Shown here one piece after another: positions 1 through 64,000 of a stretch of DNA of 64,000 nt. Below the pieces are notes generated by a model. That model had not been told where the DNA came from and did no database searches. It saw only the letters and a list, made by a program, of their open reading frames with translations. The stretch spans positions 868,001 to 932,000 of the forward strand of contig NZ_CP048882.1 of assembly GCF_015910445.1 (NCBI RefSeq), in the 5' to 3' direction. Each line of letters begins with the position of its first letter. The stretch's first letter is position 1. Origin of the DNA: Streptomyces bathyalis. GTDB lineage: Bacteria > Actinomycetota > Actinomycetes > Streptomycetales > Streptomycetaceae. A program made the translations under genes and the position numbers.

Positions 1-384
1 GTCAAGGCCGAGGCGATCGCGGAGGCCCAGGGTGTCCCCCGCAAGTTCCTCGAGGGCATCCTCAACGACATGCGCAGGGGCGGGCTCGTGGTCAGCCGCC
101 GCGGCGGCCAGGGCGGCTACAACCTGGGCGCGCCCGCCGAGACGATCACCATCGCCGACGTGATCCGCGTCGTGGACGGGCCGCTGGTCTCCGTGCGCGG
201 TGAGCGTCCGCCGGCGCTCTCCTACACCGGGCCGGCCGAGTCGCTGCTGCCGCTGTGGATCGCCGTGCGCGCCAACGTGCGCGCGATCCTCGGCCAGGTC
301 ACGCTCGCGGACGTGGCACGCTCCGACCTTCCCGAGCGCGTCCACAAGCTCGCGGAAGAGCCCGAGTCGTGGACCAACCCCTGA
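1..384 (+). CDS. Rrf2-family transcriptional regulator, C-terminal part
   Basis: The gene enters from the left edge, so the N-terminal part of the winged helix is missing; 127 residues are visible, ending at TGA 382-384. The visible stretch covers the recognition helix (AEAQGVPRKFLEGILNDM), the wing (SRRGGQGGYNLG) and the dimerisation helix, which is the normal Rrf2 order. The region that in IscR/NsrR carries three cysteines has none here (VRGERPPALSYTGPAES), so an iron-sulfur sensor role is unlikely and a CymR-like or ligand-type regulator fits better. It sits just upstream of a TauE/SafE exporter on the same strand, so control of sulfur-compound metabolism or export is a reasonable inference. 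The family call is firm; the effector is unknown. Confidence 0.85.
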   Translation, partial: VKAEAIAEAQGVPRKFLEGILNDMRRGGLVVSRRGGQGGYNLGAPAETITIADVIRVVDGPLVSVRGERPPALSYTGPAESLLPLWIAVRANVRAILGQVTLADVARSDLPERVHKLAEEPESWTNP

Positions 385-474
385 TCCTGCGCGGCCTCCT
401 GACCGTGGACTATCCCTGATCGTGTCCACGTGACGAGACGGTCTTGACCCGTTCTGCCGCCGTCGGGCAGATTT

Positions 475-502
475 CCCTATCAAAGCGGTAGGAATACTAG
501 GG
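475..502. promoter_or_regulatory. imperfect dyad upstream of the TauE/SafE gene
   Basis: CCCTA at 475-479 and TAGGG at 498-502 form an inverted pair around a locally A/T-richer core that holds a possible -10 element (AATACT, 493-498). It lies 18 bases before the exporter start. Binding by the adjacent Rrf2 protein is an inference from position only. Confidence 0.3.
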
Positions 503-519
503 ATCCAGATCGGGGCAGC

Positions 520-1455
520 ATGCGTACGCTCATCCTGTTGGCGCTGGCGGGCCTGGGCGCCCAACTCGTCGACGGCAGCCTGGGAATGGCCTATGGCGTC
601 ACGTCGACGACCCTGCTGCTCGCCGTGGGCACCAACCCGGCGGCCGCGTCGGCCACGGTGCACCTGGCCGAGATAGGCACGACACTCGTCTCCGGCGCCT
701 CGCACTGGCGCTTCGGCAACGTCGACTGGCGCGTCGTGGCGAAGATCGGTGTGCCGGGCGCGATCGGCGCGTTCGCCGGCGCGACGGTGCTCTCCAGCCT
801 CTCCACCGCCGTCGCCGAGCCCGCGATGTCGCTCATCCTGCTGGCCCTGGGCCTCTACCTGCTCGGCCGCTTCACCTTCGTCGGCTTCTCGTCCCGCAAT
901 CTGGGCAAGCCGCTGCGCAAGCGTTTCCTCTCCCCGCTGGGACTCGTCGCCGGATTCGTCGACGCCACCGGCGGAGGCGGCTGGGGTCCGGTCGGCACCC
1001 CTGCCATCCTCGCCAGCGGACGGCTGGAGCCCCGCAAGGTCATCGGCTCCATCGACACCAGCGAGTTCCTCGTCACCGTCGCCGCGAGCATCGGCTTCCT
1101 CGCGGGACTCGGCTCCGAAGGCGTCAACTGGACGTGGGCGGGCGCCCTTCTGCTCGGCGGCGTGATCGCCGCACCGCTCGCCGCATGGCTGGTGCGGCAT
1201 GTTCCGCCCCGCATCCTCGGGTCCGCCGTCGGCGGCATCATCGTCCTCACCAACACCAAGACACTGCTGGGCAGCGACTGGATCGGCGCCGGCGGGGCCG
1301 TGAGCACGACCGTCTACGTGGTGCTCTACGCGGTCTGGGCCGCGGCACTCGCGTACTCGGTGCGTGAACACCGCCGCAACGCCGCACGCGAGCGGGAAGA
1401 GGAGGCGGCGGCAGCCGCCGGCACGGACGTGAAGGAGGGCGCGCCCTCGGCGTGA
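520..1455 (+). CDS. TauE/SafE-family sulfite/sulfonate exporter
   Basis: This 311-residue protein has about eight hydrophobic segments and the two internally related halves typical of TauE/SafE (DUF81) permeases. A glycine/proline signature (GLVAGFVDATGGGGWGPVGTP, around residues 140-160) matches the re-entrant motif of the second half. The family exports sulfite, sulfoacetate or related organosulfonates across the membrane. The tail after residue 285 is charged and cytoplasmic. The ATG at 520 has only a weak upstream purine run (GGGGCAGC). It follows the Rrf2 gene by 135 bases and may be its target. The exact substrate cannot be read from sequence. Confidence 0.88.
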   Translation: MRTLILLALAGLGAQLVDGSLGMAYGVTSTTLLLAVGTNPAAASATVHLAEIGTTLVSGASHWRFGNVDWRVVAKIGVPGAIGAFAGATVLSSLSTAVAEPAMSLILLALGLYLLGRFTFVGFSSRNLGKPLRKRFLSPLGLVAGFVDATGGGGWGPVGTPAILASGRLEPRKVIGSIDTSEFLVTVAASIGFLAGLGSEGVNWTWAGALLLGGVIAAPLAAWLVRHVPPRILGSAVGGIIVLTNTKTLLGSDWIGAGGAVSTTVYVVLYAVWAAALAYSVREHRRNAAREREEEAAAAAGTDVKEGAPSA

Positions 1456-1461
1456 CCCGCG

Positions 1462-1498
1462 GCCCGGGCCAGGGGGCGAACGGCTCCCTGGCCCGGGC
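1462..1498 (+). terminator. hairpin terminator after the TauE/SafE gene
   Basis: A perfect 13-bp stem (GCCCGGGCCAGGG against CCCTGGCCCGGGC) with an 11-base loop begins 7 bases after the stop codon. There is no T-run, as is usual for actinomycete terminators. Confidence 0.7.
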
Positions 1499-1511
1499 AA
1501 CGCACAGACCC

Positions 1512-1586
1512 GACCGTGTGCCCGAGTGGTTCAGGGGCTCGCCTGCAAAGCGAGTTACGTGGGTTCGAATCCCGCCACGGTCTCCA
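1512..1586 (+). tRNA. tRNA-Cys (anticodon GCA)
   Basis: A full cloverleaf can be folded. The acceptor stem pairs GACCGTG (1512-1518) with CACGGTC (1576-1582), the anticodon arm is CTCGC-CTGCAAA-GCGAG with GCA at 1545-1547, and the T arm contains GGGTTCGAATCCC. U at 1583 is the discriminator base expected for cysteine, and CCA is encoded at 1584-1586. Confidence 0.96.
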
Positions 1587-1589
1587 TGT

Positions 1590-1605
1590 GATGTCGCAGG
1601 ACATC
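1590..1605 (+). repeat. small perfect hairpin behind tRNA-Cys
   Basis: GATGTC-GCAG-GACATC gives a 6-bp stem with a tetraloop starting 4 bases after the tRNA CCA end. It may help define the tRNA precursor end. No attachment-site duplicate was noticed in this window. Confidence 0.35.
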
Positions 1606-1631
1606 GGAAGGTCCGCTGACTGTTCCGACCC

Positions 1632-1868
1632 TCACGTGAGGAACAGCGATGTCACCGCGACAACCACTGCCGCAATGGCAGGCGCACCCCAAGGCACAAG
1701 GTGCTCTTCGCAGTTGAAGGTGTGGGGGCAGGCGTTGAGGCCTTCCAGGGTGGCGCGCCCTGTCCGGCCACGTTCTGCCGTCTCGATGAGCTCGGCCCGG
1801 AATTCGTCAGGCGACACCTCGAGCCGGATCAGGCGGTGATCGAGTGCCGGCACCCGGCCCCGTTTCAC
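1632..1868 (-). CDS. small hypothetical protein coupled to the epoxide hydrolase gene
   Basis: This is a 78-residue ORF whose ATG overlaps the epoxide hydrolase stop as ATGA (1865-1868), the usual sign of translational coupling. About three quarters of its codons end in G or C, as expected for coding DNA here. The middle is charged (EFRAELIETAERGRTGRATLEG), followed by two cysteines (ACPHTFNC, about residues 47-54) and a hydrophobic C-terminal segment (APAIAAVVVAVTSLFL) that could be a membrane anchor. I do not recognise the family. No modification enzyme lies nearby that would make it a peptide-natural-product precursor. It could still be a chance extension. Confidence 0.45.
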   Translation of the reverse strand: MKRGRVPALDHRLIRLEVSPDEFRAELIETAERGRTGRATLEGLNACPHTFNCEEHLVPWGAPAIAAVVVAVTSLFLT

Positions 1869-3037
1869 CGGTCAGCGGCCAGCACTGCCGCGAGGCCCTC
1901 TCGCAGGTCTTTGACGAAAAACTCGGGAACCTCGAGCGACGGGAAATGCCCCCCGATTTCGGGCGCCCGCCACCGGACGATCTGCCGGTACCGCTCCCGT
2001 GCCCAGGGGCGCGGGCACTTCTCGATGTCGCGGGGATAGATACTGATCGCTGACGGGACGTCGACCCGGAGTTCGGGGTCCAGCGAGTTGTGGCTCTCGT
2101 AGTAGATGCGGGCCGACGATGCGCCGGTCCGCGTCAGCCAATACAGGGTGACGTCATCAAGGACGCGGTCTCTGGAAATCGTCTCGAACGGGCTGTCTTC
2201 GGTGTCCGACCACTCGGCGAACTTGTCGAGGATCCAGGCGAGAAGCCCGACCGGTGAGTCGACGAGCGAGTAGCCGATGGTCTGCGGCCGGGTCGCCTGC
2301 TGCTTCGCGTACGCCGCGCGGTGACGCCAGAAATCGCGGGTTTCCTCGGTCCACCTGCGCTCGACCGCCGTCAGCCCGTCCGTCGTCAAACCGGGCGGCC
2401 CCTCCGCGAACGTTGTGTGGATGCCGAGAACATGCGCCGGGAACCTGCCGCCGAGGACCGTGGTGATATTGCCTCCCCAGTCGCCCCCGTGGGCTGCGAA
2501 CCTGCTGTAGCCGAGCCTTCCCATCAGTTCCACCCAGGCGGCCGCGATCTTTTCGGTTCCCCACCCGGTGGTGGCCGGCTTGTCGCTGTAACCAAAGCCC
2601 GGCAGCGACGGAACCACGACGTGGAACGAAGGCGCGTCTGCATCCCTCGGGTCTGCCAACTCGTCCACTACATCGACGAACTCGGCAATGCTGCCTGGCC
2701 AGCCGTGCGTGAGGATCACAGGAGTGGCGTCCGCGCGCGCGGATCGGCGGTGCAGGAAGTGGATTCCCAGACCATCGATGGTCGTGCGGAACTGGCCGAT
2801 CCGGTTGAGGCGCTCTTCGAGCGACCGCCACTTGTAGCCGGTGCGCCAGTAGTTCACGACATCGACGAGGTCGGCGAGAGGAACGCCCTGCTCCCATCGG
2901 CGAGAGTCGGGCGCGGCGCGATGGACCGTCTCGGCCTCCGGCAGCCGCGCGGCGGCCAGTCGTGCGCGCAGATCGTCGAGGTCAGCGTCAGTCGCGTGGG
3001 CTTCAAATGCTTGCACGTCGCTGGTTGGACGGGGCAT
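1865..3037 (-). CDS. epoxide hydrolase (alpha/beta-hydrolase with EHN domain)
   Basis: The 390-residue protein has the N-terminal epoxide-hydrolase cap extension (about residues 5-100) followed by an alpha/beta-hydrolase core. The oxyanion motif HGWP is at 111-114 and the nucleophile is Asp186 in GGDWGG; a late histidine in GGHFPS completes the charge relay. The family opens epoxides with water through an Asp ester intermediate. The ATG at 3037 was chosen over the upstream one because AGGAGGT lies 5 bases before it. The gene is divergent from a CGNR regulator and shares a promoter region with it that carries two matching palindromes, so that protein probably controls it. The physiological substrate is unknown. 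Confidence 0.9.
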   Translation of the reverse strand: MPRPTSDVQAFEAHATDADLDDLRARLAAARLPEAETVHRAAPDSRRWEQGVPLADLVDVVNYWRTGYKWRSLEERLNRIGQFRTTIDGLGIHFLHRRSARADATPVILTHGWPGSIAEFVDVVDELADPRDADAPSFHVVVPSLPGFGYSDKPATTGWGTEKIAAAWVELMGRLGYSRFAAHGGDWGGNITTVLGGRFPAHVLGIHTTFAEGPPGLTTDGLTAVERRWTEETRDFWRHRAAYAKQQATRPQTIGYSLVDSPVGLLAWILDKFAEWSDTEDSPFETISRDRVLDDVTLYWLTRTGASSARIYYESHNSLDPELRVDVPSAISIYPRDIEKCPRPWARERYRQIVRWRAPEIGGHFPSLEVPEFFVKDLREGLAAVLAADR

Positions 3038-3078
3038 GAGACCTCCTGGCCATCGCGGCACCGGCTGCGACCTGTCGA

Positions 3079-3137
3079 GAACCGGCTAAGACGGTTCTAA
3101 CAGTTCTCCGGGCACGCCGCAACCGGCTAAGGTGGTT
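3079..3137. promoter_or_regulatory. divergent promoters with two copies of a palindromic operator
   Basis: Site 1 (3079-3097) is GAACCG-N7-CGGTTC. Site 2 (3121-3137) is AACC-N9-GGTT with the same GGCTAAG core. For the hydrolase (minus strand) a -35 TTGCGG (3117-3122) and -10 TAGAAC (3094-3099) are 17 bases apart. For the CGNR gene, TAAGGT (3128-3133) ends 6 bases before the ATG, so that mRNA is probably leaderless; site 2 covers this element. Both transcripts could therefore be blocked by one protein. Confidence 0.6.
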
Positions 3138-3139
3138 CC

Positions 3140-3715
3140 ATGCGTGCTCGGCTTCCTGACTTCCGCCTCGGCAACGTGCTGGCGACCAGCTTCACGGGGA
3201 CTCTCTCGGAGCGTCACGGCGACGCTGTGGAGCGCATCCCCACGCCGCAGCGACTCGTCGACTGGCTGGCAGTGAACGGCCTCGCCGTGGACTCCTGCAC
3301 CACTGCCCAGCTCGACCTCGCCCGGGAACTGAGGGAGTCGATTCACGCCGCCGCGAGTGCGGCCGCGATCCAGGACGCTCTCCCTGCGTCCGCGGTCCAA
3401 GTCATCAATGACTGCAGCGCTCAGGGCCGGGCCGCGGCGATCCTGACGCCCGAGGGCACTCGCCGATGGCGGCTCAGCTCGGCTTCCTGCGTGGAAGATG
3501 CCCTGAGCGTGATCGCCGCCGATGCGATCAGCATCATCGCAGGCGAACGGGACGGGAAGTTGGCCTTGTGCGCATCATCGACCTGCCAGGCGGCCTTCTT
3601 CGACACCAGCCAGAGTCGCACCCGCAAGTGGTGCGACATGAACACGTGCGGGAATCGTCAGAAGAAGGCGCGCTTCAATGCCAACCAGCGCAAGAACCGT
3701 GGATCCGGGGGCTGA
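3140..3715 (+). CDS. CGNR zinc-finger (ABATE-domain) transcriptional regulator
   Basis: This 191-residue protein has an N-terminal ABATE-type domain (about residues 10-135) and a C-terminal CGNR finger. The finger uses Cys144, Cys149, Cys165 and Cys170, with CGNR at 170-173 followed by a basic tail. Family members are predicted stress-type or catabolic repressors in actinobacteria. There is no Shine-Dalgarno sequence: the operator half-site and a -10-like element abut the ATG, so translation is likely leaderless. Its position opposite the epoxide hydrolase, with a duplicated operator between them, suggests it regulates itself and that enzyme. Confidence 0.88.
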   Translation: MRARLPDFRLGNVLATSFTGTLSERHGDAVERIPTPQRLVDWLAVNGLAVDSCTTAQLDLARELRESIHAAASAAAIQDALPASAVQVINDCSAQGRAAAILTPEGTRRWRLSSASCVEDALSVIAADAISIIAGERDGKLALCASSTCQAAFFDTSQSRTRKWCDMNTCGNRQKKARFNANQRKNRGSGG

Positions 3716-3721
3716 GAACAT

Positions 3722-3739
3722 CCCTCGCCCCCGCGAGGG
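3722..3739. terminator. bidirectional hairpin between convergent genes
   Basis: CCCTCGC-CCCC-GCGAGGG (7-bp stem, 4-base loop) fills the 25-base gap between the CGNR gene and the FGGY kinase, which end facing each other. Confidence 0.6.
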
Positions 3740-3740
3740 G

Positions 3741-5234
3741 TCACTCCGTCGCGGCAGTCTCCTCGTCACCGTCGAGGCAGCCGCGGTCGCGCAGCGCCGC
3801 GAGGAAGCGGCCGTAGGAGGCCTCGAGCGCCTCGCTCTGGCTCTCGTCCGGGTCGACGGTGTGGGATGGACGGACCATCTCGGCAACGGATTCGGCGAGC
3901 GATCCGTGAACGGTCGCGGACGCGGCGAGGACCGCGGCGCCGAAGCCGCTCGTCGGATGTTCGGGGACTGAGACGGTTCGTCTCATGACCGTGGCACGGA
4001 TGCGCAGCCATACCTCGCTCCGGCTCGCGCCGCCGACCGCGCTGAGGGGGCGGGCGGCGAGATCTCCGGCCCGGCCGAGCACCGTGAGGGCGAGGCGCTC
4101 GGTGAAGGCGACGCCCTCCAGGAGGGCCCGGTGCTCCTCCACGCCGTCGCGGGGCTCCCCCGTCCAGAAGCCGTCGGCGTCGGGCCGGGCGAACGGGAAG
4201 CGCTCCCCGCGCCGCGTCAGCGGATAGCAGCACACGCGGGCGGGTCCGTGGCGGTCGGCCGCCAGGTCGAGCGCGGCGAGATCGGCACCCGGAGATCTCG
4301 CGATGAGCACGCCCGCTCCGACGTTGCTCGCGCCTCCGGGCCACCAACGCCCGTCCGGTGCGCGGTGGCTGTAGACGGCCGTCCCCGGCAGGTGAGGCCG
4401 GGTGTCCGTGACGGCCTTCACCACGAGGGTGGTGCCCAGGACGCTCACCGCATCGCCGGCGGCGACGGCGCCGGCCGCGATCTGGCCGGTGCAGCCGTCG
4501 GTCATGCCGAGCACGACCGGGGTTCCCACCGGCAGCGCCGTGCGGGCCGCCGCCTCCGCGCAGACCTCCGCGACGACCGCACCGGGACGCTCCAAGGCCG
4601 GCAGCTTCTCCTCGTCGACGCCCAGCAGCGGCAGCAGCCGCCCCGGCCAGGAGAGTGTCTCCGGATCGGCGCCACCCTTCAGCGCGTGGCTGGTGTCGGT
4701 CGGCTGGATCCCTCCGGCGAGCGCGGCCACGACGACGTCCGCGACGTGCAGGTAGCGCGGCGCGCGCCGATGCCTCTCCAGCCACGCGATCCGGCCCAGG
4801 GCCGCGGGCAGTTCGTCCGTGGGCACTTCGTCCGGTGCCGGTGCCTGCTCCGATGCCTCTGCCTCGTGGCGGTGTGCGTCGCGCCGTGCGCATTCCGCCC
4901 GGGCGAGCAGAGCCCCGTCCTCCGTGGCACGCCTGTCGTCGTAGAGCAGCGCGTCGCCCTCGGGCACGCCGCGAGCGTCGCAGGGAACGACCGTTCCGGA
5001 CGTCGAGGTGACGGCGAGACCGGCGACGGGCCGACCGCCGAGCTGCCCGGCCAGCGTGCGGAGCACCTCCAGCGCCACGTCCGCATAGGAGGCGGGCTGT
5101 TCGGACCAGCCCGGCCGCGGACGCTGCGGTGCGGGCAGCGGGCGTGCCACGGTCGCGACCACGGCGCCCGACGGATCGACGGCGGTGGCGCGTACGGCGG
5201 CCGTGGCCACGTCGACGCCGACGACCACCGTCAC
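3741..5234 (-). CDS. FGGY-family sugar kinase, D-ribulokinase (SePSK/XK1) type
   Basis: The 497-residue protein starts at a GTG overlapping the stop of the HAD gene (GTGA). It shows the FGGY N-terminal ATPase motif (GVDVATAAVRA), SGTVVPCDARG, GMTDGCTGQIAAG in mid-protein and the GGASRSEVW/GFGAAVLA end motifs. Stretches such as AVYSHRAPDGRWWPGGASN and YPLTRRGERFPFARPD recall the cyanobacterial SePSK and plant XK1 D-ribulose kinases more than classical xylulokinase; this is from memory and was not aligned. It would phosphorylate the imported or isomerised ketose before aldol cleavage. It is the last gene of the sugar operon. The ketose is not proven. Confidence 0.85.
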   Translation of the reverse strand: MTVVVGVDVATAAVRATAVDPSGAVVATVARPLPAPQRPRPGWSEQPASYADVALEVLRTLAGQLGGRPVAGLAVTSTSGTVVPCDARGVPEGDALLYDDRRATEDGALLARAECARRDAHRHEAEASEQAPAPDEVPTDELPAALGRIAWLERHRRAPRYLHVADVVVAALAGGIQPTDTSHALKGGADPETLSWPGRLLPLLGVDEEKLPALERPGAVVAEVCAEAAARTALPVGTPVVLGMTDGCTGQIAAGAVAAGDAVSVLGTTLVVKAVTDTRPHLPGTAVYSHRAPDGRWWPGGASNVGAGVLIARSPGADLAALDLAADRHGPARVCCYPLTRRGERFPFARPDADGFWTGEPRDGVEEHRALLEGVAFTERLALTVLGRAGDLAARPLSAVGGASRSEVWLRIRATVMRRTVSVPEHPTSGFGAAVLAASATVHGSLAESVAEMVRPSHTVDPDESQSEALEASYGRFLAALRDRGCLDGDEETAATE

Positions 5235-5974
5235 AGCGGCCCGCCCTCGGGTCGGGACGCTGCCGTGCCGGCGGCGGCTCCGGGAGCGGGCAGCCGGAAC
5301 AGCAGATCTGGCAGCGTGCTCAAGTCCCGTACGGCGGCGTCGGGTTCGGCGAGCTGCTGCTGGGTCGGCTCGGGAGGGGCCTCGCCGCGCAGCACCCAAA
5401 TCGTGCCGAGGCCGAGCGCGCGGGCCGGCCGTACGTCCGTGTCGAGCCGGTTGCCGACATGGACGGCGTTGCCCGCGGCGGCACCCGCTTCCCGCAGCGC
5501 CCAGGCGAACAGCTGCGGGTCCGGCTTCTCCACGCCGACGATCCCGGACACCGCCCATACATCGACGTACGGCGCCACGCCGTCGCGTCGCAGGGGTTCG
5601 AGGACGGTGGCCTCCTGGTTCGCCAGCACGCCGGTACGGACCCTTCCGTGCAACTCCCGCAGACAGGGCAGGACATCGGAGTGCAGCGTGCCCTCCGGGT
5701 GTGTCCAGTACGGGCCGGTCCGCTCGTGCAGCAGCTTCCGGTGCCCGGTGTCTCCGAGGAACTCGGCGGCCAGGGCGCCGCGCAGCGAACCGTGCTGCCG
5801 GGCCCGTGTCTCGTCGTAGATCTCCCGGAAGCGGGCTCTGCTCGCCGGTGGCAGGTCGCGTTCGGCGCGCAGGTCGTCGATGGCGCTCAGCACCGCGCGG
5901 ACGAAGTTCTCGTCGTCGTACAGCGGGCCGCCGATGTCGAAGAACACCGCCTCGACGCTGCGGAATCCGCTCAT
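5231..5974 (-). CDS. HAD-family phosphatase
   Basis: The 247-residue haloacid-dehalogenase-fold protein carries motif I as FFDIGGPL with Asp13 as nucleophile, a lysine in EKPDP (motif III) and HVGNRLDTDV (motif IV). The usual second Asp of motif I (DxD) is Gly here, as in the DIGG subgroup; phosphatase activity is possible but general-acid catalysis would differ. Its ATG overlaps the aldolase stop and its stop overlaps the kinase start, so the three are translated together. In this setting it probably dephosphorylates a sugar phosphate intermediate or repairs a wrongly phosphorylated one. A beta-phosphoglucomutase-like role is less likely with this motif I. Confidence 0.82.
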   Translation of the reverse strand: MSGFRSVEAVFFDIGGPLYDDENFVRAVLSAIDDLRAERDLPPASRARFREIYDETRARQHGSLRGALAAEFLGDTGHRKLLHERTGPYWTHPEGTLHSDVLPCLRELHGRVRTGVLANQEATVLEPLRRDGVAPYVDVWAVSGIVGVEKPDPQLFAWALREAGAAAGNAVHVGNRLDTDVRPARALGLGTIWVLRGEAPPEPTQQQLAEPDAAVRDLSTLPDLLFRLPAPGAAAGTAASRPEGGPL

Positions 5975-6756
5975 CGCGCGGCGCCGAGCCGGGCCCAGCG
6001 CTCCGCCTCGTCCCCGCGTCCGGCCAGGGCCGCGGCGTGTGACGCATCAAGGGGTGCCAGGCCGCCGGCCCCGAGCGCGACCGAGCGCACCCGCGCCGCC
6101 TTCACGCACATCGCGGTGACCGCCTCGACCTCGGCCGCGCTCTGCCCGAGAGCGACGATGCCGTGGTTGCCCAGCAGCACCAGCCGCGGCGGCACACCCT
6201 CCTCCTCGCGGTGGCGCACCAGCGACTCGACGACGGCGCGGCCGAGTTCGAGCCCGGGCGGCGTGTAGGGGACCCAGGCGGGGCGGCCGAGTACGACCGC
6301 TTCGTCCGGGAAGAGCGGCGCCTGCCACAGGTCCTCGGCGGAGGGGCAGGCGAGCAGACCCACCACTGCGGTCGGATGGGTGTGCGCGACCCAGGTCGCT
6401 CCCGCGTATTCGAGGGCGGCGAGGTGCACCAGCGTCTCCACGGAGGCGCGCCTGCGGGGGCCCTCGTAGGGGCCTTCGACGGCCAGTGCCTCGGTGACGT
6501 CGTCCTGTGTCGTCCCTGCGCCCGGTCCGCCGCGCATCAGTTCCAGCAGTTCCTGCGGGTCGACGACGACGAAGTCCTTCTCGTCGGCGGTGTCCATGCG
6601 TGCGCCGCTCGTCTTGACCGCGAACGTGCCGTCCGTCAGCCGCATCGAGGTGTTGCCTTCGGCGAGCACGACGAGGTCCGCCGACGGGTCGCCGAGGCGG
6701 CGCGTGAGCCCGACGAGTCCGGGCGGTACGGCGTCCGGCTTCCACAGGGCGCTCAT
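5971..6756 (-). CDS. class II aldolase/adducin-family protein (sugar-phosphate aldolase)
   Basis: This 261-residue protein resembles L-fuculose- and L-ribulose-phosphate aldolases/epimerases. Visible active-site features are EGNTSMR (33-39, phosphate binding), Glu107 in SVETLVH as candidate catalytic acid, the zinc ligands in HTHP (125-128) and His198 in GNHGIV. The family cleaves ketose 1-phosphates to dihydroxyacetone phosphate and an aldehyde. The ATG at 6756 overlaps the upstream permease stop (ATGA) and has GGGAGGTGG before it, which excludes the longer reading. Aldolase or epimerase chemistry cannot be separated by eye; next to a kinase, aldolase is favoured. Confidence 0.85.
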   Translation of the reverse strand: MSALWKPDAVPPGLVGLTRRLGDPSADLVVLAEGNTSMRLTDGTFAVKTSGARMDTADEKDFVVVDPQELLELMRGGPGAGTTQDDVTEALAVEGPYEGPRRRASVETLVHLAALEYAGATWVAHTHPTAVVGLLACPSAEDLWQAPLFPDEAVVLGRPAWVPYTPPGLELGRAVVESLVRHREEEGVPPRLVLLGNHGIVALGQSAAEVEAVTAMCVKAARVRSVALGAGGLAPLDASHAAALAGRGDEAERWARLGAAR

Positions 6757-7871
6757 CGGCCACCTCCCAACCGGCGTGCCGTCACCGAGTTCAGCAGCGC
6801 CGAGCACACCAACAGCACGCCCAGAGCGAGGAGTTGGGTGCGGCTGCCCTGCGAGCCCTCGAAGGCCAGCAGGATCCCCGCGTTCAGCCAGGCGACCAGC
6901 AGCGCCGCGACGACGACGCCGCCCACCCGTCCGATCCCGCCGGTGATGGCGACACCGCCGAGCACCGCGATGGTGATCGCGGGCAGCGCCATGCCGTTGC
7001 CGACGGTGCCGGCGTCAGGGCGGGCGGAGGCGAACTGCCCGACCGTCACGATGGCGACCACCGCCGAGAGCAGCCCGGAGAGCATGAAGGCGCGCAGCCG
7101 GACGGAGACGACCGGCACGTTGGCGAACCGCGCGGCAACGTCGTTGGTTCCGACCCCGTACAGCTTGCGGCCGAACGTCGAGCGGTTGACCAGCAGCCAC
7201 ACCAGCACCGCGCAGGGCAGCAGGAATGTGAACACCTGCATCGGCAGAGCCGGCAGACCGGGCAGCGGGACGCGGCTCGTCAGATCGTGCAACTCCCGTA
7301 CGGGCGCTGTGGAGATGGGCCTGTTGCCGCTGCTGACGAGGGAGAGCGAGCTGTAGGCGTAGTACGTCGCGAGCGTGGCGATCAGCGCGGGGAAGCCGAG
7401 CCGGGCCACCAGGAATCCGTTGACCGCGCCGAGCAGCGCCCCGGCCGCGAGCGTGGCCGGGACAGCCATGAGCGGGGACCAGCCCCACTCGCTCACGGTG
7501 TATCCGAACGCCATTCCGGTGAGGCTGACCATCGCGCCGACGGACAGGTCGATGCCTCCCCTGCCCGACACCATGACCAGCAGTTCGGCCAGTCCCAGGA
7601 TGCACAGAGGCACCATCGTCTCCAGGGCGGAGGCGAGATAGGTGAGGTCGTAGGGCGCCAGCAGATAGCCACCGGAGTCGAGGACCTTCATCCAGACCAG
7701 CAGCACGGCGAGCAGGGCGCCGAGCAGGACGACTCGTTCCGTGAGCAGCACGGTGACGGCCCGGCGCAGACGCCCGTCACCGCCCGCCCGGTCCTCGGGC
7801 GTTCCGGAGCCGCGCCGTGTCCCCGTGGTCCCCGTCCCCTCCGGCGGTGTGTCTCGGGTCGAAGTGGTCAC
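6753..7871 (-). CDS. sugar ABC transporter permease 2 (RbsC/LsrD/RhaQ family)
   Basis: The 372-residue inner-membrane protein has a charged N-terminus of about 45 residues, then 9-10 hydrophobic segments of the BPD_transp_2 type. Family landmarks include SGRGGIDLSVGAMVSLTGM, GTNDVAARFANVPV and ITGGIGRVGGVVVAALL. The GTG start overlaps the stop of permease 1 (GTGA), so the long upstream reading in the same frame is a shadow. It should pair with permease 1 as a heterodimer, as in Lsr and Rha systems. Confidence 0.92.
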   Translation of the reverse strand: MTTSTRDTPPEGTGTTGTRRGSGTPEDRAGGDGRLRRAVTVLLTERVVLLGALLAVLLVWMKVLDSGGYLLAPYDLTYLASALETMVPLCILGLAELLVMVSGRGGIDLSVGAMVSLTGMAFGYTVSEWGWSPLMAVPATLAAGALLGAVNGFLVARLGFPALIATLATYYAYSSLSLVSSGNRPISTAPVRELHDLTSRVPLPGLPALPMQVFTFLLPCAVLVWLLVNRSTFGRKLYGVGTNDVAARFANVPVVSVRLRAFMLSGLLSAVVAIVTVGQFASARPDAGTVGNGMALPAITIAVLGGVAITGGIGRVGGVVVAALLVAWLNAGILLAFEGSQGSRTQLLALGVLLVCSALLNSVTARRLGGGR

Positions 7872-8875
7872 AGGGATCGCCTCCTTCGTTCGCGGAGGAG
7901 GTCTGCGCCGACCGCCGCGACGATGAACAGACCGATGAACAGCTGGGTGAGTTCGTTCTGCCAGTTCAGCAAGGTGACGGCGCTCGTGATGGTGCTGACG
8001 AGCATCGCCCCGAGCAGGGTTCCGACGACGCTGCCACGGCCGCCGAGGATGCTGGTCCCGCCGATCACCACCGCCGCGATGACCTCCAGTTCGAAGCCGG
8101 TGCCGATGTCCTGCCCGACGAGGCCGCCCGATCCGATGCGGACGCACGCGGCGAGGCCGACCAGCAGGCCGACGAGCACGTAGACGCTGATCTGGCGGCG
8201 CTCCACCCGGACACCCGCGAGCCGCGCGGCGGAGGCGTCGCCGCCCACGGCGTACAGGTGTCTGCCGGTGGGCACGTAGCGCATGTACGTCCAGGCCCCG
8301 GCCGCGAGCACGAGCGCGAGGACCGCGGCGTGCGGCACCCCGAGGGACAGCCCGCTCTCCCCGCCGCCCAGCACGCCCAGCGTGCCCGGAACGCCCGAGA
8401 CCTGCTTGGAATCGAAGATCTGCAGGGCCACGAAGCGGAACACGTTGAGTGTGCCGAACGTGACGATGATCGGATGCAGCCGTCCGTACGCGACGAGCAG
8501 GCCGTTGACCAGTCCGAGGACCGCCCCGGTCACGACCGCGACGCCCACCGCCATCAGCAGCCCGGCGCCGGCGTCGCGCAGGAGCTTGGCCACGACGACG
8601 CCGACCACGGCGAGCGTGCCGCCCACGGAGACATCGATGCCGGCGGTGACGATGACCGCCGTCATGCCGATTCCCGCGATCGCCACGGGCGCCACGGTGA
8701 ACAGGATGTTCTGCAGATTGGACGCTGCGAAGAAGGTGTCCGTGCTCAGGGCCAGCGCCAGCCAGAGCGCCACGAGCAGCGCGGCAAGCACCACTTCCTG
8801 GCCCTCGGCCAGGCGGAGTGATCCGTGCCGTGCACGCGAGGGCGCCCTGTCCTTTTCGAGGGTGGCCGATGACAT
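7868..8875 (-). CDS. sugar ABC transporter permease 1 (RbsC/LsrC/RhaP family)
   Basis: This 335-residue integral membrane protein carries the family signature VTAGIDVSVGGTLAVVGVV near residues 62-80, the loop YAVGGDASAARLAGVRV and the late GGTSILGGRGSVVGTLLGA. It begins 2 bases after the ATPase stop, with an AAGGAGGT ribosome site inside the end of the ATPase gene. Two distinct permease genes rather than one indicate a heterodimeric pore. Confidence 0.93.
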   Translation of the reverse strand: MSSATLEKDRAPSRARHGSLRLAEGQEVVLAALLVALWLALALSTDTFFAASNLQNILFTVAPVAIAGIGMTAVIVTAGIDVSVGGTLAVVGVVVAKLLRDAGAGLLMAVGVAVVTGAVLGLVNGLLVAYGRLHPIIVTFGTLNVFRFVALQIFDSKQVSGVPGTLGVLGGGESGLSLGVPHAAVLALVLAAGAWTYMRYVPTGRHLYAVGGDASAARLAGVRVERRQISVYVLVGLLVGLAACVRIGSGGLVGQDIGTGFELEVIAAVVIGGTSILGGRGSVVGTLLGAMLVSTITSAVTLLNWQNELTQLFIGLFIVAAVGADLLRERRRRSL

Positions 8876-8877
8876 CG

Positions 8878-10431
8878 TCAGGGCACCTCCTTGGTGATGG
8901 CCGCCCTCGCGGCGTCCAGTTCCGTCGACTCCTCCTCGGCACCGCCGGCCGCCGCGGACAGCAGGTCCGCCTGCGAGGCGCCGCGGGCGAACTCACCGGC
9001 CACTTCTCCCTCCCGCATCACCAGCACCCGGTCGGCCAGGCGCTGGAGTTCGGCCAGGTCGGAGGAGACGACGAGCACCGCGCTGCCCCGGTCGGCGAGG
9101 GAGAGCACGATGTCGTGGATCTCGTCCTTCGCCCCGACGTCCACGCCCTGGGTGGGCTCCTCCAGCACGAGGATGTCCGGCCGTTCGACGAGCGACCGTG
9201 CCAGGACGACCTTCTGCTGGTTGCCGCCGGAGAGCGTTCCCACCAGCGTCTGCACCCCGGGGGCCTTGATCGCGATGCGCTGGAGGAATTCCGTCGCGAC
9301 GGTCCTCTCACGGCGGCGGTCCATCGCCACGCCGAGCTTGCTCAGCATCGGCAGGTGCCCTATCGAGATGTTGAAGCCGATCGACTTGGACGCGAAGACG
9401 CCCTGGACCTTGCGGTTCGCCGGCAGCATCGCGACACCCGCGCGCACGGCGTCCTGGGTGCTGCGCAACCGCCGCCGCTCGCCGCCGACGACGACCGTGC
9501 CGGTGTCCGCCGGATCGATCCCGTAGAGGGCCCGTGCCACCTCGTTCACGCCGGAGCCGACCAGCCCGTACAGGCCGACGACCTCACCGCGGTCGATCAC
9601 CATGTCCACGTCGCGGAAGGCACCGCCGCTGCCCAGTCCGCGCACTTCGAGCACGGGATCGGAGGCAGGGGCGTCCCTGGTGATCTGCCGGGAGTCCAGG
9701 GCGTGCCCGACCATCAGCTCGGCTGTCTGCCGGACGGTCAGCTCCCGCGCGGGCCGGGTGGCGACGACCTCACCGTCGCGGAGCACGGTCACGCGGTCGG
9801 CGACCACGACGAGTTCGTCGAGGCGGTGGCTGATGTAGATCACGCCGACACCCTCCGCCTTCACCGAGTCGATGACGCGGAAGAGTGTCTGCACCTCCTG
9901 GTCGGTGAGGATCGCCGACGGCTCGTCGAGGATGAGGACGCGCACCTCGTGTGCGAACGCCTTGGCTATGGACACCAGTTGCTGCTCGGCCACGGGCAGG
10001 TCCGCGGCGCGTTCGTCCGCGAGCGCCGGATCGAGGCCGAGGCGTTCGAGCAGTCCGGAGACGCGCCGGCGCTGTCCGCCCCAGTCGATGAGGACACCTC
10101 GTCTCAGCTCCCGGCCGAGGAAGATGTTCTCCGCGACCGTCAACTCGCCGAACAGCTGCGGTTCCTGGTAGACGGTCGCGATCCCGGCGGCGAGTGCCGA
10201 GTTCGTGTCACCGGCCGACAGCGTCGTGCCGCCGACTCCGACCGTTCCCTCGTCCGGGGCCTCCGCACCTGAAATGATCTTGATGAGCGTGGACTTGCCG
10301 GCGCCGTTCTCGCCGACCAGGGCATGCACCTCGCCCGCGCGCACATCGAAGTCCACGCCGCGCAGGGCCTGTACACCGCTGTAGCGCTTGCGTATCCCAC
10401 GGGAGACCAGAAGCGTCTCGGACTCGGTCAT
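8878..10431 (-). CDS. sugar ABC transporter ATP-binding protein (RbsA-type, two nucleotide-binding domains)
   Basis: The 517-residue protein contains two fused ATPase domains. Domain 1 has Walker A GENGAGKS, the atypical signature LPVAEQQ and Walker B VLILDEPS. Domain 2 has a degenerate Walker A (GLVGSGVNE, without the lysine), signature LSGGNQQ and Walker B VLVLEEPT, with Glu where Asp is usual. Such asymmetry is normal for RbsA/LsrA/RhaT proteins, where domain 1 does most of the hydrolysis. The ATG at 10431 follows GAGGAGTGAG; in-frame codons upstream of it are not conserved in character. Confidence 0.94.
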   Translation of the reverse strand: MTESETLLVSRGIRKRYSGVQALRGVDFDVRAGEVHALVGENGAGKSTLIKIISGAEAPDEGTVGVGGTTLSAGDTNSALAAGIATVYQEPQLFGELTVAENIFLGRELRRGVLIDWGGQRRRVSGLLERLGLDPALADERAADLPVAEQQLVSIAKAFAHEVRVLILDEPSAILTDQEVQTLFRVIDSVKAEGVGVIYISHRLDELVVVADRVTVLRDGEVVATRPARELTVRQTAELMVGHALDSRQITRDAPASDPVLEVRGLGSGGAFRDVDMVIDRGEVVGLYGLVGSGVNEVARALYGIDPADTGTVVVGGERRRLRSTQDAVRAGVAMLPANRKVQGVFASKSIGFNISIGHLPMLSKLGVAMDRRRERTVATEFLQRIAIKAPGVQTLVGTLSGGNQQKVVLARSLVERPDILVLEEPTQGVDVGAKDEIHDIVLSLADRGSAVLVVSSDLAELQRLADRVLVMREGEVAGEFARGASQADLLSAAAGGAEEESTELDAARAAITKEVP

Positions 10432-10454
10432 CTCACTCCTCGGCCCCGCCCCGT

Positions 10455-10490
10455 GAACCGGCCGCGGGCGTGCGGCCCGGCGGCCGGTTC
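10455..10490 (-). promoter_or_regulatory. intercistronic hairpin between binding-protein and ATPase genes
   Basis: GAACCGGCCG (10455-10464) pairs with CGGCCGGTTC (10481-10490) across 16 bases. Hairpins at this place often protect or terminate the binding-protein message so that it accumulates above the transporter genes; that use here is inferred. Confidence 0.45.
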
Positions 10491-10513
10491 GCGGAGCGCG
10501 GCTCGTGACGGCG

Positions 10514-11533
10514 TCAGTAGTCGTAGTCGTCCACGTTGTCCTTGGTGATGCGCAGCGGCTCACCGAGGAGCAGTTCCTTGCGGTCCGGGAAGTACTTCAC
10601 GGCCGGGAGCTTGTCGTTGACCTTGTTCGTCTTCTTGAACGACTTGCCCTCGCTGAGCTGCTTGCCGGCCCACACCGTCAGATAGCCCAGCTCCTCGACG
10701 TCCCACAGGACCGAGCCCGCGGACGATCCGTCCTCCAGGTAGGGCTTCATCGACTTCGGGGTGCCGACGCCGGTGGTGGCGACCTTTCCGGTCTTGCCGG
10801 CCTCACGCACGGCCTTGGCCACACCGGGCGCCGAGGTGGTGCACTCGCCGACGAGGCCCTTCAGGTCCGGGTGGGCGTTCATCAGGTCCTTGGCCATGGA
10901 CACGGCCTTGGCCTCGTCCTCGCCCGCGTACACGATGTCGACGATCTCCGCCTTCGGGTACTTCTTCTTCGTGTACTTCTTCTGCTCCTTGATCCAGGAG
11001 TTGAGGTTCTCCGCCGTCTGCCCGCAGGAGACGATCGCGTACTTGCCCTTGCCGTCCATCTCCTTCATCAGCGTGTCGGTCAGCGCCGTGCTGATGCCTT
11101 CCGGGGTGGCCTGGTTGACGAAGACCTCGCGGTCGGAGTTGGGGGCGTCGGTGTCGGACGTCATCGGGTGGACGCCCTGGTCCTTGGCGTCGCGCAGGAT
11201 CGGCGGCATGGAGTCGGGGTCGTTGGGCGCCACGGCGAGCACGTCGACGCGCTGCTGGAGAAGCGACTTGACGATGTCGGTCTGCGCACCCGGATCGGCC
11301 GTGGTGGGCCCCTTGTAGATCCACTGGGCGCCCAGGTCCTTCGCCGCCTTCTTGCCGCCCTTGTTCATGGCCTCGAAGTACGGAATGCCCTGGACCTTGG
11401 GCACGAACGCGACCTTCGGCTTGTCACCGCCCGACTCCCCGGACCCGTTGTTCTTCTTGCTGCACCCTGCCAGCGTCATCGACGCCGACAAGGCCACCAC
11501 GACACCCGCGGCGACACCTCGCGAAATACGCAT
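10514..11533 (-). CDS. sugar ABC transporter substrate-binding lipoprotein (LsrB/RhaS-like)
   Basis: This 339-residue protein has a lipoprotein signal peptide with lipobox LAGC (Cys24) and the type-I periplasmic binding fold. It shares landmarks with LsrB (KVAFVPKV, TSDTD, a terminal ITKDNVDDYDY). Of the LsrB residues that contact AI-2, the first lysine and the aspartate in TSDTD appear kept, but the Asp-Gln pair reads Asn-Leu and the Pro-x-Ala region reads GECTTS. AI-2 is therefore a poor guess and another sugar is more likely. The ATG at 11533 has AAGGAGAGG upstream. It heads the transport part of the operon. Confidence 0.9.
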   Translation of the reverse strand: MRISRGVAAGVVVALSASMTLAGCSKKNNGSGESGGDKPKVAFVPKVQGIPYFEAMNKGGKKAAKDLGAQWIYKGPTTADPGAQTDIVKSLLQQRVDVLAVAPNDPDSMPPILRDAKDQGVHPMTSDTDAPNSDREVFVNQATPEGISTALTDTLMKEMDGKGKYAIVSCGQTAENLNSWIKEQKKYTKKKYPKAEIVDIVYAGEDEAKAVSMAKDLMNAHPDLKGLVGECTTSAPGVAKAVREAGKTGKVATTGVGTPKSMKPYLEDGSSAGSVLWDVEELGYLTVWAGKQLSEGKSFKKTNKVNDKLPAVKYFPDRKELLLGEPLRITKDNVDDYDY

Positions 11534-11737
11534 CCTGCCTCTCCTTCTCTGGGGCGCCCGGCCCGAAGGTCCGGGCTGATCGTTCAGTCCGTGATTCCCG
11601 CCTTTTCCGAATCGGCCGCGACCCGCTGCCGGTAGCGGCGCACCTCGTGCGTCCGGCCGCCTGACTGCCTGATCCGCCGAGGTCGACGCTCCCGCCGTCC
11701 GCTCGGGGGTCAACCGCAGGGGCCCGTCTCCTGGTCG

Positions 11738-12526
11738 TCATGTCGCGCCTTCCGCCGATACGGCGGCACGGCGCACCGGCACTCCCACCTCGCGCCACCG
11801 GCCGACGAGTTCATCGGAGGCGTCCGCGTCGGTGATCAGTCCCGTGACGTGCTCGGAGCCGACGAAGGGGTGCAGGGCGAACCTGCCGACCTTGCTGGAG
11901 TCGAAGAGGCCGTACACCTCGTGGCAGAGCGACACGAGCATGCGCTTGGCCTCGGTCTCCTCGGCGGACAGCTCCATCAACCCGAGTTCGGGCGAGAGGG
12001 AGCGCACTCCGAAGAACCCCCGGGCGACCCGGCCCCGGCCGCTGAACGCCTCGCCGATGTCGCCGACCAGCGACCACGAGGACCTGCGGAGCGTGCCGCC
12101 CGGCATCACCACCGTGGCGTCGGACTCGCTGAGCACCTCCGCCGCGCGCAGCCCGTTGGTGACGACGATCAGGCCGCCGCGGTCACGGATCTCGCGGGCC
12201 AGGTGGTAGCAGGTCGTGCTGCAGTCCAGGACGATTGCGTCGCCGTCGTTGACCAGTTCTGCCGCGGCCCGTGCGATCGCCTGCTTCTCCGGCACCCGGT
12301 AGCGCACCCGCATCTCGAAGGCACCCTCGTCGGCGCCCCGGACGGCCACCGCGCCACCGCGGACCCTGCGCAGGATCCTGCGCCGCTCCAGAGCGTCGAG
12401 GTCCTTGCGCACCGTCACCACGGAGACGCCCAGGCGCTCGGCCAGTTCCGGGACGCTCACCCGTCCCGTCCCCTCGAGCAGCCGCAGCACCTCCTGCTGG
12501 CGCTCGTGCTCTGCGATACCCGGCAT
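11738..12526 (-). CDS. DeoR-family sugar-operon repressor
   Basis: The 262-residue protein has a DeoR winged helix at about residues 6-58 (LAERLGVSVVTVRKDLDALE) and a C-terminal sugar-phosphate sensor domain with GDAIVLDCSTTCYHLA and GFFGVRSLSPELGL. Family members repress sugar catabolic operons and release on binding a phosphorylated intermediate. It lies upstream of the transporter on the same strand, 204 bases before the binding protein. The DNA in front of it carries several GAAAG/CTTTC elements that may be its operators. GAGGAG precedes the ATG. Confidence 0.92.
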   Translation of the reverse strand: MPGIAEHERQQEVLRLLEGTGRVSVPELAERLGVSVVTVRKDLDALERRRILRRVRGGAVAVRGADEGAFEMRVRYRVPEKQAIARAAAELVNDGDAIVLDCSTTCYHLAREIRDRGGLIVVTNGLRAAEVLSESDATVVMPGGTLRRSSWSLVGDIGEAFSGRGRVARGFFGVRSLSPELGLMELSAEETEAKRMLVSLCHEVYGLFDSSKVGRFALHPFVGSEHVTGLITDADASDELVGRWREVGVPVRRAAVSAEGAT

Positions 12527-12550
12527 GTCTCACTGCTCCTCGCACGAGGC

Positions 12551-12745
12551 GAAAGCACCCGGCGGTCTTTCGAATCGCTGCGTGAGACTAGAAATCACAA
12601 AGTCGGAAAGTCAATGAATGAAACAGAAGCCGCACCCGAAACGCTTTCTTTCGAAAGCGCGTGGTGACGGGATGCTTACGAAAGATGTGACGGAGCCGTG
12701 GAGAACCGGCCTCACATCCCGTCCGACCTGTGAATTTCAAGAAAG
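12551..12745. promoter_or_regulatory. cluster of GAAAG/CTTTC motifs, candidate DeoR operators
   Basis: The motif occurs at 12551-12555, 12567-12574 (CTTTCGAA), 12607-12611, 12643-12660 (CGCTTTC-N4-GAAAGCG, perfect arms), 12679-12684 and 12735-12745 (TTTCAAGAAA). The stretch is clearly A/T-richer than its surroundings and separates the DeoR gene from the divergent oxidoreductase. It otherwise holds no gene. Confidence 0.5.
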
Positions 12746-12805
12746 GTGTGCCCCGATCGGGTGCCCGTGAGGAATACCGCCGGCGACCCTCGCCGCTGTC
12801 CCGGC

Positions 12806-13717
12806 ATGACGACGAACGAACACCCCGGGCACACCCAGCGGTTCGGCCGGATCGGCGTGTGGAACACGGCACTGGGCTCGACAAGCCCCTCACGCCGCAC
12901 GGAAATCGAGGAAACGGCAGCGGAACTCGAGGAGTTGGGCTTCGGCGCCCTCTGGATCGGCGGCAGTCCGGCTCCGGAGCAGGCCGAGCCCCTGCTGGCC
13001 GCCACATCGACGGTCACCGTCGGCACCAGCATCATGAACATCTGGCAGCACACGGCGGAGGAAGCCGCGACCCAGCACGCCCGGCTCAACATGGCGCACG
13101 GCGGCCGCTTCGTGCTCGGAATGGGCGTCAGCCATGCCGAGGCCGCGAAGGATGACGCCACACGGGACGAGCTGCGCCGGCGCCCGTACAGCGCGATGCG
13201 CACGTATCTCGACGGGCTGGACGCCGCATCGCAGCCCGTACCGGCAGGCGAGCGTGCCCTGGCGGCCCTGGGCCCGAAGATGCTGGAACTCTCGCGGGAC
13301 CGAGCCCTGGGGGCTCTGCCGTATCTGGTGACGGCGGAGCACACCGCCCGGGCCCGTGAGGTGCTCGGCACGGACGCGCTGCTCGCCCCCGAGCTCAAGG
13401 TCGTCCTCGACGCCGACCGGGATCGGGCCCGCGCGAGGGCCCGCGACTACCTGCAGCGCTACCTGGCCCTGGCCAACTACCGCAACAGCTGGCTGCGCAT
13501 GGGCTTCGGCGAGGACGACCTGGCGGACGGGGGCAGCGACCGTTTGCTGGACGCGGTCTACGCCTTCGGTGATGCGGAGGCCGTACGGACCCGTGTCGGG
13601 ACGTTCTTCGACGCGGGCGCCGATCACGTGGCTCTTCAGGTGGTCACCGAGGACACGTTCAACGCGCTGCCGCTCCCCCAGTGGCGCACGCTCGCGGAAG
13701 CACTGCTGCCGGGCTGA
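12806..13717 (+). CDS. LLM-class F420-dependent oxidoreductase
   Basis: This 303-residue luciferase-like TIM-barrel protein begins RFGRIGVWNTALG and contains the cofactor-side motifs GFGALWIGG, TVGTSIMNIW and GGRFVLGMGVSH. It is of the compact actinobacterial TIGR03620-like type that uses F420 rather than flavin. The ATG at 12806 is chosen because the preceding residues are basic and uncharacteristic; no ribosome site is seen, and GTG 12746 is an alternative. It faces away from the DeoR gene across the GAAAG cluster, so co-regulation with the sugar locus is possible. The substrate is unknown. Confidence 0.87.
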   Translation: MTTNEHPGHTQRFGRIGVWNTALGSTSPSRRTEIEETAAELEELGFGALWIGGSPAPEQAEPLLAATSTVTVGTSIMNIWQHTAEEAATQHARLNMAHGGRFVLGMGVSHAEAAKDDATRDELRRRPYSAMRTYLDGLDAASQPVPAGERALAALGPKMLELSRDRALGALPYLVTAEHTARAREVLGTDALLAPELKVVLDADRDRARARARDYLQRYLALANYRNSWLRMGFGEDDLADGGSDRLLDAVYAFGDAEAVRTRVGTFFDAGADHVALQVVTEDTFNALPLPQWRTLAEALLPG

Positions 13718-13733
13718 GGCCGGACGTCGACGG

Positions 13734-13758
13734 GCGGCGCCGCCGATGGTGGCGCCGC
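13734..13758 (+). terminator. weak hairpin after the LLM oxidoreductase gene
   Basis: GCGGCGCC and GGCGCCGC form an 8-bp stem with a 9-base loop shortly after the stop. Confidence 0.4.
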
Positions 13759-13894
13759 GCGGGATGGGGCTCTCGTCGATGTCCTTGCCGGAGACGGCCC
13801 TTCTCGGGCGCCCGCCGGCCTGTGGCGGGCACCCCGAGGAGGCGCCGGCCTGGGCCGGTTGACCTGGGGAGGCCGTCCCGTCGACGCTTGCCAT

Positions 13895-14461
13895 GTGAGC
13901 AGCGACAGACCGAATGTGAGGGTGACCAGGCGGGTCCCGCGGGTGTGGGGAGCGCGCGAGGAGGAGGTTCGCAGGGCCTACCCGTGCGACGCCCTCCTCG
14001 CCGAGCCGGAGGAAGAGTGGTTCCGCGCCGTCACGGTCGCCGCCGACCGCGCCACCGTCTTCCGCTGGCTCTGCCAGCTCAAGGTCGCTCCCTACAGCTA
14101 CGACCTGCTGGACAACTCCGGGCGCCGGAGCCCGCGGCACCTCACACCCGGCGCCGCGGACCTGGAGGCGGGGCAGCGGGTGATGACCATCTTCCAGCTC
14201 GTCTCCTTCGCCGAGGACCGGCACATGACGCTGCTGCTGGACGACCCCAGAGGACGGCGGCTCTTCGGGACCTTCGCCGTCACCTACGCGGTGAGCGAGG
14301 AACGACCGGGCACGACCAGGCTGCTGGCGAAACTGGTCGTGGGTGGCGACGAAGGCGAAGGCGTGCTCGGCCGGCTGCGCCGGCGCTTCCTGGCGTGGGG
14401 TGACCTGCTGATGATGCGCCGGCAGCTGCTGACCCTGAGGAAGCTGGCCGAGGGGCGCTGA
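13895..14461 (+). CDS. SRPBCC-superfamily protein
   Basis: The 188-residue protein (GTG start) shows the pattern of a START/polyketide-cyclase-like ligand-binding fold: FRAVTVAADRATVFRWLCQL, then WxDxLDN-like LLDNSGRRSPR, and a long C-terminal helix (RRRFLAWGDLLMMRRQLLTLRKLAEG). Such proteins bind hydrophobic ligands; many have no known enzyme activity. A TTG at 13859 gives a longer form, but the extra residues look non-conserved. Neither start has a well-placed ribosome site. No operon partner is evident. Confidence 0.72.
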   Translation: MSSDRPNVRVTRRVPRVWGAREEEVRRAYPCDALLAEPEEEWFRAVTVAADRATVFRWLCQLKVAPYSYDLLDNSGRRSPRHLTPGAADLEAGQRVMTIFQLVSFAEDRHMTLLLDDPRGRRLFGTFAVTYAVSEERPGTTRLLAKLVVGGDEGEGVLGRLRRRFLAWGDLLMMRRQLLTLRKLAEGR

Positions 14462-14468
14462 CCGTACC

Positions 14469-14488
14469 GGCGCGGCACCGGCCGCGCC
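14469..14488. terminator. hairpin between convergent SRPBCC and APC genes
   Basis: GGCGCGG-CACCGG-CCGCGCC (7-bp stem, 6-base loop) lies just after the SRPBCC stop. Confidence 0.45.
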
Positions 14489-14570
14489 CGACTCGCAGTG
14501 CCGGCGCCCCGTAGGGCCAACGCCTCGTATGGCCCGCGCCTCGTCGGCGCCCCTCGCCCCCGCCCGTCAC

Positions 14571-16049
14571 TCAGTCGCCTGACGCCCCGCCCTTCACGTC
14601 GCCCTTCGCCTCGGTCCGCATGGCCAGGACGGAGTGCCGGCGTCCGTAGAAGAGGTAGATCAGCAGCCCCAGCGCCAGCCACACCCCGAACCGCAGCCAC
14701 GTGAAGACGTCGAGGTTGGCCATCAGATACAGGCATGCGGCAGCGGTGATCACCGGCAGCACGGGCGACAGCGGCACGCGGAACGGCCGCTCCAGCTCGG
14801 GGTTGCGGCGCCGCAGCACCGGCACCGCCAGGGCGACGATGAGGAATCCGGACAGGGCGCCGATGCTGACCATGTCCGCGAGTTCGGCGATCGGGACGAA
14901 CCCGGCCAGCAGCATGATCAGTACGGCGATCGCGATGGTCATCCGGTGCGGTGTGCGCCACCGCGGATGCACCTCGGAGAGCCTGCGCGGCAGCAGGCCG
15001 TCGCGGCTCATCGCGAAGCCGATCCGCCCGAGGGTGACGAGCTCGACCATCATCACCGACGTCAGACCGGTGATGGCGCCCAGTCCCACGAGCGCCCCGA
15101 CCCAGGGCGCTCCCGCCGACTGGAACGCCGCCGCGATCGGCGCGCCCTCGTCGATCTTCCGGTAGTCGACGACGGCGGTGAGCACCAGCGCCACGGCGAC
15201 GTAGAGCACCGTGCAGATCGCGAGGCTGCCGAGAAGGCCCCGGGGCAGGTCCCGCTTGGGCTCCTTGGTCTCCTCGCCGAGATTGGCGAGCGCCTCGAAC
15301 CCGGTGTAGGCGAAGAAGACGACCGCCGCGGCCGTGAGGACGCCTCCGAATCCGAAGGCGGACTGCTCCAGCCCCGCCAGGGCCTGGATCAGCGGCTGGT
15401 CGACGACGCTCGCGGTGGCCTCGGCGGGCTGCGCCGGCGGGACGAACGGGTCGAGGTTGGCTCCCCGCGCGAAGAAGAGGCCGGCGACGACGATCAGCAC
15501 GCACACGGACACCTTGATCACGACGAGTGCGTTGGTGAGCCTCGAGGACTCGCGGATGCCCGCGACCGCTACGACGGTGAGGACCGCGATGATCAGCACC
15601 GCGCCTATGTTGACCGTGGCCTGCTCGCCGAACCACTCCGGCGGCAGGTGCAGCAGATTGGCGACGTAGCCGGACCAGCTGCGCGAGACGACGGCGGCGC
15701 CGAGCGCGAATTCGAGCAGCAGATCCCAGCCGATGATCCAGGCGAACAGCTCTCCCAGAGTGGCGAAAGCGTAGGTGTAGGCACTGCCCGCGGTCGGGAC
15801 GGCGGAGGCGAGCTCGGCGTAGCACAGGGCCGCCAGAGCGGCGACGACGCCCGCGACCACGAAGGACACGACGACCGCGGGCCCCGCGTGCTGCTTCGCC
15901 TCGACGCCGACCAGCGTGAAGATGCCGGTGCCGATGATGACTCCGACGCCGAAGCCCGCGAGGGATATCGCGGACAGGCGGCGTTTCAGCGTGTTCTGCC
16001 GGCTTCGTTCGAGGACGTTCTCGACGGGCATCTTGCGCAGGATGTTCAT
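14571..16049 (-). CDS. amino acid permease, CAT-type APC family
   Basis: This 492-residue protein has about 13 hydrophobic segments. The N-terminus matches cationic-amino-acid-transporter homologues (LKRRLSAISLAGFGVGVIIGTGIFTLVG), with the family glycine motif in the first helix, GSAYTYAFATLGELFAWIIGWDLLLEF in helix 3 and the loop motif GEETKEPKRDLPRG after helix 6. It should be a proton-coupled amino acid importer or exchanger in the plasma membrane. The ATG at 16049 lacks a clear ribosome site. It stands alone between convergent and divergent neighbours. Confidence 0.9.
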   Translation of the reverse strand: MNILRKMPVENVLERSRQNTLKRRLSAISLAGFGVGVIIGTGIFTLVGVEAKQHAGPAVVVSFVVAGVVAALAALCYAELASAVPTAGSAYTYAFATLGELFAWIIGWDLLLEFALGAAVVSRSWSGYVANLLHLPPEWFGEQATVNIGAVLIIAVLTVVAVAGIRESSRLTNALVVIKVSVCVLIVVAGLFFARGANLDPFVPPAQPAEATASVVDQPLIQALAGLEQSAFGFGGVLTAAAVVFFAYTGFEALANLGEETKEPKRDLPRGLLGSLAICTVLYVAVALVLTAVVDYRKIDEGAPIAAAFQSAGAPWVGALVGLGAITGLTSVMMVELVTLGRIGFAMSRDGLLPRRLSEVHPRWRTPHRMTIAIAVLIMLLAGFVPIAELADMVSIGALSGFLIVALAVPVLRRRNPELERPFRVPLSPVLPVITAAACLYLMANLDVFTWLRFGVWLALGLLIYLFYGRRHSVLAMRTEAKGDVKGGASGD

Positions 16050-16427
16050 GGTGCGACTCGCTCTGTCGGGGCCCCGGGTGATCCGGGCTGGCGCGTTGTG
16101 ACCGCGGTCGCCGGCCGGGGACGCCGCCTGTCGATGGGATGTGGGGGTCCGTCGTGCTGTTGAGCAGGACAGTGCTGTCGGCCGACCGCCAACCCTGTCA
16201 TGCGTCGCCTCCGCCCGTGAACCCGGCAGGGGCCGCCCGGTGCCGGGACACAGGAGGTGCCCACGTGGATCCCGGCCCGAAGCGGGATCGCGGGCCGGGA
16301 GGCGCCGAGTTGAGTACGAGTACTCATGTACGCGGCTCGGCGTCTTCGGAAGAGTGCCCTGGTGTGAGGGCCCAGCAGGTTCTCTGCCGCCGCCGTCACG
16401 CGGCAACCGACAGCAGCACACTCCGGG
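16050..16427. other. divergent intergenic region, no gene seen
   Basis: The region holds a hairpin (TCCCGGCCCG 16270-16279 with CGGGCCGGGA 16291-16300) and the palindrome GAGTACTC at 16318-16325, flanked by further GTAC steps (16315-16331). I looked for a c-di-AMP or amino-acid riboswitch ahead of the permease and could not match a known consensus. Confidence 0.4.
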
Positions 16428-17222
16428 ATGACTCTGATGACCTCGTCCGCCTCGTCCAACCCGCCCGGATCGTCCACTTCGTCCGATTCGGCCGTGGAAT
16501 CCGGCTCAGCCGGCCCGTCCGCGGGCTCACGCGGCCGCTTCTCCCTGCCCGCCGTGCTGGTGATCGTGGTGGCGGCAGCGCTGATCGTGTCGGGCATCGA
16601 TCCGTACGACCGTGCCACCTGGCTGATGGAGACGTTCTGGATCATCCTCGGGCTGCCGCTCGCCGTGCTGGTGTGGCGCCGCTTCCCGCTGACGGGGCTG
16701 CTGTGCTGTCTGCTCGCCCTGCACGCCCTGATCCTGGTTCACGGCGGCCAGTACACGTATGCGCGGACTCCCGTGGGCGAGTGGCTGCGGGACTGGTTCG
16801 GGCTGGCCCGCAATCCCTACGACAGGGTGGGCCACTTCGCGCAGGGGTTCGTTCCCGCGGTGCTCGTGAGGGAGATCATGGTCCGGCGCTCGCCGCTGAG
16901 CGGCAGCCGCTGGCTGGCACCGATGGTCGTGTGCGGCTGTGTGGCCTTCAGCGCCTTCTTCGAGATGATCGAGTGGTGGGCTGCGCTGATCGGGGGTTCG
17001 GCAGCGGACGACTTCCTCGCCACACAGGGCGACGTGTGGGACACCCAGTGGGACATGTTCCTCGCCCTCGTCGGCGCGACGTCGGCGCTGCTTCTCCTCA
17101 GCAGGGTGCACGACCGGCAACTCGCCGGCCTCCAGAGGCAGTTCGCCGCTGCCGGTCCGGAATGTCCCCCGTCGCTCAGCGGGGCTCCCGGTGGGCCGGG
17201 CCCTGCTGGCCGTGGTCGGTGA
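16428..17222 (+). CDS. DUF2238 (YjdF-like) membrane protein
   Basis: The 264-residue protein starts with a Ser/Gly-rich cytoplasmic tail of about 35 residues, then has six hydrophobic segments. The family motifs NPYDRVGHFAQGFVPAVLVREI and FFEMIEWWAAL and the segment GDVWDTQWDMFLA, with conserved His, Glu and Asp in membrane-facing positions, are characteristic of DUF2238/YjdF. Function is unknown in the family. The 3' end overlaps the convergent LysR gene by 47 bases, which is unusual but both frames look real. A shorter protein ending before the overlap is not possible because no stop intervenes. Confidence 0.82.
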   Translation: MTLMTSSASSNPPGSSTSSDSAVESGSAGPSAGSRGRFSLPAVLVIVVAAALIVSGIDPYDRATWLMETFWIILGLPLAVLVWRRFPLTGLLCCLLALHALILVHGGQYTYARTPVGEWLRDWFGLARNPYDRVGHFAQGFVPAVLVREIMVRRSPLSGSRWLAPMVVCGCVAFSAFFEMIEWWAALIGGSAADDFLATQGDVWDTQWDMFLALVGATSALLLLSRVHDRQLAGLQRQFAAAGPECPPSLSGAPGGPGPAGRGR

Positions 17223-18150
17223 GCCAGGCCGGGTACTGCGGGTTGTTGCCGATGGCGTCGGCGTAGGCCTTCTCGGCGTGTTCGACGAGCGCCGCCCCGT
17301 GAGCGGCCAGGGCGCTCTCCCGGTGCCATACCAGGGAGTGCCGCAGCCGTAGCGGTGTCCCCTTCAGCGGGCGCGGCACGATGCCCGGAGTGCTGCGGAA
17401 GGTGGCCTGACCGAGGCCGATCGCCGCCCCGGCCACGATGAGTTCGCGTGCCGCGGCCGCCTCCGCCTCGTGCTGGACGACGGCGGTGAAGCCGGCACCG
17501 GTGCATGCCGCGGCGAAGGCGTCGTGCAGACCGCTCCCCTGGCTGGGTGGCAACACCCATACGTCCTCAGCCAGTTCGCCCAGCCCGAGCATCGGCCGTC
17601 CCGCCATCGGATGCTCCTCGGGGAGGAGCACGAACGCCGGCTCGATCGCCACCACACGCTGCTCCACCTCACGGCGCGGTGGCCGCGCGCTTCCCTCGTA
17701 CTCGACGAGCGCGCCCAGGTCCTGCTGCCGCGCGGCGACGAGGTCGAGAACGGTCGCGACGTCGGGCTCGGTGCGCAACTTCGCCTCCGCGCCGGGGAAG
17801 AGGGACCGCAGAGGGCCCAGCAGCCGCACCATCAGCGGCCCCGGATTGGCGACGTAGCGCAGGGACAACCGGCCGTCCGAGAAGCCGAGATGGGACAGGA
17901 CCTCCTGCTGCACGGAGTCCAGTTGCGGCAGAAGCTCGCGGGCCTTCGCGACGACCAGTTCCCCCAGAGCCGTCGGGCTGGCACCGCCCCGATGCCGTAC
18001 GAACAGCGGGCCGCCCAGCATGCGTTCGATGCGCTGCAGCTGCGCGGTCAGGGACGGCTGGGAGAGTCCGAGCACGGCAGCCGCCCTGGTCAGGCTCCCC
18101 GCGTCCGCCACGGCCCGGATCACTCGGAGGTGGCGCACTTCGAGGTCCAT
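17176..18150 (-). CDS. LysR-family transcriptional regulator next to the isonitrile genes
   Basis: The 324-residue protein has an N-terminal LysR helix-turn-helix (VRHLRVIRAVADAGSLTRAAAVLGLSQ, about residues 5-31) and a C-terminal substrate-binding domain with GELVVAKARELLPQL and a typical effector cleft. It is divergent from isnA across 107 bases, so it is the likely pathway activator. There is no ribosome site at the ATG. TAGCAT (18157-18162) ends 6 bases upstream, which suggests a leaderless message. The C-terminal coding end overlaps the convergent DUF2238 gene. Confidence 0.9.
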   Translation of the reverse strand: MDLEVRHLRVIRAVADAGSLTRAAAVLGLSQPSLTAQLQRIERMLGGPLFVRHRGGASPTALGELVVAKARELLPQLDSVQQEVLSHLGFSDGRLSLRYVANPGPLMVRLLGPLRSLFPGAEAKLRTEPDVATVLDLVAARQQDLGALVEYEGSARPPRREVEQRVVAIEPAFVLLPEEHPMAGRPMLGLGELAEDVWVLPPSQGSGLHDAFAAACTGAGFTAVVQHEAEAAAARELIVAGAAIGLGQATFRSTPGIVPRPLKGTPLRLRHSLVWHRESALAAHGAALVEHAEKAYADAIGNNPQYPAWLTDHGQQGPAHREPR

Positions 18151-18204
18151 CACACGATGCTATGTCCAGGTGGGATGGGCAGGGAGCGGGCGTCGGCGGG
18201 CATC

Positions 18205-18214
18205 GTGAGTTCAC
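18205..18214. promoter_or_regulatory. short palindrome between LysR gene and isnA
   Basis: GTGA-GT-TCAC is centred in the divergent region and could be part of a LysR recognition site. A second short dyad, CATC-N4-GATG (18148-18159), overlaps the LysR start. Confidence 0.3.
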
Positions 18215-18257
18215 GGCGCACCAGCCACCCCCCACCACATCCGCGAGGAGCCGTCGC

Positions 18258-19349
18258 ATGCTCACTTCGCATGCCCTGCCCACATCCGGCGCCAGGGAGC
18301 GGGCGAACGAGATAGCCGGACTGCTGCTGGGCCACCAGCGAAGACCGGACCGTAACCGGCACCAACAACCCGGGGACTGCCGGGAGTTACCCTGCGCCGA
18401 CTGCCGGGCCACCCAGGCCCGCGTGATCGAGGCGTTCGTGCTCGCCGGGCAGCCTGTACGTCTCGTACTGCCCGCCTTCCCCGGCAAGTCACCGAACCGC
18501 GCCAAGGTACTGGGGACCCTGCCCGACATGGCCGAGGAACGGGCCCTGGAGTACCTCGACTCCCTCACCGCCTCGATCCGGGAGATCCATCCGCCCGGCG
18601 CGGAGATCGTGATCTGTTCCGACGGCCGTGTCTTCAGCGACGCCGTCGGCATACCGGACGACGACATCACCGCCTACCACCGGGAGTTGCGGACGATGAT
18701 CGCCGCGCTCCCCCACGTCGGGGTCTCGCTCTTCACGCTCGACCAGGTCCCCGAATTCGCGGGACTTCCGCACGACACGATGCGCAAGGTGCTCACCGAA
18801 CGCCACGCCGTTCCTCTGGACCGACTGCGCGACGGCGTGCGGCGCGGCGAGGAGCTGCCGCTCTACAGAGCCATCACCCGCTTCCTCTTCGAGGACGGCA
18901 ACACACCTGAATACAAGGGAAGCAGGGCCGCACTGCAGAGGGACGCACGGGCGCGTGCCTACGTCGTCATCCAGCGCAGCAAGGCCTGGGGCGAGTTCCT
19001 CGCTCAGCGTTTCCCCGGCTCCGTCCGGCTCTCCATCCATCCCCAGCCCTGTTCCGCGCTCAAGCTGGGCATCCGGCTGGGCGAGTCGACCGGCACCTGG
19101 CTCACCCCGTGGCACGGGGTCGCCGTCGACCTCGGCGGACGGCTGGTGCTGATGAAGCGGTCGGAGGCCGAAGCCCTCGACTGCGACGTCGTCGAACGCG
19201 GGGGCCGCCCGAGCCACTTCGTCCTGCGGGGGCCGGCCCGCTCCGCGCACGAGGACCTCCTCCGGCACCCCGCGGCACGTACGGGCGCCGCCACCGCACC
19301 GAGCGCGTCCACCGCATGCGCCGTACCCACCGAATCGAAGGAGTGGTGA
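18258..19349 (+). CDS. isnA: isonitrile (isocyanide) synthase, IsnA/PvcA/Dit1 family
   Basis: The 363-residue protein matches the Dit1/PvcA fold family, which converts the amine of tyrosine or tryptophan into an isonitrile using ribulose 5-phosphate as carbon source. Landmarks are FVLAGQPVRLVLPAFPGKSPN, GTLPDMAEERAL, VICSDGRVFSD, the basic run RNRHQQ near the N-terminus, and late SIHPQP and WLTPWHGVAV segments. The start has GAGGAG 8 bases upstream. Codon 44 (18387-18389) is TTA, the rare leucine codon read by the bldA tRNA in Streptomyces, so translation is probably delayed to development. It is followed directly by the oxygenase gene. Tyr versus Trp preference cannot be told by eye. Confidence 0.9.
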   Translation: MLTSHALPTSGARERANEIAGLLLGHQRRPDRNRHQQPGDCRELPCADCRATQARVIEAFVLAGQPVRLVLPAFPGKSPNRAKVLGTLPDMAEERALEYLDSLTASIREIHPPGAEIVICSDGRVFSDAVGIPDDDITAYHRELRTMIAALPHVGVSLFTLDQVPEFAGLPHDTMRKVLTERHAVPLDRLRDGVRRGEELPLYRAITRFLFEDGNTPEYKGSRAALQRDARARAYVVIQRSKAWGEFLAQRFPGSVRLSIHPQPCSALKLGIRLGESTGTWLTPWHGVAVDLGGRLVLMKRSEAEALDCDVVERGGRPSHFVLRGPARSAHEDLLRHPAARTGAATAPSASTACAVPTESKEW

Positions 19350-19351
19350 CC

Positions 19352-20209
19352 TTGACCATCAGCACCCCTGCCCGTCCGCCCCTCGCCGGCTTCGGAGCCG
19401 TCGTCGAGGCCGCCTCGCCGGGCGAGCGGCTGGAAGCGCTTCCCGTGGAGGAACTGCGCGAACTGGTCCGCAGCCACCACCTTCTGCTGCTGCGCGGCTT
19501 CACACCCTTCGCGGACGGCGAGGAACTGGCGGCGTACTGCGCGCGCTGGGGTGAGATCAGCATGTGGCCGTTCGGTGCGGTGCTCGAACTGGTGGAGCAC
19601 GAGAACCCCGAGGACCACATCTTCGACCACCGGCACGTACCGCTGCACTGGGACGGCATGTACCGCCCCCAGGTGCCCGAGTTCCAGCTCTTCCACTGCG
19701 TCGACGCACCGGGCCACGACCAGGGCGGCGGGACGGTCTTCTCACAGACCTCGGCCGTGCTCCGGGACGCGGAGCCGGGCGCACGCGCGCTGTGGGAACA
19801 GGTCACCGGGATCTACCGCCGCAAGATGGAGTTCTACGAGAGCACAGCCGTCTCGCCCGTGGTCGGCGAACACCCCGTCACCGGGGAGCCGGTGATCCGC
19901 TACAACGAACCGGTCGCTCCCGACGACGAGTTCATCAACCACCCGGTCCTGGAGTTCACCGGAGTGCCCGCCGCGCGGCTCGAGGAATTCCACCGCGGTC
20001 TGAGCAAGGCCCTGCGCGCCCCCGGTTACGCGTACACGCACCAGTGGCGCACGGGCGACCTCGTCGTCGCCGACAACTACACGCTGCTCCACGGCCGGGA
20101 GGCGTTCACCAGCCGTGCCCCCCGCCATCTGCGCCGCGTGCACGTGCTCGGTGACCCGCCGCTGGAGAATCCGGCGCTGCGTGCGGGCGGCCGGCCACCC
20201 GGCAGCTGA
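19352..20209 (+). CDS. isnB: Fe(II)/2-oxoglutarate oxygenase, IsnB/PvcB type
   Basis: The 285-residue protein belongs to the TauD/CAS-like oxygenases. The iron ligands are His99 and Asp101 in HWD and His247 in LLHGRE; Arg258 is suitably placed to bind 2-oxoglutarate. PvcB/IsnB enzymes act right after the isonitrile synthase and usually give the vinyl isonitrile by oxidative decarboxylation. The TTG at 19352 sits 8 bases after AAGGAG; GTG 19346 overlaps the isnA stop but is only 2 bases from that site. The two genes are therefore coupled. An alternative outcome, such as hydroxylation, is known for relatives. Confidence 0.87.
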   Translation: MTISTPARPPLAGFGAVVEAASPGERLEALPVEELRELVRSHHLLLLRGFTPFADGEELAAYCARWGEISMWPFGAVLELVEHENPEDHIFDHRHVPLHWDGMYRPQVPEFQLFHCVDAPGHDQGGGTVFSQTSAVLRDAEPGARALWEQVTGIYRRKMEFYESTAVSPVVGEHPVTGEPVIRYNEPVAPDDEFINHPVLEFTGVPAARLEEFHRGLSKALRAPGYAYTHQWRTGDLVVADNYTLLHGREAFTSRAPRHLRRVHVLGDPPLENPALRAGGRPPGS

Positions 20210-20217
20210 CCACGGCT

Positions 20218-20285
20218 CACGGACGCAACGACGGCACCTGCACCCCCACCCCTGCAGGGTCCCCCACGCCGGCGTTGCGTCCGTG
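20218..20285 (+). terminator. very strong hairpin closing the isnAB unit
   Basis: CACGGACGCAACG (20218-20230) and CGTTGCGTCCGTG (20273-20285) pair perfectly for 13 bp. After one mismatch, CGGC (20232-20235) pairs with GCCG (20268-20271). The inner part contains the smaller palindrome CCTGCAGG. No T-run follows. Confidence 0.6.
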
Positions 20286-20354
20286 CCCGTTGTGCTGGAA
20301 GCTCTCCGCGCGTGCCGATGGCACGGGAGTGCACGGACGAAACAGGGGGAGCCC

Positions 20355-21173
20355 GTGGGCCGTTGGGAGACCGAGCTGCTCCACCAGGAGCAAGTGGGCC
20401 GCCCTGTGCGGGAGTCGGCGGACCTGCTTGCTGTCCTCGGCGGGGACCGGATCGTGGCCGACGGGGAGCATGTCGCCCGCCTTGGCTGCGATGGGAACCC
20501 CAAGTGGCGCCGCGGATACGGGAGTCGGCCCCGTTCCGGCCACATCTCCGGTGACCGGCTGCTGGTGCTCTCGGACTCCTTCGACTACCACGCCTGGGGG
20601 CATCTCGGCCCCGCACTGCTGCTCGATCCGGACGACGGACGGCTCGTGGCCGAGCTGCGCGGCGAGAGGGCCGCTTCTCTCGGCGGCGGCCGCTTCGTGC
20701 TGGGCCTGGAGGGATACGACGTCTTCGACACCTGGCTGCATGAGCGGGACGGTTCGCAGTCGGGGACCTGGCGCAGCTACGGGCACTACGTCCCCGATCC
20801 GGACGGCACCATCCGCGTCGTCGAGTGCGACCGGAGGACACCGACATCCTCCCGTGTGGTCCGGCTGCTGAAGGACGGCGGGATCGAGCGCGGCACGCGC
20901 CTGTCCGGCGGTCAAGTGCCACCGCCCGTCGTGCTCGCGGACGGAACCCTCGTGGTGCTCGACGCGGGCGTGCTGCGTGCCGTCGGTCGCGATCTCGACG
21001 ACTCGATCCTTGCGGAGCTGCTGCCGGTGCCGCCCGGCGAGACGTGGCGCTTCCGGGGCGAACTGGCCCTCTCCGGCGACCGGTTGACCGTGACCGTCGA
21101 GGAACGGCACGCCGGGGAGGCCACCGGCAGTACCCGGCGGAGGTGGACGCTGCGCGTCAGCAGGCGGCCCTGA
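20355..21173 (+). CDS. hypothetical protein with repeated beta-strand motifs
   Basis: I do not recognise a named family for this 272-residue protein. It reads as successive short strands with recurring units such as GDRLLVLSDSF, GGGRFVLGLEG, DGTLVVLDAG and GDRLTVTVEE, the pattern of an irregular beta-propeller. There is no signal peptide and no membrane segment, so it should be cytosolic. The GTG start follows a GGGGGAG run by 4 bases. It lies after the isnAB hairpin, so it is probably a separate transcription unit and not part of the isonitrile pathway. Confidence 0.7.
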   Translation: MGRWETELLHQEQVGRPVRESADLLAVLGGDRIVADGEHVARLGCDGNPKWRRGYGSRPRSGHISGDRLLVLSDSFDYHAWGHLGPALLLDPDDGRLVAELRGERAASLGGGRFVLGLEGYDVFDTWLHERDGSQSGTWRSYGHYVPDPDGTIRVVECDRRTPTSSRVVRLLKDGGIERGTRLSGGQVPPPVVLADGTLVVLDAGVLRAVGRDLDDSILAELLPVPPGETWRFRGELALSGDRLTVTVEERHAGEATGSTRRRWTLRVSRRP

Positions 21174-21281
21174 GAATGCCGGGAGGGTGCCCGCGTCCTG
21201 CTCGCGCCGCTGCGGGCCGCTGCGGGCCGCACACGCCGAACGGCCCCGAGTCCGCGGCTGAACGTCTCTGGAAGGAACCGT

Positions 21282-21299
21282 GAACCCGATCGGGGGTTC
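21282..21299. promoter_or_regulatory. palindrome in front of the ECF sigma gene
   Basis: GAACCC-GATCGG-GGGTTC is a perfect 6+6+6 dyad, directly preceded by GGAACC (21274-21279), which resembles an ECF -35 element. The site is 63 bases before the sigma start. Autoregulation is likely but unproven. Confidence 0.4.
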
Positions 21300-21361
21300 G
21301 TGCGGAGTAGGGAGTGACCGGGCTCTGTTCTCGCCCGGCCAGGCGACGAACGGAGCCCGAT

Positions 21362-21973
21362 GTGACAGCGCCCTCCCGAGTGGAGCGCCGGCCGGACCCT
21401 TCGGAGGACTCGGTTCTGGTGCAGGCGTCACAGACCGATCCGCAGAGGTTCGCCGAACTGTACGACCGGCATGCGCCGGACATTCACCGGTACGCCGCAC
21501 GACGCCTGGGCCACTCCGCGGCGGACGACGTGGTGGCGGAGACCTTCCTGGTCGCGTTCCGCCGCCGGAACCGCTTCGACCCGTCGCGGGGCTCCGCGCG
21601 CCCGTGGCTGTACGGGATAGCGAGCAACTTGATCGCCGGACACCGCCGTTCGGAGGTCATGCAGTACCGGGTACTGGCGAGGACCGCGGTCGATCCCGTG
21701 GTGGAGGGGCATGACGACCGCGCCGACAGCCGGGTGGCCGCGGCCGCGGTGACCCGTCAGCTCGGCGCGGCGCTGGCCCGTCTGTCCAAGGGCGACCGGG
21801 ACGTGCTGCTGCTGGTCGCGTGGGAGTCGCTGACCTACGAAGAGGTGGCGCAAGCACTCGCGATTCCCGTCGGGACAGTGCGCTCCCGACTGAACCGGGC
21901 TCGCAAGAAGGTCCGGAAGGCGCTCGGTGGGGCCGACCCCACTGCGGCACGCGAGGAGTTCACACGTGGATGA
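21362..21973 (+). CDS. ECF-type RNA polymerase sigma factor
   Basis: The 203-residue protein contains sigma region 2 (RFAELYDRHAPDIHRYAARRLG, AEDV-like ADDVVAETFLVAFRR, RPWLYGIASNLI; about residues 25-100) and region 4 (RLSKGDRDVLLLVAWESLTYEEVAQALAIPVGTVRSRLNRAR; about 140-180). The GTG start has GGAG nearby. The stop overlaps the start of the next gene, a CU044_5270-type membrane protein, so the pair is translated together. In this ECF group that partner is thought to take the place of a classical anti-sigma factor. Confidence 0.93.
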   Translation: MTAPSRVERRPDPSEDSVLVQASQTDPQRFAELYDRHAPDIHRYAARRLGHSAADDVVAETFLVAFRRRNRFDPSRGSARPWLYGIASNLIAGHRRSEVMQYRVLARTAVDPVVEGHDDRADSRVAAAAVTRQLGAALARLSKGDRDVLLLVAWESLTYEEVAQALAIPVGTVRSRLNRARKKVRKALGGADPTAAREEFTRG

Positions 21974-23027
21974 AATGACAGAACTTCGGCGCATGCGGGC
22001 TGAGGTCTCCCACCCCGACCCGGAACGGCTGACCACCGGCCGGGAGCGGCTTCAGGCCGCGATCAACGAAGAGAGGCCGGCTCTCCGGGACGCCTCGGAC
22101 CGGCCGCAGACAGGGGGATTCATGAATGACATCAAGATCACGGGCGACAGAGGGCAGGGCTCCCGCGGCCTCCTGGTCCGCCGGCCGGTGCTGAGCGCCG
22201 TGGTGGCCGCCACCGCAGCGGTCGCGGTCACGGCCACGGTCGTCATCGCCGGCAACCTCGGTGACCGGCAAGGACGTTCGGGACCGTCAGTCTCGGAAAG
22301 CTCCACCACGCGGGTCAGCGCGAAGAAGGTGCTCAACGATGCCGCGGACCGGGTGCGCGAGGAGGAGAAGGACGCGAAGACCGACGTCCCCCGCGACGAC
22401 CAGTTCATCTACATCAGGAACATCGTCAAGGAGACCAACCGCAAGACCGGCAGGACCGACGTCAGGGAGGCCGAGAACTGGGAGTCGGTGGACCGCTCCA
22501 AGCGCGGGTGGGTGAACGAGATCGGCGGCGACGGCACCTGGGACGAGCCACTGGGAAAGAACGAGTCCACGTTCCCGCCCCCGGGCTGGGAGGCGCAGAA
22601 GAAGATTCCCACGGACCCCGTCGAACTGATCCGTTACCTGGCGAAGGGGCTCGGCACGTCGGGCAAGCCCGATTCGCTGAAGGAGATCAAGAAGCGCGAC
22701 TGGTACATGGTCCAGTTCTCCCTGAAAGGGCTGGCCACTCGGCCGATCTCACCCAAGGGCCTGCGGCCCGCCGCTTTCGAGGCCCTGGCCAAGGTCCCGG
22801 GGATGAAGGCGAAGGCGGGCGTGGAGGACAGCAGGGGACGACCCACGGTCGGTGTCTCGTACGACCACAAGTTCACCAGGAACCAGATGCTCCTCTTCGA
22901 CGAGGACAGCCACGCATACCTCGAAGACAGGGACATCCGCGCCACGTTGGACGGCAAGAAGAGCTACGACCAGTTCATCCGCCTTGCCGAAGCCGCCGTA
23001 GTCGACAAGGTCAAGCAGCGGCCGTGA
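21966..23027 (+). CDS. CU044_5270-family membrane protein, ECF sigma partner
   Basis: The 353-residue protein has a cytosolic N-terminus (about 70 residues, MTELRRMRAEV and PERLTTGRERLQAAI), one transmembrane helix near residues 68-90 (VLSAVVAATAAVAVTATVVIAG) and a large extracytoplasmic domain with FIYIRNIVKETNR and a repeat-poor beta-rich region. This layout matches proteins annotated CU044_5270 that follow ECF sigma genes in actinobacteria. The short cytosolic part could hold the sigma factor and the outer part could sense a signal. GAGGAG lies 8 bases before the GTG inside the sigma gene. Confidence 0.83.
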   Translation: MDEMTELRRMRAEVSHPDPERLTTGRERLQAAINEERPALRDASDRPQTGGFMNDIKITGDRGQGSRGLLVRRPVLSAVVAATAAVAVTATVVIAGNLGDRQGRSGPSVSESSTTRVSAKKVLNDAADRVREEEKDAKTDVPRDDQFIYIRNIVKETNRKTGRTDVREAENWESVDRSKRGWVNEIGGDGTWDEPLGKNESTFPPPGWEAQKKIPTDPVELIRYLAKGLGTSGKPDSLKEIKKRDWYMVQFSLKGLATRPISPKGLRPAAFEALAKVPGMKAKAGVEDSRGRPTVGVSYDHKFTRNQMLLFDEDSHAYLEDRDIRATLDGKKSYDQFIRLAEAAVVDKVKQRP

Positions 23028-23075
23028 CGTCGAGGGCGACCCGGTGGCCGCTACGGGGGTGCGGCCGGCGGACAC

Positions 23076-23113
23076 CCGGGAGGTCCGCATCCCGATGGAC
23101 GCGGGCCTCCCGG
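23076..23113. terminator. hairpin between convergent ECF-partner and DoxX genes
   Basis: CCGGGAGG (23076-23083) pairs with CCTCCCGG (23106-23113) over a 22-base loop that can pair further. Confidence 0.45.
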
Positions 23114-23118
23114 ATGTC

Positions 23119-23511
23119 TCAGAAGCGGCCGACGGCGACGAGCACGCAGAGCGCCAGGATGACGACGTTGGCGGCGACGTTCACGGCTTCGCGCGAGCCG
23201 CGTCCGGCGGCACGGTCGGCCCTGAGCAGTGAGCTGTGGCTCATCAGGGCCCCGACCATCACGATCGCCAGGCCGGCCGCGGCCAGCGGCGTCAACTGAG
23301 GGGCCACACCGGTCGGTCGGGGCAGAATCAGACCGGCCACGGCGAGCAGTTCGCAGACGGCTGTCGCCTTGATCACGGCGGGCGGGAAGGGTGCCACGCC
23401 GGTCTGTCCCGTGGCGATCAGCCGGTCCTTTCTCATGCTGACCTTGAGCGTCCCCGAAACGAGGAAGAGGACTGCAAGCAGGATCTGCACGGTCCACAGG
23501 GCGGCATTCAT
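23119..23511 (-). CDS. DoxX-family membrane protein
   Basis: This 130-residue protein has four hydrophobic segments with the DoxX/DoxD landmarks LLAVLFLVSGTLKVSM at the N-terminus, IKATAVCELLAVAGLILP in the second helix, and LAIVMVGALMSHS in the third. DoxX-like proteins are quinone-linked or of unknown redox function; many small ones are simply uncharacterised. The ATG at 23511 has GGAG about 8 bases upstream. Confidence 0.86.
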   Translation of the reverse strand: MNAALWTVQILLAVLFLVSGTLKVSMRKDRLIATGQTGVAPFPPAVIKATAVCELLAVAGLILPRPTGVAPQLTPLAAAGLAIVMVGALMSHSSLLRADRAAGRGSREAVNVAANVVILALCVLVAVGRF

Positions 23512-23622
23512 GGGGAGGCTCCGGGTCGGGAACGAGGGGTCACACATCACGACGGGACGGCGGACCCGGATGTGACATCCGCGTCGGGCGACGTGACGGC
23601 GACGCCCGGGGCCTCGGAGGGG

Positions 23623-24240
23623 TCAGGTGCCGCGTTTCCAGTTGGCGGTCCTCGCGGCGCCGGTCTTCCCGGAGCCCTCCGTACCGTCCCTCTGCCTCTC
23701 CCGCAGCACGGCCGCCGTGCGCCGGCACCAGTCCCGGTGTCCCTCTTCGAAGGCCAGGCCGCGCATGCAGGTCAGATACGGGCCGATCCGTCCGCCGCGG
23801 CGCAGGAACTCCTCCTCGTCCGCACCGTCGCGCATCCGCCGCAGCAGCTCGCCGAAGAGCCCGATCCTGGCTTCGGCGGCTGACGCGCGCTCTTCGAGCT
23901 GTTCGATGACGGGCCCCGCGCCGACGCGGTCGACGGCCTGGACCTTCACGAGCAGGTCGTCGCGGATGAACGACGGCTTCGACGCGGCCTGTACGAACTC
24001 CTCCAGCTCTGCCAGTCCGGCCTCGGAGACCCTGAAGAGACGCTTGTTGGGCCGGGTCTCCTGGACCACCTGCCTTCCGGTGACCAGCCCCTCCTTCTCC
24101 AGCTTGGCCAGCTCGGCGTAGAGCTGCTGGGGCAGGGCGTGCCAGAAGTTGGCGACGCCGACGTCGAACGCCTTCGCCAACTGGTATCCGCTGTACTCCC
24201 CGTCCAGCAGGGCCGCCAGCACCGCGTGCCTCAAGGCCAT
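23623..24240 (-). CDS. PadR-family transcriptional regulator
   Basis: The 205-residue protein has the PadR winged helix at the N-terminus (ALRHAVLAALLDGEYSGYQLAKAF, LYAELAKLEKEGLV, RRLFRVSEAGLAEL-like pattern, residues 1-80) and a C-terminal helical dimerisation domain (Vir_act_alpha_C-like). The ATG at 24240 has GGAAGGGGG upstream. It is divergent from a SnoaL-like gene with an inverted repeat between them, so it probably represses itself and that gene. Confidence 0.9.
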   Translation of the reverse strand: MALRHAVLAALLDGEYSGYQLAKAFDVGVANFWHALPQQLYAELAKLEKEGLVTGRQVVQETRPNKRLFRVSEAGLAELEEFVQAASKPSFIRDDLLVKVQAVDRVGAGPVIEQLEERASAAEARIGLFGELLRRMRDGADEEEFLRRGGRIGPYLTCMRGLAFEEGHRDWCRRTAAVLRERQRDGTEGSGKTGAARTANWKRGT

Positions 24241-24279
24241 CGATGCGCCCCCTTCCCGCTCGTCGTCCCTCCGATGCAT

Positions 24280-24317
24280 CATACTCAAGAAACTGATTAG
24301 TCATATCCTTGAATATG
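24280..24317. promoter_or_regulatory. inverted repeat operator between padR-like and SnoaL-like genes
   Basis: CATACTCAAG (24280-24289) and CTTGAATATG (24308-24317) match as inverted arms in 9 of 10 positions around an A/T-rich 18-base centre. The whole stretch is the most A/T-rich of the neighbourhood and must hold both promoters. Confidence 0.6.
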
Positions 24318-24336
24318 GGAGTTGGGGAGGAGAGCC

Positions 24337-24762
24337 ATGGAGACCGCGACACGCTTCCGCGCCGCCGTCGAGACACGCGACCGGGCCGCGCTGGAAGAGC
24401 TGTTCACGGAGGACATCCGCTTCTACAGCCCGGTGAAGTTCACGCCCTTCGAAGGCAGGCCCATGGTGCTGGGGCTCTTCGACGTCCTGCTGCGCACCTT
24501 CGAGGACTTCCACTACACAGGGGAGTTCGACGGCGCGGCGCAGACCAGCACCGACGGCACCGATGCCCCGGCAGCGGTCCTCGTCTTCCGCGCCACGGTG
24601 CAGGGCAAGCAGATCCACGGCATCGACATGCTCCAGTTCGACGAGGCGGGCCGCATCAAGGAGTTCACCGTCATGGTCCGGCCGCAGTCCGCCGTGCAGG
24701 CGCTGGGTGAGGCGGTGTTCGCGGGACTGGTCGCCGACGGTCTCGTGCCCAAGTCCGGCTGA
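24337..24762 (+). CDS. SnoaL-like / NTF2-fold protein
   Basis: The 141-residue protein has the NTF2-like pattern: FRAAVETRDRAALEELFTEDIRFYSPV at the N-terminus, GRPMVLGLFDVLLRTFEDF, then alternating strands ending FDEAGRIKEFTVMVRP. Such domains bind small hydrophobic ligands and include limonene-epoxide-hydrolase-like enzymes and polyketide cyclases, but most are of unknown role. GGGGAGGAGAG lies just before the ATG. It is the probable target of the divergent PadR protein, so induction by a xenobiotic or antibiotic-like ligand is possible. Confidence 0.82.
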   Translation: METATRFRAAVETRDRAALEELFTEDIRFYSPVKFTPFEGRPMVLGLFDVLLRTFEDFHYTGEFDGAAQTSTDGTDAPAAVLVFRATVQGKQIHGIDMLQFDEAGRIKEFTVMVRPQSAVQALGEAVFAGLVADGLVPKSG

Positions 24763-24787
24763 GAGCAGGCGACTTCGTACCGGCATT

Positions 24788-24831
24788 GCGCCGCCTTCGG
24801 CCCCATCGCGCCGTGAGGCCGGGGGCGGCGC
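24788..24831 (+). terminator. hairpin after the SnoaL-like gene
   Basis: GCGCCGCCTTCGGCC (24788-24802) pairs with GGCCGGGGGCGGCGC (24817-24831), 15 bp with two T-G pairs, loop 14. No gene was found between 24763 and the IF-3-like ORF. Confidence 0.55.
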
Positions 24832-25019
24832 GGCGAAAACGGGATGAGCGGGCGAGGGGCCCGCGGATAGCCTGCCGCCCGGCGGAACCACCGTTGCGGC
24901 GCCCCGAGTCGGGCTCCGCGGCCGTCGCTACGGGTCACTCCCCGTACGGCGCCCGGTGGTCGCACGGACCCGCGCGGCTCGCCGCCGGAGCCGGCGCGTG
25001 CGCCGACAGAGGAGGACCC

Positions 25020-25262
25020 GTCAGCCCCGAACTCCGCATCAACGAACGGATAGACGCCACTGAGGTGCGCGTCGTCGGGCCCAGAGGCGAGCAGATGGGC
25101 ATCGTCCCACTCGCGAGGGCCCTGGAGATCACACACGAATACGGCCTGGACCTGGTCGAGGTGGCCGCGACGGCTCGCCCGCCGGTGTGCAAGATCATGA
25201 ACTACGAGGAATTCAGAGCCCGTCCGCCCCGCCCTCGCAGACCACGCGGCCTCGGCTGGTGA
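25020..25262 (+). CDS. IF-3 N-terminal-domain-only protein (truncated infC paralogue)
   Basis: The 80-residue product matches the N-terminal domain of translation initiation factor IF-3: PELRINERI, VRVVGPRGEQMGIVPLARAL, YGLDLVEVAATARPPVCKIMNYEEF. The linker and the whole C-terminal ribosome-binding domain are replaced by a short Pro/Arg tail. No ATG, GTG or TTG in frame is near the conserved start. Instead AGAGGAGG (25008-25015) is followed after 4 bases by GTC, exactly where IF-3 genes of other bacteria use a rare start such as AUU or AUC. Start and function are therefore uncertain; it may be a decayed paralogue or a regulatory fragment. Confidence 0.55.
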   Translation, partial: VSPELRINERIDATEVRVVGPRGEQMGIVPLARALEITHEYGLDLVEVAATARPPVCKIMNYEEFRARPPRPRRPRGLGW

Positions 25263-25340
25263 ACAGCCCGTACGGACAACCCCGAGGCCCGATGTACCGG
25301 CACGGCGGCCGGCGGGACAGGCCCGCGACCGCCCGTCCTT

Positions 25341-26102
25341 CTAGGTGCCCCCCTTGAGGTTCCGGCGCAGCAGCGGCAGCAGACGCTCCCAGTGCCGCTC
25401 CAGCGCCACGGGGCTGTACGCGGAGGTGTCGGACATGGTGAAGCCGTGAGGCCCCGGATAGACCTCGGAGGTGTAGCGGACTCCCGCCGCGTCCAGGGCC
25501 TCGTCCAGCCGCGCGATGTCCTTGGGAGGCATCGCGTCGTCGTTCTCCGCGTGGCCGAAGTGGAGTTCGGCGGTGACGGAGCCGACGTCCAGGTGCGGGC
25601 TGTCCGCCGCGTCGGTGGCGAGCCGGGCGCCGTGGAAGCCCGCGGCCGCGGCGACCGTGCCGGGGTGGGCGGACGCGGTGCGCAGGGCGAGCATCGCGCC
25701 CATGCAGTAGCCGGTGACGCCCACCGCGCCGGGGCTCACCTGCTCCTGCTGCGTGAGGAAGTCGAGGTAGGCGCCGGAGTCGGGGACGGACTTGTCGGGG
25801 GTGTGGTCCGCCATGACGGGCCTGACCTTCGCGATGAAGGCGTCGCGCGCCTCGGGCTCCCGCATGTCGGGCAGCGGGAACAGCGGTGCCCGGCCGTGGC
25901 GGTAGAAGACGTTGGGAGCGAGCACGTAGTAGCCGTGCGAGGCGAGCTTCATCGCGAGCCCCCGTATGACGGGCCGCAGGCCGATCACGTCCATGTACAG
26001 CAGGACGCCGGGGTGCCTGCCGCCCTCGGCGGGGAATGCGGCGAACGCGTCCGCCGTGCCGTCCGGGGCAGGGATGTCGAGGTCGAGGGACGTGATTTCC
26101 AT
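25341..26102 (-). CDS. dienelactone hydrolase-family protein
   Basis: This 253-residue alpha/beta-hydrolase carries the DLH catalytic set: Cys in GYCMGAML (nucleophile, about residue 134), Asp in HAENDDAMPP and His in GPHGFTM. Residues such as GVLLYMDVIGLRPVIRGLAMKLASHGY and APNVFYRHG are typical of the family. It hydrolyses small lactones or esters in the cytosol; dienelactone itself is only one possibility since no chlorocatechol genes are near. Confidence 0.88.
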   Translation of the reverse strand: MEITSLDLDIPAPDGTADAFAAFPAEGGRHPGVLLYMDVIGLRPVIRGLAMKLASHGYYVLAPNVFYRHGRAPLFPLPDMREPEARDAFIAKVRPVMADHTPDKSVPDSGAYLDFLTQQEQVSPGAVGVTGYCMGAMLALRTASAHPGTVAAAAGFHGARLATDAADSPHLDVGSVTAELHFGHAENDDAMPPKDIARLDEALDAAGVRYTSEVYPGPHGFTMSDTSAYSPVALERHWERLLPLLRRNLKGGT

Positions 26103-26145
26103 CGTCTGTGATCCTTCCGCCGCGAACAGGTGCCCGCCCGTCCTA

Positions 26146-26206
26146 TCACCGCCTCCGGCTCAGCGTCCTCACCGCCTCCGGCTCAGCGTCCTCACCGCCT
26201 CCGGCT
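26146..26206. repeat. 23-bp tandem repeat, about 2.6 copies
   Basis: The unit TCACCGCCTCCGGCTCAGCG plus TCC repeats at 26146, 26169 and 26192 (third copy partial). It lies upstream of the dienelactone hydrolase gene and downstream of the CycA-like gene. It looks like slippage; no function is evident. Confidence 0.75.
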
Positions 26207-26216
26207 TGGGCACGCG

Positions 26217-26272
26217 GGCGCCCCATGAGCCGTGAAGCCCCCTCGTCGATGCTTCACGGTCCATGGGGCGCC
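26217..26272 (-). terminator. large hairpin terminator of the CycA-like gene
   Basis: An 11-bp outer stem (26217-26227 with 26262-26272) and a 9-bp inner stem (CCGTGAAGC 26230-26238 with GCTTCACGG 26251-26259) enclose a 12-base loop. It starts 24 bases after the minus-strand permease stop. Confidence 0.65.
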
Positions 26273-26295
26273 GGTCGGTGCGGGCGTGCGGCGGC

Positions 26296-27756
26296 CTACC
26301 GGGAGGTGGGCACGCGCTCCGCCTTCTCCTCCCGGCCGTGTGCGGCAGCGGACTTCTCGATGCTGCGCAGCCTGACCCATCCACCTGCGAGCAGCACGGC
26401 CCAGATGGCACCCACGTAGAGGGAGATGCGGGCCTCCGGGTCGTAGGCGATGAGGCCGGTGACCATGAGGAGGAACAGCAGCGCGACCGTGCTGGCCACG
26501 GCACCGCCCGGAGCGGGGAACGAGGACTCGCGCAACTGGCCCGCCTTCAGCGCCCGGCGGTAGCGGATGTGGCTGCAGAGGATCATCATCCAGGTCCAGA
26601 TGCCCGCGGCGGTCGCCACCGACGTGACGTAGCCGAACGCCTTCTCCGGCACCAGGTAGTTGATGACGACGCCGATCCCCATCAGCGCGACGGATGCCGT
26701 GATGCCGACGGCGGGCGACTTGCGGGAGTTGAGCCGCGCGAAGATCTTCGGCGCCTGGCTGTTCGCCGCCAGGTCGCGCAGCATGCGCCCGGTGGAGTAC
26801 ATGCCGGAGTTGCACGAGGACAGGGCGGCCGTCAGCACGACGAAGTTGACGATGCCGGCGGCCAGCGGAATGCCCATCTCGGAGAAGGCACGGACGAACG
26901 GGCTCTCCCCCTCCGAGTACTGCGTCCACTTCACGACCGACAGGATGATCAGCAGCGCACCCACGTAGAAGAAGATGATCCGCCAGGGCAGCGTGTTGAT
27001 GGCCTTGGGGAGGGTCTTCTCCGGGTTCTCCGACTCACCCGCGGTGACGCCGACGAGTTCCACGGCGAGGTAGGCGAACATGACGCCCTGGAGCGTCATC
27101 AGGCTGGAGCCGATGCCGTTGGGGAAGAACCCGTCGTGCGCGTACAGGTTTGCCGCCGAGGCGGTGTCGCCCACCTCGGAGAAGCCCAGGGTCAGCACAC
27201 CGAGACCGATCACGATCATGCCGATGATGGCCGTGACCTTGATCATCGAGAACCAGAACTCGATCTCCCCGAAAATCTTGACGGAGATGAGGTTCACTCC
27301 GAAGAGCACCACCAGGAACACCAGTGCGCTGACCCACTGCGGAATCACCGGGAACCAGAAATGGATGTAGATCGCGGCGGCCGTCAGTTCGGCCATGCCC
27401 GTGACGACCCAGAGGAGCCAGTACGTCCAGCCCGTGGCGAAGCCGAAGAACGGCCCGAGGAATTCGCGGGCGTATTCCGCGAAACTACCGGACACCGGCC
27501 GGTAGAGAAGGAGTTCGCCGAGTGCCCGCATGATGAGGAAGACGACCACACCCGCGAGGGCGTACATGAGAATGATGCTGGGGCCGGCCTTCGCGATATT
27601 CGCTCCGGCTCCCATGAAAAGGCCGACACCGATGGCGCCGCCGATCGCGATCATTTGAACCTGACGCGAACCGAGACCGCGCTCGTATCCCTCTTCGGAA
27701 CCGCTGCTCGCAGCCCCTCCGGCGTCTTCAGGCTGCCTGGTTTCCACCGAGACCAT
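26296..27756 (-). CDS. amino acid permease, CycA-like (D-Ala/D-Ser/Gly) type
   Basis: The 486-residue protein has 12 hydrophobic segments and follows E. coli CycA closely in landmarks: QMIAIGGAIGVGLFMGAG, MRALGELLL, FFGFATGWTYWLLWVVTGMAEL, FGEIEFWFSMIKVTAI, ELVGVTAGESENPEKTLPKAIN and NSGMYSTGRML. CycA imports glycine, D-alanine, D-serine and D-cycloserine with protons. The ATG at 27756 follows GGAGAAAGG at longer than usual spacing; the upstream in-frame ATG would add 54 uncharacteristic residues. It lies head-to-head with the GntR gene. Glycine import would suit the flavoprotein locus next door. Confidence 0.88.
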   Translation of the reverse strand: MVSVETRQPEDAGGAASSGSEEGYERGLGSRQVQMIAIGGAIGVGLFMGAGANIAKAGPSIILMYALAGVVVFLIMRALGELLLYRPVSGSFAEYAREFLGPFFGFATGWTYWLLWVVTGMAELTAAAIYIHFWFPVIPQWVSALVFLVVLFGVNLISVKIFGEIEFWFSMIKVTAIIGMIVIGLGVLTLGFSEVGDTASAANLYAHDGFFPNGIGSSLMTLQGVMFAYLAVELVGVTAGESENPEKTLPKAINTLPWRIIFFYVGALLIILSVVKWTQYSEGESPFVRAFSEMGIPLAAGIVNFVVLTAALSSCNSGMYSTGRMLRDLAANSQAPKIFARLNSRKSPAVGITASVALMGIGVVINYLVPEKAFGYVTSVATAAGIWTWMMILCSHIRYRRALKAGQLRESSFPAPGGAVASTVALLFLLMVTGLIAYDPEARISLYVGAIWAVLLAGGWVRLRSIEKSAAAHGREEKAERVPTSR

Positions 27757-28310
27757 TACGTCCGTGCCTTTCTCCACGTCCGGCCGCGCATTCGAATCGG
27801 GCCGGATCCGGCTCTCCCGGGAATGAATGGAGGTGCTGGCCGGCAATCTGCCAGCACTGGTCTCCTGCACAGCAGGAGGGACGCCGTGCAGGAGATCGTG
27901 AAGATTTATCACGGCCATGGGACCGGCTCCCGCGGCGAAGTGTGGCGGGCGTCACAGGGAGAACCGCCCATAGTCGGCGTGCCGCCCCAATTGGCTCGCT
28001 CCTGACACCCGGATCGTTACCTCGATTTGAGGATTGATTAAGGAATCCCCCGTTGACTTGAGCTGGAATTGAGGAAGCGATTGAGCTCGGCTTGAGGGTC
28101 CGTCAGGTGTCCTCGTCAGAAATTTGAGGATCACTTGAGGAAAGCCGCTCCACGGGCGGTGCTCGCGGCACCCGTGGAAGAAAAGGCCGACGCCGCAGCC
28201 GTCGCCCGGAACCCGGGGGAGGCGGGCCCGGCCCCGGCGTCGTCCGTGGTCCCGTCCGGGACTGTCGCCGCCCGGCTGACCAGCGGGCTCGCTGTGCGAG
28301 ACTACGCCGC
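27757..28310. other. 554-bp divergent control region without a gene
   Basis: The region between the CycA-like gene and the GntR gene is A/T-rich at 28010-28140 and holds the helically phased TTGAG array described separately. No coding sequence with actinomycete codon bias was seen. Confidence 0.6.
28027..28141. promoter_or_regulatory. helically phased array of TTGAG heptamers
   Basis: TTGAG occurs at 28027, 28058, 28069, 28081, 28092, 28124 and 28135, five of them as TTGAGG. Spacings are 31, 11, 12, 11, 32 and 11 bases, all close to multiples of one DNA turn, so the motifs face one side. Such 11-bp direct repeats are typical targets of OmpR/PhoB-type regulators. Confidence 0.5.
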
Positions 28311-29126
28311 ATGGCGCGTGTGTCTTCGGATCCCGGGTGGCTGGGGAGCGCCCCTGATCTGACTGCTCCGTCCACGCTTCCCGCGCACACCCGTATCGAG
28401 CGGTGGCTGATGGGCGTCATCGAGCGGCGCGATCTCGTACCCGGCGACAAGCTGCCCGTCGAGGAGCGGTTCGCCGCGAGTCTCGGGGTGAGCCGGATGA
28501 CTCTCCGGCAGGCGCTCGCGAGCCTGGAGAAGGCCGGGACCGTCGTACGGAAGAGGGGACGCGGCGTCGGCGGGACCTTCGTCTCCGAGGCAAGGATCGA
28601 GTGCGATCTTACGGGGCTGGCCGGGTTCACCGAGCAGATGCAACGGGCCGACGTCCGGGCGGGCGCCCGGCTCGTCAGCGCGGCGACGATAGCAGCCGAC
28701 CGGGCAGCCTCCGACGCGCTGTCCCTCCCGCCCGGTGCCGCGGTGCACGAAGTCGTGCGGGTGCGGACGGCCAATCGCCGGCCGCTTGCGCTGGAGCGTG
28801 CGTACTTCCCCGCAGAAGTGTTCCCGGACCTGCTGGAGCAGGGCCTGACCGGGTCGATCTACCGGCTGATCTCGCGCCGCTACGGGCAGAGGCCCCAGGT
28901 GGCGTCCGAGAGCCTGGAGCCGGTGATCCCGACCGAGGAGGAGGCCCGGCTGCTGCGCGTGGAGGCCACCACGCCGCTGATGCTGATCGAACGCACCGCG
29001 TACAGCGGCAGCGGGCTGGCACTGGAGTACGCGCGGGATCTGTTCAGGTCCGACCGGGTGCGCATCTCCTTCCGCACGGGAATCGGCCAGGCCGACGGCG
29101 CGAAGGGGACCGCCTCCAACAGCTAG
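28311..29126 (+). CDS. GntR/HutC-family transcriptional regulator (UTRA domain)
   Basis: The 271-residue protein has a GntR winged helix (IERWLMGVIERRDLVPGDKLPVEERFAASLGVSRMTLRQALASLEKAGTVVRKRGRG, about residues 28-85) and a C-terminal UTRA ligand domain (DRAASDALSLPPGAAVHEVVRVRTANRRPLALERAYFP and LMLIERTAYSGSGLALEYARDLFRSDRVRI). HutC-type regulators respond to small metabolites. A perfect HutC-type box (GTCTAGAC) lies downstream, before the flavoprotein operon. The CycA-like permease is divergent. No ribosome site is visible at the ATG. Confidence 0.92.
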   Translation: MARVSSDPGWLGSAPDLTAPSTLPAHTRIERWLMGVIERRDLVPGDKLPVEERFAASLGVSRMTLRQALASLEKAGTVVRKRGRGVGGTFVSEARIECDLTGLAGFTEQMQRADVRAGARLVSAATIAADRAASDALSLPPGAAVHEVVRVRTANRRPLALERAYFPAEVFPDLLEQGLTGSIYRLISRRYGQRPQVASESLEPVIPTEEEARLLRVEATTPLMLIERTAYSGSGLALEYARDLFRSDRVRISFRTGIGQADGAKGTASNS

Positions 29127-29467
29127 CCGTGGCGGCGGACTCCTCTGTCAGGGCTGCTGTCCCGAACGGCCGGGCGGGCCGGACTCCACGGGCGCTCACG
29201 GAAGTCGGCGGCTCCTCTCCCCCGCTGCTCATCGGCCGCCGTTCGCCCGCGACCAGCGGGTTTCCCTCCCGACGACCGGGCTTCACCATCCGGATGGCCT
29301 CCGCGCATTCACGACCCGAGGCGGATTGCGTCTAGACCTTTTATGAGTCCGGGCCCGGTGGTAGCGTCCGCCGTCTATCGGTCCGCGCCCGCCTCTCGGC
29401 CGGGCGCCGCAGCCAGCATCGCCATCTCGATCCCCAACGGCCCGCCTTCCGCGATCTACACCACGGG
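29127..29467. other. promoter region of the flavoprotein locus, no gene seen
   Basis: Apart from the GntR box at 29330-29337 and a -10-like TATGAG at 29342-29347, no gene or strong repeat was seen. A transcript starting near 29354 would have a leader of about 110 bases. Confidence 0.5.
29330..29337. promoter_or_regulatory. GntR (HutC-type) operator GTCTAGAC
   Basis: The palindrome fits the published HutC-subfamily consensus GT-N-TA-N-AC exactly. It lies 4 bases from a -10-like element and about 130 bases before the first flavoprotein gene. Confidence 0.55.
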
Positions 29468-31888
29468 ATGTTCATGGCACTGCCCGATCGGAGCCGAGTG
29501 GTCGTCATCGGTGGCGGCGTCGTCGGCTGCAGCATCGCTTACCACCTCGCGGGGCGCGGGTGGAGCGACGTCCTGCTGGTCGAGCGCAAGAACCTCACCC
29601 ACGGCAGCACATGGCATGCCGCCGGACTCGTGGGCCAGTTGAGAGGGTCCAGCAACCTCACGCGGCTGATGCGCAAGAGCGTGGAGACGTACCGGACCCT
29701 GGAGGAGTCCACGGGTTGTGCCACCGGATGGCGCGGCGTCGGCTCCGTACGCGTCGCCGCCTGCGCGGACCGGTGGGAGGAGCTGAAGCGGCTGGCGACC
29801 GCGGGCAAGAGCTTCGGCTTCGACGTCCACCTGGCCTCGCCCTCGGAGGCGAAGGAACTGTTCCCGCTGCTGGAGACCGACGGCCTGTACGGGGCTACGT
29901 GGGTGCCCGGCGACGGCTACGTCGACCCGAGCCAGCTGACCCAGGCCTTCGCCACGGGAGCCCGCGCCGCCGGTGTGCGCATCGTCCAGAACTGCCGCGT
30001 GGAGGCCGTCGAACGCCGGGGCCGCAGGGTGACGGCTGTGGTCACCGAGCAGGGCCGCGTCGAGTGCGACGTCGTCGTGAACGCAACCGGGATGTGGGGC
30101 ACGGAGACGGCGCGGCTCGCGGGAGTGGACGTCGCCGCGGGAATGGTGGAGCACCAGTACGTGGTGACGGAGAAGACGCCCGAGGTGCCACCGGACCTGC
30201 CGACGTTCCGCGACCCCGACGCCCGCATCTATCTCAAGCCGGAGACCGGAGCCCTGCTCGTCGGTGGCTGGGAGGACGGAACCCGCGTGCCGTGGCGCAC
30301 CATCCCGCGGGACCTGGGGCCCGAGCTGTTCACACCGGACATGGACCGCTTCGCGCCGCTCGCGGAGGGCGCCACCACCAGAGTGCCGGCGTTCGGCGAC
30401 CTGGGGATTCAGACGTGGGTCAACGGGCCGATCCCCTTCTCGCCCGACGCGGAACCCTTGATGGGCGTCACCGAGGGCCTGGACAACCTCTTCCACTGCT
30501 GCGGATTCTCAGCGGGCGTCGCGGCGGCGGGCGGTGCCGGTGACGCGATGGCGAACTGGATCGTCGACGGCGATCCGGGCATGGATCTGTGGCCCTTCGA
30601 CGTCCGCCGCTTCGGAGCGTCGCACAACGTGCCCGCCTATCTGGAGCAGCGCGTGGTGGGCGCGTACGAGAACTACTACCGACTGCACTACCCCAACAGC
30701 GAGTTGGCGGCCCCGCGCGGTCAGCGGCGCAGCCCCCTGCACGACGTGCTGCTCTCGCGCGGCGCGGTCTTCGGCACCAAGTACGGCTGGGAGCGGGCGA
30801 ATTGGTTCGCGCCGCCCGGTGTGGACCCGGTCGAGGAGCCGACATTCGGACGCAGCAACGCCTGGCCGCACATCGGGGAGGAGCACCGCGCGGTGCGCGA
30901 GGGCGTGGGAGTGGTCGACCGGACGTCGCTCGCCAAGGTCGAGATCTCGGGGCCCGGCGCACTCGCCCTGATGCAGAGGACCGCCGGCGCGGACCTCGAC
31001 GTCGCGCCGGGTCGCGTCGTGCACACCCAACTGCTCAACGTGCGGGGCGGCATCGAGGCGGACGTGACGGTCACCCGCCTCGCGGAGGAGCTGTTCCTCC
31101 TCGTCACGGGGAGCGCGTCCGGACGCCACGACCTTACGTTCCTGCTCCAGAACGCGCCCGACGACGGTTCGGTGACCGTACGGGACGTCACCTCCGCCTG
31201 GGGCGTGCTCGAGGTGTGCGGGCCGCGGGCGGGCGATGTCGTGCGGCAGTTGAGCCGATGCGACTTCGGCGACCACGCGTTCGGGTTCATGACCGCCCGG
31301 GAGGCCGATCTGGGTTTCGCACCGGTGCGGGCTCTGCGGGTGACGTGCGTCGGCGAGGCCGGCTGGCAATTCCACATCCCCACCGAGTACATGCGGGGCG
31401 TGTACGACCAACTCCTGGCCGCCGGCGCGGAGTCCGGGATCCGGGACGTGGGCTGGAGGGCGGTCGACTCGCTGCGTCTGGAGAAGCAGATCCCGCTCTG
31501 GCCGGCCGACATCGGCAGCGACCACAGCCCGTACCAGGCGGGGCTCGGCTCCGGGGTCCGTCCGGACAAGCCGGGATTGCTGGCCGGGCCGGCGCTGCGC
31601 AAGCTGCGGGACGAGCGCCCGGCGAAGAGGCTGTGCTGGTTCTCCACCGACGCGGACGTGGTGATGCACGGCGGTGAACTGGTGACGCGGGCCGGCACGG
31701 ATCTGGCCGCGGGTGTGAGGAGTGCGGGCTACGGCTGGACGGTGGGCAGAACCATCTTCAGCGCCTATGTGCCCGAGGAGTCCGCTCACGGCTCGGCCTT
31801 CCAAGTGGAGGTCGCGGGGCGCAGGTTCGACGCGACGCGCCACGACGCACCCCTCCACGACCCCGACGGGAAGAACTTCCGTACCTGA
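29468..31888 (+). CDS. FAD-dependent dimethylglycine/sarcosine dehydrogenase-like protein with GcvT domain (A)
   Basis: The 806-residue protein has an N-terminal FAD domain (Rossmann GGGVVG at 15-20), the motif GSTWHAAGL with His50 in the place of the covalent flavin histidine of dimethylglycine dehydrogenase, and a C-terminal GcvT/aminomethyltransferase half (from about residue 440; KVEISGPGALALMQR, GGIEADVTVTRL, SLRLEKQIP). The family oxidises N-methyl groups and passes the one-carbon unit to tetrahydrofolate. ATG 29474 is an equally good start; neither has a ribosome site. It begins a four-gene unit. The methylated substrate is not evident. Confidence 0.87.
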   Translation: MFMALPDRSRVVVIGGGVVGCSIAYHLAGRGWSDVLLVERKNLTHGSTWHAAGLVGQLRGSSNLTRLMRKSVETYRTLEESTGCATGWRGVGSVRVAACADRWEELKRLATAGKSFGFDVHLASPSEAKELFPLLETDGLYGATWVPGDGYVDPSQLTQAFATGARAAGVRIVQNCRVEAVERRGRRVTAVVTEQGRVECDVVVNATGMWGTETARLAGVDVAAGMVEHQYVVTEKTPEVPPDLPTFRDPDARIYLKPETGALLVGGWEDGTRVPWRTIPRDLGPELFTPDMDRFAPLAEGATTRVPAFGDLGIQTWVNGPIPFSPDAEPLMGVTEGLDNLFHCCGFSAGVAAAGGAGDAMANWIVDGDPGMDLWPFDVRRFGASHNVPAYLEQRVVGAYENYYRLHYPNSELAAPRGQRRSPLHDVLLSRGAVFGTKYGWERANWFAPPGVDPVEEPTFGRSNAWPHIGEEHRAVREGVGVVDRTSLAKVEISGPGALALMQRTAGADLDVAPGRVVHTQLLNVRGGIEADVTVTRLAEELFLLVTGSASGRHDLTFLLQNAPDDGSVTVRDVTSAWGVLEVCGPRAGDVVRQLSRCDFGDHAFGFMTAREADLGFAPVRALRVTCVGEAGWQFHIPTEYMRGVYDQLLAAGAESGIRDVGWRAVDSLRLEKQIPLWPADIGSDHSPYQAGLGSGVRPDKPGLLAGPALRKLRDERPAKRLCWFSTDADVVMHGGELVTRAGTDLAAGVRSAGYGWTVGRTIFSAYVPEESAHGSAFQVEVAGRRFDATRHDAPLHDPDGKNFRT

Positions 31889-31926
31889 GAATCCGATCAG
31901 CACGAGGACACGAGGAGCGACCGCGA

Positions 31927-32880
31927 ATGGACAAGCAGGACGCCGGCATCGTGGAAGACCTCTCCCGGACCGGGACGGAGCCGCTGAAGGATCTGCTGGA
32001 GCGGATTCCCTCTCTCGCAGGCCGGTCATGTGAGGTCTCGGAGCTCTCCGGCGGGCTGACGAACCGCAACTACCGGGTCGTCGCGGGCGGAACCGACTGC
32101 GTCGTACGGGTCTTCGGCAACGAACCCGAGTTGCCGATCGACCGTGACCACGAGCACCTCAATTCGACTGCCGCGGCGTCCACCGGTGTCGGCGCACCCG
32201 TCCTCGACTACATCCCGGACCACGGAATGCTGGTCGTCGGCTACATCGACGGCGTGACCATGTCCGACGAACTGATCAAGAAGCCCGGCAACCTCCGCCG
32301 TGTGGCGGAGTCCTGCCGCCGACTGCACCAAGGGCCGCGGTTCGTGAGCGAGTTCGACATGGCCGACGTGCAGGACCGGTACCTGGCGACGGTGCGGGAG
32401 CGTGGCTTCCGGCTGCCGGACCGCTATCTGGAGAACATGGAGGCCGTCCACCGGGTGCGTGACGTCCTGGCCGCGACCCCGGTCGAGACGGTGCCGTGCA
32501 ACAACGACCTGCTCGCCGAGAACTTCATCGACGACGGCGAACAGATCTGGATCATCGACTACGAGTACGCGGGCAACAACGACCCCTGCTTCGAACTGGG
32601 CAACATCTGGAGCGAATGCCACCTGTCCGTCGAGGAGTTGGAGGAGCTGATCACCGCGTACTTCGGCCGCCCCAGCCCCGGCAAGGTCGCACGCGCCCAG
32701 CTCCAGGGACTGATGTCGAAGTACGGCTGGACGCTGTGGGCGTCGATCCAGCAGGCGACGAGCAGCATCGACTTCGACTTCTGGACATGGGGGATGGAGA
32801 AGTACGACACGGCCGTCGGGATCCTCTCCAGCGGCTCCCGCTTCGAGCGTCTGCTGGAAGACGCCCGGATCGCCGACTGA
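31927..32880 (+). CDS. choline/ethanolamine-kinase-like phosphotransferase (APH fold)
   Basis: The 317-residue protein has a kinase-like APH fold: the N-lobe motif SGGLTNRNYRV, the catalytic loop CNNDLLAENFI (Asp194, Asn199) and the metal-binding IIDYEYA (Asp211). In choline kinases the loop normally reads HND; here the histidine is Asn192. The rest of the loop supports activity. A tryptophan-rich C-terminus (YGWTLWASIQQATSSIDFDFWTWG) is typical of LicA-like choline kinases. It lies 38 bases after the first flavoprotein gene and before a permease, so it may trap an imported amino alcohol by phosphorylation. Confidence 0.82.
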   Translation: MDKQDAGIVEDLSRTGTEPLKDLLERIPSLAGRSCEVSELSGGLTNRNYRVVAGGTDCVVRVFGNEPELPIDRDHEHLNSTAAASTGVGAPVLDYIPDHGMLVVGYIDGVTMSDELIKKPGNLRRVAESCRRLHQGPRFVSEFDMADVQDRYLATVRERGFRLPDRYLENMEAVHRVRDVLAATPVETVPCNNDLLAENFIDDGEQIWIIDYEYAGNNDPCFELGNIWSECHLSVEELEELITAYFGRPSPGKVARAQLQGLMSKYGWTLWASIQQATSSIDFDFWTWGMEKYDTAVGILSSGSRFERLLEDARIAD

Positions 32881-32956
32881 CCACCGCGGCCGGGCGCCGC
32901 CTCTGGAAGACCACGGGATCCTTGCCCGGCCCACGGCCACCTCCGAAAGGTCTGCC

Positions 32957-34540
32957 ATGCGCAAGAGCGACGCAACAACAGACAGCCGATCAGACACGGT
33001 GGACTCCGACGACCTCGCGACGCTCGGCTACCGCCAGCGACTGCACCGCGGCCTCGGCGGCTTCTCCTCCTTCGCCGCGGGATTCAGCTACATCTCGATC
33101 CTCACCGGCATGTTCCAGCTCTTCGGCCTGGGTTACGGGTTCGGCGGACCGCTGATCTTCTGGGCCTGGCTGCTGGTGTTCGCGGGGCAGTTCTGTGTGG
33201 CCCTGGTCTTCGCCGAACTCAGCGCGCGGTTCCCGATCGCGGGCTCCGTCTACCAGTGGTCGAAGAGGATCTCCGGCCGGGGCGGCGCCTGGATGGCGGG
33301 GTGGACCATGCTCGTCGGCTCGCTCGTCAGCGTTGCCGCGGTGACCATGGCGATGCAGGTCGTGCTGCCTCAACTGTGGTCGGGATTCGACGTGTTCGAG
33401 AACGACACGCACAACGCCGTGTTCCTCGGCACCGTCTGCATCGCGCTGACCACGCTGATCAACGCGCTCGGCGTGAAGGTCATGACCAAGGTCAACAACA
33501 TCGGCGTGGCCGCCGAGTTGCTCGGCGTCGCGGTGGTTCTGGTGCTGCTGGCGGTGCACGCCGTGCGGGGGCCGCAGGTCGTCGCCACGACGCAGGGCGC
33601 CGGGCCGGGCACCCCCGGCTGGGAGGTCCTGGGCTACGGCGCTCCGCTGCTGATGGCCGCCATCATGCCCGCCTGGGTCATGTTCGGCTTCGACACGGCG
33701 GGTTCACTCGCCGAGGAGACCCGCAACCCCCGCAAGCGCACGCCCGTGGCCCTGCTCCAGGCGCTCGGCGCCGCGGGAATCGCCGGCGCGCTGCTGCTCC
33801 TGTTCGCGCTCATGGCGACCCGCACGCTCGACCTCGAGAAGCTCGGTACGGCCGGTCTGCCGTACATCCTCCAGACGGTGCTGGGCTCCACGATGGGCAA
33901 GATCATTCTGCTGGACGTCGCGATCGCCGTGTTCATCTGCACCCTCGCCATCCAGACGGCCACGATCCGGATCGCTTTCTCCATGGCGCGCGACAACAAG
34001 CTGCCCTTCGGGGAGAAGCTCTCCCACGTCACCGACACCAGGCAGTCCCCGGTGGCCCCGGCGATCGTCTCGGGCCTGGTGGCAGCGGCGATCCTCATCG
34101 TCAACGTCGGCAACCCCCACATCTTCACGATCGTCACCTCCGTCGCCATCGCGATCGTCTACGCCGCCTATCTGCTGGTGACCGTGCCGGTGCTCAGGCG
34201 CAGGCTCGGCGGCTGGCCGCACGACCGGGGCGGCACGGGCCTGTTCACGATGGGACGCGCTGCCGGAATGATCGTGAACGGACTGGCCGTGGCCTACGGC
34301 CTGTTCATGACCGTCGATCTGCTGTGGCCACGCCAGGACGTGTACGGCGAGGGCGGCTACGCCTGGGGCGGAGTCGTCAGCTTCGTGGGGGTCGCGGTGC
34401 TCGGCGGCGCGTACTACCTGCTCGTGCAGAGGCACAAGTCCGACCAGGTCGCCGGCGAACATCTCCTTGTGACGGATGACGCCGGCTCCGGCAAAACCGG
34501 TGGAACCGGTGATCTGGAGACCCAGCATGCGGACGGATGA
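32957..34540 (+). CDS. APC-family permease (amino acid/choline transporter type)
   Basis: This 527-residue protein has 12 hydrophobic segments and belongs to the eukaryote-like ACT branch of the APC superfamily: LGYRQRLHRGLGGFSSFAAGFSYISILTGMF near the start, AELSARFPIAGSVYQWSKRI in helix 3 and AWVMFGFDTAGSLAEETRNPRKRTP after helix 6. Members carry GABA, amino acids or choline. Its place between a choline-kinase-like enzyme and a second N-demethylating flavoprotein makes it the likely importer of their substrate. TCCGAAAGG precedes the ATG. Confidence 0.9.
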   Translation: MRKSDATTDSRSDTVDSDDLATLGYRQRLHRGLGGFSSFAAGFSYISILTGMFQLFGLGYGFGGPLIFWAWLLVFAGQFCVALVFAELSARFPIAGSVYQWSKRISGRGGAWMAGWTMLVGSLVSVAAVTMAMQVVLPQLWSGFDVFENDTHNAVFLGTVCIALTTLINALGVKVMTKVNNIGVAAELLGVAVVLVLLAVHAVRGPQVVATTQGAGPGTPGWEVLGYGAPLLMAAIMPAWVMFGFDTAGSLAEETRNPRKRTPVALLQALGAAGIAGALLLLFALMATRTLDLEKLGTAGLPYILQTVLGSTMGKIILLDVAIAVFICTLAIQTATIRIAFSMARDNKLPFGEKLSHVTDTRQSPVAPAIVSGLVAAAILIVNVGNPHIFTIVTSVAIAIVYAAYLLVTVPVLRRRLGGWPHDRGGTGLFTMGRAAGMIVNGLAVAYGLFMTVDLLWPRQDVYGEGGYAWGGVVSFVGVAVLGGAYYLLVQRHKSDQVAGEHLLVTDDAGSGKTGGTGDLETQHADG

Positions 34541-34612
34541 CCCCGCCTCCGCCCCCGCGGAATCCGGTGTGAGCGACGGCGACCACGGCAACCTCGACGA
34601 GGGGACCCTGCA

Positions 34613-37069
34613 ATGAGCCCGGCAATGCCCGACCGCGCACGCGTGGTCATCATCGGCGGCGGCGTCATCGGCACAAGCGTGGCCTACCACCTCACCGAGC
34701 TGGGCTGGACGGACGTCGTCCTGCTCGAACAGGGGCAGCTCTCCTCCGGCACGACGTGGCACGCGGCGGGCCTGGTCGGCCAGTTGCGCGCCTCGCAGAG
34801 CGGCACCCGCCTCGTCCAGTACTCCACGCAGCTGTACGAGCGGCTGGAGGCGGAGACCGGCCTGGCCACCGGATACAAGCGCTGCGGCGGGGTGACCGTC
34901 GCCCGCACCGAGGACCGCATGACACAGCTCAGGCGGACGGCAGCCACCGCCGAGGCCTACGACCTCGACTGCGAACTGATCGGTCCGGCCCGCGCCAAGG
35001 AGCTGTATCCCGTCCTGGAGACCGAGGACCTGCTCGGCGCGATCTGGCTGCCGGGCGACGGCACCGCGAATCCCACCGACCTCACCGCCTCCCTGGCCAA
35101 GGGCGCCCGCATGCGCGGCGCACAGGTCGTCGAGCGGACCAGGGTCACGGGGATCTCCACGCGCGGCGGCACCGTCACCGGAGTGACCACGGACAAGGGC
35201 GACATCGAGGCGGAGTTCGTGGTCAACTGCGCCGGCCAGTGGGCCAAGGCCGTGGGCGAACTGGCCGGTGTGACCGTGCCGCTGCACTCGGCCGAACACT
35301 TCTACGTCGTCACCGACCGGATCGACGGCGTGCACCCCGCTCTGCCGATCCTGCGTGACCCGGACGGCTACACCTACTTCAAGGAGGAGGTGGGAGGGCT
35401 TGTCGTCGGCGGCTTCGAACCGGAGGCCAAGCCATGGGTGGCGCCCGACGAACTGCCGTACCCCTTCGAGTTCCAGCTCCTGGAGGAGGACTGGGACCAC
35501 TTCTCCGTCCTGATGGAGAGCGCCCTGCTGCGCATCCCCGCGCTGAGCGAGACCGGCATCAAGAAGTTCTACAACGGTCCTGAGAGCTTCACCCCGGACA
35601 ACCAGTTCATCCTCGGCGAGGCGCCCGAGCTGCGGAATTTCTACGTGGGGGCGGGCTTCAACTCCGTCGGCATCGCCTCCGCTGGCGGCGCCGGACGCGC
35701 CCTTGCCGAATGGATCACCGAGGGCTCCCCCACCTGTGACGTCGCCGGCGTCGACATCCGCAGGTTCGGGCGCTTCAACGGCAACAACCAGTGGCTGCGC
35801 GCCCGCGTCGGCGAGATCCTCGGGCTGCACTACGAAGTGCCGTGGCCCAACCGCGAAGTCGGCACCGCCCGTCCCTTCCGCCGCTCGCCCGTCCACCATC
35901 TGCTGGAGAACGCGGGCGCCGTCTTCGGTTCGAAGATGGGCTGGGAGCGCGCCAACGTCTTCGCTCCCGCCGGCACCGAACCGGCCCTTGAGTACTCGTG
36001 GGGCAAGCAGAACTGGCAGCCGTGGGCGGACGCCGAGCACCGGGCCGCCCGGGAGCGCGTCGCCCTGTTCGACCAGACGTCGTTCGGCAAGCTGCTCATC
36101 AAGGGCCGCGACGCGGAAGCCCTGTTGCAGTGGCTGTGCACGGCGGATGTCGCCGTGCCGCCGGGCAACACCGTCTACACCGGGGTCCTCAACGACCGCG
36201 GCGGATACGAGGCGGACGTGACAGTCACCCGCCTCGCCCATGACGAGTTCCTGTGGGTCACCAGCTCCGGGGCCGTGCTGCGGGACCTCGACCATGTGCG
36301 CAAGCAGACCGGCGAGGACGCCCATGTCACGGCTGTCGACGTCACTTCGGCGTACGCCGTCTTCGGGGTGATGGGGCCCCACGCCCGCGATCTGCTGCAG
36401 GGGCTCTCCCGCAGCGACCTCTCGCACGAGGCGTTCCCCTTCGCCACCAGCAGGGAGATCGACCTCGGCCACTACACGGTGCGCGCCACCCGCATCACCT
36501 ACGTCGGTGAACTCGGCTGGGAGTTGTACGTGCCAGTCGAGTTCGCCGTCGGCGTCTACGAGCTCCTGACCTCCGCAGGCGAGCAGTTCGGTCTCGCCGA
36601 GGCCGGGTACTACGCGATCAATTCACTGCGGCTCGAGAAGGGTTACCGGGCCATCGGCAGTGATCTGACCGCTGACCACAACCCGCTCGAGGCGGGACTG
36701 CTCTTCGCCTGCAAGCTCAAGAAGGACATCCCGTTCCGGGGACGCGAGGCCCTGGAGAAGGCCAGGGCCGCCGGCGCGCGGCGGAAGCTGGTGTCGTTCG
36801 TGCTCGACGACGCCGAACCGATGATGTGGGGAGGCGAGTTGGTGATGCGCGACGGCGTCGCGGTCGGCCAGGTCACCTCCGCCGCGTGGGGGGCCACCCT
36901 GGGCGCGTGCGTCGGCCTGGCGTACATCTGGCGCCGCGACGGCGAGCCCGTCACCAGGGACCATCTGACGTCCGGCACGTACGAGATCGACATCGGTGGC
37001 CGGCTGCACGGTGCGGCTCTGCACCTGCGCGCACCGTTCGACCCCGGTTTCAGCCGCGTCAAGCAGTGA
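34613..37069 (+). CDS. FAD-dependent dimethylglycine/sarcosine dehydrogenase-like protein with GcvT domain (B)
   Basis: The 818-residue paralogue of flavoprotein A keeps the same layout: Rossmann GGGVIG (15-20), GTTWHAAGL with His50, FAD-domain end, then a GcvT half with LLIKGRDAEALLQWL, GGYEADVTVTRL and SLRLEKGYRAIGSDL. The two proteins differ most in the substrate-binding part of the FAD domain, so they may act on consecutive or different methylamines. GAGGGG precedes the ATG at 9-base spacing. It is the last gene of the unit. Confidence 0.88.
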   Translation: MSPAMPDRARVVIIGGGVIGTSVAYHLTELGWTDVVLLEQGQLSSGTTWHAAGLVGQLRASQSGTRLVQYSTQLYERLEAETGLATGYKRCGGVTVARTEDRMTQLRRTAATAEAYDLDCELIGPARAKELYPVLETEDLLGAIWLPGDGTANPTDLTASLAKGARMRGAQVVERTRVTGISTRGGTVTGVTTDKGDIEAEFVVNCAGQWAKAVGELAGVTVPLHSAEHFYVVTDRIDGVHPALPILRDPDGYTYFKEEVGGLVVGGFEPEAKPWVAPDELPYPFEFQLLEEDWDHFSVLMESALLRIPALSETGIKKFYNGPESFTPDNQFILGEAPELRNFYVGAGFNSVGIASAGGAGRALAEWITEGSPTCDVAGVDIRRFGRFNGNNQWLRARVGEILGLHYEVPWPNREVGTARPFRRSPVHHLLENAGAVFGSKMGWERANVFAPAGTEPALEYSWGKQNWQPWADAEHRAARERVALFDQTSFGKLLIKGRDAEALLQWLCTADVAVPPGNTVYTGVLNDRGGYEADVTVTRLAHDEFLWVTSSGAVLRDLDHVRKQTGEDAHVTAVDVTSAYAVFGVMGPHARDLLQGLSRSDLSHEAFPFATSREIDLGHYTVRATRITYVGELGWELYVPVEFAVGVYELLTSAGEQFGLAEAGYYAINSLRLEKGYRAIGSDLTADHNPLEAGLLFACKLKKDIPFRGREALEKARAAGARRKLVSFVLDDAEPMMWGGELVMRDGVAVGQVTSAAWGATLGACVGLAYIWRRDGEPVTRDHLTSGTYEIDIGGRLHGAALHLRAPFDPGFSRVKQ

Positions 37070-37139
37070 GGGGCGCGCGGCCGGCGGCGCACGGGCGGGC
37101 CGGGCCGGGCCGACTCCAGCGGGCTTCCGCTGCCCCTCG

Positions 37140-38285
37140 TCACTGGTCCTTGCGTGCCTGCGAGGTGAAGTTCATCAGCCACGACACCGTACGGCTGATG
37201 TCGCTGGAGGTGAGGATCCCGACGACCCTTCCGCCCTCCGCCACCAGGACGCGGTTGTGCGCGCCGGGCTCGATGCGCGGCACGAGGTCGGCCAGCGAGT
37301 CCTGCGGTGCCACGACGGAGACGTCCGTGAGCGGCACCATCACCTCGTCGACCTTCACCTCCTCGGCGCTGTCCCACGGCACCTTCCTGGCCGCGTCCAG
37401 CGTCAGCAGTCCAGCAGGGGTCCCGTCCTCGTGGACGACGGGGAACGCGGAGTGCCTGTACCGGTAGGACGGGCCGGAGAGGAAGTCGGCCACGGAGAGT
37501 CCGGACGGCGCGGTGACCGGATCGGACGTCATGGCGTCCCGTACCGGCACCCCGGACAGCACGCCCCGCAGCTGCGCCTGCCGCCCCTCGGCGGTCGCGG
37601 CCGCGATGAGGAACCATCCGACGACCGACAGCCACAGCCCGCCGAACGAGCCGCTGCCCAGGAAGAGGACGACCCCCAGCAGCACGAGCAGCCAGCCGAA
37701 GACGCGTCCCGCCGCGGTGGCCCCGGCGGTCGCCTTCAGCCGGTCGCCCGTACGCCACCACAGGAAGGCGCGGAGCAGCCGTCCGCCGTCGAGGGGAGCG
37801 GCGGGAACGGCGTTGAAGACGGCGAGCAGCACGTTGATGGCTCCGAGCCAGGCCACCGACTCCACGACGAGCCCGGGAACCGGGCCCAGGCTGAGCAGCC
37901 AGGCCAGCAGCACGAAGAGTCCGCCCAGCAGCAGGCTGACGAGGGGGCCGATCCCGGCGATCCTCAGCTCCGCGGCGGGGTTGGACGCCTCCGACTTCAG
38001 CCGGGCCGCGCCTCCGAGGAGCCACAGGACGATGTCGTCGACCCCGACACCGTTGCGGCGGGCCACGACGGCGTGAGCGAGTTCGTGGGCGAGGAGGGAC
38101 GCGAAGAAGACGATCGCCGCGAGGAACCCGGCGACCCAGATCGCGGCCACGGGACTGTTCGGATAGGCCACCGCGAACCGGCCCTGGGCCAGGCCGAAGG
38201 CGATGAGTCCGAAGATGAGCAGCACGCTCCAGTGGACACCGATCCGGACACCGGCGATCCGTCCCAGTACGAAGGTCGCCCGCAC
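37140..38285 (-). CDS. site-2 protease-family (M50) membrane metalloprotease with CBS pair
   Basis: The 381-residue protein has about six transmembrane segments with the zinc motif HELAH (67-71) and the third ligand in LDGGR (about 158), the S2P/M50B arrangement. Two CBS domains follow (VRDAMTSDPVTAPSGLSVADFL and VDEVMVPLTDVSVVAPQDSLADLV), as in CBS-containing rhomboid-neighbour S2Ps of actinobacteria. It should cleave membrane-embedded substrates such as anti-sigma factors, possibly gated by nucleotide binding to the CBS pair. The GTG at 38285 follows AGGGGAGAAC. It converges on flavoprotein B. Confidence 0.92.
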   Translation of the reverse strand: MRATFVLGRIAGVRIGVHWSVLLIFGLIAFGLAQGRFAVAYPNSPVAAIWVAGFLAAIVFFASLLAHELAHAVVARRNGVGVDDIVLWLLGGAARLKSEASNPAAELRIAGIGPLVSLLLGGLFVLLAWLLSLGPVPGLVVESVAWLGAINVLLAVFNAVPAAPLDGGRLLRAFLWWRTGDRLKATAGATAAGRVFGWLLVLLGVVLFLGSGSFGGLWLSVVGWFLIAAATAEGRQAQLRGVLSGVPVRDAMTSDPVTAPSGLSVADFLSGPSYRYRHSAFPVVHEDGTPAGLLTLDAARKVPWDSAEEVKVDEVMVPLTDVSVVAPQDSLADLVPRIEPGAHNRVLVAEGGRVVGILTSSDISRTVSWLMNFTSQARKDQ

Positions 38286-38668
38286 GTCGTTCTCCCCTGC
38301 TCGAAGCGTCTCCGAACAGTCAGTCGTCCCACGGATCCGGGCGCCTGAACCGCCGATGGGCCGTCGGTGTGCCGTGCCGGGCGGGAGTGCGTCCCCGGGG
38401 GGCTCGCGCCGGGGCGCCTCCTGGCACCTCGCCGTCCTGGCCGGCTCGCCGGTGGGCATCCGCACCACAGCCACCGCCTCCGGGATGTGGCGGTGCTCCA
38501 TCGTCAGCGTGCCCGGGCGGCGCCGACGATGGGTGCGGCCGGCAGGTGCGGGCGGCGATGCAGCTGATGGGGACGCCCCGTACGGTCGCTGCCGGAGACC
38601 GCGGGGCGCCGGGTCCGGGCCCGGGTCCGGCTGACGGCCTCCGCCAGCCCAGGACGAGGGGAGAACGC
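38286..38668. other. divergent intergenic region, nothing recognised
   Basis: Between the protease gene and the alpha/beta-hydrolase gene I see only G/C-rich short inverted repeats and the two ribosome sites. Open frames here lack family motifs. Confidence 0.4.
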
Positions 38669-39592
38669 ATGGCAGCGATCACTTACGAAGAGCTCCAAGT
38701 CCCCGTATCAGGGGGCCACCTGACCGTGCTGCACTGGCCCGCGACCGTACGGCCGCAAGGGGACGGACCTGCGCCCACGGTCCTCGCCCTGCACGGGATC
38801 ACCTCGAACGCCATGTCGTGGGCGGGGGTGGCCCACCACCTCGGCGGCCGCGTCACACTCGTCGCCCCGGACCTGCGCGGCCGCGCCGGGAGCAGCGACC
38901 TGCCCGGTCCGTACGGGATCGCGGTGCACGCCGACGACGCGGTGGCGCTGTCCCGTGCGCTGGGCCTGGGGGACGTCATCCTCGCGGGTCACTCCATGGG
39001 CGCGTTCGTCGCCGCGGTCGCCGCGGTGCGGCATCCCGGGCACTTCCGGTCGCTGCTCCTCGTCGACGGCGGAGTCGGCTTCCCCGTCCCGGAGGGCCTG
39101 ACGTCCGACGAACTCGTCACCGCTGTGATCGGACCCGCGATGGACCGGCTGAAGACGACGTTCCCCGACCGCGACGCCTATCGCGCCTTCTGGCGCGGGC
39201 ATCCGGCGTTCGCCTCCTCCTGGGAGCCGTGGACGGAGGCACACATCCAGCGAGACCTGGTGGGCACGGAGCCCCAGTTGCGCTCCTCGTGCCGGATCGA
39301 CGCGGTGCGCACCGACGGCGCGGACGCGCTGGGCGAGGAGACCACGGCCGCGGTGCACCGCCTCGCCGTCCCCGCCGAACTGCTCTGGGCCGAACGCGGC
39401 CTCCTCGACGAACCGCAGGCCCTCTACGACGACGAGCGGCTGAAGGCCGCCGGAATCGGCGACACGAAGATCCGCACCCGCATGGTTCCCGGCACCAACC
39501 ACTACACCCTGCTGCTCGGCGACGACGGCGCCAGGACGGTCGCCGGCAGCCTCCTCGCGGCGACCGGAGCGGCGGACCCGGACGGCTCGTAG
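38669..39592 (+). CDS. alpha/beta-hydrolase
   Basis: The 307-residue protein carries the oxyanion motif LALHGITSNAMSW, the nucleophile elbow GHSMGA (Ser about 110) and a C-terminal His in PGTNHYTLL. DLRGRAGS matches esterases/lactonases and perhydrolase-like members. It follows GAGGGGAGAAC and is 101 bases ahead of a thioesterase on the same strand, so the two may form an operon. The substrate is unknown. Confidence 0.87.
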   Translation: MAAITYEELQVPVSGGHLTVLHWPATVRPQGDGPAPTVLALHGITSNAMSWAGVAHHLGGRVTLVAPDLRGRAGSSDLPGPYGIAVHADDAVALSRALGLGDVILAGHSMGAFVAAVAAVRHPGHFRSLLLVDGGVGFPVPEGLTSDELVTAVIGPAMDRLKTTFPDRDAYRAFWRGHPAFASSWEPWTEAHIQRDLVGTEPQLRSSCRIDAVRTDGADALGEETTAAVHRLAVPAELLWAERGLLDEPQALYDDERLKAAGIGDTKIRTRMVPGTNHYTLLLGDDGARTVAGSLLAATGAADPDGS

Positions 39593-39693
39593 GCGGAGCA
39601 GGTCACACGGGGTCACACGCAGAACGGGCGGGATCAATTCCGCAGTGCGTGACAATACGGTGCACACAGGATCCGCGAACCGGAGGTTGCGCC

Positions 39694-40140
39694 ATGTCCG
39701 AGCGGACGGGACCGTTCTGGGACGCCGTCGCGGGGCGTGCTCCGATGCCCCGCGCCGCCGCCACGCTGGGTCTCGAGTTCGTGGACGCCGATCCCGAAGA
39801 GGGCACGATCGAGCTGGCGTTCAACGCGACGGAGGCGTTCACCAACCCCATGGGCAACGTCCTGGGCGCGTTCCTCGCCGCCATGCTCTACGACACCGTG
39901 GGCCCCGCGCTGCTCGCCACCGTCCGGCCCGACCAGTTCCAGTCCACGCTGGAGCTCAAGGTGACCTTTCTGCGTCCGGTCCGGCCCGGCCGGCTCGTCG
40001 GGAAGGGCCGCGTGCTGCGGCGGGACGGGGATCTGGCGTTTCTTGAGGCGTCTCTCCTCGACGGCGAGGACCTGACGGTGGCAACGGCGTCCGCCACGGC
40101 CCGCGTCATCAGCCTCGAGGACGCGGCGACGGCCGTGTGA
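39694..40140 (+). CDS. PaaI-family hotdog thioesterase
   Basis: The 148-residue protein has the hotdog pattern of PaaI/4HBT thioesterases: AFTNPMGNVLGAFLAAMLYDTVGPAL in the long helix region and LELKVTFLRPVRPGRLVGKGRVLRRDGDLAFLEASLLD in the sheet. It would hydrolyse an acyl- or aryl-CoA. GGAGG precedes the ATG by 7 bases. It ends 17 bases from the convergent GntR gene. Confidence 0.88.
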   Translation: MSERTGPFWDAVAGRAPMPRAAATLGLEFVDADPEEGTIELAFNATEAFTNPMGNVLGAFLAAMLYDTVGPALLATVRPDQFQSTLELKVTFLRPVRPGRLVGKGRVLRRDGDLAFLEASLLDGEDLTVATASATARVISLEDAATAV

Positions 40141-40157
40141 GAGCGGGCATGCGGGCC

Positions 40158-40934
40158 TCAGGGCAGTGAGTTCCCAGCACCGTTCGCGGCACCGTTCACG
40201 CCCGGCAGTCCGGGCGCACGGGCGATCTCCTCCTCGGCGCTTTCGATGATCGCCAGGATGGCCGCGGCCGCATCGGAAGGCCGGCAGCCCTGGACGGCCT
40301 CGGCCAGCGCTCGATGGGAAGGCAGTGAGGCCTCGACGGCGCCCGGTTTCTGCGAACTCACGGCGAAGCTGTGCTCCAGCGCGACTTCGAGAGCGCGGCC
40401 CAGCGAGCCGAGCAACCTGTTGCCGCTGGCGTCCAGCAGCGCTCGGTGGAAGGCCATGTCGGCCTCGACGAACTCGCCGAGCCCGGGGCGCGCGGCGGCG
40501 GTCTCCATCGCCTCCAGCGCTTCGAACATGGCCCGTATATGGCCGGGTCCGGCACGTCCCGCCGCGAGCCGTGCGGCCTCGGGTTCGACGGCGCGGCGCA
40601 GTTCACCGGTGTCACGCAGCAACTGCCAGGGCTCACAGGTCTGTTGCCACTGCAGCAGGTCGCGGTCCAGATGATCCCAGTGGCTGCGGGGCAGTACGTG
40701 CGTGCCGGTGCGTGGCCGGGTCCGCAGCATCCCCTTCGCGGCGAGGACCTTCACCGCCTCGCGCAGCGCGCCACGGCTGACACCGAGGTCGGCGGCGAGC
40801 GTGTCCTCGACGGGCAGTGGCCGGTCCGGGGCGAGCAGGCCCTTCACGATGCGACGGCCGAGCTCGTCGACGACTCGCAGGTGCTTGGTCCGGTGCTGCT
40901 CCACGATCTTTGTCCACCCCCTGGACGCCTCCAT
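40158..40934 (-). CDS. GntR/FadR-subfamily transcriptional regulator
   Basis: The 258-residue protein has a GntR winged helix (VVDELGRRIVKGLLAPDRPLPVEDTLAADLGVSRGALREAVKVLAAKGMLRTRPRTGTHV, residues 22-82) and an all-helical FCD ligand domain (RRAVEPEAARLAAGRA, FVEADMAFHRALLDASGNRLL, SHRALAEAV). It is divergent from the Nramp-like gene. A perfect-armed dyad (40937-40951) directly abuts its start codon and would act as an autoregulatory operator. No ribosome site is seen, so the message may be leaderless. Confidence 0.92.
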   Translation of the reverse strand: MEASRGWTKIVEQHRTKHLRVVDELGRRIVKGLLAPDRPLPVEDTLAADLGVSRGALREAVKVLAAKGMLRTRPRTGTHVLPRSHWDHLDRDLLQWQQTCEPWQLLRDTGELRRAVEPEAARLAAGRAGPGHIRAMFEALEAMETAAARPGLGEFVEADMAFHRALLDASGNRLLGSLGRALEVALEHSFAVSSQKPGAVEASLPSHRALAEAVQGCRPSDAAAAILAIIESAEEEIARAPGLPGVNGAANGAGNSLP

Positions 40935-40936
40935 CG

Positions 40937-40951
40937 AATCATCCGATGATT
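40937..40951. promoter_or_regulatory. FadR-type operator AATCATC-C-GATGATT
   Basis: The 15-bp palindrome has 7-base arms around one central base. It lies 3 bases from the GntR start codon and 50 bases from the Nramp-like start, so it can serve both. Confidence 0.6.
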
Positions 40952-41001
40952 GCCGCCACATTACGCGCCGCCCCCCGACCGGCCCGAGAGAGGCGTTCCC
41001 C

Positions 41002-42462
41002 ATGACGCACACGGACGACCGAAGCGGCACCGGCAGCTCTGCCGACAGCCACTTCTCGCTGAGCACACGCAACCTGCCACCGCCCGAGGTACGGGAGATG
41101 CCGCCGCCGCCCAGCAAGACGTGGCGGATCATCGGGCCCGGCATCGTCGGCGCAGGGGTGGGCCTGGCCTCCGGCGAGTTCATCCTCTGGCCGTACATCG
41201 CCTCGCAGGCCGGACTGGTCTTCCTGTGGGGAGCGGTCGTCGGCGTCGTCACCCAGTTCTTCCTGAACATGGAGATCGAGCGCTACACGCTCGCCACGGG
41301 CGAGACCGCCATGACCGGCTTCAACCGGTACTGGCGGCACTGGGGCGCGGTGATGGCGCTGCTGACGTACGCGGCGAACCTCTGGCCCGGCTGGGTCACC
41401 AGCTCCGCCACGATGGCCTCCTACGTGTTCGGAGGTAACCCCGCGTACATCGCGATCGCGCTGCTGCTGTGCATCGGGGCGATCCTCACGCTCGCCCCCG
41501 TCGTCTACACGGCGCTGGAGGGCCTGCTGTTCGTGAAGGTCGCGGTGATCGGCGGGTTCTTCACCCTCGCTGTGATCTTCGCCGTGAAGGCGTCCAGCTG
41601 GGCGGATCTGCCGCAGGGCGTGACCCACACCGGCCAGTTCCCGAGCGACCTGGGCGTCGCCGTGCTGATGGGTGCGCTGGCCTACGCCGGCGCGGGCGGC
41701 GGACAGAACCTGTGCCAGAGCAACTGGATACGCGACAAAGGCTTCGGCATGGGCCACTACGTGCCGCGACTGGTCAGCCCCCTGACCGCCAAGAAGGACG
41801 AGGACGCCGCGGCCACCACCGGCTACGTCTTCGTCACCAACGAGGAGAACATGGCGCGGTGGAAGCGCTGGTGGCGGTTCGCGAACACCGAGCAGGCCAT
41901 GACTTTCGTCCTGGTCACCATCGTGACCATCGTGCTCTCCTCGCTGCTCGCGCACTCCACGCTCTTCGGCACCGAAGGCCTGGCCAACGACATCAGCTTC
42001 CTGGAGAAGGAGGGCGAGGCCCTCAAGTCGCAGGTCGGCGAGTGGTTCGGCACCCTGTTCTGGCTGATCGGCTCGTTCGCGCTGTTCACCGCGGCGGCGG
42101 GCATCGTCGACTACACGAGCAGGCTCGCCTCGGACGTGCTCAAGTCGACGTACATGCGCAGGTCCCGGCTCTCCGAGAGCCGGCTGTACTTCTTCCTGGT
42201 GTGGGCGATCGTCCTCGTCGGCATCTTCGTCCTGCTGACGGTGACCGACCAGCCGCTGGTGCTGCTGGTGATCTCCGCCTGCGTGGCCGGGATGATGATG
42301 TTCGTCTACGCGGGCCTGCTGCTCTACATGAACCGCAAGGCGATGCCGGCACCGCTCAAGGTGCGCGGTGTCCGGGTCGCGGCCCTGATCTGGGCGATCG
42401 TGCTGTTCGGTGTGCTGACCGTCCTGACGGTGCGGCAGCAGATCCTGGACATCTTCGGCTGA
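41002..42462 (+). CDS. Nramp-like transporter lacking the canonical metal motif
   Basis: The 486-residue protein has about 11 hydrophobic segments and the Nramp opening GPGIVGAGVGLASGEFILWPYI. Canonical Nramp proteins have DPGN in this first helix to bind manganese or iron; here ASGE replaces it. The sixth-helix Ala-Met metal motif (MPH in family members) is also not evident. The remainder (FLNMEIERYTLATGETAMTGF, LWPGWVTSSATMASY) is a known actinobacterial subgroup. Transition-metal transport is therefore doubtful; an organic substrate or Mg-like ion is possible. The divergent FadR-type regulator hints at a carboxylate. Confidence 0.8.
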   Translation: MTHTDDRSGTGSSADSHFSLSTRNLPPPEVREMPPPPSKTWRIIGPGIVGAGVGLASGEFILWPYIASQAGLVFLWGAVVGVVTQFFLNMEIERYTLATGETAMTGFNRYWRHWGAVMALLTYAANLWPGWVTSSATMASYVFGGNPAYIAIALLLCIGAILTLAPVVYTALEGLLFVKVAVIGGFFTLAVIFAVKASSWADLPQGVTHTGQFPSDLGVAVLMGALAYAGAGGGQNLCQSNWIRDKGFGMGHYVPRLVSPLTAKKDEDAAATTGYVFVTNEENMARWKRWWRFANTEQAMTFVLVTIVTIVLSSLLAHSTLFGTEGLANDISFLEKEGEALKSQVGEWFGTLFWLIGSFALFTAAAGIVDYTSRLASDVLKSTYMRRSRLSESRLYFFLVWAIVLVGIFVLLTVTDQPLVLLVISACVAGMMMFVYAGLLLYMNRKAMPAPLKVRGVRVAALIWAIVLFGVLTVLTVRQQILDIFG

Positions 42463-42474
42463 CGCGGGGGCCCT

Positions 42475-42504
42475 CGGGCGGCCGGCTGCGGAGCCGGCCG
42501 CCCG
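42475..42504 (+). terminator. terminator of the Nramp-like gene
   Basis: A perfect 13-bp stem (CGGGCGGCCGGCT with AGCCGGCCGCCCG) closes a GCGG tetraloop 12 bases after the stop. Confidence 0.72.
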
Positions 42505-42720
42505 GGGTCGGCCGCCTGAAGCCGGCGGCGCGGGCCGGGGGGGGGAGCGCGCGAACGGGCAACGGTCAGGGGGCACGTGTCCCGTGTCCCGTGTCCCGAG
42601 ACGGACCTCGCGACCGACGTCAGCGCCCCCACAACGCGTACGACAACGCGCGCCTCCGCGGGTCGGGACAAAGCATGATCCCAAAGTTCACCGGACCCCC
42701 CTGAGCCCACCTCACCGGTG

Positions 42721-42728
42721 CCTTAAGG
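42721..42728. promoter_or_regulatory. palindrome CCTTAAGG over the ribosome site of the XRE-TPR gene
   Basis: The 8-bp palindrome includes the AAGG of the ribosome-binding site 8 bases before the ATG. A three-copy GTGTCCC repeat (42577-42597) lies further upstream. Either could serve autoregulation. Confidence 0.3.
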
Positions 42729-42736
42729 TGACCCGC

Positions 42737-44053
42737 ATGTCAGACGCCGCCTCGTTCCCCGCCGACGCCGATGTGGCCGGGATCGGGGCGCGGATGCTGC
42801 AGCTGCGCGCCCAACGGGGGCTGACACAGACGGAGTTGGCGGGCGAGCGGTTCACCCGGGCGTACGTGTCGTCGATCGAGGGCGGCAAGCGCACCCCGTC
42901 GCCGGCCGCGGCGACATATTTCGCCGTCCGGCTCGGCACCGACCTCGAAGACCTCTGCTTCGGCTATCCCCCCGGCCGGCGCCGCGAGTTGCAGGCCGAG
43001 GCCGCCGAGGCGCGCATCGTCCTGTCCGGCGGAGACACGGAACGGGCGTCCGCCGTGTACGAGGCGCTGTCCGCCGAGGCGGAGGAGCACCAGGACCGGA
43101 CCCTGAGGGCGCTCGCCCGTTACGGACTCGGCCTCGTGGCCCGGCACCAGGGCGATCCCGCCGCGGGCCGCATGCTGTTCGAGGAGGCGGACGCGCTGCT
43201 GCGCGAGCGGGATCTCGCCGAGCGGCTCCCGGCGCTGATGGGCCGGATGTGGGCCCTGTTCGCCGGCGGATCCATCGACGATGCTCTGACCCTCGTCGAG
43301 GAACATCTGCGCGAGGCGGTCCGGACGTCCCAGTCGACGGTGGAGTTCGCGCTGCTCGCGGCATGCGGCCTGCCGCATGTGGAGCGCGGGGACCTGGGCC
43401 GGGCCGGGGCCGTCGCCGACGCGGCGCTGACGCGGGCTCCGGATGTGAGCGCGCCCGACGTACTCGCCCAGGGCTACTACCACATCAACCGGGTTCTGGT
43501 GGCGCAGGGCAGATACGACGAGGCGGAGCAGACGATCGTGCGGGCAACGGCCCTGTACGAACATCTGCGGCTGCGCACCGAAGTGGGCATGTGCCGGTTC
43601 GCCCACGGCTTCCTGACCGCGCGCCGTGGGCGGCTCTCCGAGGCCGAAGCGCAGTTACGTGAGGCCCGGGGCATCCTGAGTGAAACCGGCGCCGTTCAGC
43701 GCCGGATCAACGCCACAGCCGAACTGGCCGACGTCGTACGCAAGTTGGGTCGGCCCGAGGAGGCTGCCGACCTCGTCGGCGAATGCCGGTCCGTTCTGGC
43801 CCCCAGCCGCCAGGACCCGGAGCAGGCCGCCGAACTGGACCGCATCGAGGCACGGATCGCCGTCGACCGGGGTGACGCCGCTGCCGCCGAGGCCCTCTTC
43901 CGCTCCGCCATCGAGCGCTACCTGCAGGTCGGCGCCACGCTGGAGGCCATCGGAACGTGCCGTCTTCTCGGTGACCAGCTGCTGCGCAGGGGGCGCTCCG
44001 AAGAGGCCGCGGAGGTCTACCGGCAAGGACTGGCCGCGCTGGAAGGCGTGTGA
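42737..44053 (+). CDS. XRE-family regulator with TPR repeats (RRNPP-like layout)
   Basis: The 438-residue protein has an N-terminal helix-turn-helix (ARMLQLRAQRGLTQTELAGERFTRAYVSSIEGGKRTPSPAAATYFAVRLG, residues 17-66) and then about nine TPR-like helix pairs to the end (for example ALARYGLGLVARHQGDPAAGRMLFEEADALL). This layout resembles peptide-sensing RRNPP regulators and many actinomycete pleiotropic regulators. Codon 307 (43655-43657) is TTA, which makes it bldA-dependent in Streptomyces. The next gene downstream is a secreted subtilisin, a possible target. Confidence 0.88.
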   Translation: MSDAASFPADADVAGIGARMLQLRAQRGLTQTELAGERFTRAYVSSIEGGKRTPSPAAATYFAVRLGTDLEDLCFGYPPGRRRELQAEAAEARIVLSGGDTERASAVYEALSAEAEEHQDRTLRALARYGLGLVARHQGDPAAGRMLFEEADALLRERDLAERLPALMGRMWALFAGGSIDDALTLVEEHLREAVRTSQSTVEFALLAACGLPHVERGDLGRAGAVADAALTRAPDVSAPDVLAQGYYHINRVLVAQGRYDEAEQTIVRATALYEHLRLRTEVGMCRFAHGFLTARRGRLSEAEAQLREARGILSETGAVQRRINATAELADVVRKLGRPEEAADLVGECRSVLAPSRQDPEQAAELDRIEARIAVDRGDAAAAEALFRSAIERYLQVGATLEAIGTCRLLGDQLLRRGRSEEAAEVYRQGLAALEGV

Positions 44054-44435
44054 CGGAGCGCGAGGCCCGCTGTCACACGGCACGGCCCACCGGCCTCTCC
44101 TCGTCGAACCGCTCAAATCCCTTGCCCCACAAGGCTCTTGACGCGGTCTGCGGCGCCCAGCACACTTCTCAGCAGCAGGGTAACAGCTTCCATAACTCCT
44201 GTTGACAACTCCGGCGCGCCCCCCACCAGCCCGTCTGCTCGAACCCACCACGGAGCAGCGGAGCCCAGCTCGACGGCGCACCGGACTCAACTCGGCGGGA
44301 AGCAGCCCCAGTTGCCCCGTGTACCACCTGACCAGTCGCACATCTGCGTGCCGTACCGCGCCCTGCCCCGGGCGGGGCACGCAGCAGTCCGGTCCGTACG
44401 TCCGAGATCCGGTCCAGGAAGGTCTGGTGCACTAC
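44054..44435. other. upstream region of the subtilisin gene, no gene seen
   Basis: A dyad CCTTG-N5-CAAGG (44120-44134) is followed by a candidate promoter, -35 TTGACG (44138-44143) and -10 CACACT (44161-44166), 17 bases apart. A second TTGACA is at 44202-44207 without a good -10. A start near 44173 gives a leader of about 260 bases. Confidence 0.45.
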
Positions 44436-45641
44436 ATGCGATCTGTGACCCGTCGTCTGAGCGCTCTCGTTCCAGCAGTTCTGCTGCTGACAGGCATGCA
44501 ACTGGCCGGCTCGCCGGCCCACGGCGCAACACCCCCCTCCGCCGACGTCCGGCCGGCCGCCACCGGGACAGGGATCCCGGGCAGCTGGATCGTCACCCTC
44601 AAGGACGGCACCCGGTCGACGAAGTCTGTCGCGGGTGAACTCACCAGGCGCAGCGACGGCCGCGTCTCCCACGTCTACAAAGAGGTCCTGAACGGCTTCT
44701 CCGCGAAGATGACCAAGGCTCAGGCCCACAAGCTGGCCGCCGACCCCCGCGTCGCCCTCGTGGAACAGGACTCGAAGGTCACGGCCAGCGACACCCAGCC
44801 CGACGCCACCTGGGGAATCGACCGCATCGACCAGCGGGACCTGCCCCTGAGCGGCACGTACACGTACAACACCACGGCGTCCAACGTGCACGTCTACGTC
44901 ATCGACACCGGACTGCGCACCTCGCACAGCGAGTTCGGCGGCAGGGCGTCCATCGGTACGGACACCGTCGGCGACGGCCAGAACGGGAACGACTGCAACG
45001 GGCACGGCACTCACGTCGCGGGCACCACTGCCGGGTCCACCTACGGCGTGGCCAAGGCCGCCTCGATCGTCGGCGTCCGGGTTCTCGACTGCGGTGGTTC
45101 CGGCAGCACCGCCGGCGTGATCGCGGGGGTCGACTGGGTCACCGCCAACGCCGTCAAGCCGGCCGTCGCCAACATGAGCCTCGGCGGCGGCGCCAGCGAC
45201 ACCCTCGACGCGGCCGTGCGCAACTCCGTCTCCTCCGGCGTGAGTTACGCCCTTGCCGCCGGCAACGGGGACTTCCTCGGGAATCCCGTGGATGCCTGCA
45301 CCGTCAGCCCCGCCCGGGTGACCGAGGCGATCACCGTCGGCGCCACCGACAACACCGACACGCGCGCGTCCTTCTCCAACTACGGAACATGCGTGGACGT
45401 GTTCGCCCCCGGCGTGGACGTCACGTCGTCCTGGAACACCGACGACAGCGCCACGAACACCATCAGCGGCACCTCGATGGCCTCGCCCCACACGGCAGGC
45501 GTCGCCGCTCTCTACCTGGCCGACCACCCCGACGCCTCGCCCACCGAGGTCCGGGACGCTCTGGTGAACAACGCCACGAACGACAAGGTCCAGGACCCGA
45601 TGGCCGGTTCTCCGAACAAGCTCCTCCACAGCCTGTTCTGA
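44436..45641 (+). CDS. secreted subtilisin-like serine protease (S8)
   Basis: The 401-residue preproprotein has a Sec signal peptide (residues 1-30, [19 protein letters not shown]), an I9 propeptide ([11 protein letters not shown] to VALVEQDS, about 48-115) and the S8 catalytic domain with Asp157 (VIDTG), His190 (NGHGTHVAG), Asn277 (AAGNGD) and Ser347 (GTSMASPH). It is a proteinase-K-like S8A member of normal mature length (about 280 residues). AGGAAGG lies 13 bases before the ATG and 4 before GTG 44427, so the true start may be the GTG. It acts outside the cell in protein breakdown. Confidence 0.94.
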
Positions 45642-45646
45642 TCCGC

Positions 45647-45687
45647 CGGGCCGGTGCGAGGAACGTCCCCCTCCTGGCACCGGCCCG
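45647..45687 (+). terminator. first hairpin after the S8 protease gene
   Basis: CGGGCCGGTGC (45647-45657) pairs with GCACCGGCCCG (45677-45687), 11 bp, 19-base loop, 5 bases after the stop. Confidence 0.6.
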
Positions 45688-45691
45688 CACC

Positions 45692-45735
45692 CCCGGCCCG
45701 GTGGGCGCAGCCACGACTGTGCCCACCGGGCCGGG
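45692..45735 (+). terminator. second, stronger hairpin after the S8 protease gene
   Basis: CCCGGCCCGGTGGGC (45692-45706) pairs perfectly with GCCCACCGGGCCGGG (45721-45735), 15 bp with a 14-base loop. Confidence 0.65.
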
Positions 45736-45760
45736 ACAGCGCACGACTCGCAACGCCGGA

Positions 45761-45795
45761 CCCGTAGTGCGCGGAACCCGTCAGCGCACTACGGG
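45761..45795 (+). promoter_or_regulatory. third hairpin, in front of the M14 carboxypeptidase gene
   Basis: CCCGTAGTGCGC (45761-45772) pairs with GCGCACTACGGG (45784-45795), 12 bp with an 11-base loop, 32 bases before the next start codon. It could be a terminator, a leader hairpin or an operator. Confidence 0.45.
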
Positions 45796-45826
45796 CGCCC
45801 CCCTGCTCCCGATCCCAGGAGTTGCC

Positions 45827-47197
45827 ATGCGACTTCGTACACAGCGAAAACGAACCTCCCCCTGCCTTCGGCGGGCGGTACCCCCAACCTTCGCGGCCCT
45901 GCTGGCGCTGGTCCTCGCGGCACCGCTCACCGCCAGCACCAACGCCACCGCCGCTTCCCCGGCCCGGGCGTCCACGGCGACCGTCGACGAGGACATCAGG
46001 CAGTACGAGATCCACGGGCCGTCCTCGGTCGCCGACCGGACCGCGATCGCCACCACCGGGGTCTCGGTGGACGAGGTCCATGACCACTCCGTGGTGGTCA
46101 GCGCCGACTCGTCGCAGGCCGGCAAGCTGCGGAAACTCGGACACACGCTGAAGAAGCTGAGCGCGCCACCCGCCCGCACCGGCGGAGAGGCCCGCAAGCC
46201 CGGCGACTTTCCGCCCTCCGACTCCGGCTACCACAACTACGCCGAGGCGATGGACGAGATCGACCAGCGCATCGCGCAGAACCCGTCGATCATGAGCAAG
46301 CAGGTCATCGGGAAGTCCCACGAGGGCCGCGATCTCATCGCCGTCAAGGTCAGCGACAACGTCGCCACGGACGAGGACGAGCCCGAGATCCTCTTCACCC
46401 ACCACCAGCACGCCCGCGAGCACCTCACCGTCGAGATGGCGCTCTACCTGCTGCGCGAGTTCGGCGAGGACTACGCGACGGACTCCCGGATAGCGGACGC
46501 CGTCAACGGCCGTGAGATCTGGATCATCCCCGACCTCAATCCGGACGGCGGCGAGTACGACATCGATTCCGGCTCCTACCGCAGTTGGCGCAAGAACCGG
46601 CAGCCCAACTCCGGCTCCAGCTCCGTGGGTACGGACCTGAACCGCAACTGGGACTACAAGTTCGGCTGCTGCGGCGGCTCTTCGGGCAGTCCGAGCTCCG
46701 AGACCTACCGGGGCGCGGCCCCCGAGTCCGCACCGGAGGTGAAGGTCGTCGCCGACTTCGCGCGCTCGCGGGTGGTCGGAGGCGAGCAGCAGCTCAAGGC
46801 GGCCATCGACTTCCACACCTACAGCGAACTGGTGCTCTGGCCCTACGGATACACCACCGACGACACCGCCGAGGGGCTCACCCAGGACGACCACGACGCC
46901 TTCGCGGCAGTCGGCGAGAAGATGGGCGCCAGCAACGGCTACACCGCCGAGCAGTCCAGCGACCTCTACATCACCGACGGGTCGATCGACGACTGGCTGT
47001 GGGGCAACCAGAAGATCTTCGCCTACACCTTCGAGATGTATCCGACGAACATCCTCGAAGGCGGCTTCTACCCGCCCGACGAGGTCATCGAGCGCGAGAC
47101 CGACCGCAACCGCGACGCGGTGCTCCAGTTGATCGAGAACGCCGACTGCATGTACCGCTCCATCGGCAAGGAGGAGCAGTACTGCAGCGGTAGCTGA
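45827..47197 (+). CDS. secreted zinc carboxypeptidase (M14)
   Basis: The 456-residue protein has a long basic signal peptide (residues 1-43), a propeptide-like region (about 50-125) and an M14 catalytic domain. Zinc ligands are His195 and Glu198 in HAREH and a later histidine in IDFHTYSE; the general base is Glu in YTFEMYP. Extra cysteines ([20 protein letters not shown]) suggest disulfides outside the cell. It resembles Streptomyces carboxypeptidase T/B-like enzymes and likely works with the preceding subtilisin in peptide digestion. AGGAG precedes the ATG by 6 bases. Confidence 0.94.
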
Positions 47198-47240
47198 CTC
47201 CCGGCCCGGCCGGTGACTTCAGTCGCGCTCCGGCCGGGCG

Positions 47241-47277
47241 GCGGTGCTGGGCACGCACTTCGCGTGCCCAGCACCGC
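47241..47277. terminator. 16-bp terminator between convergent M14 and TetR genes
   Basis: GCGGTGCTGGGCACGC and GCGTGCCCAGCACCGC form a perfect 16-bp stem with a 5-base loop (ACTTC), followed by ATTTC. It is one of the strongest hairpins in the window. Confidence 0.8.
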
Positions 47278-47369
47278 ATTTCACGTTCCCGGCGCCGCCG
47301 TCCCGCACCGGACGCCGAACCGGCCGAACCGTTCGTCACCGCCCTGCCGTCGTCACCGCCCGGCCGTCG

Positions 47370-47987
47370 TCACCGCCCGGCGGCCGTCAACGCCTTGCGG
47401 TCGATGCCCAGTTCGCGGGCCAGGGCGTCGTCCGCCCACCGCAGCATGGCCGCGCGTGAGAGCGACGTGTACGAAGTCGTGTGCACCGCAAGACCGTCGA
47501 GGAGCGCCGTCAGCCGCCAGGCCGTGGATGCGGGGTCCTCGCAGTGGAACTCGCCTGCTCTCACCCCTTCGGCGATCACCTCGGTCAGGGCCGCCTTCCA
47601 CTGCTGATCGAGGTCACGTGCGACCTCCCGCAGCGACGGCTCGCGAAGTGACGCGGCCCAGCCCTCGATCCACAGCCGCCACCCCTTGGCCTGGCCCGTC
47701 GGCGCGTACCAGCGCAGGGCGGCGCGGAGCCTGCGCAGGGCGGTGGTGCGACGGCCGAGGAGTTTCCGCAGATGGGCCAGATCGCTCTCGGCGGCGTGCG
47801 CGTAGGCGGCGGCGACGAGCTTCTCCTTCGTGGAGAAGTGGTAGAGCACAAGGGCGTTGCTCACGCCAAGGCTCGATGCGACGTCGGCGATGCGGACGGC
47901 CGACACGCCTCGGGCCTCGATCTGTTCCACCGCGGCACGCAGCAGTTCCTCGCGGCGCTGCTCGACGCTCAGTCGCACCCTGGTCAC
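47370..47987 (-). CDS. TetR-family transcriptional regulator
   Basis: The 205-residue protein has the TetR helix-turn-helix (LLRAAVEQIEARGVSAVRIADVASSLGVSNALVLYHFSTKEKLVAAAY, residues 15-62) and a helical ligand domain with a BetI-like C-terminus (TAWRLTALLDGLAVHTTSY). It starts at GTG 47987 just outside the acyl-CoA synthetase gene, on the same strand but downstream of it. It may regulate the acyl-CoA operon. The 3' end carries a short GTCACCGCCC tandem repeat (47336-47380). Confidence 0.9.
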   Translation of the reverse strand: MTRVRLSVEQRREELLRAAVEQIEARGVSAVRIADVASSLGVSNALVLYHFSTKEKLVAAAYAHAAESDLAHLRKLLGRRTTALRRLRAALRWYAPTGQAKGWRLWIEGWAASLREPSLREVARDLDQQWKAALTEVIAEGVRAGEFHCEDPASTAWRLTALLDGLAVHTTSYTSLSRAAMLRWADDALARELGIDRKALTAAGR

Positions 47988-48093
47988 GGCGTCACCTTAC
48001 GCCGCCGGCGGCAGCCGGCGGCCGGAACGGCTCTCCGGCTCCCCGCCGCCACCTGCACCTTTGCCCACCTCGGCAACGGCTCGAGCGCCGGGC

Positions 48094-50238
48094 TCATGGC
48101 CTGAGTTCGACGACGGCGTGTGCGTCGAGCGCGATCGCGCCGTCCGGGTGCACAAGCAGCGGATTGACCTCCAGCTCCGACAGCTCGGCGTGCTCGACCG
48201 CGGCTCTCGCCAGAGAGCACAGTGCACCGGCCGCCATGTCCAGCCGCACCGGCGGTGCGCCGCGCCATCCGGTGAGGAGCGGCGTGTGGCGCAGCGACAG
48301 CAGCATCTCGTGGGCCCGCTCGGGGGTGAGCGGTGCCGTGGCGAGCACCGTGTCGGCGAGCAGTTCCGCGGCCACTCCCCCGATGCCGACCATGGCGACG
48401 GGGCCGAATGCCGGGTCCCGCCGTACACCGGCGATGAGTTCCACCGCGTGCCGGGGCGTCGCCATCGCCTCGACCGCGTACCGGGGGGCGCCGGTGGCCT
48501 CCCGCATCCGTGCGAATGCCGTGAGCAGCGCCCGTTCTCCCTCGATGCCGAGGGCGATGCCGCCGGCGTCGGTCCTGTGCGGCAGCCCCATCGCCTTGAG
48601 GACCACGGGGTAACCGACGCGGTGCGCGGCTTCCACCCCCTCCTCAACGGAGGTGACGAACTCGGCCGCCGGCGTGGCGAGTCCGTACGAGGCGATCAGC
48701 TTGCGCACCGTCTCGTAGCCGCCGTCGCTCAGCGGCGCCTGAGCCGGGGTCCGGGCCCGGACCGTCGGCTCACACCGTGGCTGCGGCCGGGCCGCGCGCA
48801 ACTTCGCGGCGCCGGCCAGTGCGCGGGCGGCCTGCTCGATCCGCTCGTACACGGGGATTCCCCGGCGTCTGAGAACGTCGATCGCGGCCGTGTCGCGGGC
48901 CATGGTGTGCACGACGAGTGTCCGGCCCGAGGAGGCGGCGGCGTCGGCGAGTTCACCGGCGGTCTCGCACTCGCGAGCCGTCTGCGCGGGGTCGGCGGTC
49001 GCATAGTCGCCGAAGTATCCGGTGAGGACGACGGCATCGACGTCGCCACCGTGCAGTAACACCCCGGCGATCCTTGAGTAGTTGCCGAGGTCCCGCTCGC
49101 CCGCACCGGCCAGGTCGACGGGGTTGCCGCAGCCGGCTCCGTGCGGCAGATGCGCCGCGACAGCGGACGCCGTGGCCTCGGGGAGTGCGGGTACGTCCAG
49201 CCCGTGAGCCGCGAACGTGTCCGCGGCGAGGGCGCCTTGACCTCCGCTGTCTCCGACGACGGCCACCCGGGCGGGGCCCGGGTCCGGCTCCGGCGACCGG
49301 ACGCGGATCCCGTCGCGCGTACCGGCCTCCCCGCCGGCACGGGCAGCCAGTAGGCACACGGCCGTGTCCACAAGCTCCCCCGCCGTGTCGAGCAGAAGCG
49401 CACCCGACTCCCCGCACACCGCCTCCACGGTGGCGCGGGCACTGACGAGGGCCCCGGTGTGCGATGCCGCGGCACGCTCCGAGGCGTCGCTCCGGCCAAC
49501 TGTCAGCAGCAGTACGGGCTTTCCGGCCGCGTGCGCGGCGGCCATCGTGCGGGCCAGCCTGCGTCCGTCGCGGAAGTCCTCCACGTAGGCGGCGAGTGCC
49601 CGCGTCTCCTCGTGTGCGATGAGGGAGTCCAATGCGTCCGCCGCGTCGATGTCACGCTGGTTGCCCAGTGAGACGAAGCGCGAGAAGCCCTGTCCCGCCC
49701 TTGCCAGCAGCCGTCCGATCTCCAGTGCCAGATTGCCGCTCTGGGAGACGAGCCCCACCGTCCCGGCGGGGAAGTCTCCCCAGCTGAGCCGGAGTTCGCT
49801 GGTGGTGTCGAGTACGCCCATGCAGTTGGGGCCGAGCAGCCGGGCGCCCTGCCGGGTCACGAGGTCTGCCAGCTCTCTCTCCTCCTGGCGGTTGCCCGCG
49901 CCGGAGCTGATGACGGTGAAGCAGCGCGCGCCGCCCGCGAGACCGGCGGTGACAATCGGACGGACCTCCTGCGAAGGCACCGCCACCACCACGTGCTCCG
50001 GCATGCGCGGAAGGGCGTCGAGCGCCGGCAGGAAGGGCGTGCCGAGCAGCTCGCCCCCGCGCCGGTTGACCAGATGGACCGTACGCCGGTGCGCTCCGGC
50101 CAGCGCTCCCTTCGCCAGCCAGTAACCCCACTTGGCGGGGTTCTGCGACGCTCCGACCACGGCGACGGACCGTGGATCGAAGAGAGCGTCGAGCCCCGTT
50201 GCCGACCCCCCGGGCGGAGGGTCCGTCCCGCTGCTCAC
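48094..50238 (-). CDS. ADP-forming acyl-CoA synthetase (acetate-CoA ligase type), domain order CoA-ligase-ATP-grasp
   Basis: The 714-residue protein has an N-terminal CoA-binding domain (LFDPRSVAVVGASQNPAKWG), a succinyl-CoA-ligase-like domain with the phosphorylated His260 in ASHTGAL, and a C-terminal ATP-grasp domain (LIASYGLATPAAEFV to ELEVNPLLVHPDG). It makes an acyl-CoA from acid, ATP and CoA, or runs in reverse to make ATP. Its GTG overlaps the stop of the amino-acid dehydrogenase (GTGA). Codon 394 (49057-49059) is TTA. As last gene of the operon it would link the oxo- or enoyl-acid made upstream with CoA metabolism. Confidence 0.9.
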   Translation of the reverse strand: MSSGTDPPPGGSATGLDALFDPRSVAVVGASQNPAKWGYWLAKGALAGAHRRTVHLVNRRGGELLGTPFLPALDALPRMPEHVVVAVPSQEVRPIVTAGLAGGARCFTVISSGAGNRQEERELADLVTRQGARLLGPNCMGVLDTTSELRLSWGDFPAGTVGLVSQSGNLALEIGRLLARAGQGFSRFVSLGNQRDIDAADALDSLIAHEETRALAAYVEDFRDGRRLARTMAAAHAAGKPVLLLTVGRSDASERAAASHTGALVSARATVEAVCGESGALLLDTAGELVDTAVCLLAARAGGEAGTRDGIRVRSPEPDPGPARVAVVGDSGGQGALAADTFAAHGLDVPALPEATASAVAAHLPHGAGCGNPVDLAGAGERDLGNYSRIAGVLLHGGDVDAVVLTGYFGDYATADPAQTARECETAGELADAAASSGRTLVVHTMARDTAAIDVLRRRGIPVYERIEQAARALAGAAKLRAARPQPRCEPTVRARTPAQAPLSDGGYETVRKLIASYGLATPAAEFVTSVEEGVEAAHRVGYPVVLKAMGLPHRTDAGGIALGIEGERALLTAFARMREATGAPRYAVEAMATPRHAVELIAGVRRDPAFGPVAMVGIGGVAAELLADTVLATAPLTPERAHEMLLSLRHTPLLTGWRGAPPVRLDMAAGALCSLARAAVEHAELSELEVNPLLVHPDGAIALDAHAVVELRP

Positions 50239-51419
50239 CCGTACCAGCCGAAGCGTTCGGCGATGAGGGGCAGCCGGTCGGCCACGATCGCGTGGGCTGC
50301 CGCACGTGGGCTGGTGCCGTCGGCTTCGGCCCGTGCCAGCATCCGCTCGACCAGCGCACGCATCGAGCGGCGGATGTGGGCGAACGCGGCGTCCGCGTCC
50401 GCGCCGATGTCGCCGAAGAGCGTCCACCACCACCAGGCGTTGGTGCAGGAGTTGACGACGACGTCCGGCAGGACGGTGATTCCTCGTGCCGCGAGCAGTT
50501 CCTCCGCCTCGGGCAGTACGGGCATGTTGGCGGCCTCGACCACCCAACGGGCCTTGATCCGGTGCTGGTTGACCGTGTCGACCGCGTAGGAGACGGCAGC
50601 CGGGACGAGTACCTCGGCGTCCGCCGACAGCCATGCATCGCCGGGCAGCCGCTGGTCGTCGGGGGCAAGGGCGGAACGGTCCACGGTGCCGTGCGCGTCG
50701 CGGGCGGCGAGCAGCGTCTCCACGTCCAGCCCATTCGGGTTGGCGACGGTTCCCTCGACGTCGGCCACGGCCACGATCCTCAGACCCGCCCGGGAGAGGA
50801 AGCGCGCGGTGGCTCCGCCCATCGTGCCGAAGCCCTGCACGGCGACCCGGGTCCCCTCGTGTCCGGCTCCCGCGCCGTCGAGGCCCGCGAGCACCGCTTC
50901 GGCGACGCCGCAGCCGCCCACGAGTTCGTCGAGCCCGATGCCGTCCACCTCGATGGCGAAGGCGTCTTCGAGCCGTTGCCGCGCGGCGCGCTCGTCGTCG
51001 AGCAGGGGGTGGACGGCCTGGATGGTGGAGCCCAGACCGGCCTCGGCGGCGGCCGCCTCGACGGTGTCCTGGGTGAGGCCCAGGTCCTCGCCCGTGGTCC
51101 AGAAGTGCTGGATGTGCGGGCGCATGGCGCGCAGATAGCGCACCAGGACGCCGTGGGCCTCGGGGTCCCGGGCGTCGCAGTCGATGCCGCCCTTTGCGCC
51201 GCCGAGGGGTATGTAGCGGGCCCGCGGGTCGTAGTGCAGGGCTTCCTTCATCGTCATCCCCCGTGCCAGACCGGCCACTTCGTCCAGGGTGCAGCCCTTA
51301 CGCATCCGCAGTCCGCCGCTGGCGACACCGCGCACGAGACGGTCGATGACCAAGTACCCCTGGCGGCCCGTCACATGGTCGGTCCAGGTGAGGGAGACCA
51401 GCGGGGTGTGGGCGGTCAT
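50235..51419 (-). CDS. Glu/Leu/Phe/Val dehydrogenase-family amino-acid dehydrogenase
   Basis: The 394-residue protein has the N-terminal amino-acid binding domain with GGLRMRKGCTLDEVAGLARGMTMKEAL and the catalytic PLGGAKGGID, and a C-terminal Rossmann domain (VAVQGFGTMGGATARFL, Asp in VADVEGTV). The family deaminates an amino acid to the 2-oxo acid with NAD(P). The GGAKGG catalytic loop is nearer glutamate-type than valine-type enzymes. Lying between an acyl-CoA dehydrogenase and an acyl-CoA synthetase, it may act on a branched or unusual amino acid. The ATG overlaps the upstream stop. Confidence 0.88.
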   Translation of the reverse strand: MTAHTPLVSLTWTDHVTGRQGYLVIDRLVRGVASGGLRMRKGCTLDEVAGLARGMTMKEALHYDPRARYIPLGGAKGGIDCDARDPEAHGVLVRYLRAMRPHIQHFWTTGEDLGLTQDTVEAAAAEAGLGSTIQAVHPLLDDERAARQRLEDAFAIEVDGIGLDELVGGCGVAEAVLAGLDGAGAGHEGTRVAVQGFGTMGGATARFLSRAGLRIVAVADVEGTVANPNGLDVETLLAARDAHGTVDRSALAPDDQRLPGDAWLSADAEVLVPAAVSYAVDTVNQHRIKARWVVEAANMPVLPEAEELLAARGITVLPDVVVNSCTNAWWWWTLFGDIGADADAAFAHIRRSMRALVERMLARAEADGTSPRAAAHAIVADRLPLIAERFGWYG

Positions 51420-52576
51420 CGGATGCCCGCCGAGATGATCAGTCGCATGATGTCCGAGGTGCCTTCCTCGATCTCCTCCAGCTTGGCGTCGCGCATCCAC
51501 TGCTCCACCGGGTGTTCGCGCGAATAGCCCCAGCCACCCAGGGTCTGCACGGCTGCCCAGGTGCACCAGGCCGCGGACTCGGACGCGGTGAGCTTCGCCA
51601 TCGCCGCCTCGGTCCGTGCGTCGAGTCCGGCATCGATGCGCTTGGCGGCCCGCCAGGTCATCAGCCGTGACTGCTCGATGCGGGTGCGCATGTCCGCGAG
51701 GCGGAAGGCCACTGCCTGATGCTCGATGACGGGCTTGCCGAACTGCTCGCGTGTTCTGGCGTAGTCGGCGGCGTACTCGTACGCGGCCCTGGCCACTCCC
51801 GTAGCGGCTGCCCCCAGCACGGTGCGGGAGATGTCGAAGGTGCGCATCAGTCCGTAGAAGCCCCGCCCCTCGGCGCCGAGGCGCTGCTCCTCCGGCACGA
51901 AGGCGTCGGTGAAGAAGATCTCGCGGCAGACGATGGCGCGTTGACCCATCTTGCGCATCGGCTCGCCGAAGGCGACGCCCTCGGTGTCCTTGCGGAAGAG
52001 GAACGCGGTGACGCCCCGGGATCGGGCGGCCGGGTCGGTCTTGGCGAAGACCACGTACTGCTCGGCCTCGCCCGCGTTGGAGATCCACGCCTTCTGGCCG
52101 TTCAGCCGGTAGCCGCCGTCGACCCGCCGGGCCGTCGTGGTGATCGAGGCGGCGTCCGAGCCGGCACCCGGCTCGGTGGTCGCCAGCGCTGTCATCGGCG
52201 TACCGGCGGTGGCCAGCGGGGTGAGCCATTCGCGCTTCTGCTGCTCGCTGCCGAGCTCCAGCACGGGATCGGCGAAGAAGCCGTTGGAGCACAGCAGGTT
52301 GCCGATGCCGAGGTCTCCCACGCACAGCTCCTCCTGTACGAGGCACTGCGTGAACACGTCGGTGAATCCGCCCCCGCCGTACTCCTCGGGGAGCATGAAT
52401 CCGGTGATGCCGACATCGGCCGCCTTGCGCCACAGGTCCCACGGGGTGACGGTGTCCGCCTCGTCCACGTCGCGGGCGCGCGGGCGGATCTCCGCGCCGG
52501 CGAACGCCCTGCTGAGCTCGACGATGTCCCGTTGCTCGGTGGTGAGGGGAACCAGCTCGGCGGGGAGGTCTGTCAT
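51416..52576 (-). CDS. acyl-CoA dehydrogenase
   Basis: The 386-residue flavoprotein shows the whole family pattern: MTALATTEPGAGSDAASITTTA (flavin and substrate), YRLNGQKAWISNAGEAE, RTREQFGKPVIEHQAVAFRLADM and the C-terminal VQTLGGWGYSREHPVEQWMRDAKLEEIEEGTSDIMRL. The base at Glu in EEGTSD matches the SCAD/isobutyryl/glutaryl-type position. It introduces a double bond alpha-beta to the CoA thioester. The ATG at 52576 follows GGAGG by 4 bases; a TACTGA dyad lies in its promoter. Confidence 0.92.
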   Translation of the reverse strand: MTDLPAELVPLTTEQRDIVELSRAFAGAEIRPRARDVDEADTVTPWDLWRKAADVGITGFMLPEEYGGGGFTDVFTQCLVQEELCVGDLGIGNLLCSNGFFADPVLELGSEQQKREWLTPLATAGTPMTALATTEPGAGSDAASITTTARRVDGGYRLNGQKAWISNAGEAEQYVVFAKTDPAARSRGVTAFLFRKDTEGVAFGEPMRKMGQRAIVCREIFFTDAFVPEEQRLGAEGRGFYGLMRTFDISRTVLGAAATGVARAAYEYAADYARTREQFGKPVIEHQAVAFRLADMRTRIEQSRLMTWRAAKRIDAGLDARTEAAMAKLTASESAAWCTWAAVQTLGGWGYSREHPVEQWMRDAKLEEIEEGTSDIMRLIISAGIR

Positions 52577-52629
52577 GGTGCCTCCGGCAGCAGCGGTGGC
52601 GCTCGTCGTCGCGGAACTCATTACCGAAT

Positions 52630-52649
52630 TACTGAATCATGAGTCAGTA
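52630..52649. promoter_or_regulatory. 20-bp operator-like palindrome TACTGA-N8-TCAGTA
   Basis: The arms are perfect and flank ATCATGAG in the A/T-rich start region of the acyl-CoA dehydrogenase operon. The size and symmetry suit a TetR dimer; the TetR gene at the operon end is the obvious candidate. Confidence 0.55.
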
Positions 52650-52822
52650 TCCGGACGGGTTCGCGGCCATGTCAACGAGGCGTGAACACCAGCCCTGTTC
52701 GGCAGCGCGGGCCCGTCGCCATGCGCACAGGAGCGCCCCCTGGCCGCGGGGTGCGGCGACCAGGGGGCGAGTCTCCTTGCGTCAGGTCCCGTCAGGACGG
52801 AGCGGCGCCTGTGTCCGGCCGG

Positions 52823-54307
52823 CTACCTCCCCGCGCCCGCAGGCTGCGCCGTGCCGGCGCCGCCGCCGCTCGCCTGCACCGTCCCGGCTGACATGGCGTC
52901 GTCCAGGGCGCGGAGGATGTTCTCCACGCTCTGCTTCGCGTCGCCGAAGAGCATGCTGGTGTTCTCCCGGAAGAACAGCGGGTTCTGAACTCCCGCGTAT
53001 CCGGAGGCCATCGAGCGCTTGAAGACGATGACGTTCTCCGCCTCCCAGGCGTGCAGCACCGGCATGCCCGCGATCGGGCTGGAGGGATCCTCGGCCGCCG
53101 CCGGGTTGACGGTGTCGTTGGCGCCGATCACCAGCACGACGGAAGTCTGCGGGAAGTCGTCGTTGATCTCGTCCATTTCGAGCACGATGTCGTAGGGCAC
53201 CTTCGCCTCGGCCAGCAGCACGTTCATGTGGCCCGGAAGGCGGCCGGCGACCGGGTGGACGCCGAAGCGCACCTCGACGCCGCGTTCGCGCAGCGTGCGC
53301 GTCAGTTCCGCCACCGGGTGCTGGGCCTGGGCGACGGCCATGCCGTAGCCGGGCGTGATGATCACGGAGGTTGCCGCGCCGAGGAGTTCGGCAGCCTCCT
53401 CCGCGCTCGTCTCGCGGTGCTCGCCCTGATCGTCGTCGCCGCTGGAGGGGGCCTCGATGCCGAACCCGCCGGCGATCACCGAGATGAACGAGCGGTTCAT
53501 GCCCTTGCACATGATGTACGACAGGTACGCACCCGAGGAGCCGACCAGCGCACCCGTGACGATGAGCAGGTTGTTGTCGAGGAGGAACCCGGCGGCGGCC
53601 GCGGCCCAGCCCGAGTAGCTGTTGAGCATCGAGACCACGACCGGCATGTCACCGCCGCCGATGGCCGCGACGAGATGGAGGCCGAGGGCGAGCGCCAGCA
53701 CGGTCACGGCGATCATCAGGCCCAGGCTCGGGGCGATCGTGAACCAGACCGTCAGGACGAGGAACGCTGCGAGGGCACCGAGGTTGAGCAGGTTCTTGCC
53801 CGGCAGCATCAGCGGCTGCGACTTGATGCGCGCCGACAGCTTGAGGAACGCGACGACCGAGCCGGTGAAGGTGACGGCGCCGATGAAGATCCCGATGAAC
53901 ACCTCGGCATGGTGGATCGACAGCAGCTCGGCGGGGACGACGTGCTGGGCGGCGCCCTTCGCCTCAACCTCGAAATAGCTGTTCCAGCCGACCAGCACCG
54001 CGGCCACGCCGACGAAGCTGTGCAGGATCGCGATGAGTTCGGGCATCTCCGTCATCGCCACCTGCCGCGCGCGCCACAGCCCCGCGGCACCTCCGATCGC
54101 CATCGCGACGAGGATCAGGAGGATGGCGGTCGCGGAGATCTCGAGCGCGGCGAGTACGACGGTGGCGAGCAGCGCCAGCGCCATCCCGGCGATGCCGAAG
54201 ACGACCCCGGCTCGGGACGTGCGGTGCTGCGAGAGCCCGGCCAGGCTGAGGATGAACAGAAGGGCCGCTACGAGGTGCGCGGCCTGGGCGGACGTGGTGG
54301 CAGTCAT
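52823..54307 (-). CDS. pntB: NAD(P) transhydrogenase subunit beta
   Basis: The 494-residue protein has about nine transmembrane helices and a C-terminal NADP-binding domain III ([59 protein letters not shown], then [24 protein letters not shown]). It couples proton re-entry to hydride transfer from NADH to NADP. The gene starts 6 bases after pntA, with GAGG before the ATG. Confidence 0.96.
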
Positions 54308-54313
54308 GTGGCC

Positions 54314-55855
54314 TCAGCCTTTCGAGAACATGCCGAGCATGCGACGGGTGACGGAGAAGCCTCCGAAGATGTTGACGCTGGTGAGCAGGATCGCCACGAA
54401 CGACAGGACCGTGACCGCCGGTCCCACGTGACCGATCTGCACCAGCGCCCCGACGACGACGATCCCTGAGATGGCGTTGGTCACGGACATCAGCGGTGTG
54501 TGCAGGGCGTGGTGCACCTTGCCGATGACGTAGTAGCCGATGACCACGGCCAGCGCGAACACCGTGAAGTTCTCGGCCAGTTGGGTCGGCGAGAAGGCGA
54601 TCAGCGCGAACATCGCGGCCATCCCGGCGCCGATGAGGCCGTACCGCGCCGCCGGGGACAGCTTGGGCTTGGCCGGTTCGGCGGCGGGTTCCGCGGCCTC
54701 GGCCTTGGGAGCTGCCTGGGCGGACACCTCCACGGGGGGCGGTGGCCAGCTCTTCTCACCGTCCCGCACGACCGTGACGCCGCGCTGCACGACGTCGTCG
54801 AAGTCCAGCGTCAGCTGCCCGTCCTTTTCCGGCGTGAGCAGCTTGAGCAGGTTGACGATGTTGGTTCCGTACAGCTGCGAGGCCTGCGTCGGCAGGCGCC
54901 CGGCCAGGTCCGTGTAGCCGATGATCGTGACGCCGTTGTCGGTGACGATGGCCTTGCCGGCGACGGTCCCGTCGACGTTGCCGCCCTGCGAGGCGGCCAT
55001 GTCGACGATGACGCTGCCGGGCTTCATGCTCGCCACGTCCTCCGCCGTGATCAGCCGCGGTGCCGGCTTGCCGGGGATCAGGGCCGTGGTGACGATGATG
55101 TCGACGTCGGCGGCCTGCTCGCTGTAGATCTCCGCGGCACGCTGGTTGTACGCGTCGGAGGTCTGCTTGGCGTATCCGTCGGTGGAGGCCTCCTGCTCGA
55201 CGTCGACGGCGAGGTACTCACCCCCGAGCGAACGGACCTGGTCGGCGACCTCCGGACGCGGGTCGGTGGCCCGTACGACGCCGCCGAGGCTGCTCGCCGC
55301 GCCGATCGCGGCGAGGCCCGCCACACCCGCACCGGCGACGAGAACCTTGGCCGGAGGCACCTTGCCCGCCGCGGTGACCTGCCCGGTGAAGAACCGCCCG
55401 AAGACGTGTGCCGCCTCGATGACGGCCCGGTATCCGGCGATGTTGGCCATGGAGCTGAGCACGTCCAGGGACTGTGCACGCGAGATCCGCGGCACCGCGT
55501 CCATGGACAGCGCGGTGAGGGAGCGCTGGGCGAGGTCGTCCAGCAGCCCGGGGTTGAGGCCGGGAGCGAGCATGCCGATCAGCGTCGCGTCGTCCCGCAG
55601 CCGCCCGATCTCCTCGCGCGAGGGTTCGTTGATCTTCAGGACGACGTCCGCCTGCCAGGCGTCGCCGATACGCGCGCCCGCCTCCGTGTACTGCTCGTCG
55701 GAGAATCCCGAGGCAGCGCCCGCTCCCGATTCGACGACGGCCTCATAGCCGAGCTTCAGGATCTTCCGGATGCTGTCGGGTGTGGCCGCGACCCGGGTCT
55801 CCCCGGCCTTCGACTCTGCGGCGACACCCACCTGCTGCGGATGTGAATCTGACAT
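54314..55855 (-). CDS. pntA: NAD(P) transhydrogenase subunit alpha (domain I fused to short membrane part)
   Basis: The 513-residue protein has the NAD-binding domain I ([79 protein letters not shown]), a Pro/Ala linker near residues 375-400, and four C-terminal helices ([42 protein letters not shown]). This is the fused alpha form; in some actinobacteria the membrane piece is a separate gene. It forms the complex with PntB and supplies NADPH for biosynthesis. Confidence 0.96.
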
Positions 55856-56228
55856 CGATCTCCCTTTACGGGGTGTTGGGCGGCTCCGCGGTCCGTTGTA
55901 CTTCGGGGCCGGACGGCGGTGAGGGGACTGCTCAGGGGCTGCTTATTTAATGTCAGTCTGACGGGCTCTGTGCAGGGACCATTCCTAAGTGAGTTCTCCG
56001 TGGCTCCTCCCGCGGTCGCGGGGTGCGCTGCCGGTGACCTCTGGTGAAAGGACGAGCGGCCGGAAGCGCGGCATCGGACTGATGTGAGGATGCACGCTGT
56101 TGCGCGGCGTAAACGGAGGCTGTCGCGGGGTGGACCACCCACGGGACGCAGAGGGGAAAGCTGCCCGGCAGAGAGAAATCCGCGGGCGCCGGCCGGACGG
56201 AGGCCGACGCCGGCAGGCGCAATATCTG
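55856..56228. other. pntA upstream region, no gene seen
   Basis: An A/T-rich patch at 55941-55950 sits beside the near-palindrome GTCAG-T-CTGAC (55952-55962), a likely promoter-operator of pntAB. No coding pattern was seen up to the tRNA. Confidence 0.4.
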
Positions 56229-56313
56229 TGTCCGAGGGGGGACTTGAACCCCCACGCCCGATAAAGGGCACTAGCACCTCAAGCTAGCGCGTCTGCCATT
56301 CCGCCACCCGGAC
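56229..56313 (-). tRNA. tRNA-Leu (anticodon GAG)
   Basis: On the minus strand the acceptor stem GTCCGGG pairs with CTCGGAC (one G-U). The anticodon loop is TTGAGGT with GAG at 56278-56280, a long variable arm (TGCCCTTTATCGGGCG) marks a class II tRNA, and the T arm is GGGGGTTCAAGTCCCCC. The CCA end is not encoded. Confidence 0.95.
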
Positions 56314-56377
56314 AAGGGTCGTCGCCCGGCTCTGCCGTGGCGACGCGGACAACCATACCAAGCTCCGGCAGCGGTGT

Positions 56378-56882
56378 TCACCTCGGTGATCCCCGGTGAG
56401 CGGGCGGCCCGGCGGGGATTTTGCCGGGCCGCCCGCTCTGGCGGTAGGTCAGGCCGCCGTCCGGTGGGATCCTCCTGGCCCCGGGGGCGGTGAGTACCGC
56501 CGCCGCGGCCCACGCGGTCTTCGCCGGACGGGCCGCAGGCACGTGTACCGGCCGTGTCTGCGGTGTTCGTCGCGGCGACCGGCTCCGCGCCGGTGCCGAT
56601 GCGGACGACGCCGTCGAACTGCCCGGACAGCGGCGCGCCGTGCCGCACCGCGGACGATGAGGGCGAGAGCGGCGCCGCCTCGGGCACCGGGACGGCCTCC
56701 CGTGCCGGGCCGCGCAGCTCCTCGGCCCCCGCCGCGCCGGCCCGCGCCCCGAACTCCGGGGCGGGCAGGGACTTTCCGGCAGGGTCGGGGGGCGCCCAGG
56801 CGGTACCGGGCTCGGGTGTGAGGTTGTGTGGACCGTTCGGCGTCGGGGGTGGGAGTGACGAGGGTGAGGGTGTGGTGCCCAT
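56378..56882 (-). pseudogene. hypothetical Pro/Ala-rich gene with a probable frameshift
   Basis: An ATG at 56882 with GGAGAAG upstream opens a frame with very high third-position G/C for about 110 codons (MGTTPSPSSLPPP to PVAATNTADT). After that, good coding bias passes to another frame, which reads AKTAWAAAAVLTAPGARRIPPDGG and stops at 56378. The first frame would otherwise run into tRNA-Leu, which is not plausible. A single-base shift near 56550 (real or a sequencing error) would join them. No domain was recognised. Confidence 0.4.
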
Positions 56883-56942
56883 CGTTCTTCTCCGCTCTCG
56901 TTGCACATACGGGGCGGGTTGCTGAAGCCGGCGTGGACTTAT

Positions 56943-56954
56943 TACTGGACAGTA
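56943..56954. promoter_or_regulatory. palindrome TACTG-GA-CAGTA upstream of the hypothetical gene
   Basis: The 12-bp dyad lies in an A/T-rich stretch about 60 bases before the ATG at 56882 and could be its operator. Its arms resemble those of the dyad before the acyl-CoA dehydrogenase operon, with different spacing. Confidence 0.35.
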
Positions 56955-57058
56955 GTGAGTTGGCGGGCGCCTTGACACCCGCCCCCGCCCAGATATGCGG
57001 AACGTCACGTCGTTCCGCGCAGTTCACACCGGCCCGGTCAGCTCCGGCCCGGTCAGCT

Positions 57059-57087
57059 CCAGGGGGTGTCCCGACGACACCCCCTGG
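57059..57087. terminator. terminator of sucC-sucD
   Basis: CCAGGGGGTGTC and GACACCCCCTGG form a perfect 12-bp stem with a 5-base loop, 5 bases beyond the sucD stop (minus strand). A 15-bp tandem duplication (GGCCCGGTCAGCTCC, 57031-57060) lies beside it. Confidence 0.75.
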
Positions 57088-57092
57088 TCGGC

Positions 57093-57971
57093 TCACGCCA
57101 GCCGGTCGAGTACGAGGCGTGCCGTCTCGGTCGGGGTCTCGCCGACGCGTACGCCTGCCGCCTCTAGTGCCTCCTTCTTCGCCCGCGCGGTTCCGGAGGA
57201 GCCGGAGACGATGGCACCGGCGTGCCCCATGGTCTTGCCCTCGGGAGCGGTGAATCCGGCGACGTAGCCGATGACCGGCTTCGTGACGTTCTCCTTGATG
57301 AAGTCCGCCGCGCGCTCCTCCGCGTCACCGCCGATCTCGCCGATCATCACGATCAGGTCGGTCTCCGGGTCCTCCTCGAAGGCCGCGAGGCAGTCGATGT
57401 GCGTGGTGCCGATGACGGGGTCGCCGCCGATGCCGACACAGCTGGAGAAACCGATGTCCCGCAGCTCGTACATGAGTTGGTAGGTGAGCGTGCCGGACTT
57501 GGAGACCAGGCCGATACGGCCGGGCTCCGGTGCGATGTCGGCGGGGATGATGCCGGCGTTGGACAGCCCGGGGCTGATGAGACCGGGACAGTTGGGGCCG
57601 ATGATGCGCGTGCCGCGCTCCTGCGCGTAGGCGCGGAAGGCGACCGCGTCGTGGACGGGGATGCCCTCGGTGATGGCGACGGCAAGCGGGATTCCCGCGT
57701 CCGCCGCCTCCTCCACCGCCGCCTTGGAGAAGGCCGGGGGTACGAAGAGGACCGACACGTCGGCCTCCGTCGCCTCGCGTGCCTCCGCCACCGAGCCGAA
57801 GACGGGCACGGAACGCCCTTCAACGTCCACGTCCTGACCCGCCTTGCGCGGGTTCACGCCGCCGACGATGTCGGTGCCGGACGCCAGCATCCGGCGCGTG
57901 TGCTTCATGCCCTCGGAGCCGGTCATGCCCTGGACGATGACCTTGCTCGCCTTGTTGAGGAAGATCGCCAT
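57093..57971 (-). CDS. sucD: succinyl-CoA ligase subunit alpha (paralogue next to oxalate genes)
   Basis: The 292-residue protein is a typical Suc[45 protein letters not shown] (CoA domain), [29 protein letters not shown] and the phosphohistidine loop GHAGAIVSG. It follows sucC by 14 bases with GGAGGCGGGAG before the ATG. Because the locus faces an oxalate/formyl-CoA-transferase cluster, this pair may serve CoA recycling for that pathway; whether it is the housekeeping TCA enzyme cannot be judged from one window. Confidence 0.93.
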
Positions 57972-57985
57972 GGTCTCCCGCCTCC

Positions 57986-59140
57986 CTATGCGGCCGCAGC
58001 CGCGGCCGTGGCCAGTTCGGCGGCCCGCTGGGCGGCGCCGTCCATGGTGGTCCGCTGCTCCAGCAGCGGGTGGGGGTTCGCCTCGAGGATCTCGCGTCCG
58101 CGCACGGCGTTGTTGCCGTCGAGCCGTACGACGAGCGGCTTGGTCAGCCGTATCTGCCCGAGGGCCTGGGTGATTCCGTCCGCGACCGCGTCGCAGGCTG
58201 TGATGCCGCCGAAGACGTTGACGAGGATGGACTTCACGGACGGGTCGCCGAGGACGACGGAGAGGCCGTCGGCCATGACCTGCGCGGACGCGCCGCCGCC
58301 GATGTCGAGGAAGTTCGCGGGCTTCGCGCCGCAGCCGGCGACGACGTCGAGTGTGGACATCACCAACCCCGCGCCGTTGCCGATGACTCCGACCTCGCCG
58401 TCCAGCTTCACGTAGTTGAGGCCCTTCTCGGCCGCCTGCGCCTCCAGCGCGTCCTGGCCGCCGCCCTCGTCCTGCTCGCCCCAACGTGCCTGCCGGAAGC
58501 GGGCGTTGTCGTCGAGGGTGACCTTGCCGTCGAGGGCGACGATCGTGCCGTCGGCCGTACGGACAAGGGGGTTGACCTCGACGAGTAGCGCGTCCTCGGC
58601 CTGGAGGATCTGCCACAGCTTGCGCAGTACCGGCGCCACATTCGTCGGCAGAGCCGCCGCGGCGACGATCTCCGCGGCCTTCTCGTCCGTCACGCCCTCC
58701 GCCGGATCGACGGGAATGCGTGCGACCGCCTCCGGCCGCGCCTCGGCAACTTCCTCGATCTCCATGCCGCCTTCGGCGGATGCGATGGCGATGAAGCATC
58801 CCTGCGCACGATCCAGGACGAAGGAGACGTAGTACTCCGTATCGACCTTCACGGGCTGGGCGAGCATCACCTTGTGCACGGTGTGGCCCTTGATGTCCAT
58901 GCCGAGGATCTGGCGTGCGGCGACCTCCGCGGCAGTGGAGTCGGCCACGAGTTTCACGCCGCCTGCCTTGCCCCTGCCTCCTGTCTTGACCTGCGCCTTG
59001 ACCACGACGCCGTGCTGATCGGCGTCGAGCTTCAATGCCGCCTCGCGGGCTGCACTGCCCGTCTCCACGACCTCCGCTTCAGGTACCAAGACGCCGTAGC
59101 GCTCGAAGAGTTCCCTCGCCTGGTGCTCGAAAAGGTCCAC
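57986..59140 (-). CDS. sucC: succinyl-CoA ligase (ADP-forming) subunit beta
   Basis: The 384-residue protein starts at GTG ([17 protein letters not shown]) and shows ATP-grasp motifs [47 protein letters not shown](R)FR and the C-terminal domain [30 protein letters not shown] with [27 protein letters not shown] precedes the start. Its promoter overlaps that of the divergent oxalate genes within a shared dyad. Confidence 0.94.
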
Positions 59141-59217
59141 ATGTGCTCCCTGGTCGATCTTCGAAACGATCGGTGCACGCCCCCTGGACATCGGTCTCTC
59201 GATGCGGGATAACAAGG

Positions 59218-59246
59218 TTCATACAGTATTCGTCGACTGTATGCAA
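59218..59246. promoter_or_regulatory. shared divergent promoter with dyad CATACAGT-N8-ACTGTATG
   Basis: The inverted repeat (59220-59243) has perfect 8-base arms. For sucC, a -35 TTGCAT (59241-59246) and -10 TATGAA (59218-59223) are 17 bases apart on the minus strand. On the plus strand, TTCATA (59218-59223) and TATGCA (59240-59245) give a mirror-image promoter with 16-base spacing. One bound dimer could shut both directions. Confidence 0.65.
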
Positions 59247-59291
59247 TCTGCTCTGACCAGAGCTCACACCCGACGAAGGGACTCGTAAGTC

Positions 59292-59597
59292 ATGCCCGAG
59301 GACAGCCAGGAGAGCCGCGAGAGCGTCGGCGACAAATCCTCGATGAACCAGATCCGTTACGGCCGGAAGGCCAGGTACGGCGAGGAGCGCAGGCGGGTCG
59401 GCAACACCCTCGGCGACGTTCCCTACGAGGAGTTCGCGCGGATGCCCTGGGGCCGCGGCGAGGCCGTGCGCGAGCCCTCCGGGATCAGGCCCGGGCTGGA
59501 GCGCACCCGCGCCTCCGGCAAGCCTGCCCTGGTCAATGTGCGGATCGACCCGGACGCGTACGCGCCCGGAGCCATGAACCAGACGATGTACAAGTGA
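59292..59597 (+). CDS. C-terminal remnant of a TPP enzyme (oxalyl-CoA decarboxylase-like)
   Basis: The 101-residue ORF resembles only the last segment of thiamine-diphosphate enzymes of the oxalyl-CoA decarboxylase/acetolactate synthase group: [54 protein letters not shown]. The PYR domain, middle domain and the GDG...NN cofactor motif are absent. A new N-terminus ([24 protein letters not shown]) carries a start with AAGGGA about 11 bases away. It directly precedes the formyl-CoA transferase gene, where decarboxylase genes are usually found. It is either a decayed gene or a retained small protein of unknown use. Confidence 0.65.
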
Positions 59598-59598
59598 G

Positions 59599-60876
59599 GT
59601 GACCGCGGTGACCGAAGTGACCGATGTGACCGGCACGACGACGGTGACTGAGAAGGCGCTCGACGGGATTCGTGTACTGGACATGACGCATGTCCAGTCC
59701 GGGCCCTCGGCCACTCAGCTCCTCGCCTGGCTCGGCGCAGACGTGATCAAACTCGAGGCGACCTCGGGCGACATCACCCGCAAGCAGTTGCGGGACCTCC
59801 CGGACGTCGACTCGCTCTACTTCACGATGCTCAACTGCAACAAGCGCAGCATCACGCTCAACACCAAGAGCGACCGCGGCAAGGAGCTGCTGACGGAGCT
59901 GATCCGGCGCAGCGACGTACTGGTGGAGAACTTCGGCCCCGGAGCGGTGGACCGGATGGGCTTCACCTGGGACCGCATCAAGCAGATCAACCCGAGGATC
60001 GTCTACGCCTCCATCAAGGGCTTCGGCGAGGGTCCGTACACCACGTTCAAGGCGTACGAGGTCGTCGCCCAGGCCATGGGCGGCTCGATGTCGACGACCG
60101 GCTTCGAGGACGGGCCGCCGCTGGCCACCGGAGCGCAGATCGGCGACTCGGGCACCGGTGTGCACACCGTCGCAGCGATCCTCGCCGCGCTGCTGCAGCG
60201 TGAGCGTACGGGCCGAGGCCAGCGGGTCAACGTGGCCATGCAGCACTCGGTTCTCAACCTGTGCCGTGTGAAGCTGCGCGACCAGCAGCGGCTCGCACAC
60301 GGTGCGCTCGGCGAGTACCCGAACGAGGACTTCGGCGACGAGGTGCCGCGTTCGGGCAACGCCTCGGGCGGCGGCCAGCCCGGCTGGGCGGTCAAGTGCG
60401 CGCCGGGCGGGCCCAACGACTACGTCTACGTGATCGTGCAGCCCGTGGGCTGGGAGCCGCTGACGAAGCTCATAGGCCGTCCCGAACTGGCCGACGACCC
60501 GGACTGGAACACGCCGGAGGCGCGGCTGCCCAAGCTGAACAAGATGTTCCAGCTGATCGAGGAGTGGTCGTCCACCCTGCCCAAGTGGGAGGTGCTGGGC
60601 GCCCTCAACGCCCACAACATCCCCTGCGGGCCGATCCTCTCGACCAAGGAGATCGTCGAGGACGAGTCCCTGGCCGCCAACGGGATGATCGTCGAAGTCG
60701 ATCACCCCGAGCGCGGTTCCTTCACCACGGTGGGCTCCCCGATGAAGCTCTCCGACTCCCCCGTGGAGATCACCTCCTCACCGCTCCTGGGCGAGCACAA
60801 CGAGGAGGTCTACATAGGCGAGCTGGGCCTGGGCGCGGAAGAACTGGCACTGCTCAAGACGAACGGAGTGATCTGA
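59599..60876 (+). CDS. frc: formyl-CoA:oxalate CoA-transferase
   Basis: The 425-residue class III CoA-transferase matches Oxalobacter FRC in many segments: [64 protein letters not shown], the catalytic Asp183 in [14 protein letters not shown] and GGGQPGW. It swaps CoA between formyl-CoA and oxalate. Several in-frame GTG codons form a GTGACCG repeat (59599, 59608, 59617, 59626), so the start is uncertain; 59608 has the best ribosome-site spacing. It ends 3 bases before the acyl-CoA synthetase gene. Confidence 0.93.
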
Positions 60877-60879
60877 CCG

Positions 60880-63039
60880 ATGGCGCAGGGTAAGAACGAC
60901 GGCCTCGCCACGCCGGACAAGGAAGCGGTACGGGCGGTACTGGATGCCGCACGCGCCGAGGGCCGCACGTCGCTGACCGCCCCCGAGGGCAAGCGCGTCG
61001 CGGACGCATACGGCATACCGGTGCCGGACGAAGGGCTCGCGGAATCCGCCGACGAGGCGGTGCAGCTGGCCGACAGGCTCGGCTTCCCCGTCGTCATGAA
61101 GATCGTCTCGCCGGACATCCTGCACAAGACCGACGCGGGCGGCGTCCGCGTTGGGGTGTCCTCCTCGGCCGAGGTGCGCAGCGCGTACACCGAGATCGTG
61201 GGCAACGCCCGCAAGTACGACGCGAACGCGAACGTGCTCGGCGTGCAGGTGCAGCAGATGGCCAAGCCGGGGCAGGAGGTTCTGGTCGGTACGGTCACGG
61301 ACCCGACCTTCGGCAAGGTCGTCGCCTTCGGTCTGGGCGGTGTGCTGGTGGAGGTCCTCAAGGACGTCACCTTCCGCCTCGCGCCGGCGTCCCGGGAGGA
61401 CGCGGAGTCGATGCTCGACGGCATCGGTGCCTCCGAGATCCTCAAGGGCGTACGCGGCGGCGACCCGGTCGACCGTGAGGCGCTGACACAGGTCATCACC
61501 TCCGTCTCGCAACTGGCGCACGACTTCCCCGAGTTGGTGGAGGTCGACCTCAACCCCGTCTTCGCGTCGCCCGACGGTGCGATGGCGGCGGACATCCGCA
61601 TCCTGCTCAGCGAGGGCCAGCCGGCGGAGCGCCGTCGCTACACCCCCGAGGAGATCCGCACCTCGATGAAGCGGCTGATGCAGCCGTCGTCCGTCGCCGT
61701 GATCGGTGCCTCCAACGAGCAGGGCAAGATCGGGAATTCGGTCATGCGGAACCTCGTCGACGGCGGGTTCCCCGGGGAGATCCATCCCGTGAACCCGAAG
61801 GCCGACGAGATCCTGGGGCGCAAGGCCTACAAGTCGGTCGCCGACATCCCGGGCGACGTCGACGTGGCGGTCTTCGCCGTGCCGGCGAAGTTCGTCCCGG
61901 ACACTCTGGAGGCCGTCGGCGCCAAGGGGATTCCCAACGCCGTGCTCATTCCGTCCGGTTTCGCCGAGACGGGCGAGGTGGAGCTCCAGGACAAGATCGT
62001 CGCCATCGGCGAGAAGCACGGTGTGCGGCTGCTCGGGCCGAACATCTACGGCTACTACTCGACGTGGCACGACCTGTGCGCCACGTTCTGCACGCCGTAC
62101 GACGTCAAGGGCGGTGTGGCGCTCACCTCCCAGTCGGGCGGCATCGGCATGGCCATCCTCGGCTTCGCGCGCAGCACCAGCACCGGTGTCTCGGCGATCG
62201 TGGGGCTCGGCAACAAGTCCGACCTCGACGAGGACGACCTGCTCACGTACTTCGCGGACGACCCGAACACGAAGTGCATCGCGATGCACCTCGAAGATCT
62301 CAAGGACGGGCGGGCGTTCGTCGAGGCGGCACGGGCGACCGTGCCGAAGAAGCCGGTCGTCGTGCTCAAGGCGGGCCGCACGAGTGCGGGCGCCAAGGCC
62401 GCCGGTTCGCACACGGGTGCTCTCGCGGGCGACGACGCGGTCTACGACGACGTCCTGCGGCAGGCCGGCGTCATCCGGGCGCCGGGTCTGAACGAAATGC
62501 TGGAGTACGCGCGGGCGCTGCCCGTGCTGCCCACCCCCCAGGGCGACAACACCGTGATCATCACCGGCGCCGGCGGTTCGGGAGTACTGCTCTCGGACGC
62601 CATCGTCGACAACGGGATGTCGCTCATGGAGATCCCGCCGGACCTGGACGAGGCGTTCCGCGCCTTCATCCCGCCGTTCGGCGCCGCGGGCAACCCGGTG
62701 GACATCACCGGTGGTGAGCCGCCTTCCACGTACGAGGCCACGATCCGGCTCGGCCTGGAGGACCCCCGCATCCACTCCCTCGTGCTCGGCTATTGGCACA
62801 CGATCGTCACTCCGCCCATGGTGTTCGCGGAGTTGACGGCCAGGGTCGTGGCCGAGGCGCGGGAGAAGGGCATCGAGAAGCCGGTGGTGGCGTCTCTCGC
62901 GGGCGACACCGAGGTCGAAGAGGCAAGTCAGTACCTCTTCGAACGCGGCGTGGTCGCCTACCCGTACACGACGGAGAAGCCGGTCGCGGTGCTCGGCGCC
63001 AAATACCGGTGGGCGCGGGCGGCGGGCCTGCTGCGGTAA
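60880..63039 (+). CDS. ADP-forming acyl-CoA synthetase, domain order ATP-grasp-CoA-ligase
   Basis: The 719-residue protein begins with an ATP-grasp domain (VADAYGIPVPDEGL, VVMKIVSPDILHKTDAGGV, LVEVDLNPVF), followed by the CoA-binding domain (LMQPSSVAVIGASNEQGKIGNS) and the ligase domain with phosphohistidine loop GSHTGALAGDD. This order is permuted relative to the synthetase at 48-50 kb. In this operon it could activate oxalate or formate or recover CoA from formyl-CoA as ATP. It is 3 bases from frc and clearly co-translated. Confidence 0.92.
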   Translation: MAQGKNDGLATPDKEAVRAVLDAARAEGRTSLTAPEGKRVADAYGIPVPDEGLAESADEAVQLADRLGFPVVMKIVSPDILHKTDAGGVRVGVSSSAEVRSAYTEIVGNARKYDANANVLGVQVQQMAKPGQEVLVGTVTDPTFGKVVAFGLGGVLVEVLKDVTFRLAPASREDAESMLDGIGASEILKGVRGGDPVDREALTQVITSVSQLAHDFPELVEVDLNPVFASPDGAMAADIRILLSEGQPAERRRYTPEEIRTSMKRLMQPSSVAVIGASNEQGKIGNSVMRNLVDGGFPGEIHPVNPKADEILGRKAYKSVADIPGDVDVAVFAVPAKFVPDTLEAVGAKGIPNAVLIPSGFAETGEVELQDKIVAIGEKHGVRLLGPNIYGYYSTWHDLCATFCTPYDVKGGVALTSQSGGIGMAILGFARSTSTGVSAIVGLGNKSDLDEDDLLTYFADDPNTKCIAMHLEDLKDGRAFVEAARATVPKKPVVVLKAGRTSAGAKAAGSHTGALAGDDAVYDDVLRQAGVIRAPGLNEMLEYARALPVLPTPQGDNTVIITGAGGSGVLLSDAIVDNGMSLMEIPPDLDEAFRAFIPPFGAAGNPVDITGGEPPSTYEATIRLGLEDPRIHSLVLGYWHTIVTPPMVFAELTARVVAEAREKGIEKPVVASLAGDTEVEEASQYLFERGVVAYPYTTEKPVAVLGAKYRWARAAGLLR

Positions 63040-63090
63040 CGCCGCGCAGGAGACGACAAGAGCCGCACATCTGAAAAGAGCCGCAATGCC

Positions 63091-63219
63091 GTGGGCTTCC
63101 CCCCCGTGAGGGCGGATGTTCCTCCCTCCGCCGCTACGGCGGGAAGCCCCGGCAGGGCTCTGGCGAAACCGCGGTCGCCGGAGCCCCTACACCGACACAG
63201 GACGAGCTGAAAGGCAGGA
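63091..63219 (+). promoter_or_regulatory. structured leader/terminator region before the antiporter gene
   Basis: GGGCTTCCC pairs with GGGAAGCCC some 40 bases later and encloses an inner hairpin GGCGGA-N10-TCCGCC. A second hairpin follows, GGGCTC-T-GGCGA with TCGCC-G-GAGCCC. The first may end the acyl-CoA synthetase transcript; together they could be an attenuator. No known riboswitch class was recognised. Confidence 0.4.
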
Positions 63220-63289
63220 CACAGCACCAGAGCTAGGGATCCGGACAGGGGGCGCTGGCCAGACTCTCTCCACGCAAGGGGTGCAGAAC

Positions 63290-64000
63290 ATGACAACAAC
63301 AGAAGCGCCGTCGGCCCTCCCGTACAGGGAGGTGACCGACCGCAACGGACGGACCTACCGAATAGGCGAGTCCGACATCGACATCATGGGGCGCCGTCGC
63401 CGCTGGATGGTCATCCTGCCGTGGATCGGCATGATGGGCATTTCGTCGGCGGAGTACGCGTTCGCCTCCGCCGAGGACACGCTCCATCACGCGCACGGCT
63501 GGAACAGCCTGCACATCTTCTGGATCATGGGTGTCTGGGTGTTCTTCCAGGCCGGCGTGGCCATGCCCGTCGGACATCTGCGCGAGTCGGGCAGGTTCCC
63601 GGCACGCCTGGCGATGATGTGGGGCGCCGTCGGTACGTTCCTGGGCTATCTCTCGCTCGCATACGCGGAGAATCCCATCTGGGCGTACATCGGCTTCGGC
63701 GCCTTCAGCGGTATGGGCGCGGGAGCGGTATACGCGACCTGTGTGAACATGGTCGGCAAGTGGTATCCGGAGCGGAAGGGCGGCAAGACGGGCTTCGTCA
63801 ACGGCGGTTTCGCCTATGGCTCGGTGCCCTTCGTGTACATCTTCACCGGGTTCATGGACCTGCACAACTTCAAGTGGGTCCTGGTGAGCGTGGGCGTCTT
63901 CCTGGCCCTCGTGGTCGCCGCCGCCGGATTCTTCTTCAAGGACCCGCCGAAGAACTGGTGGCCGGCGGACGTCGACCCGCTGAAGGCACCGGACGACCCG
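63290..64000 (+). CDS. oxalate/formate antiporter-like MFS transporter, N-terminal part
   Basis: The gene runs off the right edge after 237 codons. The reading begins MTTTEAPSALPYREVTD, followed by MFS helices (WMVILPWIGMMGISSAEYAFASA, LHIFWIMGVWVFFQAGVAMP, RLAMMWGAVGTFLGYLSLAYA, YIGFGAFSGMGAGAVYATCVNMVGKWYPERKG). The MVGKWYPERKG loop and the glycine-rich fourth helix match OxlT-type oxalate:formate exchangers, which fits the frc operon. AAGGGG lies 8 bases before the ATG. Confidence 0.87.
   Translation, partial: MTTTEAPSALPYREVTDRNGRTYRIGESDIDIMGRRRRWMVILPWIGMMGISSAEYAFASAEDTLHHAHGWNSLHIFWIMGVWVFFQAGVAMPVGHLRESGRFPARLAMMWGAVGTFLGYLSLAYAENPIWAYIGFGAFSGMGAGAVYATCVNMVGKWYPERKGGKTGFVNGGFAYGSVPFVYIFTGFMDLHNFKWVLVSVGVFLALVVAAAGFFFKDPPKNWWPADVDPLKAPDDP

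Follow-up and report, generated by a model that had tools for sequence, protein, structure and literature searches.

How a very small biosynthetic unit is kept under control, and what it makes, are the two questions raised by a short locus of Streptomyces bathyalis. In the window, the 64-kb stretch of DNA analysed here, isnA and isnB are coupled and lie to the right of a divergent LysR gene (17176-18150, minus strand). The unit thus comprises one regulator and two enzymes, and very probably converts tyrosine into a reactive vinyl isonitrile. Isonitrile chemistry of this kind is known; what is less usual is that a single TTA, a rare leucine codon, is found in this unit and in each of its four nearest relatives, mostly at different positions. 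Our overall reading, held with somewhat more than even confidence, is of a compact vinyl isonitrile unit controlled through a LysR box, with an additional bldA gate.

Most of the layout proposed by an earlier, sequence-only reading is borne out. Reading frames and Pfam matches confirm the coupled IsnA/IsnB pair behind a divergent LysR gene, and the recurrence of LysR-isnA-isnB elsewhere amid differing neighbours agrees with the proposed compact three-gene unit. The span assigned to it (18148-20285) contains both enzyme genes, and the LysR gene itself lies to its left. As that reading also held, no glycosyltransferase, NRPS or PKS domains were found among the 20 neighbouring ORFs scanned (a subset of the ORFs between about 6.0 and 32.9 kb), and the unit contains no exporter gene.

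The two enzymes are almost certainly an isonitrile synthase and its partner oxygenase, judging by homology. The PvcA/IsnA-type isonitrile (isocyanide) synthase gene isnA (18258-19349, plus strand; ATG 18258, TGA 19349) encodes 363 amino acids, which match DIT1_PvcA (PF05141) over profile positions 1-269 of 273 with 230.2 bits (E 4.5e-68, cut-off 26.4). Near-invariant columns of the family, defined as at least 93% conserved across 53 rows (among them that of the window itself and those of two duplicate loci), are all intact (56/56); these are columns conserved across the family, and the loss of PvcA active-site residues that the earlier reading had named as counter-evidence is not seen in them. 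IsnA scores 298.7 bits against the NCBIfam L-tyrosine isonitrile synthase NF045653, under the 600-bit equivalog cut-off, and is a family relative without being filed under that equivalog. Replacement of an amino group by an isonitrile, with the carbon drawn from ribulose-5-phosphate, is established for PvcA/IsnA relatives, and IsnA would act in this way on L-tyrosine. Membership of the family is no guarantee of the reaction: the yeast Dit1 protein, also a member, does not act as an isocyanide synthase according to an excerpt of one paper (PMC7345447).

The PvcB/IsnB-type Fe(II)/2-oxoglutarate oxygenase gene isnB (19352-20209, plus strand) encodes 285 amino acids from a TTG start. An alternative GTG at 19346, overlapping the isnA stop, would give 287, but a ribosome-binding-like AAGGAG fits the TTG better, and S. 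albidus isnB has an ATG at about the same place. IsnB matches TauD (PF02668) with 165.8 bits. Numbered from the GTG, it has the Fe ligands H101, D103 and H249 and the carboxylate-anchoring R264 and W74, where the reference residues of PIsnB are H101, D103 and H250 and R265 and W74. The LysR-isnA-isnB unit would be a further member of the known isonitrile synthase/oxygenase systems.

Local control by the LysR-type regulator is likely, given the conservation of the intergenic region. The protein (324 amino acids from ATG 18150, or 325 from a GTG) carries Pfam HTH_1 and LysR_substrate domains, and its orthologues beside isnA are 84-88% identical in four Streptomyces and 60% identical in S. cinnamoneus. 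The lysR start codon is overlapped by CATCACACGATGCTATG (18148-18164), an imperfect but conserved dyad built around a T-N11-A core and probably the LysR recognition box. Its form is present in 6/6 loci including S. cinnamoneus and has a single match in the 64-kb window, and its dyad symmetry extends to just 8-12 of 17 positions. A second conserved block, GGGCATCGTG (18198-18207), repeats part of the box in inverted orientation in the window. This block is invariant in the window and in relatives L032-L035, and absent in L036. The inverted arms shared by box and block form an exact 8-nt match in the window and L032 and an imperfect 11-nt match in L034, and were not reported for L033 and L035; across the window the 8-mer arm has 7 occurrences. 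A sigma-70 promoter scan found nothing. LysR would bind the box between the divergent genes and thereby control isnAB as well as itself.

The unit recurs, with a shared LysR-box-like site, in five other Streptomyces whose neighbouring genes differ. Together with the window's unit these form a clade of six with strong support (100/99) in a tree in which several deeper forks and the long rows L037 and L040_2 are unsure. A LysR at least 60% identical was found in 4/392 genomes of the genus, the window's own included, and a repeat search centred on S. abyssalis recovered the same three others in 391 genomes. Further clade members were sought in 150 family genomes, where the only match was the window's own, and on plasmids, where all 13 records fell below 60% identity. 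Between the window and its four nearest orthologues, dN/dS is 0.26-0.31 for isnA, 0.17-0.21 for isnB and 0.14-0.23 for lysR, which is purifying selection; against S. cinnamoneus it is 0.40-0.43.

A second layer of control is suggested by codon 44 of isnA. As the earlier reading stated, this is a TTA, in frame at 18387-18389 (plus strand), of the type read by the bldA tRNA, and it is the single TTA in the three genes. A tRNA-Leu(UAA) gene is encoded in the same genome (G000:C1, about 4.859 Mb). Both an in-frame TTA in a pathway gene and a gene for a UUA-reading tRNA are therefore present, and we infer that the pathway requires isnA. On balance, translation is probably also gated by this bldA tRNA, through isnA codon 44 here and through the LysR gene in the relatives. 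Conservation of the TTA within isnA was rejected, as codon 44 is kept in 0/5 orthologues. Counted over all three genes, exactly one TTA occurs in 5/5 compact loci (0/1 in S. cinnamoneus), at four distinct sites: in isnA here, and in four species in lysR, at codon 200, 262 or 267. In the window, lysR codon 267 is CTA, a single base removed from the TTA that two relatives have. The probable bldA control put forward earlier thus gains support from the locus-level pattern and not from conservation of the codon itself, with statistics of moderate strength.

A rival reading, to which we give a sizeable chance but clearly less than even, holds that the TTA is a rare codon present by accident and without regulatory meaning, and that LysR alone controls the locus. 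Besides the failure of codon 44 to persist among orthologues, it can draw on the low conservation of TTA codons across the genus Streptomyces, as described in an excerpt of one study (PMC10327506). Against it stands the count of one TTA per compact locus. In a background of 454 genes called with our own script, 19 contain TTA, the first 15 codons being omitted there and kept in the locus. The expected total for the compact loci is 0.65 to 0.98, giving a Poisson P of 0.0006 to 0.003 if the loci are independent, which they are not fully; the pattern was moreover found on looking, not predicted. Related genes have TTA more often than the background, namely 3/16 for LysR, 4/39 for isnA and 0/12 for isnB, and at these rates TTA in 5/5 loci has a probability of about 0.0015 to 0.007, again if the loci are independent. 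The isnA and isnB controls (39 and 12 rows) consist of Streptomyces rows only, S. cinnamoneus among them, with two duplicate loci and the four near orthologues excluded. The LysR control comprises 16 homologues with loci, from matches in 119 genomes, and its three TTAs, all within codons 5-6 of the matched segment, may share a single origin by descent.

Codon use gives evidence on both sides. In the locus, TTG exceeds its background frequency by a factor of 1.5 to 1.9, so leucine codon use is somewhat relaxed there. This excess weakens the case for a bldA gate, TTG being the neighbour codon of TTA; scaling by it raises P to 0.009 to 0.019. CTA, likewise rare, is not enriched in the loci (2 CTA against 5 TTA, compared with 66 CTA and 20 TTA in the background), which again speaks against chance. 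The pattern of one TTA per compact locus hints at a bldA gate that is maintained for the locus as a whole. More tentatively, and with somewhat less than even confidence, selection may hold this gate for the whole unit while the codon moves; in this lineage the gate would have passed from the regulator gene to isnA. A regulatory precedent is offered by the amf (SapB) clusters of Streptomyces, whose product is lanthipeptide-like and whose enzymes are unrelated to those here. In these, according to an excerpt of one paper, TTA is present at cluster level, in either the regulator or a biosynthetic gene (PMC4255298). If the gate is real and moving, the present locus would be a compact test of selection on bldA dependence as opposed to a given codon.

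With regard to the product, IsnB probably yields a vinyl isonitrile rather than an acrylate, judging from two diagnostic positions. Its closest described counterpart in this respect is PIsnB of rhabduscin biosynthesis; rhabduscin clusters add a glycosyltransferase, which is not near here among the ORFs scanned. According to a 2022 study, K or R at 107 with N or H at 188 (PIsnB numbering) forecasts vinyl isonitrile, whereas L with C marks the PvcB type and isocyanoacrylate (PMC9467999). IsnB has R107 and N187 (from GTG 19346; K107 and N188 in PIsnB), and Arg and Asn occupy these positions in all six clade members. Decarboxylation-assisted desaturation would then give 4-(2-isocyanovinyl)phenol. 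A PvcB-type outcome, in which tyrosine would end up as its isocyanoacrylate as happens in the paerucumarin pathway of Pseudomonas aeruginosa, is unlikely, even though overall similarity leans towards it. IsnB is nearer to PvcB (3eat; 290 bits, phmmer E 2e-85, 50.9% identity) than to tyrosine-using PIsnB (7tcl; 262 bits, 43.2%), and IsnA is nearer to PvcA (3e59; 47.5% over 305 columns, phmmer E 6e-84) than to 9dhm (43.2%). As in PvcA/PvcB, both enzymes are adjacent and keep the conserved residues. Also in favour of that outcome, the HpaB gene adjoining isnB in related clusters resembles PvcC of P. aeruginosa. The present unit differs from the Pseudomonas system in having no HpaB-type gene, in its vinyl-type residues, and in standing beside a LysR gene on a Streptomyces chromosome. 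Single mutations at the diagnostic positions left product selectivity unswitched, and the residue-based forecast was validated on one previously untested enzyme (PMC9467999).

The earlier suggestion of a vinyl isonitrile of Tyr or Trp is accordingly retained for the vinyl type and narrowed for the substrate, for which tyrosine is the likely choice over tryptophan. In S. cinnamoneus and in two other lineages, isnB is followed by an HpaB-family phenol hydroxylase gene, which argues for a phenolic substrate, and the pocket residues W102, M105 and Y106 of PIsnB are identical in IsnB. Tryptophan, giving an indole vinyl isonitrile as with the environmental-DNA IsnA/IsnB and WelI1/WelI3, is a shade less probable even than the acrylate outcome. 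The eDNA IsnA reportedly uses Trp, and the vinyl signature is blind to the choice between the two amino acids. Relatives in hapalindole-type cyanobacteria make indole isonitrile, as an excerpt of one paper has it (PMC4236562). A phylum sample for the L037 genome gave 1/292, the L037 genome itself, and neither alignment nor tree includes a Trp-type reference, so phylogeny does not discriminate between the two amino acids. HpaB encoded elsewhere in the window's own genome was rejected, the sole candidate being a homologue of 32% identity at a distance of about 0.36 Mb; HpaB was found in 0/2 of the S. albidus and S. nanshensis genomes (sequence of unstated completeness), and for S. abyssalis and HNM0575 the loci only were examined.

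By analogy only, the tyrosine-derived end product or its formamide hydration product may be a metal-binding or copper-enzyme-inhibiting metabolite. An excerpt of one paper names Streptomyces amakusaensis as the organism that yielded isolated N-(4-hydroxystyryl)formamide (PMC6390358), a compound with the same styryl scaffold that would arise if the predicted product were hydrated. The whole unit is of a size that can be cloned and its product is predictable; probes that react with isonitriles are available, according to part of a further source (PMC13005658).

The actinomycete version of these pathways, described earlier as less known, is not rare: PvcA-family matches, a few of them fragments, occur in 59/295 sampled Streptomyces genomes, about a fifth. 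To our knowledge, few such Streptomyces loci have been tied to a product, and no paper on this locus was found among the matches listed in openly licensed papers. For example, the Streptomyces clusters L078-L082, for which we know of no described product, share the isnA-isnB pair and the IsnB signature (Arg with Asn or His). They differ in having a SARP-like regulator where the window has LysR, and in extra tailoring genes (HpaB and an amidotransferase, LigB in most, and a flavin reductase in L079). That the present unit is a decayed remnant of such a larger cluster, its product no longer made, is very improbable: HpaB adjoins isnAB in L036, as do HpaB and an amidotransferase, mostly with LigB, in L037 and L078-L082, but here the frames are open, dN/dS against the four near relatives is well below 1, the conserved residues are intact and the promoter region is conserved.

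Downstream of isnB, a hairpin at 20218-20285 (plus strand) may be a transcript end or an mRNA-stabilising structure. A canonical intrinsic terminator is unsupported, as no T-run follows the stem, and the terminator scan, whose loop limit of 8 would exclude so long a loop, omitted it. The structure was not seen after isnB in five relatives (110 nt folded, or 85 nt in L034, where the contig ends, without a shuffle test). With these qualifications, its description as exceptionally strong is fair as regards stability: the outer stem is a perfect 13 bp (20218-20230 with 20273-20285), and the fold reaches -45.1 kcal/mol (z -4.7), with 0/200 shuffles as stable.

The Streptomyces bathyalis locus is a compact IsnA/IsnB-type locus of a form that occurs in a small Streptomyces clade. 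It lies in a genome of one contig (7.38 Mb; window at 868-932 kb) and consists of isnA (ATG 18258 to TGA 19349, plus strand; 363 aa; Pfam DIT1_PvcA), isnB (plus strand, ending at TGA 20209; Pfam TauD) and a divergent regulator gene, lysR (18150 to 17176; Pfam HTH_1 and LysR_substrate). Open reading frames and domains thus confirm the three genes named in the sequence-only reading. For isnB, TTG 19352 is a more likely start than GTG 19346, given a suitably spaced AAGGAG and an S. albidus ATG at about the same spot. At E 0.001, isnA is the sole PF05141 match in its own genome. The family is common in Streptomyces, since 59 of 295 sampled genomes, this one included, contain matches, a few of them fragments.

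The nearest solved relatives by sequence are PvcA (3e59, E 6e-84) and PvcB (3eat, E 2e-85), then PIsnB (7tcl), with 47.5%, 50.9% and 43.2% identity, respectively, over our alignments. Across 53 aligned family rows, IsnA retains all 56 columns with at least 93% conservation, which, with its Pfam domain and best solved relative, supports its proposed identity as an isonitrile synthase. Family membership is a cautious guide to chemistry, because yeast Dit1, of the same family, reportedly forms no isocyanide (excerpt of PMC7345447).

The IsnA tree groups the window sequence with five others from Streptomyces (S. albidus, S. abyssalis, S. nanshensis, strain HNM0575 and S. cinnamoneus, the most distant), a clade with support of 100/99. 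At all six loci a LysR orthologue is divergent to isnA and isnB follows. By our own gene calls, the left-hand neighbour is unlike in each of the five compact loci, as is the right-hand neighbour in the four with continuing sequence (L034, a near relative, stops 85 nt past isnB). Genes for amino acid permeases, DUF2238 and DoxX occur nearby in the window and in two near relatives (L033, L035), arranged otherwise. The varying flanking genes mark LysR-isnA-isnB out as a bordered unit. Ratios of dN/dS between the window and its four nearest orthologues (isnA 0.26-0.31, isnB 0.17-0.21, lysR 0.14-0.23), and 0.40-0.43 against S. cinnamoneus, indicate purifying selection on all three genes.

Regarding the product, the sequence-only reading proposed a vinyl isonitrile of tyrosine or tryptophan. 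Portions of PMC9467999 associate K/R at PIsnB position 107 and N/H at 188 with vinyl-isonitrile formers, and L and C with isocyanoacrylate formers; this rule forecast one enzyme correctly, although single mutations at either position left the product unchanged. IsnB carries R and N in the window and all five orthologues, which fits the vinyl form, whereas PvcB carries L and C. The window IsnB as a whole is nonetheless more similar to PvcB than to PIsnB, which speaks against the vinyl form.

Tyrosine is the likelier substrate, as related clusters contain an HpaB-type 4-hydroxyphenylacetate 3-hydroxylase, and HpaB substrates are para-hydroxyphenyl compounds. In S. cinnamoneus this gene directly follows isnB. 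In five further Streptomyces loci (L078-L082) and a MAG bearing a cyanobacterial label (L037), an asparagine-synthase-type amidotransferase comes after isnA-isnB-HpaB, an arrangement for which we know of no described product. With Pfam run on one or two representatives of each HpaB-bearing cluster, a LigB-type extradiol dioxygenase was matched in L037, L079, L080 and L082 and a flavin reductase in L079; all five Streptomyces loci, but not the MAG, also gave a match to a SARP-like regulator (BTAD, NB-ARC). HpaB is missing from the compact loci: three near loci (L032, L033, L035) showed no match, searches of the genomes of S. albidus and S. nanshensis returned no hit, and the S. bathyalis genome had nothing beyond a distant-lying 32% homologue. 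From these sequences we infer the product, as we would any biological role: 4-(2-isocyanovinyl)phenol or its formamide is most likely. The formamide scaffold is known from S. amakusaensis, according to a section of PMC6390358.

Other IsnB relatives differ. In six (L003, L013, L017, L038-L040), the His-Trp-Asp motif is followed by Gly-Ala-Phe in place of Gly-Met-Tyr, and the two diagnostic positions read V/A/L and A, matching neither product signature; a third reaction type is possible. Two homologues (L016, L029) have yet another pair, V and L. Loci L038 and L040 each contain paired isnA-like genes, resembling cyanobacterial I1/I2 pairs, whose second copy is 27% and 34% identical to the window isnA.

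The lysR-isnA intergenic region shows operator-like conservation. A box, CATCACACGATGCTATG (18148-18164), overlaps the lysR start codon and has the T-N11-A spacing classic for LysR boxes. All six loci, that of S. cinnamoneus among them, show this form, and the 64-kb window has a single copy; the pattern was derived from the loci in which it was counted, and only 8 to 12 of the 17 positions fit the dyad. The five near loci also share an invariant second block, GGGCATCGTG (18198-18207), which S. cinnamoneus lacks. Within the window, GCATCGTG of this block and CACGATGC of the box form an exact inverted repeat, which proves little alone since the 8-mer arm occurs at seven places there. The unit is probably under LysR control. 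TAGCAT lies six bases upstream of the lysR ATG on the lysR strand, and lysR may be leaderless.

Control by bldA had been proposed from a TTA at isnA codon 44. The codon is present and the genome encodes a tRNA-Leu with anticodon TAA, but none of the five isnA orthologues has a TTA. Instead, a single TTA lies in lysR of S. albidus (codon 267), S. abyssalis (262), S. nanshensis (200 in window numbering; 199 in the L034 stretch, which starts one codon late) and HNM0575 (267); the window lysR has none, codon 267 reading CTA. A single TTA is therefore present in each of the five compact loci, with four different sites among them, and S. cinnamoneus has none in lysR, isnA or isnB. With a background of 19 in 454 genes in these species (0.13 to 0.20 expected per locus), five in five loci has P 0.0006 to 0.003 if independent. 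This significance is weakened by TTA rates in related genes (LysR 3/16, isnA 4/39, isnB 0/12), commoner than background, which give 0.0015-0.007; by TTG at 1.5 to 1.9 times background, scaling by which gives 0.009-0.019, while CTA is not enriched; and by shared ancestry, as codon 267 is common to two loci. A published precedent is the amf (SapB) clusters, most of which place a TTA in the regulator or else in a biosynthetic gene (partial text of PMC4255298). Streptomyces-wide, most TTA codons are poorly conserved, and transcription genes are often enriched in them, as outlined in part of PMC10327506. Gating by bldA is probable, through isnA codon 44 in this strain and through lysR in its relatives.

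The exceptionally strong hairpin reported after isnB is real and unusually stable (13-bp outer stem, 20218-20230/20273-20285; -45.1 kcal/mol, z -4.7). No T-run follows it and no matching hairpin was seen after isnB in relatives. It does not belong to the conserved unit and may serve either as a transcript end or as protection for the mRNA.

Six Streptomyces loci in the largest IsnA tree group (L121-L126) have isnA without isnB nearby. Script gene calls, with Pfam covering L124 and L125, found an MFS gene in 6/6, a P450 in 5/6, and an asparagine-synthase-type amidotransferase, ABC ATPase, FecCD permease and periplasmic binding protein in 4/6 each. This gene set suggests a hazimycin-like product, a dimeric amide of tyrosine isonitrile, together with metallophore uptake.

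Elsewhere in the window, 29468-31888 encodes an FAD-dependent oxidoreductase (DAO) fused to a GCV_T aminomethyltransferase domain, preceded by a GntR/UTRA regulator and followed by a choline-kinase-like gene, a probable methylated-amine catabolism island.

Follow-up and report, generated by a model that had tools for sequence, protein, structure and literature searches.

The chromosome of Streptomyces bathyalis carries genes for two paralogous demethylase-type flavoproteins with folate domains, placed around a choline-kinase-like gene and a permease gene. This arrangement raises the question of which amine such a cassette handles and what part a kinase plays beside demethylases. The original prediction was that import, phosphorylation and folate-linked N-demethylation of an amine belong to one pathway.

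Organization of the locus

The window analysed was a stretch of 64,000 nt, in which all the named genes were confirmed at their coordinates with the list of open reading frames and profile searches:

26296..27918, minus strand, AA_permease, CycA-like, neighbour of the cassette
28311..29126, plus strand, GntR/HutC-type (UTRA) regulator (Pfam GntR 55.6 bits, UTRA 131.9 bits)
29330..29337, no strand assigned, predicted operator box GTCTAGAC, extended form GTCTAGACCTTT (cross-locus conservation)
29468..31888, plus strand, FADa, predicted FAD-dependent N-demethylase with a folate (GcvT) domain, clade A (Pfam DAO 247, FAO_M 59, GCV_T 231.5, GCV_T_C 46.6 bits)
31927..32880, plus strand, KIN, kinase of choline/ethanolamine-kinase fold (Pfam Choline_kinase 82.7 bits)
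32957..34540, plus strand, APC permease, TIGR03428-like, also 2A0304 (TIGR03428 519.6 bits)
34613..37069, plus strand, FADb, second predicted FAD-dependent N-demethylase with a folate (GcvT) domain, clade B (Pfam DAO 258.6, FAO_M 63, GCV_T 248, GCV_T_C 60 bits)

The predicted layout, with paralogous FAD/GcvT proteins flanking an APH-fold kinase and a permease and a GntR gene next door, was therefore confirmed. The four genes between 29468 and 37069 lie on one strand with intergenic gaps of only 38, 76 and 72 bp and, as a consequence, transcription of FADa, KIN, the permease gene and FADb as a single unit is plausible. The cassette is rare within the genus, since 149 other Streptomyces genomes were found to have no true orthologue of KIN or FADb.

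The kinase

KIN matched PF01633 with 82.7 bits, above the curated cut-off of 29, as well as PDB entry 3dxq (E=4e-41) and LicA (E=6e-21). When its AlphaFold model (mean pLDDT 89.8) was searched with Foldseek, the best 50 matches were all choline/ethanolamine kinases (3dxq, TM 0.84). The choline contacts described in LicA (T29, D176, V178, Y197, E213, W251, W254 and Y268; PMC4364537) mapped in order to T45, D194, L196, Y214, E230, W268, W271 and W288 of KIN. T45, D194, Y214, E230, W268 and W271 are identical, the changes V178 to L196 and Y268 to W288 are conservative, and these positions are kept in most of 83 aligned homologues, across which Asp194 and Asn199 are invariant. By its fold and site residues KIN is thus a kinase of the choline/ethanolamine type, with predicted activity.

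The fold, the catalytic Asp and Asn and the choline contacts are common to KIN and to the LicA-type and eukaryotic choline/ethanolamine kinases, and its C-terminal motif SSIDFDF is like that of the Plasmodium ethanolamine kinase. In contrast to the LicA type, the His of the Brenner motif (C/S)HNDxxxxN is replaced in KIN (C-N-N-D-x4-N), the context is catabolic and lipid head-group genes do not lie alongside; neither licB nor licC (transporter and cytidylyltransferase) was present among the scanned genes of the window or recurrent across homologous loci. Assignment of KIN as the guanitoxin kinase GntI (NF041256) was rejected, as its 181.9 bits fall below the equivalog cut-off of 357. A point against the pathway proposed below is that the aromatic box would also suit choline; a DAO-type flavoenzyme cannot oxidise the quaternary nitrogen of choline.

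The FAD/GcvT oxidases

FADa and FADb share 44% identity, and a genome search at E<1e-150 found no further protein of this type. Both have the complete DAO, FAO_M, GCV_T and GCV_T_C architecture of dimethylglycine dehydrogenase/oxidase (4pab, 5l46, 1pj5), and dimethylglycine dehydrogenases are their closest solved structures. They retain the covalent-FAD His (His50), the active-site pair His229/Tyr255 and the folate Asp (Asp532 in FADa, Asp535 in FADb), which in the dimethylglycine oxidase DMGO are the covalent-FAD His, His225/Tyr259 and Asp552. The catalytic residues of both oxidases are hence intact and activity is predicted.

In the clade analysis neither protein grouped with a characterised dimethylglycine enzyme. 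DMGO fell with kinase-free Streptomyces enzymes in a separate clade, whereas oxidases of the cassette type are mostly tied to a choline-kinase-like gene; rat DMGDH formed a long branch of unsure placement. A G-Q-L-R motif follows the flavin His in FADa, FADb and every aligned kinase-linked clade and is missing from DMGO and rat DMGDH; this motif, with its Arg59, is consistent with anion binding. Arg59 was dropped as a phosphate marker because G-Q-L-R also occurs in some kinase-free relatives and Arg59 alone even in MabO, the gamma-N-methylaminobutyrate oxidase of nicotine plasmid pAO1. MabO, too, is a FAD/GcvT demethylase encoded in a catabolic cluster that includes an APC permease, but it is paired with purU and folD, lacks a kinase and belongs to another clade.

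Linkage of kinase and oxidase genes across genomes

A class-wide sample of 395 genomes contained 59 close kinase homologues, of which 48 lie no more than 8 kb from a FAD/GcvT gene, 38 of them immediately next to it. Orthologues of FADb (at least 66% identity) were present in 24 genomes of the class, 23 of which also carry KIN, and locus L123 holds a 69% identical copy of FADa. Matching gene architecture was found in unrelated actinobacteria, the pair also occurs in alphaproteobacteria, and streamlined genomes of 1.2-1.6 Mb keep it as a bare divergent pair. The pairing is not due to chance and, as the partner oxidases fall into several separate clades, it does not reflect a single accident passed on by descent. 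The proposal that kinase and oxidase share one pathway is well supported. Most homologous loci carry a single FAD/GcvT gene, so that stepwise use of two demethylases, as originally envisaged, does not hold in general.

The transporters vary between clusters (APC, polyamine-type ABC and betaine/choline-family ABC). No phosphatase or phospho-lyase was conserved beside the pair in the actinobacterial homologous loci; in one mycobacterial locus a HAD gene adjoins it. A class III aminotransferase at 6.68 Mb of the S. bathyalis genome was considered as phospho-lyase and discarded, because it resembles an argD gene within a cluster for arginine.

Regulator, operator and permeases

The GntR/UTRA protein is likely a local repressor. 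Its best NCBIfam match was PhnR, the aminoethylphosphonate regulator, although 116.6 bits against a cut-off of 296.75 (TIGR03337) do not allow classifying it as a PhnR equivalog. Homologues with 46-67% identity adjoin the kinase or the oxidase in many loci.

The GTCTAGAC box lies 130 bp upstream of FADa and is the only copy in the window, where 0.35 were expected, which within the window alone is no proof. In homologous loci, 33 of 35 boxes were located at the starts of kinase, oxidase, regulator, permease or glutamine synthetase (GS) genes, and 34 of 96 upstream regions had one, against 4.7% of random pieces. This conservation at module gene starts bears out the HutC box of the original prediction and marks GTCTAGAC as the conserved predicted operator of the module. 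The whole genome has seven copies; no obvious module gene adjoins the other six, some of which resemble DasR-type sites.

The APC permease is the probable importer of the amine, and permeases 62-68% identical occupy the equivalent position in loci L014, L031, L037 and L123. With 519.6 bits against a cut-off of 740.45 for TIGR03428, it was not accepted as a permease of the urea-carboxylase system. The CycA-like permease, which the original prediction placed next door, lies outside the conserved genes, has no operator box and was excluded from the cassette.

Ethanolamine and aminoethylphosphonate context

In about 18 homologous loci the kinase gene, often together with the oxidase gene, adjoins GS, ALDH, SDR and C26 genes, which is the make-up of the glnA4 cluster of S. 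coelicolor (SCO1610-1615; PMC6529630). The cluster as described includes neither a kinase nor a demethylase and its substrate is free ethanolamine (PMC6529630). The box sits between the GlnA4-type operon and the permease gene in L032 and L033, and between that operon and the kinase gene in L130. In L130, L175 and L176 the kinase homologue is beside the GlnA4 genes and the oxidase is encoded elsewhere. S. bathyalis has a GlnA4-type cluster at 6.63-6.64 Mb, 5.7 Mb from the cassette; in this genome, GS-like, ALDH, SDR and C26 genes are not clustered with the cassette itself.

FADb orthologues of Sinorhizobium, Ensifer and Aminobacter (61-63% identity) have no kinase nearby and are flanked on either side by 2-aminoethylphosphonate genes, a context which suggests that they may act on N-methyl-aminoethylphosphonate. 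2-Aminoethylphosphonate is the phosphonate analogue of phosphoethanolamine, and its N-methyl form that of N-methyl-phosphoethanolamine. A precedent for the proposed substrate class is given by PbfB, PbfC and PbfD, FAD (PF01266) oxidoreductases of N-methyl-aminoethylphosphonate (PMC10590968). These differ in being distant from known enzymes, in their non-covalent FAD and in releasing methylamine and phosphonoacetaldehyde, with no demethylation onto folate (PMC10590968).

Proposed pathway and alternative explanations

The reading that we favor, at about even confidence, is that the cassette serves for catabolism of an N-methylated ethanolamine by phosphorylation followed by oxidative demethylation onto tetrahydrofolate. 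The methylated amine would be taken up by the APC permease and phosphorylated at its hydroxyl by KIN, a step that would add an anionic group to it. The two covalent-FAD/GcvT enzymes would then oxidise the N-methyl groups, the carbon passing to tetrahydrofolate as 5,10-methylene-THF and phosphoethanolamine remaining. After dephosphorylation, ethanolamine could enter the GlnA4 (gamma-glutamylethanolamide) route encoded elsewhere in the genome. The GntR protein would repress the set through GTCTAGAC.

The choline-site residues of KIN, the GlnA4-type loci and the aminoethylphosphonate-linked rhizobial orthologues point to N,N-dimethyl- and/or N-methylethanolamine as the most likely substrate. The single pathway of the original prediction is sustained by cross-genome linkage, the shared operator and intact catalytic residues, while phosphorylation before demethylation is an order that we infer from the kinase-free orthologues at aminoethylphosphonate genes and from the PhnR match of the regulator. 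Against this pathway, GlnA4 needs free ethanolamine, so that the ATP spent in phosphorylation must be discarded; the missing conserved phosphatase and the kinases at GlnA4 genes with the oxidase elsewhere also have to be noted.

These same points would fit an explanation that we regard as unlikely, though the strongest of the alternatives: the oxidases use free dimethyl- or methylethanolamine, and the kinase works in parallel, either making phosphocholine or phosphoethanolamine for the head groups of lipids or providing the UTRA regulator with a phosphorylated inducer. The free ethanolamine taken by GlnA4, whose genes adjoin the kinase, the phosphatase not conserved near the pair and some kinase loci without a nearby oxidase agree with it. 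However, persistence of the bare divergent pair in 1.2-1.6 Mb genomes argues for a direct metabolic link, and orthologues dispense with the kinase in phosphonate clusters, where the substrate is already acidic. It is rather improbable that the order of kinase and demethylase holds for another hydroxylated N-methyl amine, for instance a betaine bearing a hydroxyl, an N-methylated amino acid or an N-methylated aminoalcohol that is not ethanolamine. Transporter type does differ between clusters, and the substrate class has been assigned from gene context, but the complete choline-site residues and repeated adjacency to ethanolamine genes favor an ethanolamine core.

It is very improbable, finally, that the oxidases simply degrade dimethylglycine and sarcosine within the choline-betaine pathway, next to an unrelated choline kinase. 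The nearest solved oxidase structures and the catalytic residues matching those of DMGO speak for it; however, the cluster has no choline or betaine-aldehyde dehydrogenase, DMGO is in another clade, and oxidase and kinase genes are linked far more often than expected by chance. The presence of the kinase, the neighbours from the GlnA4 cluster and the orthologues at aminoethylphosphonate genes make N-methylated ethanolamines likelier substrates than betaine, dimethylglycine or sarcosine.

No pathway with a kinase and a dimethylglycine-type demethylase, no methylated-ethanolamine catabolism and no phosphobase demethylation was found described in the searchable open-licence literature, in agreement with the initial remark that no described pathway was known to combine these oxidases with phosphorylation. 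With confidence slightly short of even, we propose a widespread, undescribed route in which N-methylated ethanolamines are phosphorylated and the phosphobase is demethylated onto tetrahydrofolate, the net reverse of the phosphobase methylation pathway, related oxidases acting on N-methyl-aminoethylphosphonate without a kinase. If this holds, a large set of 'choline kinase family' proteins whose function is unknown would acquire a role in catabolism, among them those of streamlined actinobacteria, which may be of the freshwater acI type. Demethylation of phosphobases would then be established as a folate-coupled process yielding C1 units, nitrogen and ethanolamine, and one enzyme family would join the breakdown of choline-type headgroups with that of phosphonates.

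Gene content of the locus

The gene set claimed in the original prediction is present, since ORF and domain calls agreed with it exactly. The window occupies positions 868,001-932,000 of a complete chromosome of 7.38 Mb, whose GC-rich arms and glnA4-type cluster are in keeping with Streptomyces, and includes:

26296-27918, ProY/CycA-like transporter of the AA_permease family, running divergently to the regulator
28311-29126 (+), GntR/UTRA regulator (GntR)
29330-29337, operator box, 130 bp upstream of FADa
29468-31888 (+), FAD/GcvT demethylase-type protein (FADa)
31927-32880 (+), choline/ethanolamine-kinase-fold protein (the kinase)
32957-34540 (+), APC permease
34613-37069 (+), FAD/GcvT demethylase-type protein (FADb)

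The neighboring CycA-like permease, which the original prediction placed next door, showed no conservation with the cassette, and the operator box was looked for and not found in the intergenic region shared with the regulator. Since neither oxidase nor the kinase had a close orthologue among 149 other genomes of the genus, the cassette is either acquired or seldom retained in it.

Kinase and oxidases

Sequence and structure comparison grouped the kinase with choline/ethanolamine kinases, and all 50 of its best Foldseek matches belong to this group. Choline in the structure of LicA, a bacterial choline kinase, is contacted by T29, D176, V178, Y197, E213, W251, W254, and Y268 (PMC4364537), and the equivalents here are, in the same order, T45, D194, L196, Y214, E230, W268, W271, and W288. 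Because these positions are kept in 81-100% of the homologues (n = 83), the cation box and catalytic apparatus are intact, and kinase activity is predicted.

FADa and FADb are complete DAO/FAO_M/GCV_T/GCV_T_C proteins by domain search, retaining the covalent-flavin His, the His225/Tyr259 pair and the folate Asp552 (numbering of dimethylglycine oxidase, DMGO). In the oxidase tree they fell into separate clades, A and B, and a clade C partners the same kinase in Nonomuraea and small-genome actinobacteria. DMGO clustered with kinase-free Streptomyces enzymes. Kinases with B- and C-type partners were interleaved in the kinase tree, as expected if these oxidases are interchangeable. Two other Streptomyces loci (L187 8467-16898; L189 8806-15371) carry a DMGO-like FAD/GcvT enzyme and no kinase; the permease close to that enzyme shares 49-50% identity with the APC permease of the window. 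At L037 (8691-9989) and L031 (1878-3167) the FADa homologue immediately preceding the kinase is the flavin part only (~430 aa), without GcvT domain.

Linkage across genomes

Scanning the whole collection for the kinase gave 78 loci, with a FAD/GcvT gene in nearly all of those having sufficient flank. When 395 genomes of the class were sampled independently, such a gene lay within 8 kb of 48 of the 59 close homologues (within 200 bp in 38 of these 48), against a chance expectation of ~3% per genome. FADb orthologues and kinase co-occurred in 23 of 24 genomes. These counts are phylogenetically non-independent but span many genera, from both actinobacteria and alphaproteobacteria. The whole order FADa-kinase-permease-FADb was repeated in L123 and L037, and partially in L031 and L014.

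Actinobacteria with genomes of 1.2-1.6 Mb (L120, L121, L125, L127) have a bare divergent pair of kinase and one FAD/GcvT gene, adjoining a DnaB-type helicase gene in L127 and a polyamine-type ABC transporter in L121. Actinobacterial copies were also found in bins labelled Acidobacteriota, Spirochaetaceae, and Bifidobacterium breve (L033, L054, L079, L082), which suggests mis-binning of these metagenomes; the L033 cassette is almost identical to that of L032.

Operator box

The 8-bp palindrome GTCTAGAC occurs once in the 64 kb, where chance could account for it. Among homologous loci, 96 regions upstream of module genes (kinase, oxidase, regulator, permease, glutamine synthetase) were compared with random pieces: GTNTANAC was matched in 34 of the former, all 34 reading exactly GTCTAGAC, and in 4.7% of the latter, and 33 of 35 copies stood at the start of a module gene. 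The total number, 27 against a Markov expectation of 11.5, is just a ~2-fold excess, and therefore the evidence is the position of the box and not its number. It lies between permease and GlnA4-type operon in L032 and L033, between kinase and GlnA4-type operon in L130, and upstream of FADb in L172, whose kinase is on a different contig. We infer that GntR binds GTCTAGAC.

Proposed substrate and order of steps

At ~18 distinct loci the kinase, often with the oxidase, was joined to genes for a glutamine-synthetase-like protein, an aldehyde dehydrogenase, a short-chain dehydrogenase, and a C26 hydrolase. The ethanolamine cluster of S. coelicolor, where GlnA4 makes gamma-glutamylethanolamide, is composed in this way (PMC6529630), and S. 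bathyalis also encodes a cluster of this type at 6.63-6.64 Mb. A betaine/choline-family ABC transporter precedes kinase and oxidase in Rhizobium and Shinella, and distant kinase relatives accompany ethanolamine ammonia-lyase and a phosphatase-family gene in Paracoccus and Shinella. In L132 (8007-12865) and L134 (639-12067), a tandem of two distantly related choline-kinase-like genes goes together with genes for a Zn hydrolase of M20 type, a phosphatase of inositol-monophosphatase type (annotated hisN in Shinella), and EutBC, which may constitute a further route through phosphorylated ethanolamine. The hydrolase-kinase-kinase core is also present in L135, L136, L138, and L140, but these lack EutBC.

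The closest FADb relatives outside actinobacteria (Sinorhizobium, Ensifer, Aminobacter; 61-63% identity) have no kinase nearby and adjoin genes for 2-aminoethylphosphonate catabolism, the side on which these lie differing between genera. The rhizobial orthologues, with a DeoR regulator, are:

L219, 10001-12478
L220, 8001-10478
L226, 9001-11451

Aminoethylphosphonate is the phosphonate analogue of phosphoethanolamine. The FADb clade thus occurs in settings in which a phosphonate is already part of the substrate, or in which a kinase could add a phosphate. This observation makes the strongest case for phosphorylation preceding demethylation, the order that we infer from gene context. The rhizobial oxidase is possibly an uncharacterised N-methyl-aminoethylphosphonate demethylase; FAD enzymes of another type are known to process this compound in such clusters (PMC10590968).

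The observation behind the original prediction was confirmed and its main interpretation was strengthened, with a predicted substrate and step order. No described pathway joining a kinase with FAD/GcvT demethylases was found in the open literature searched; the enzymes themselves are of known kinds, and the novelty is their combination.
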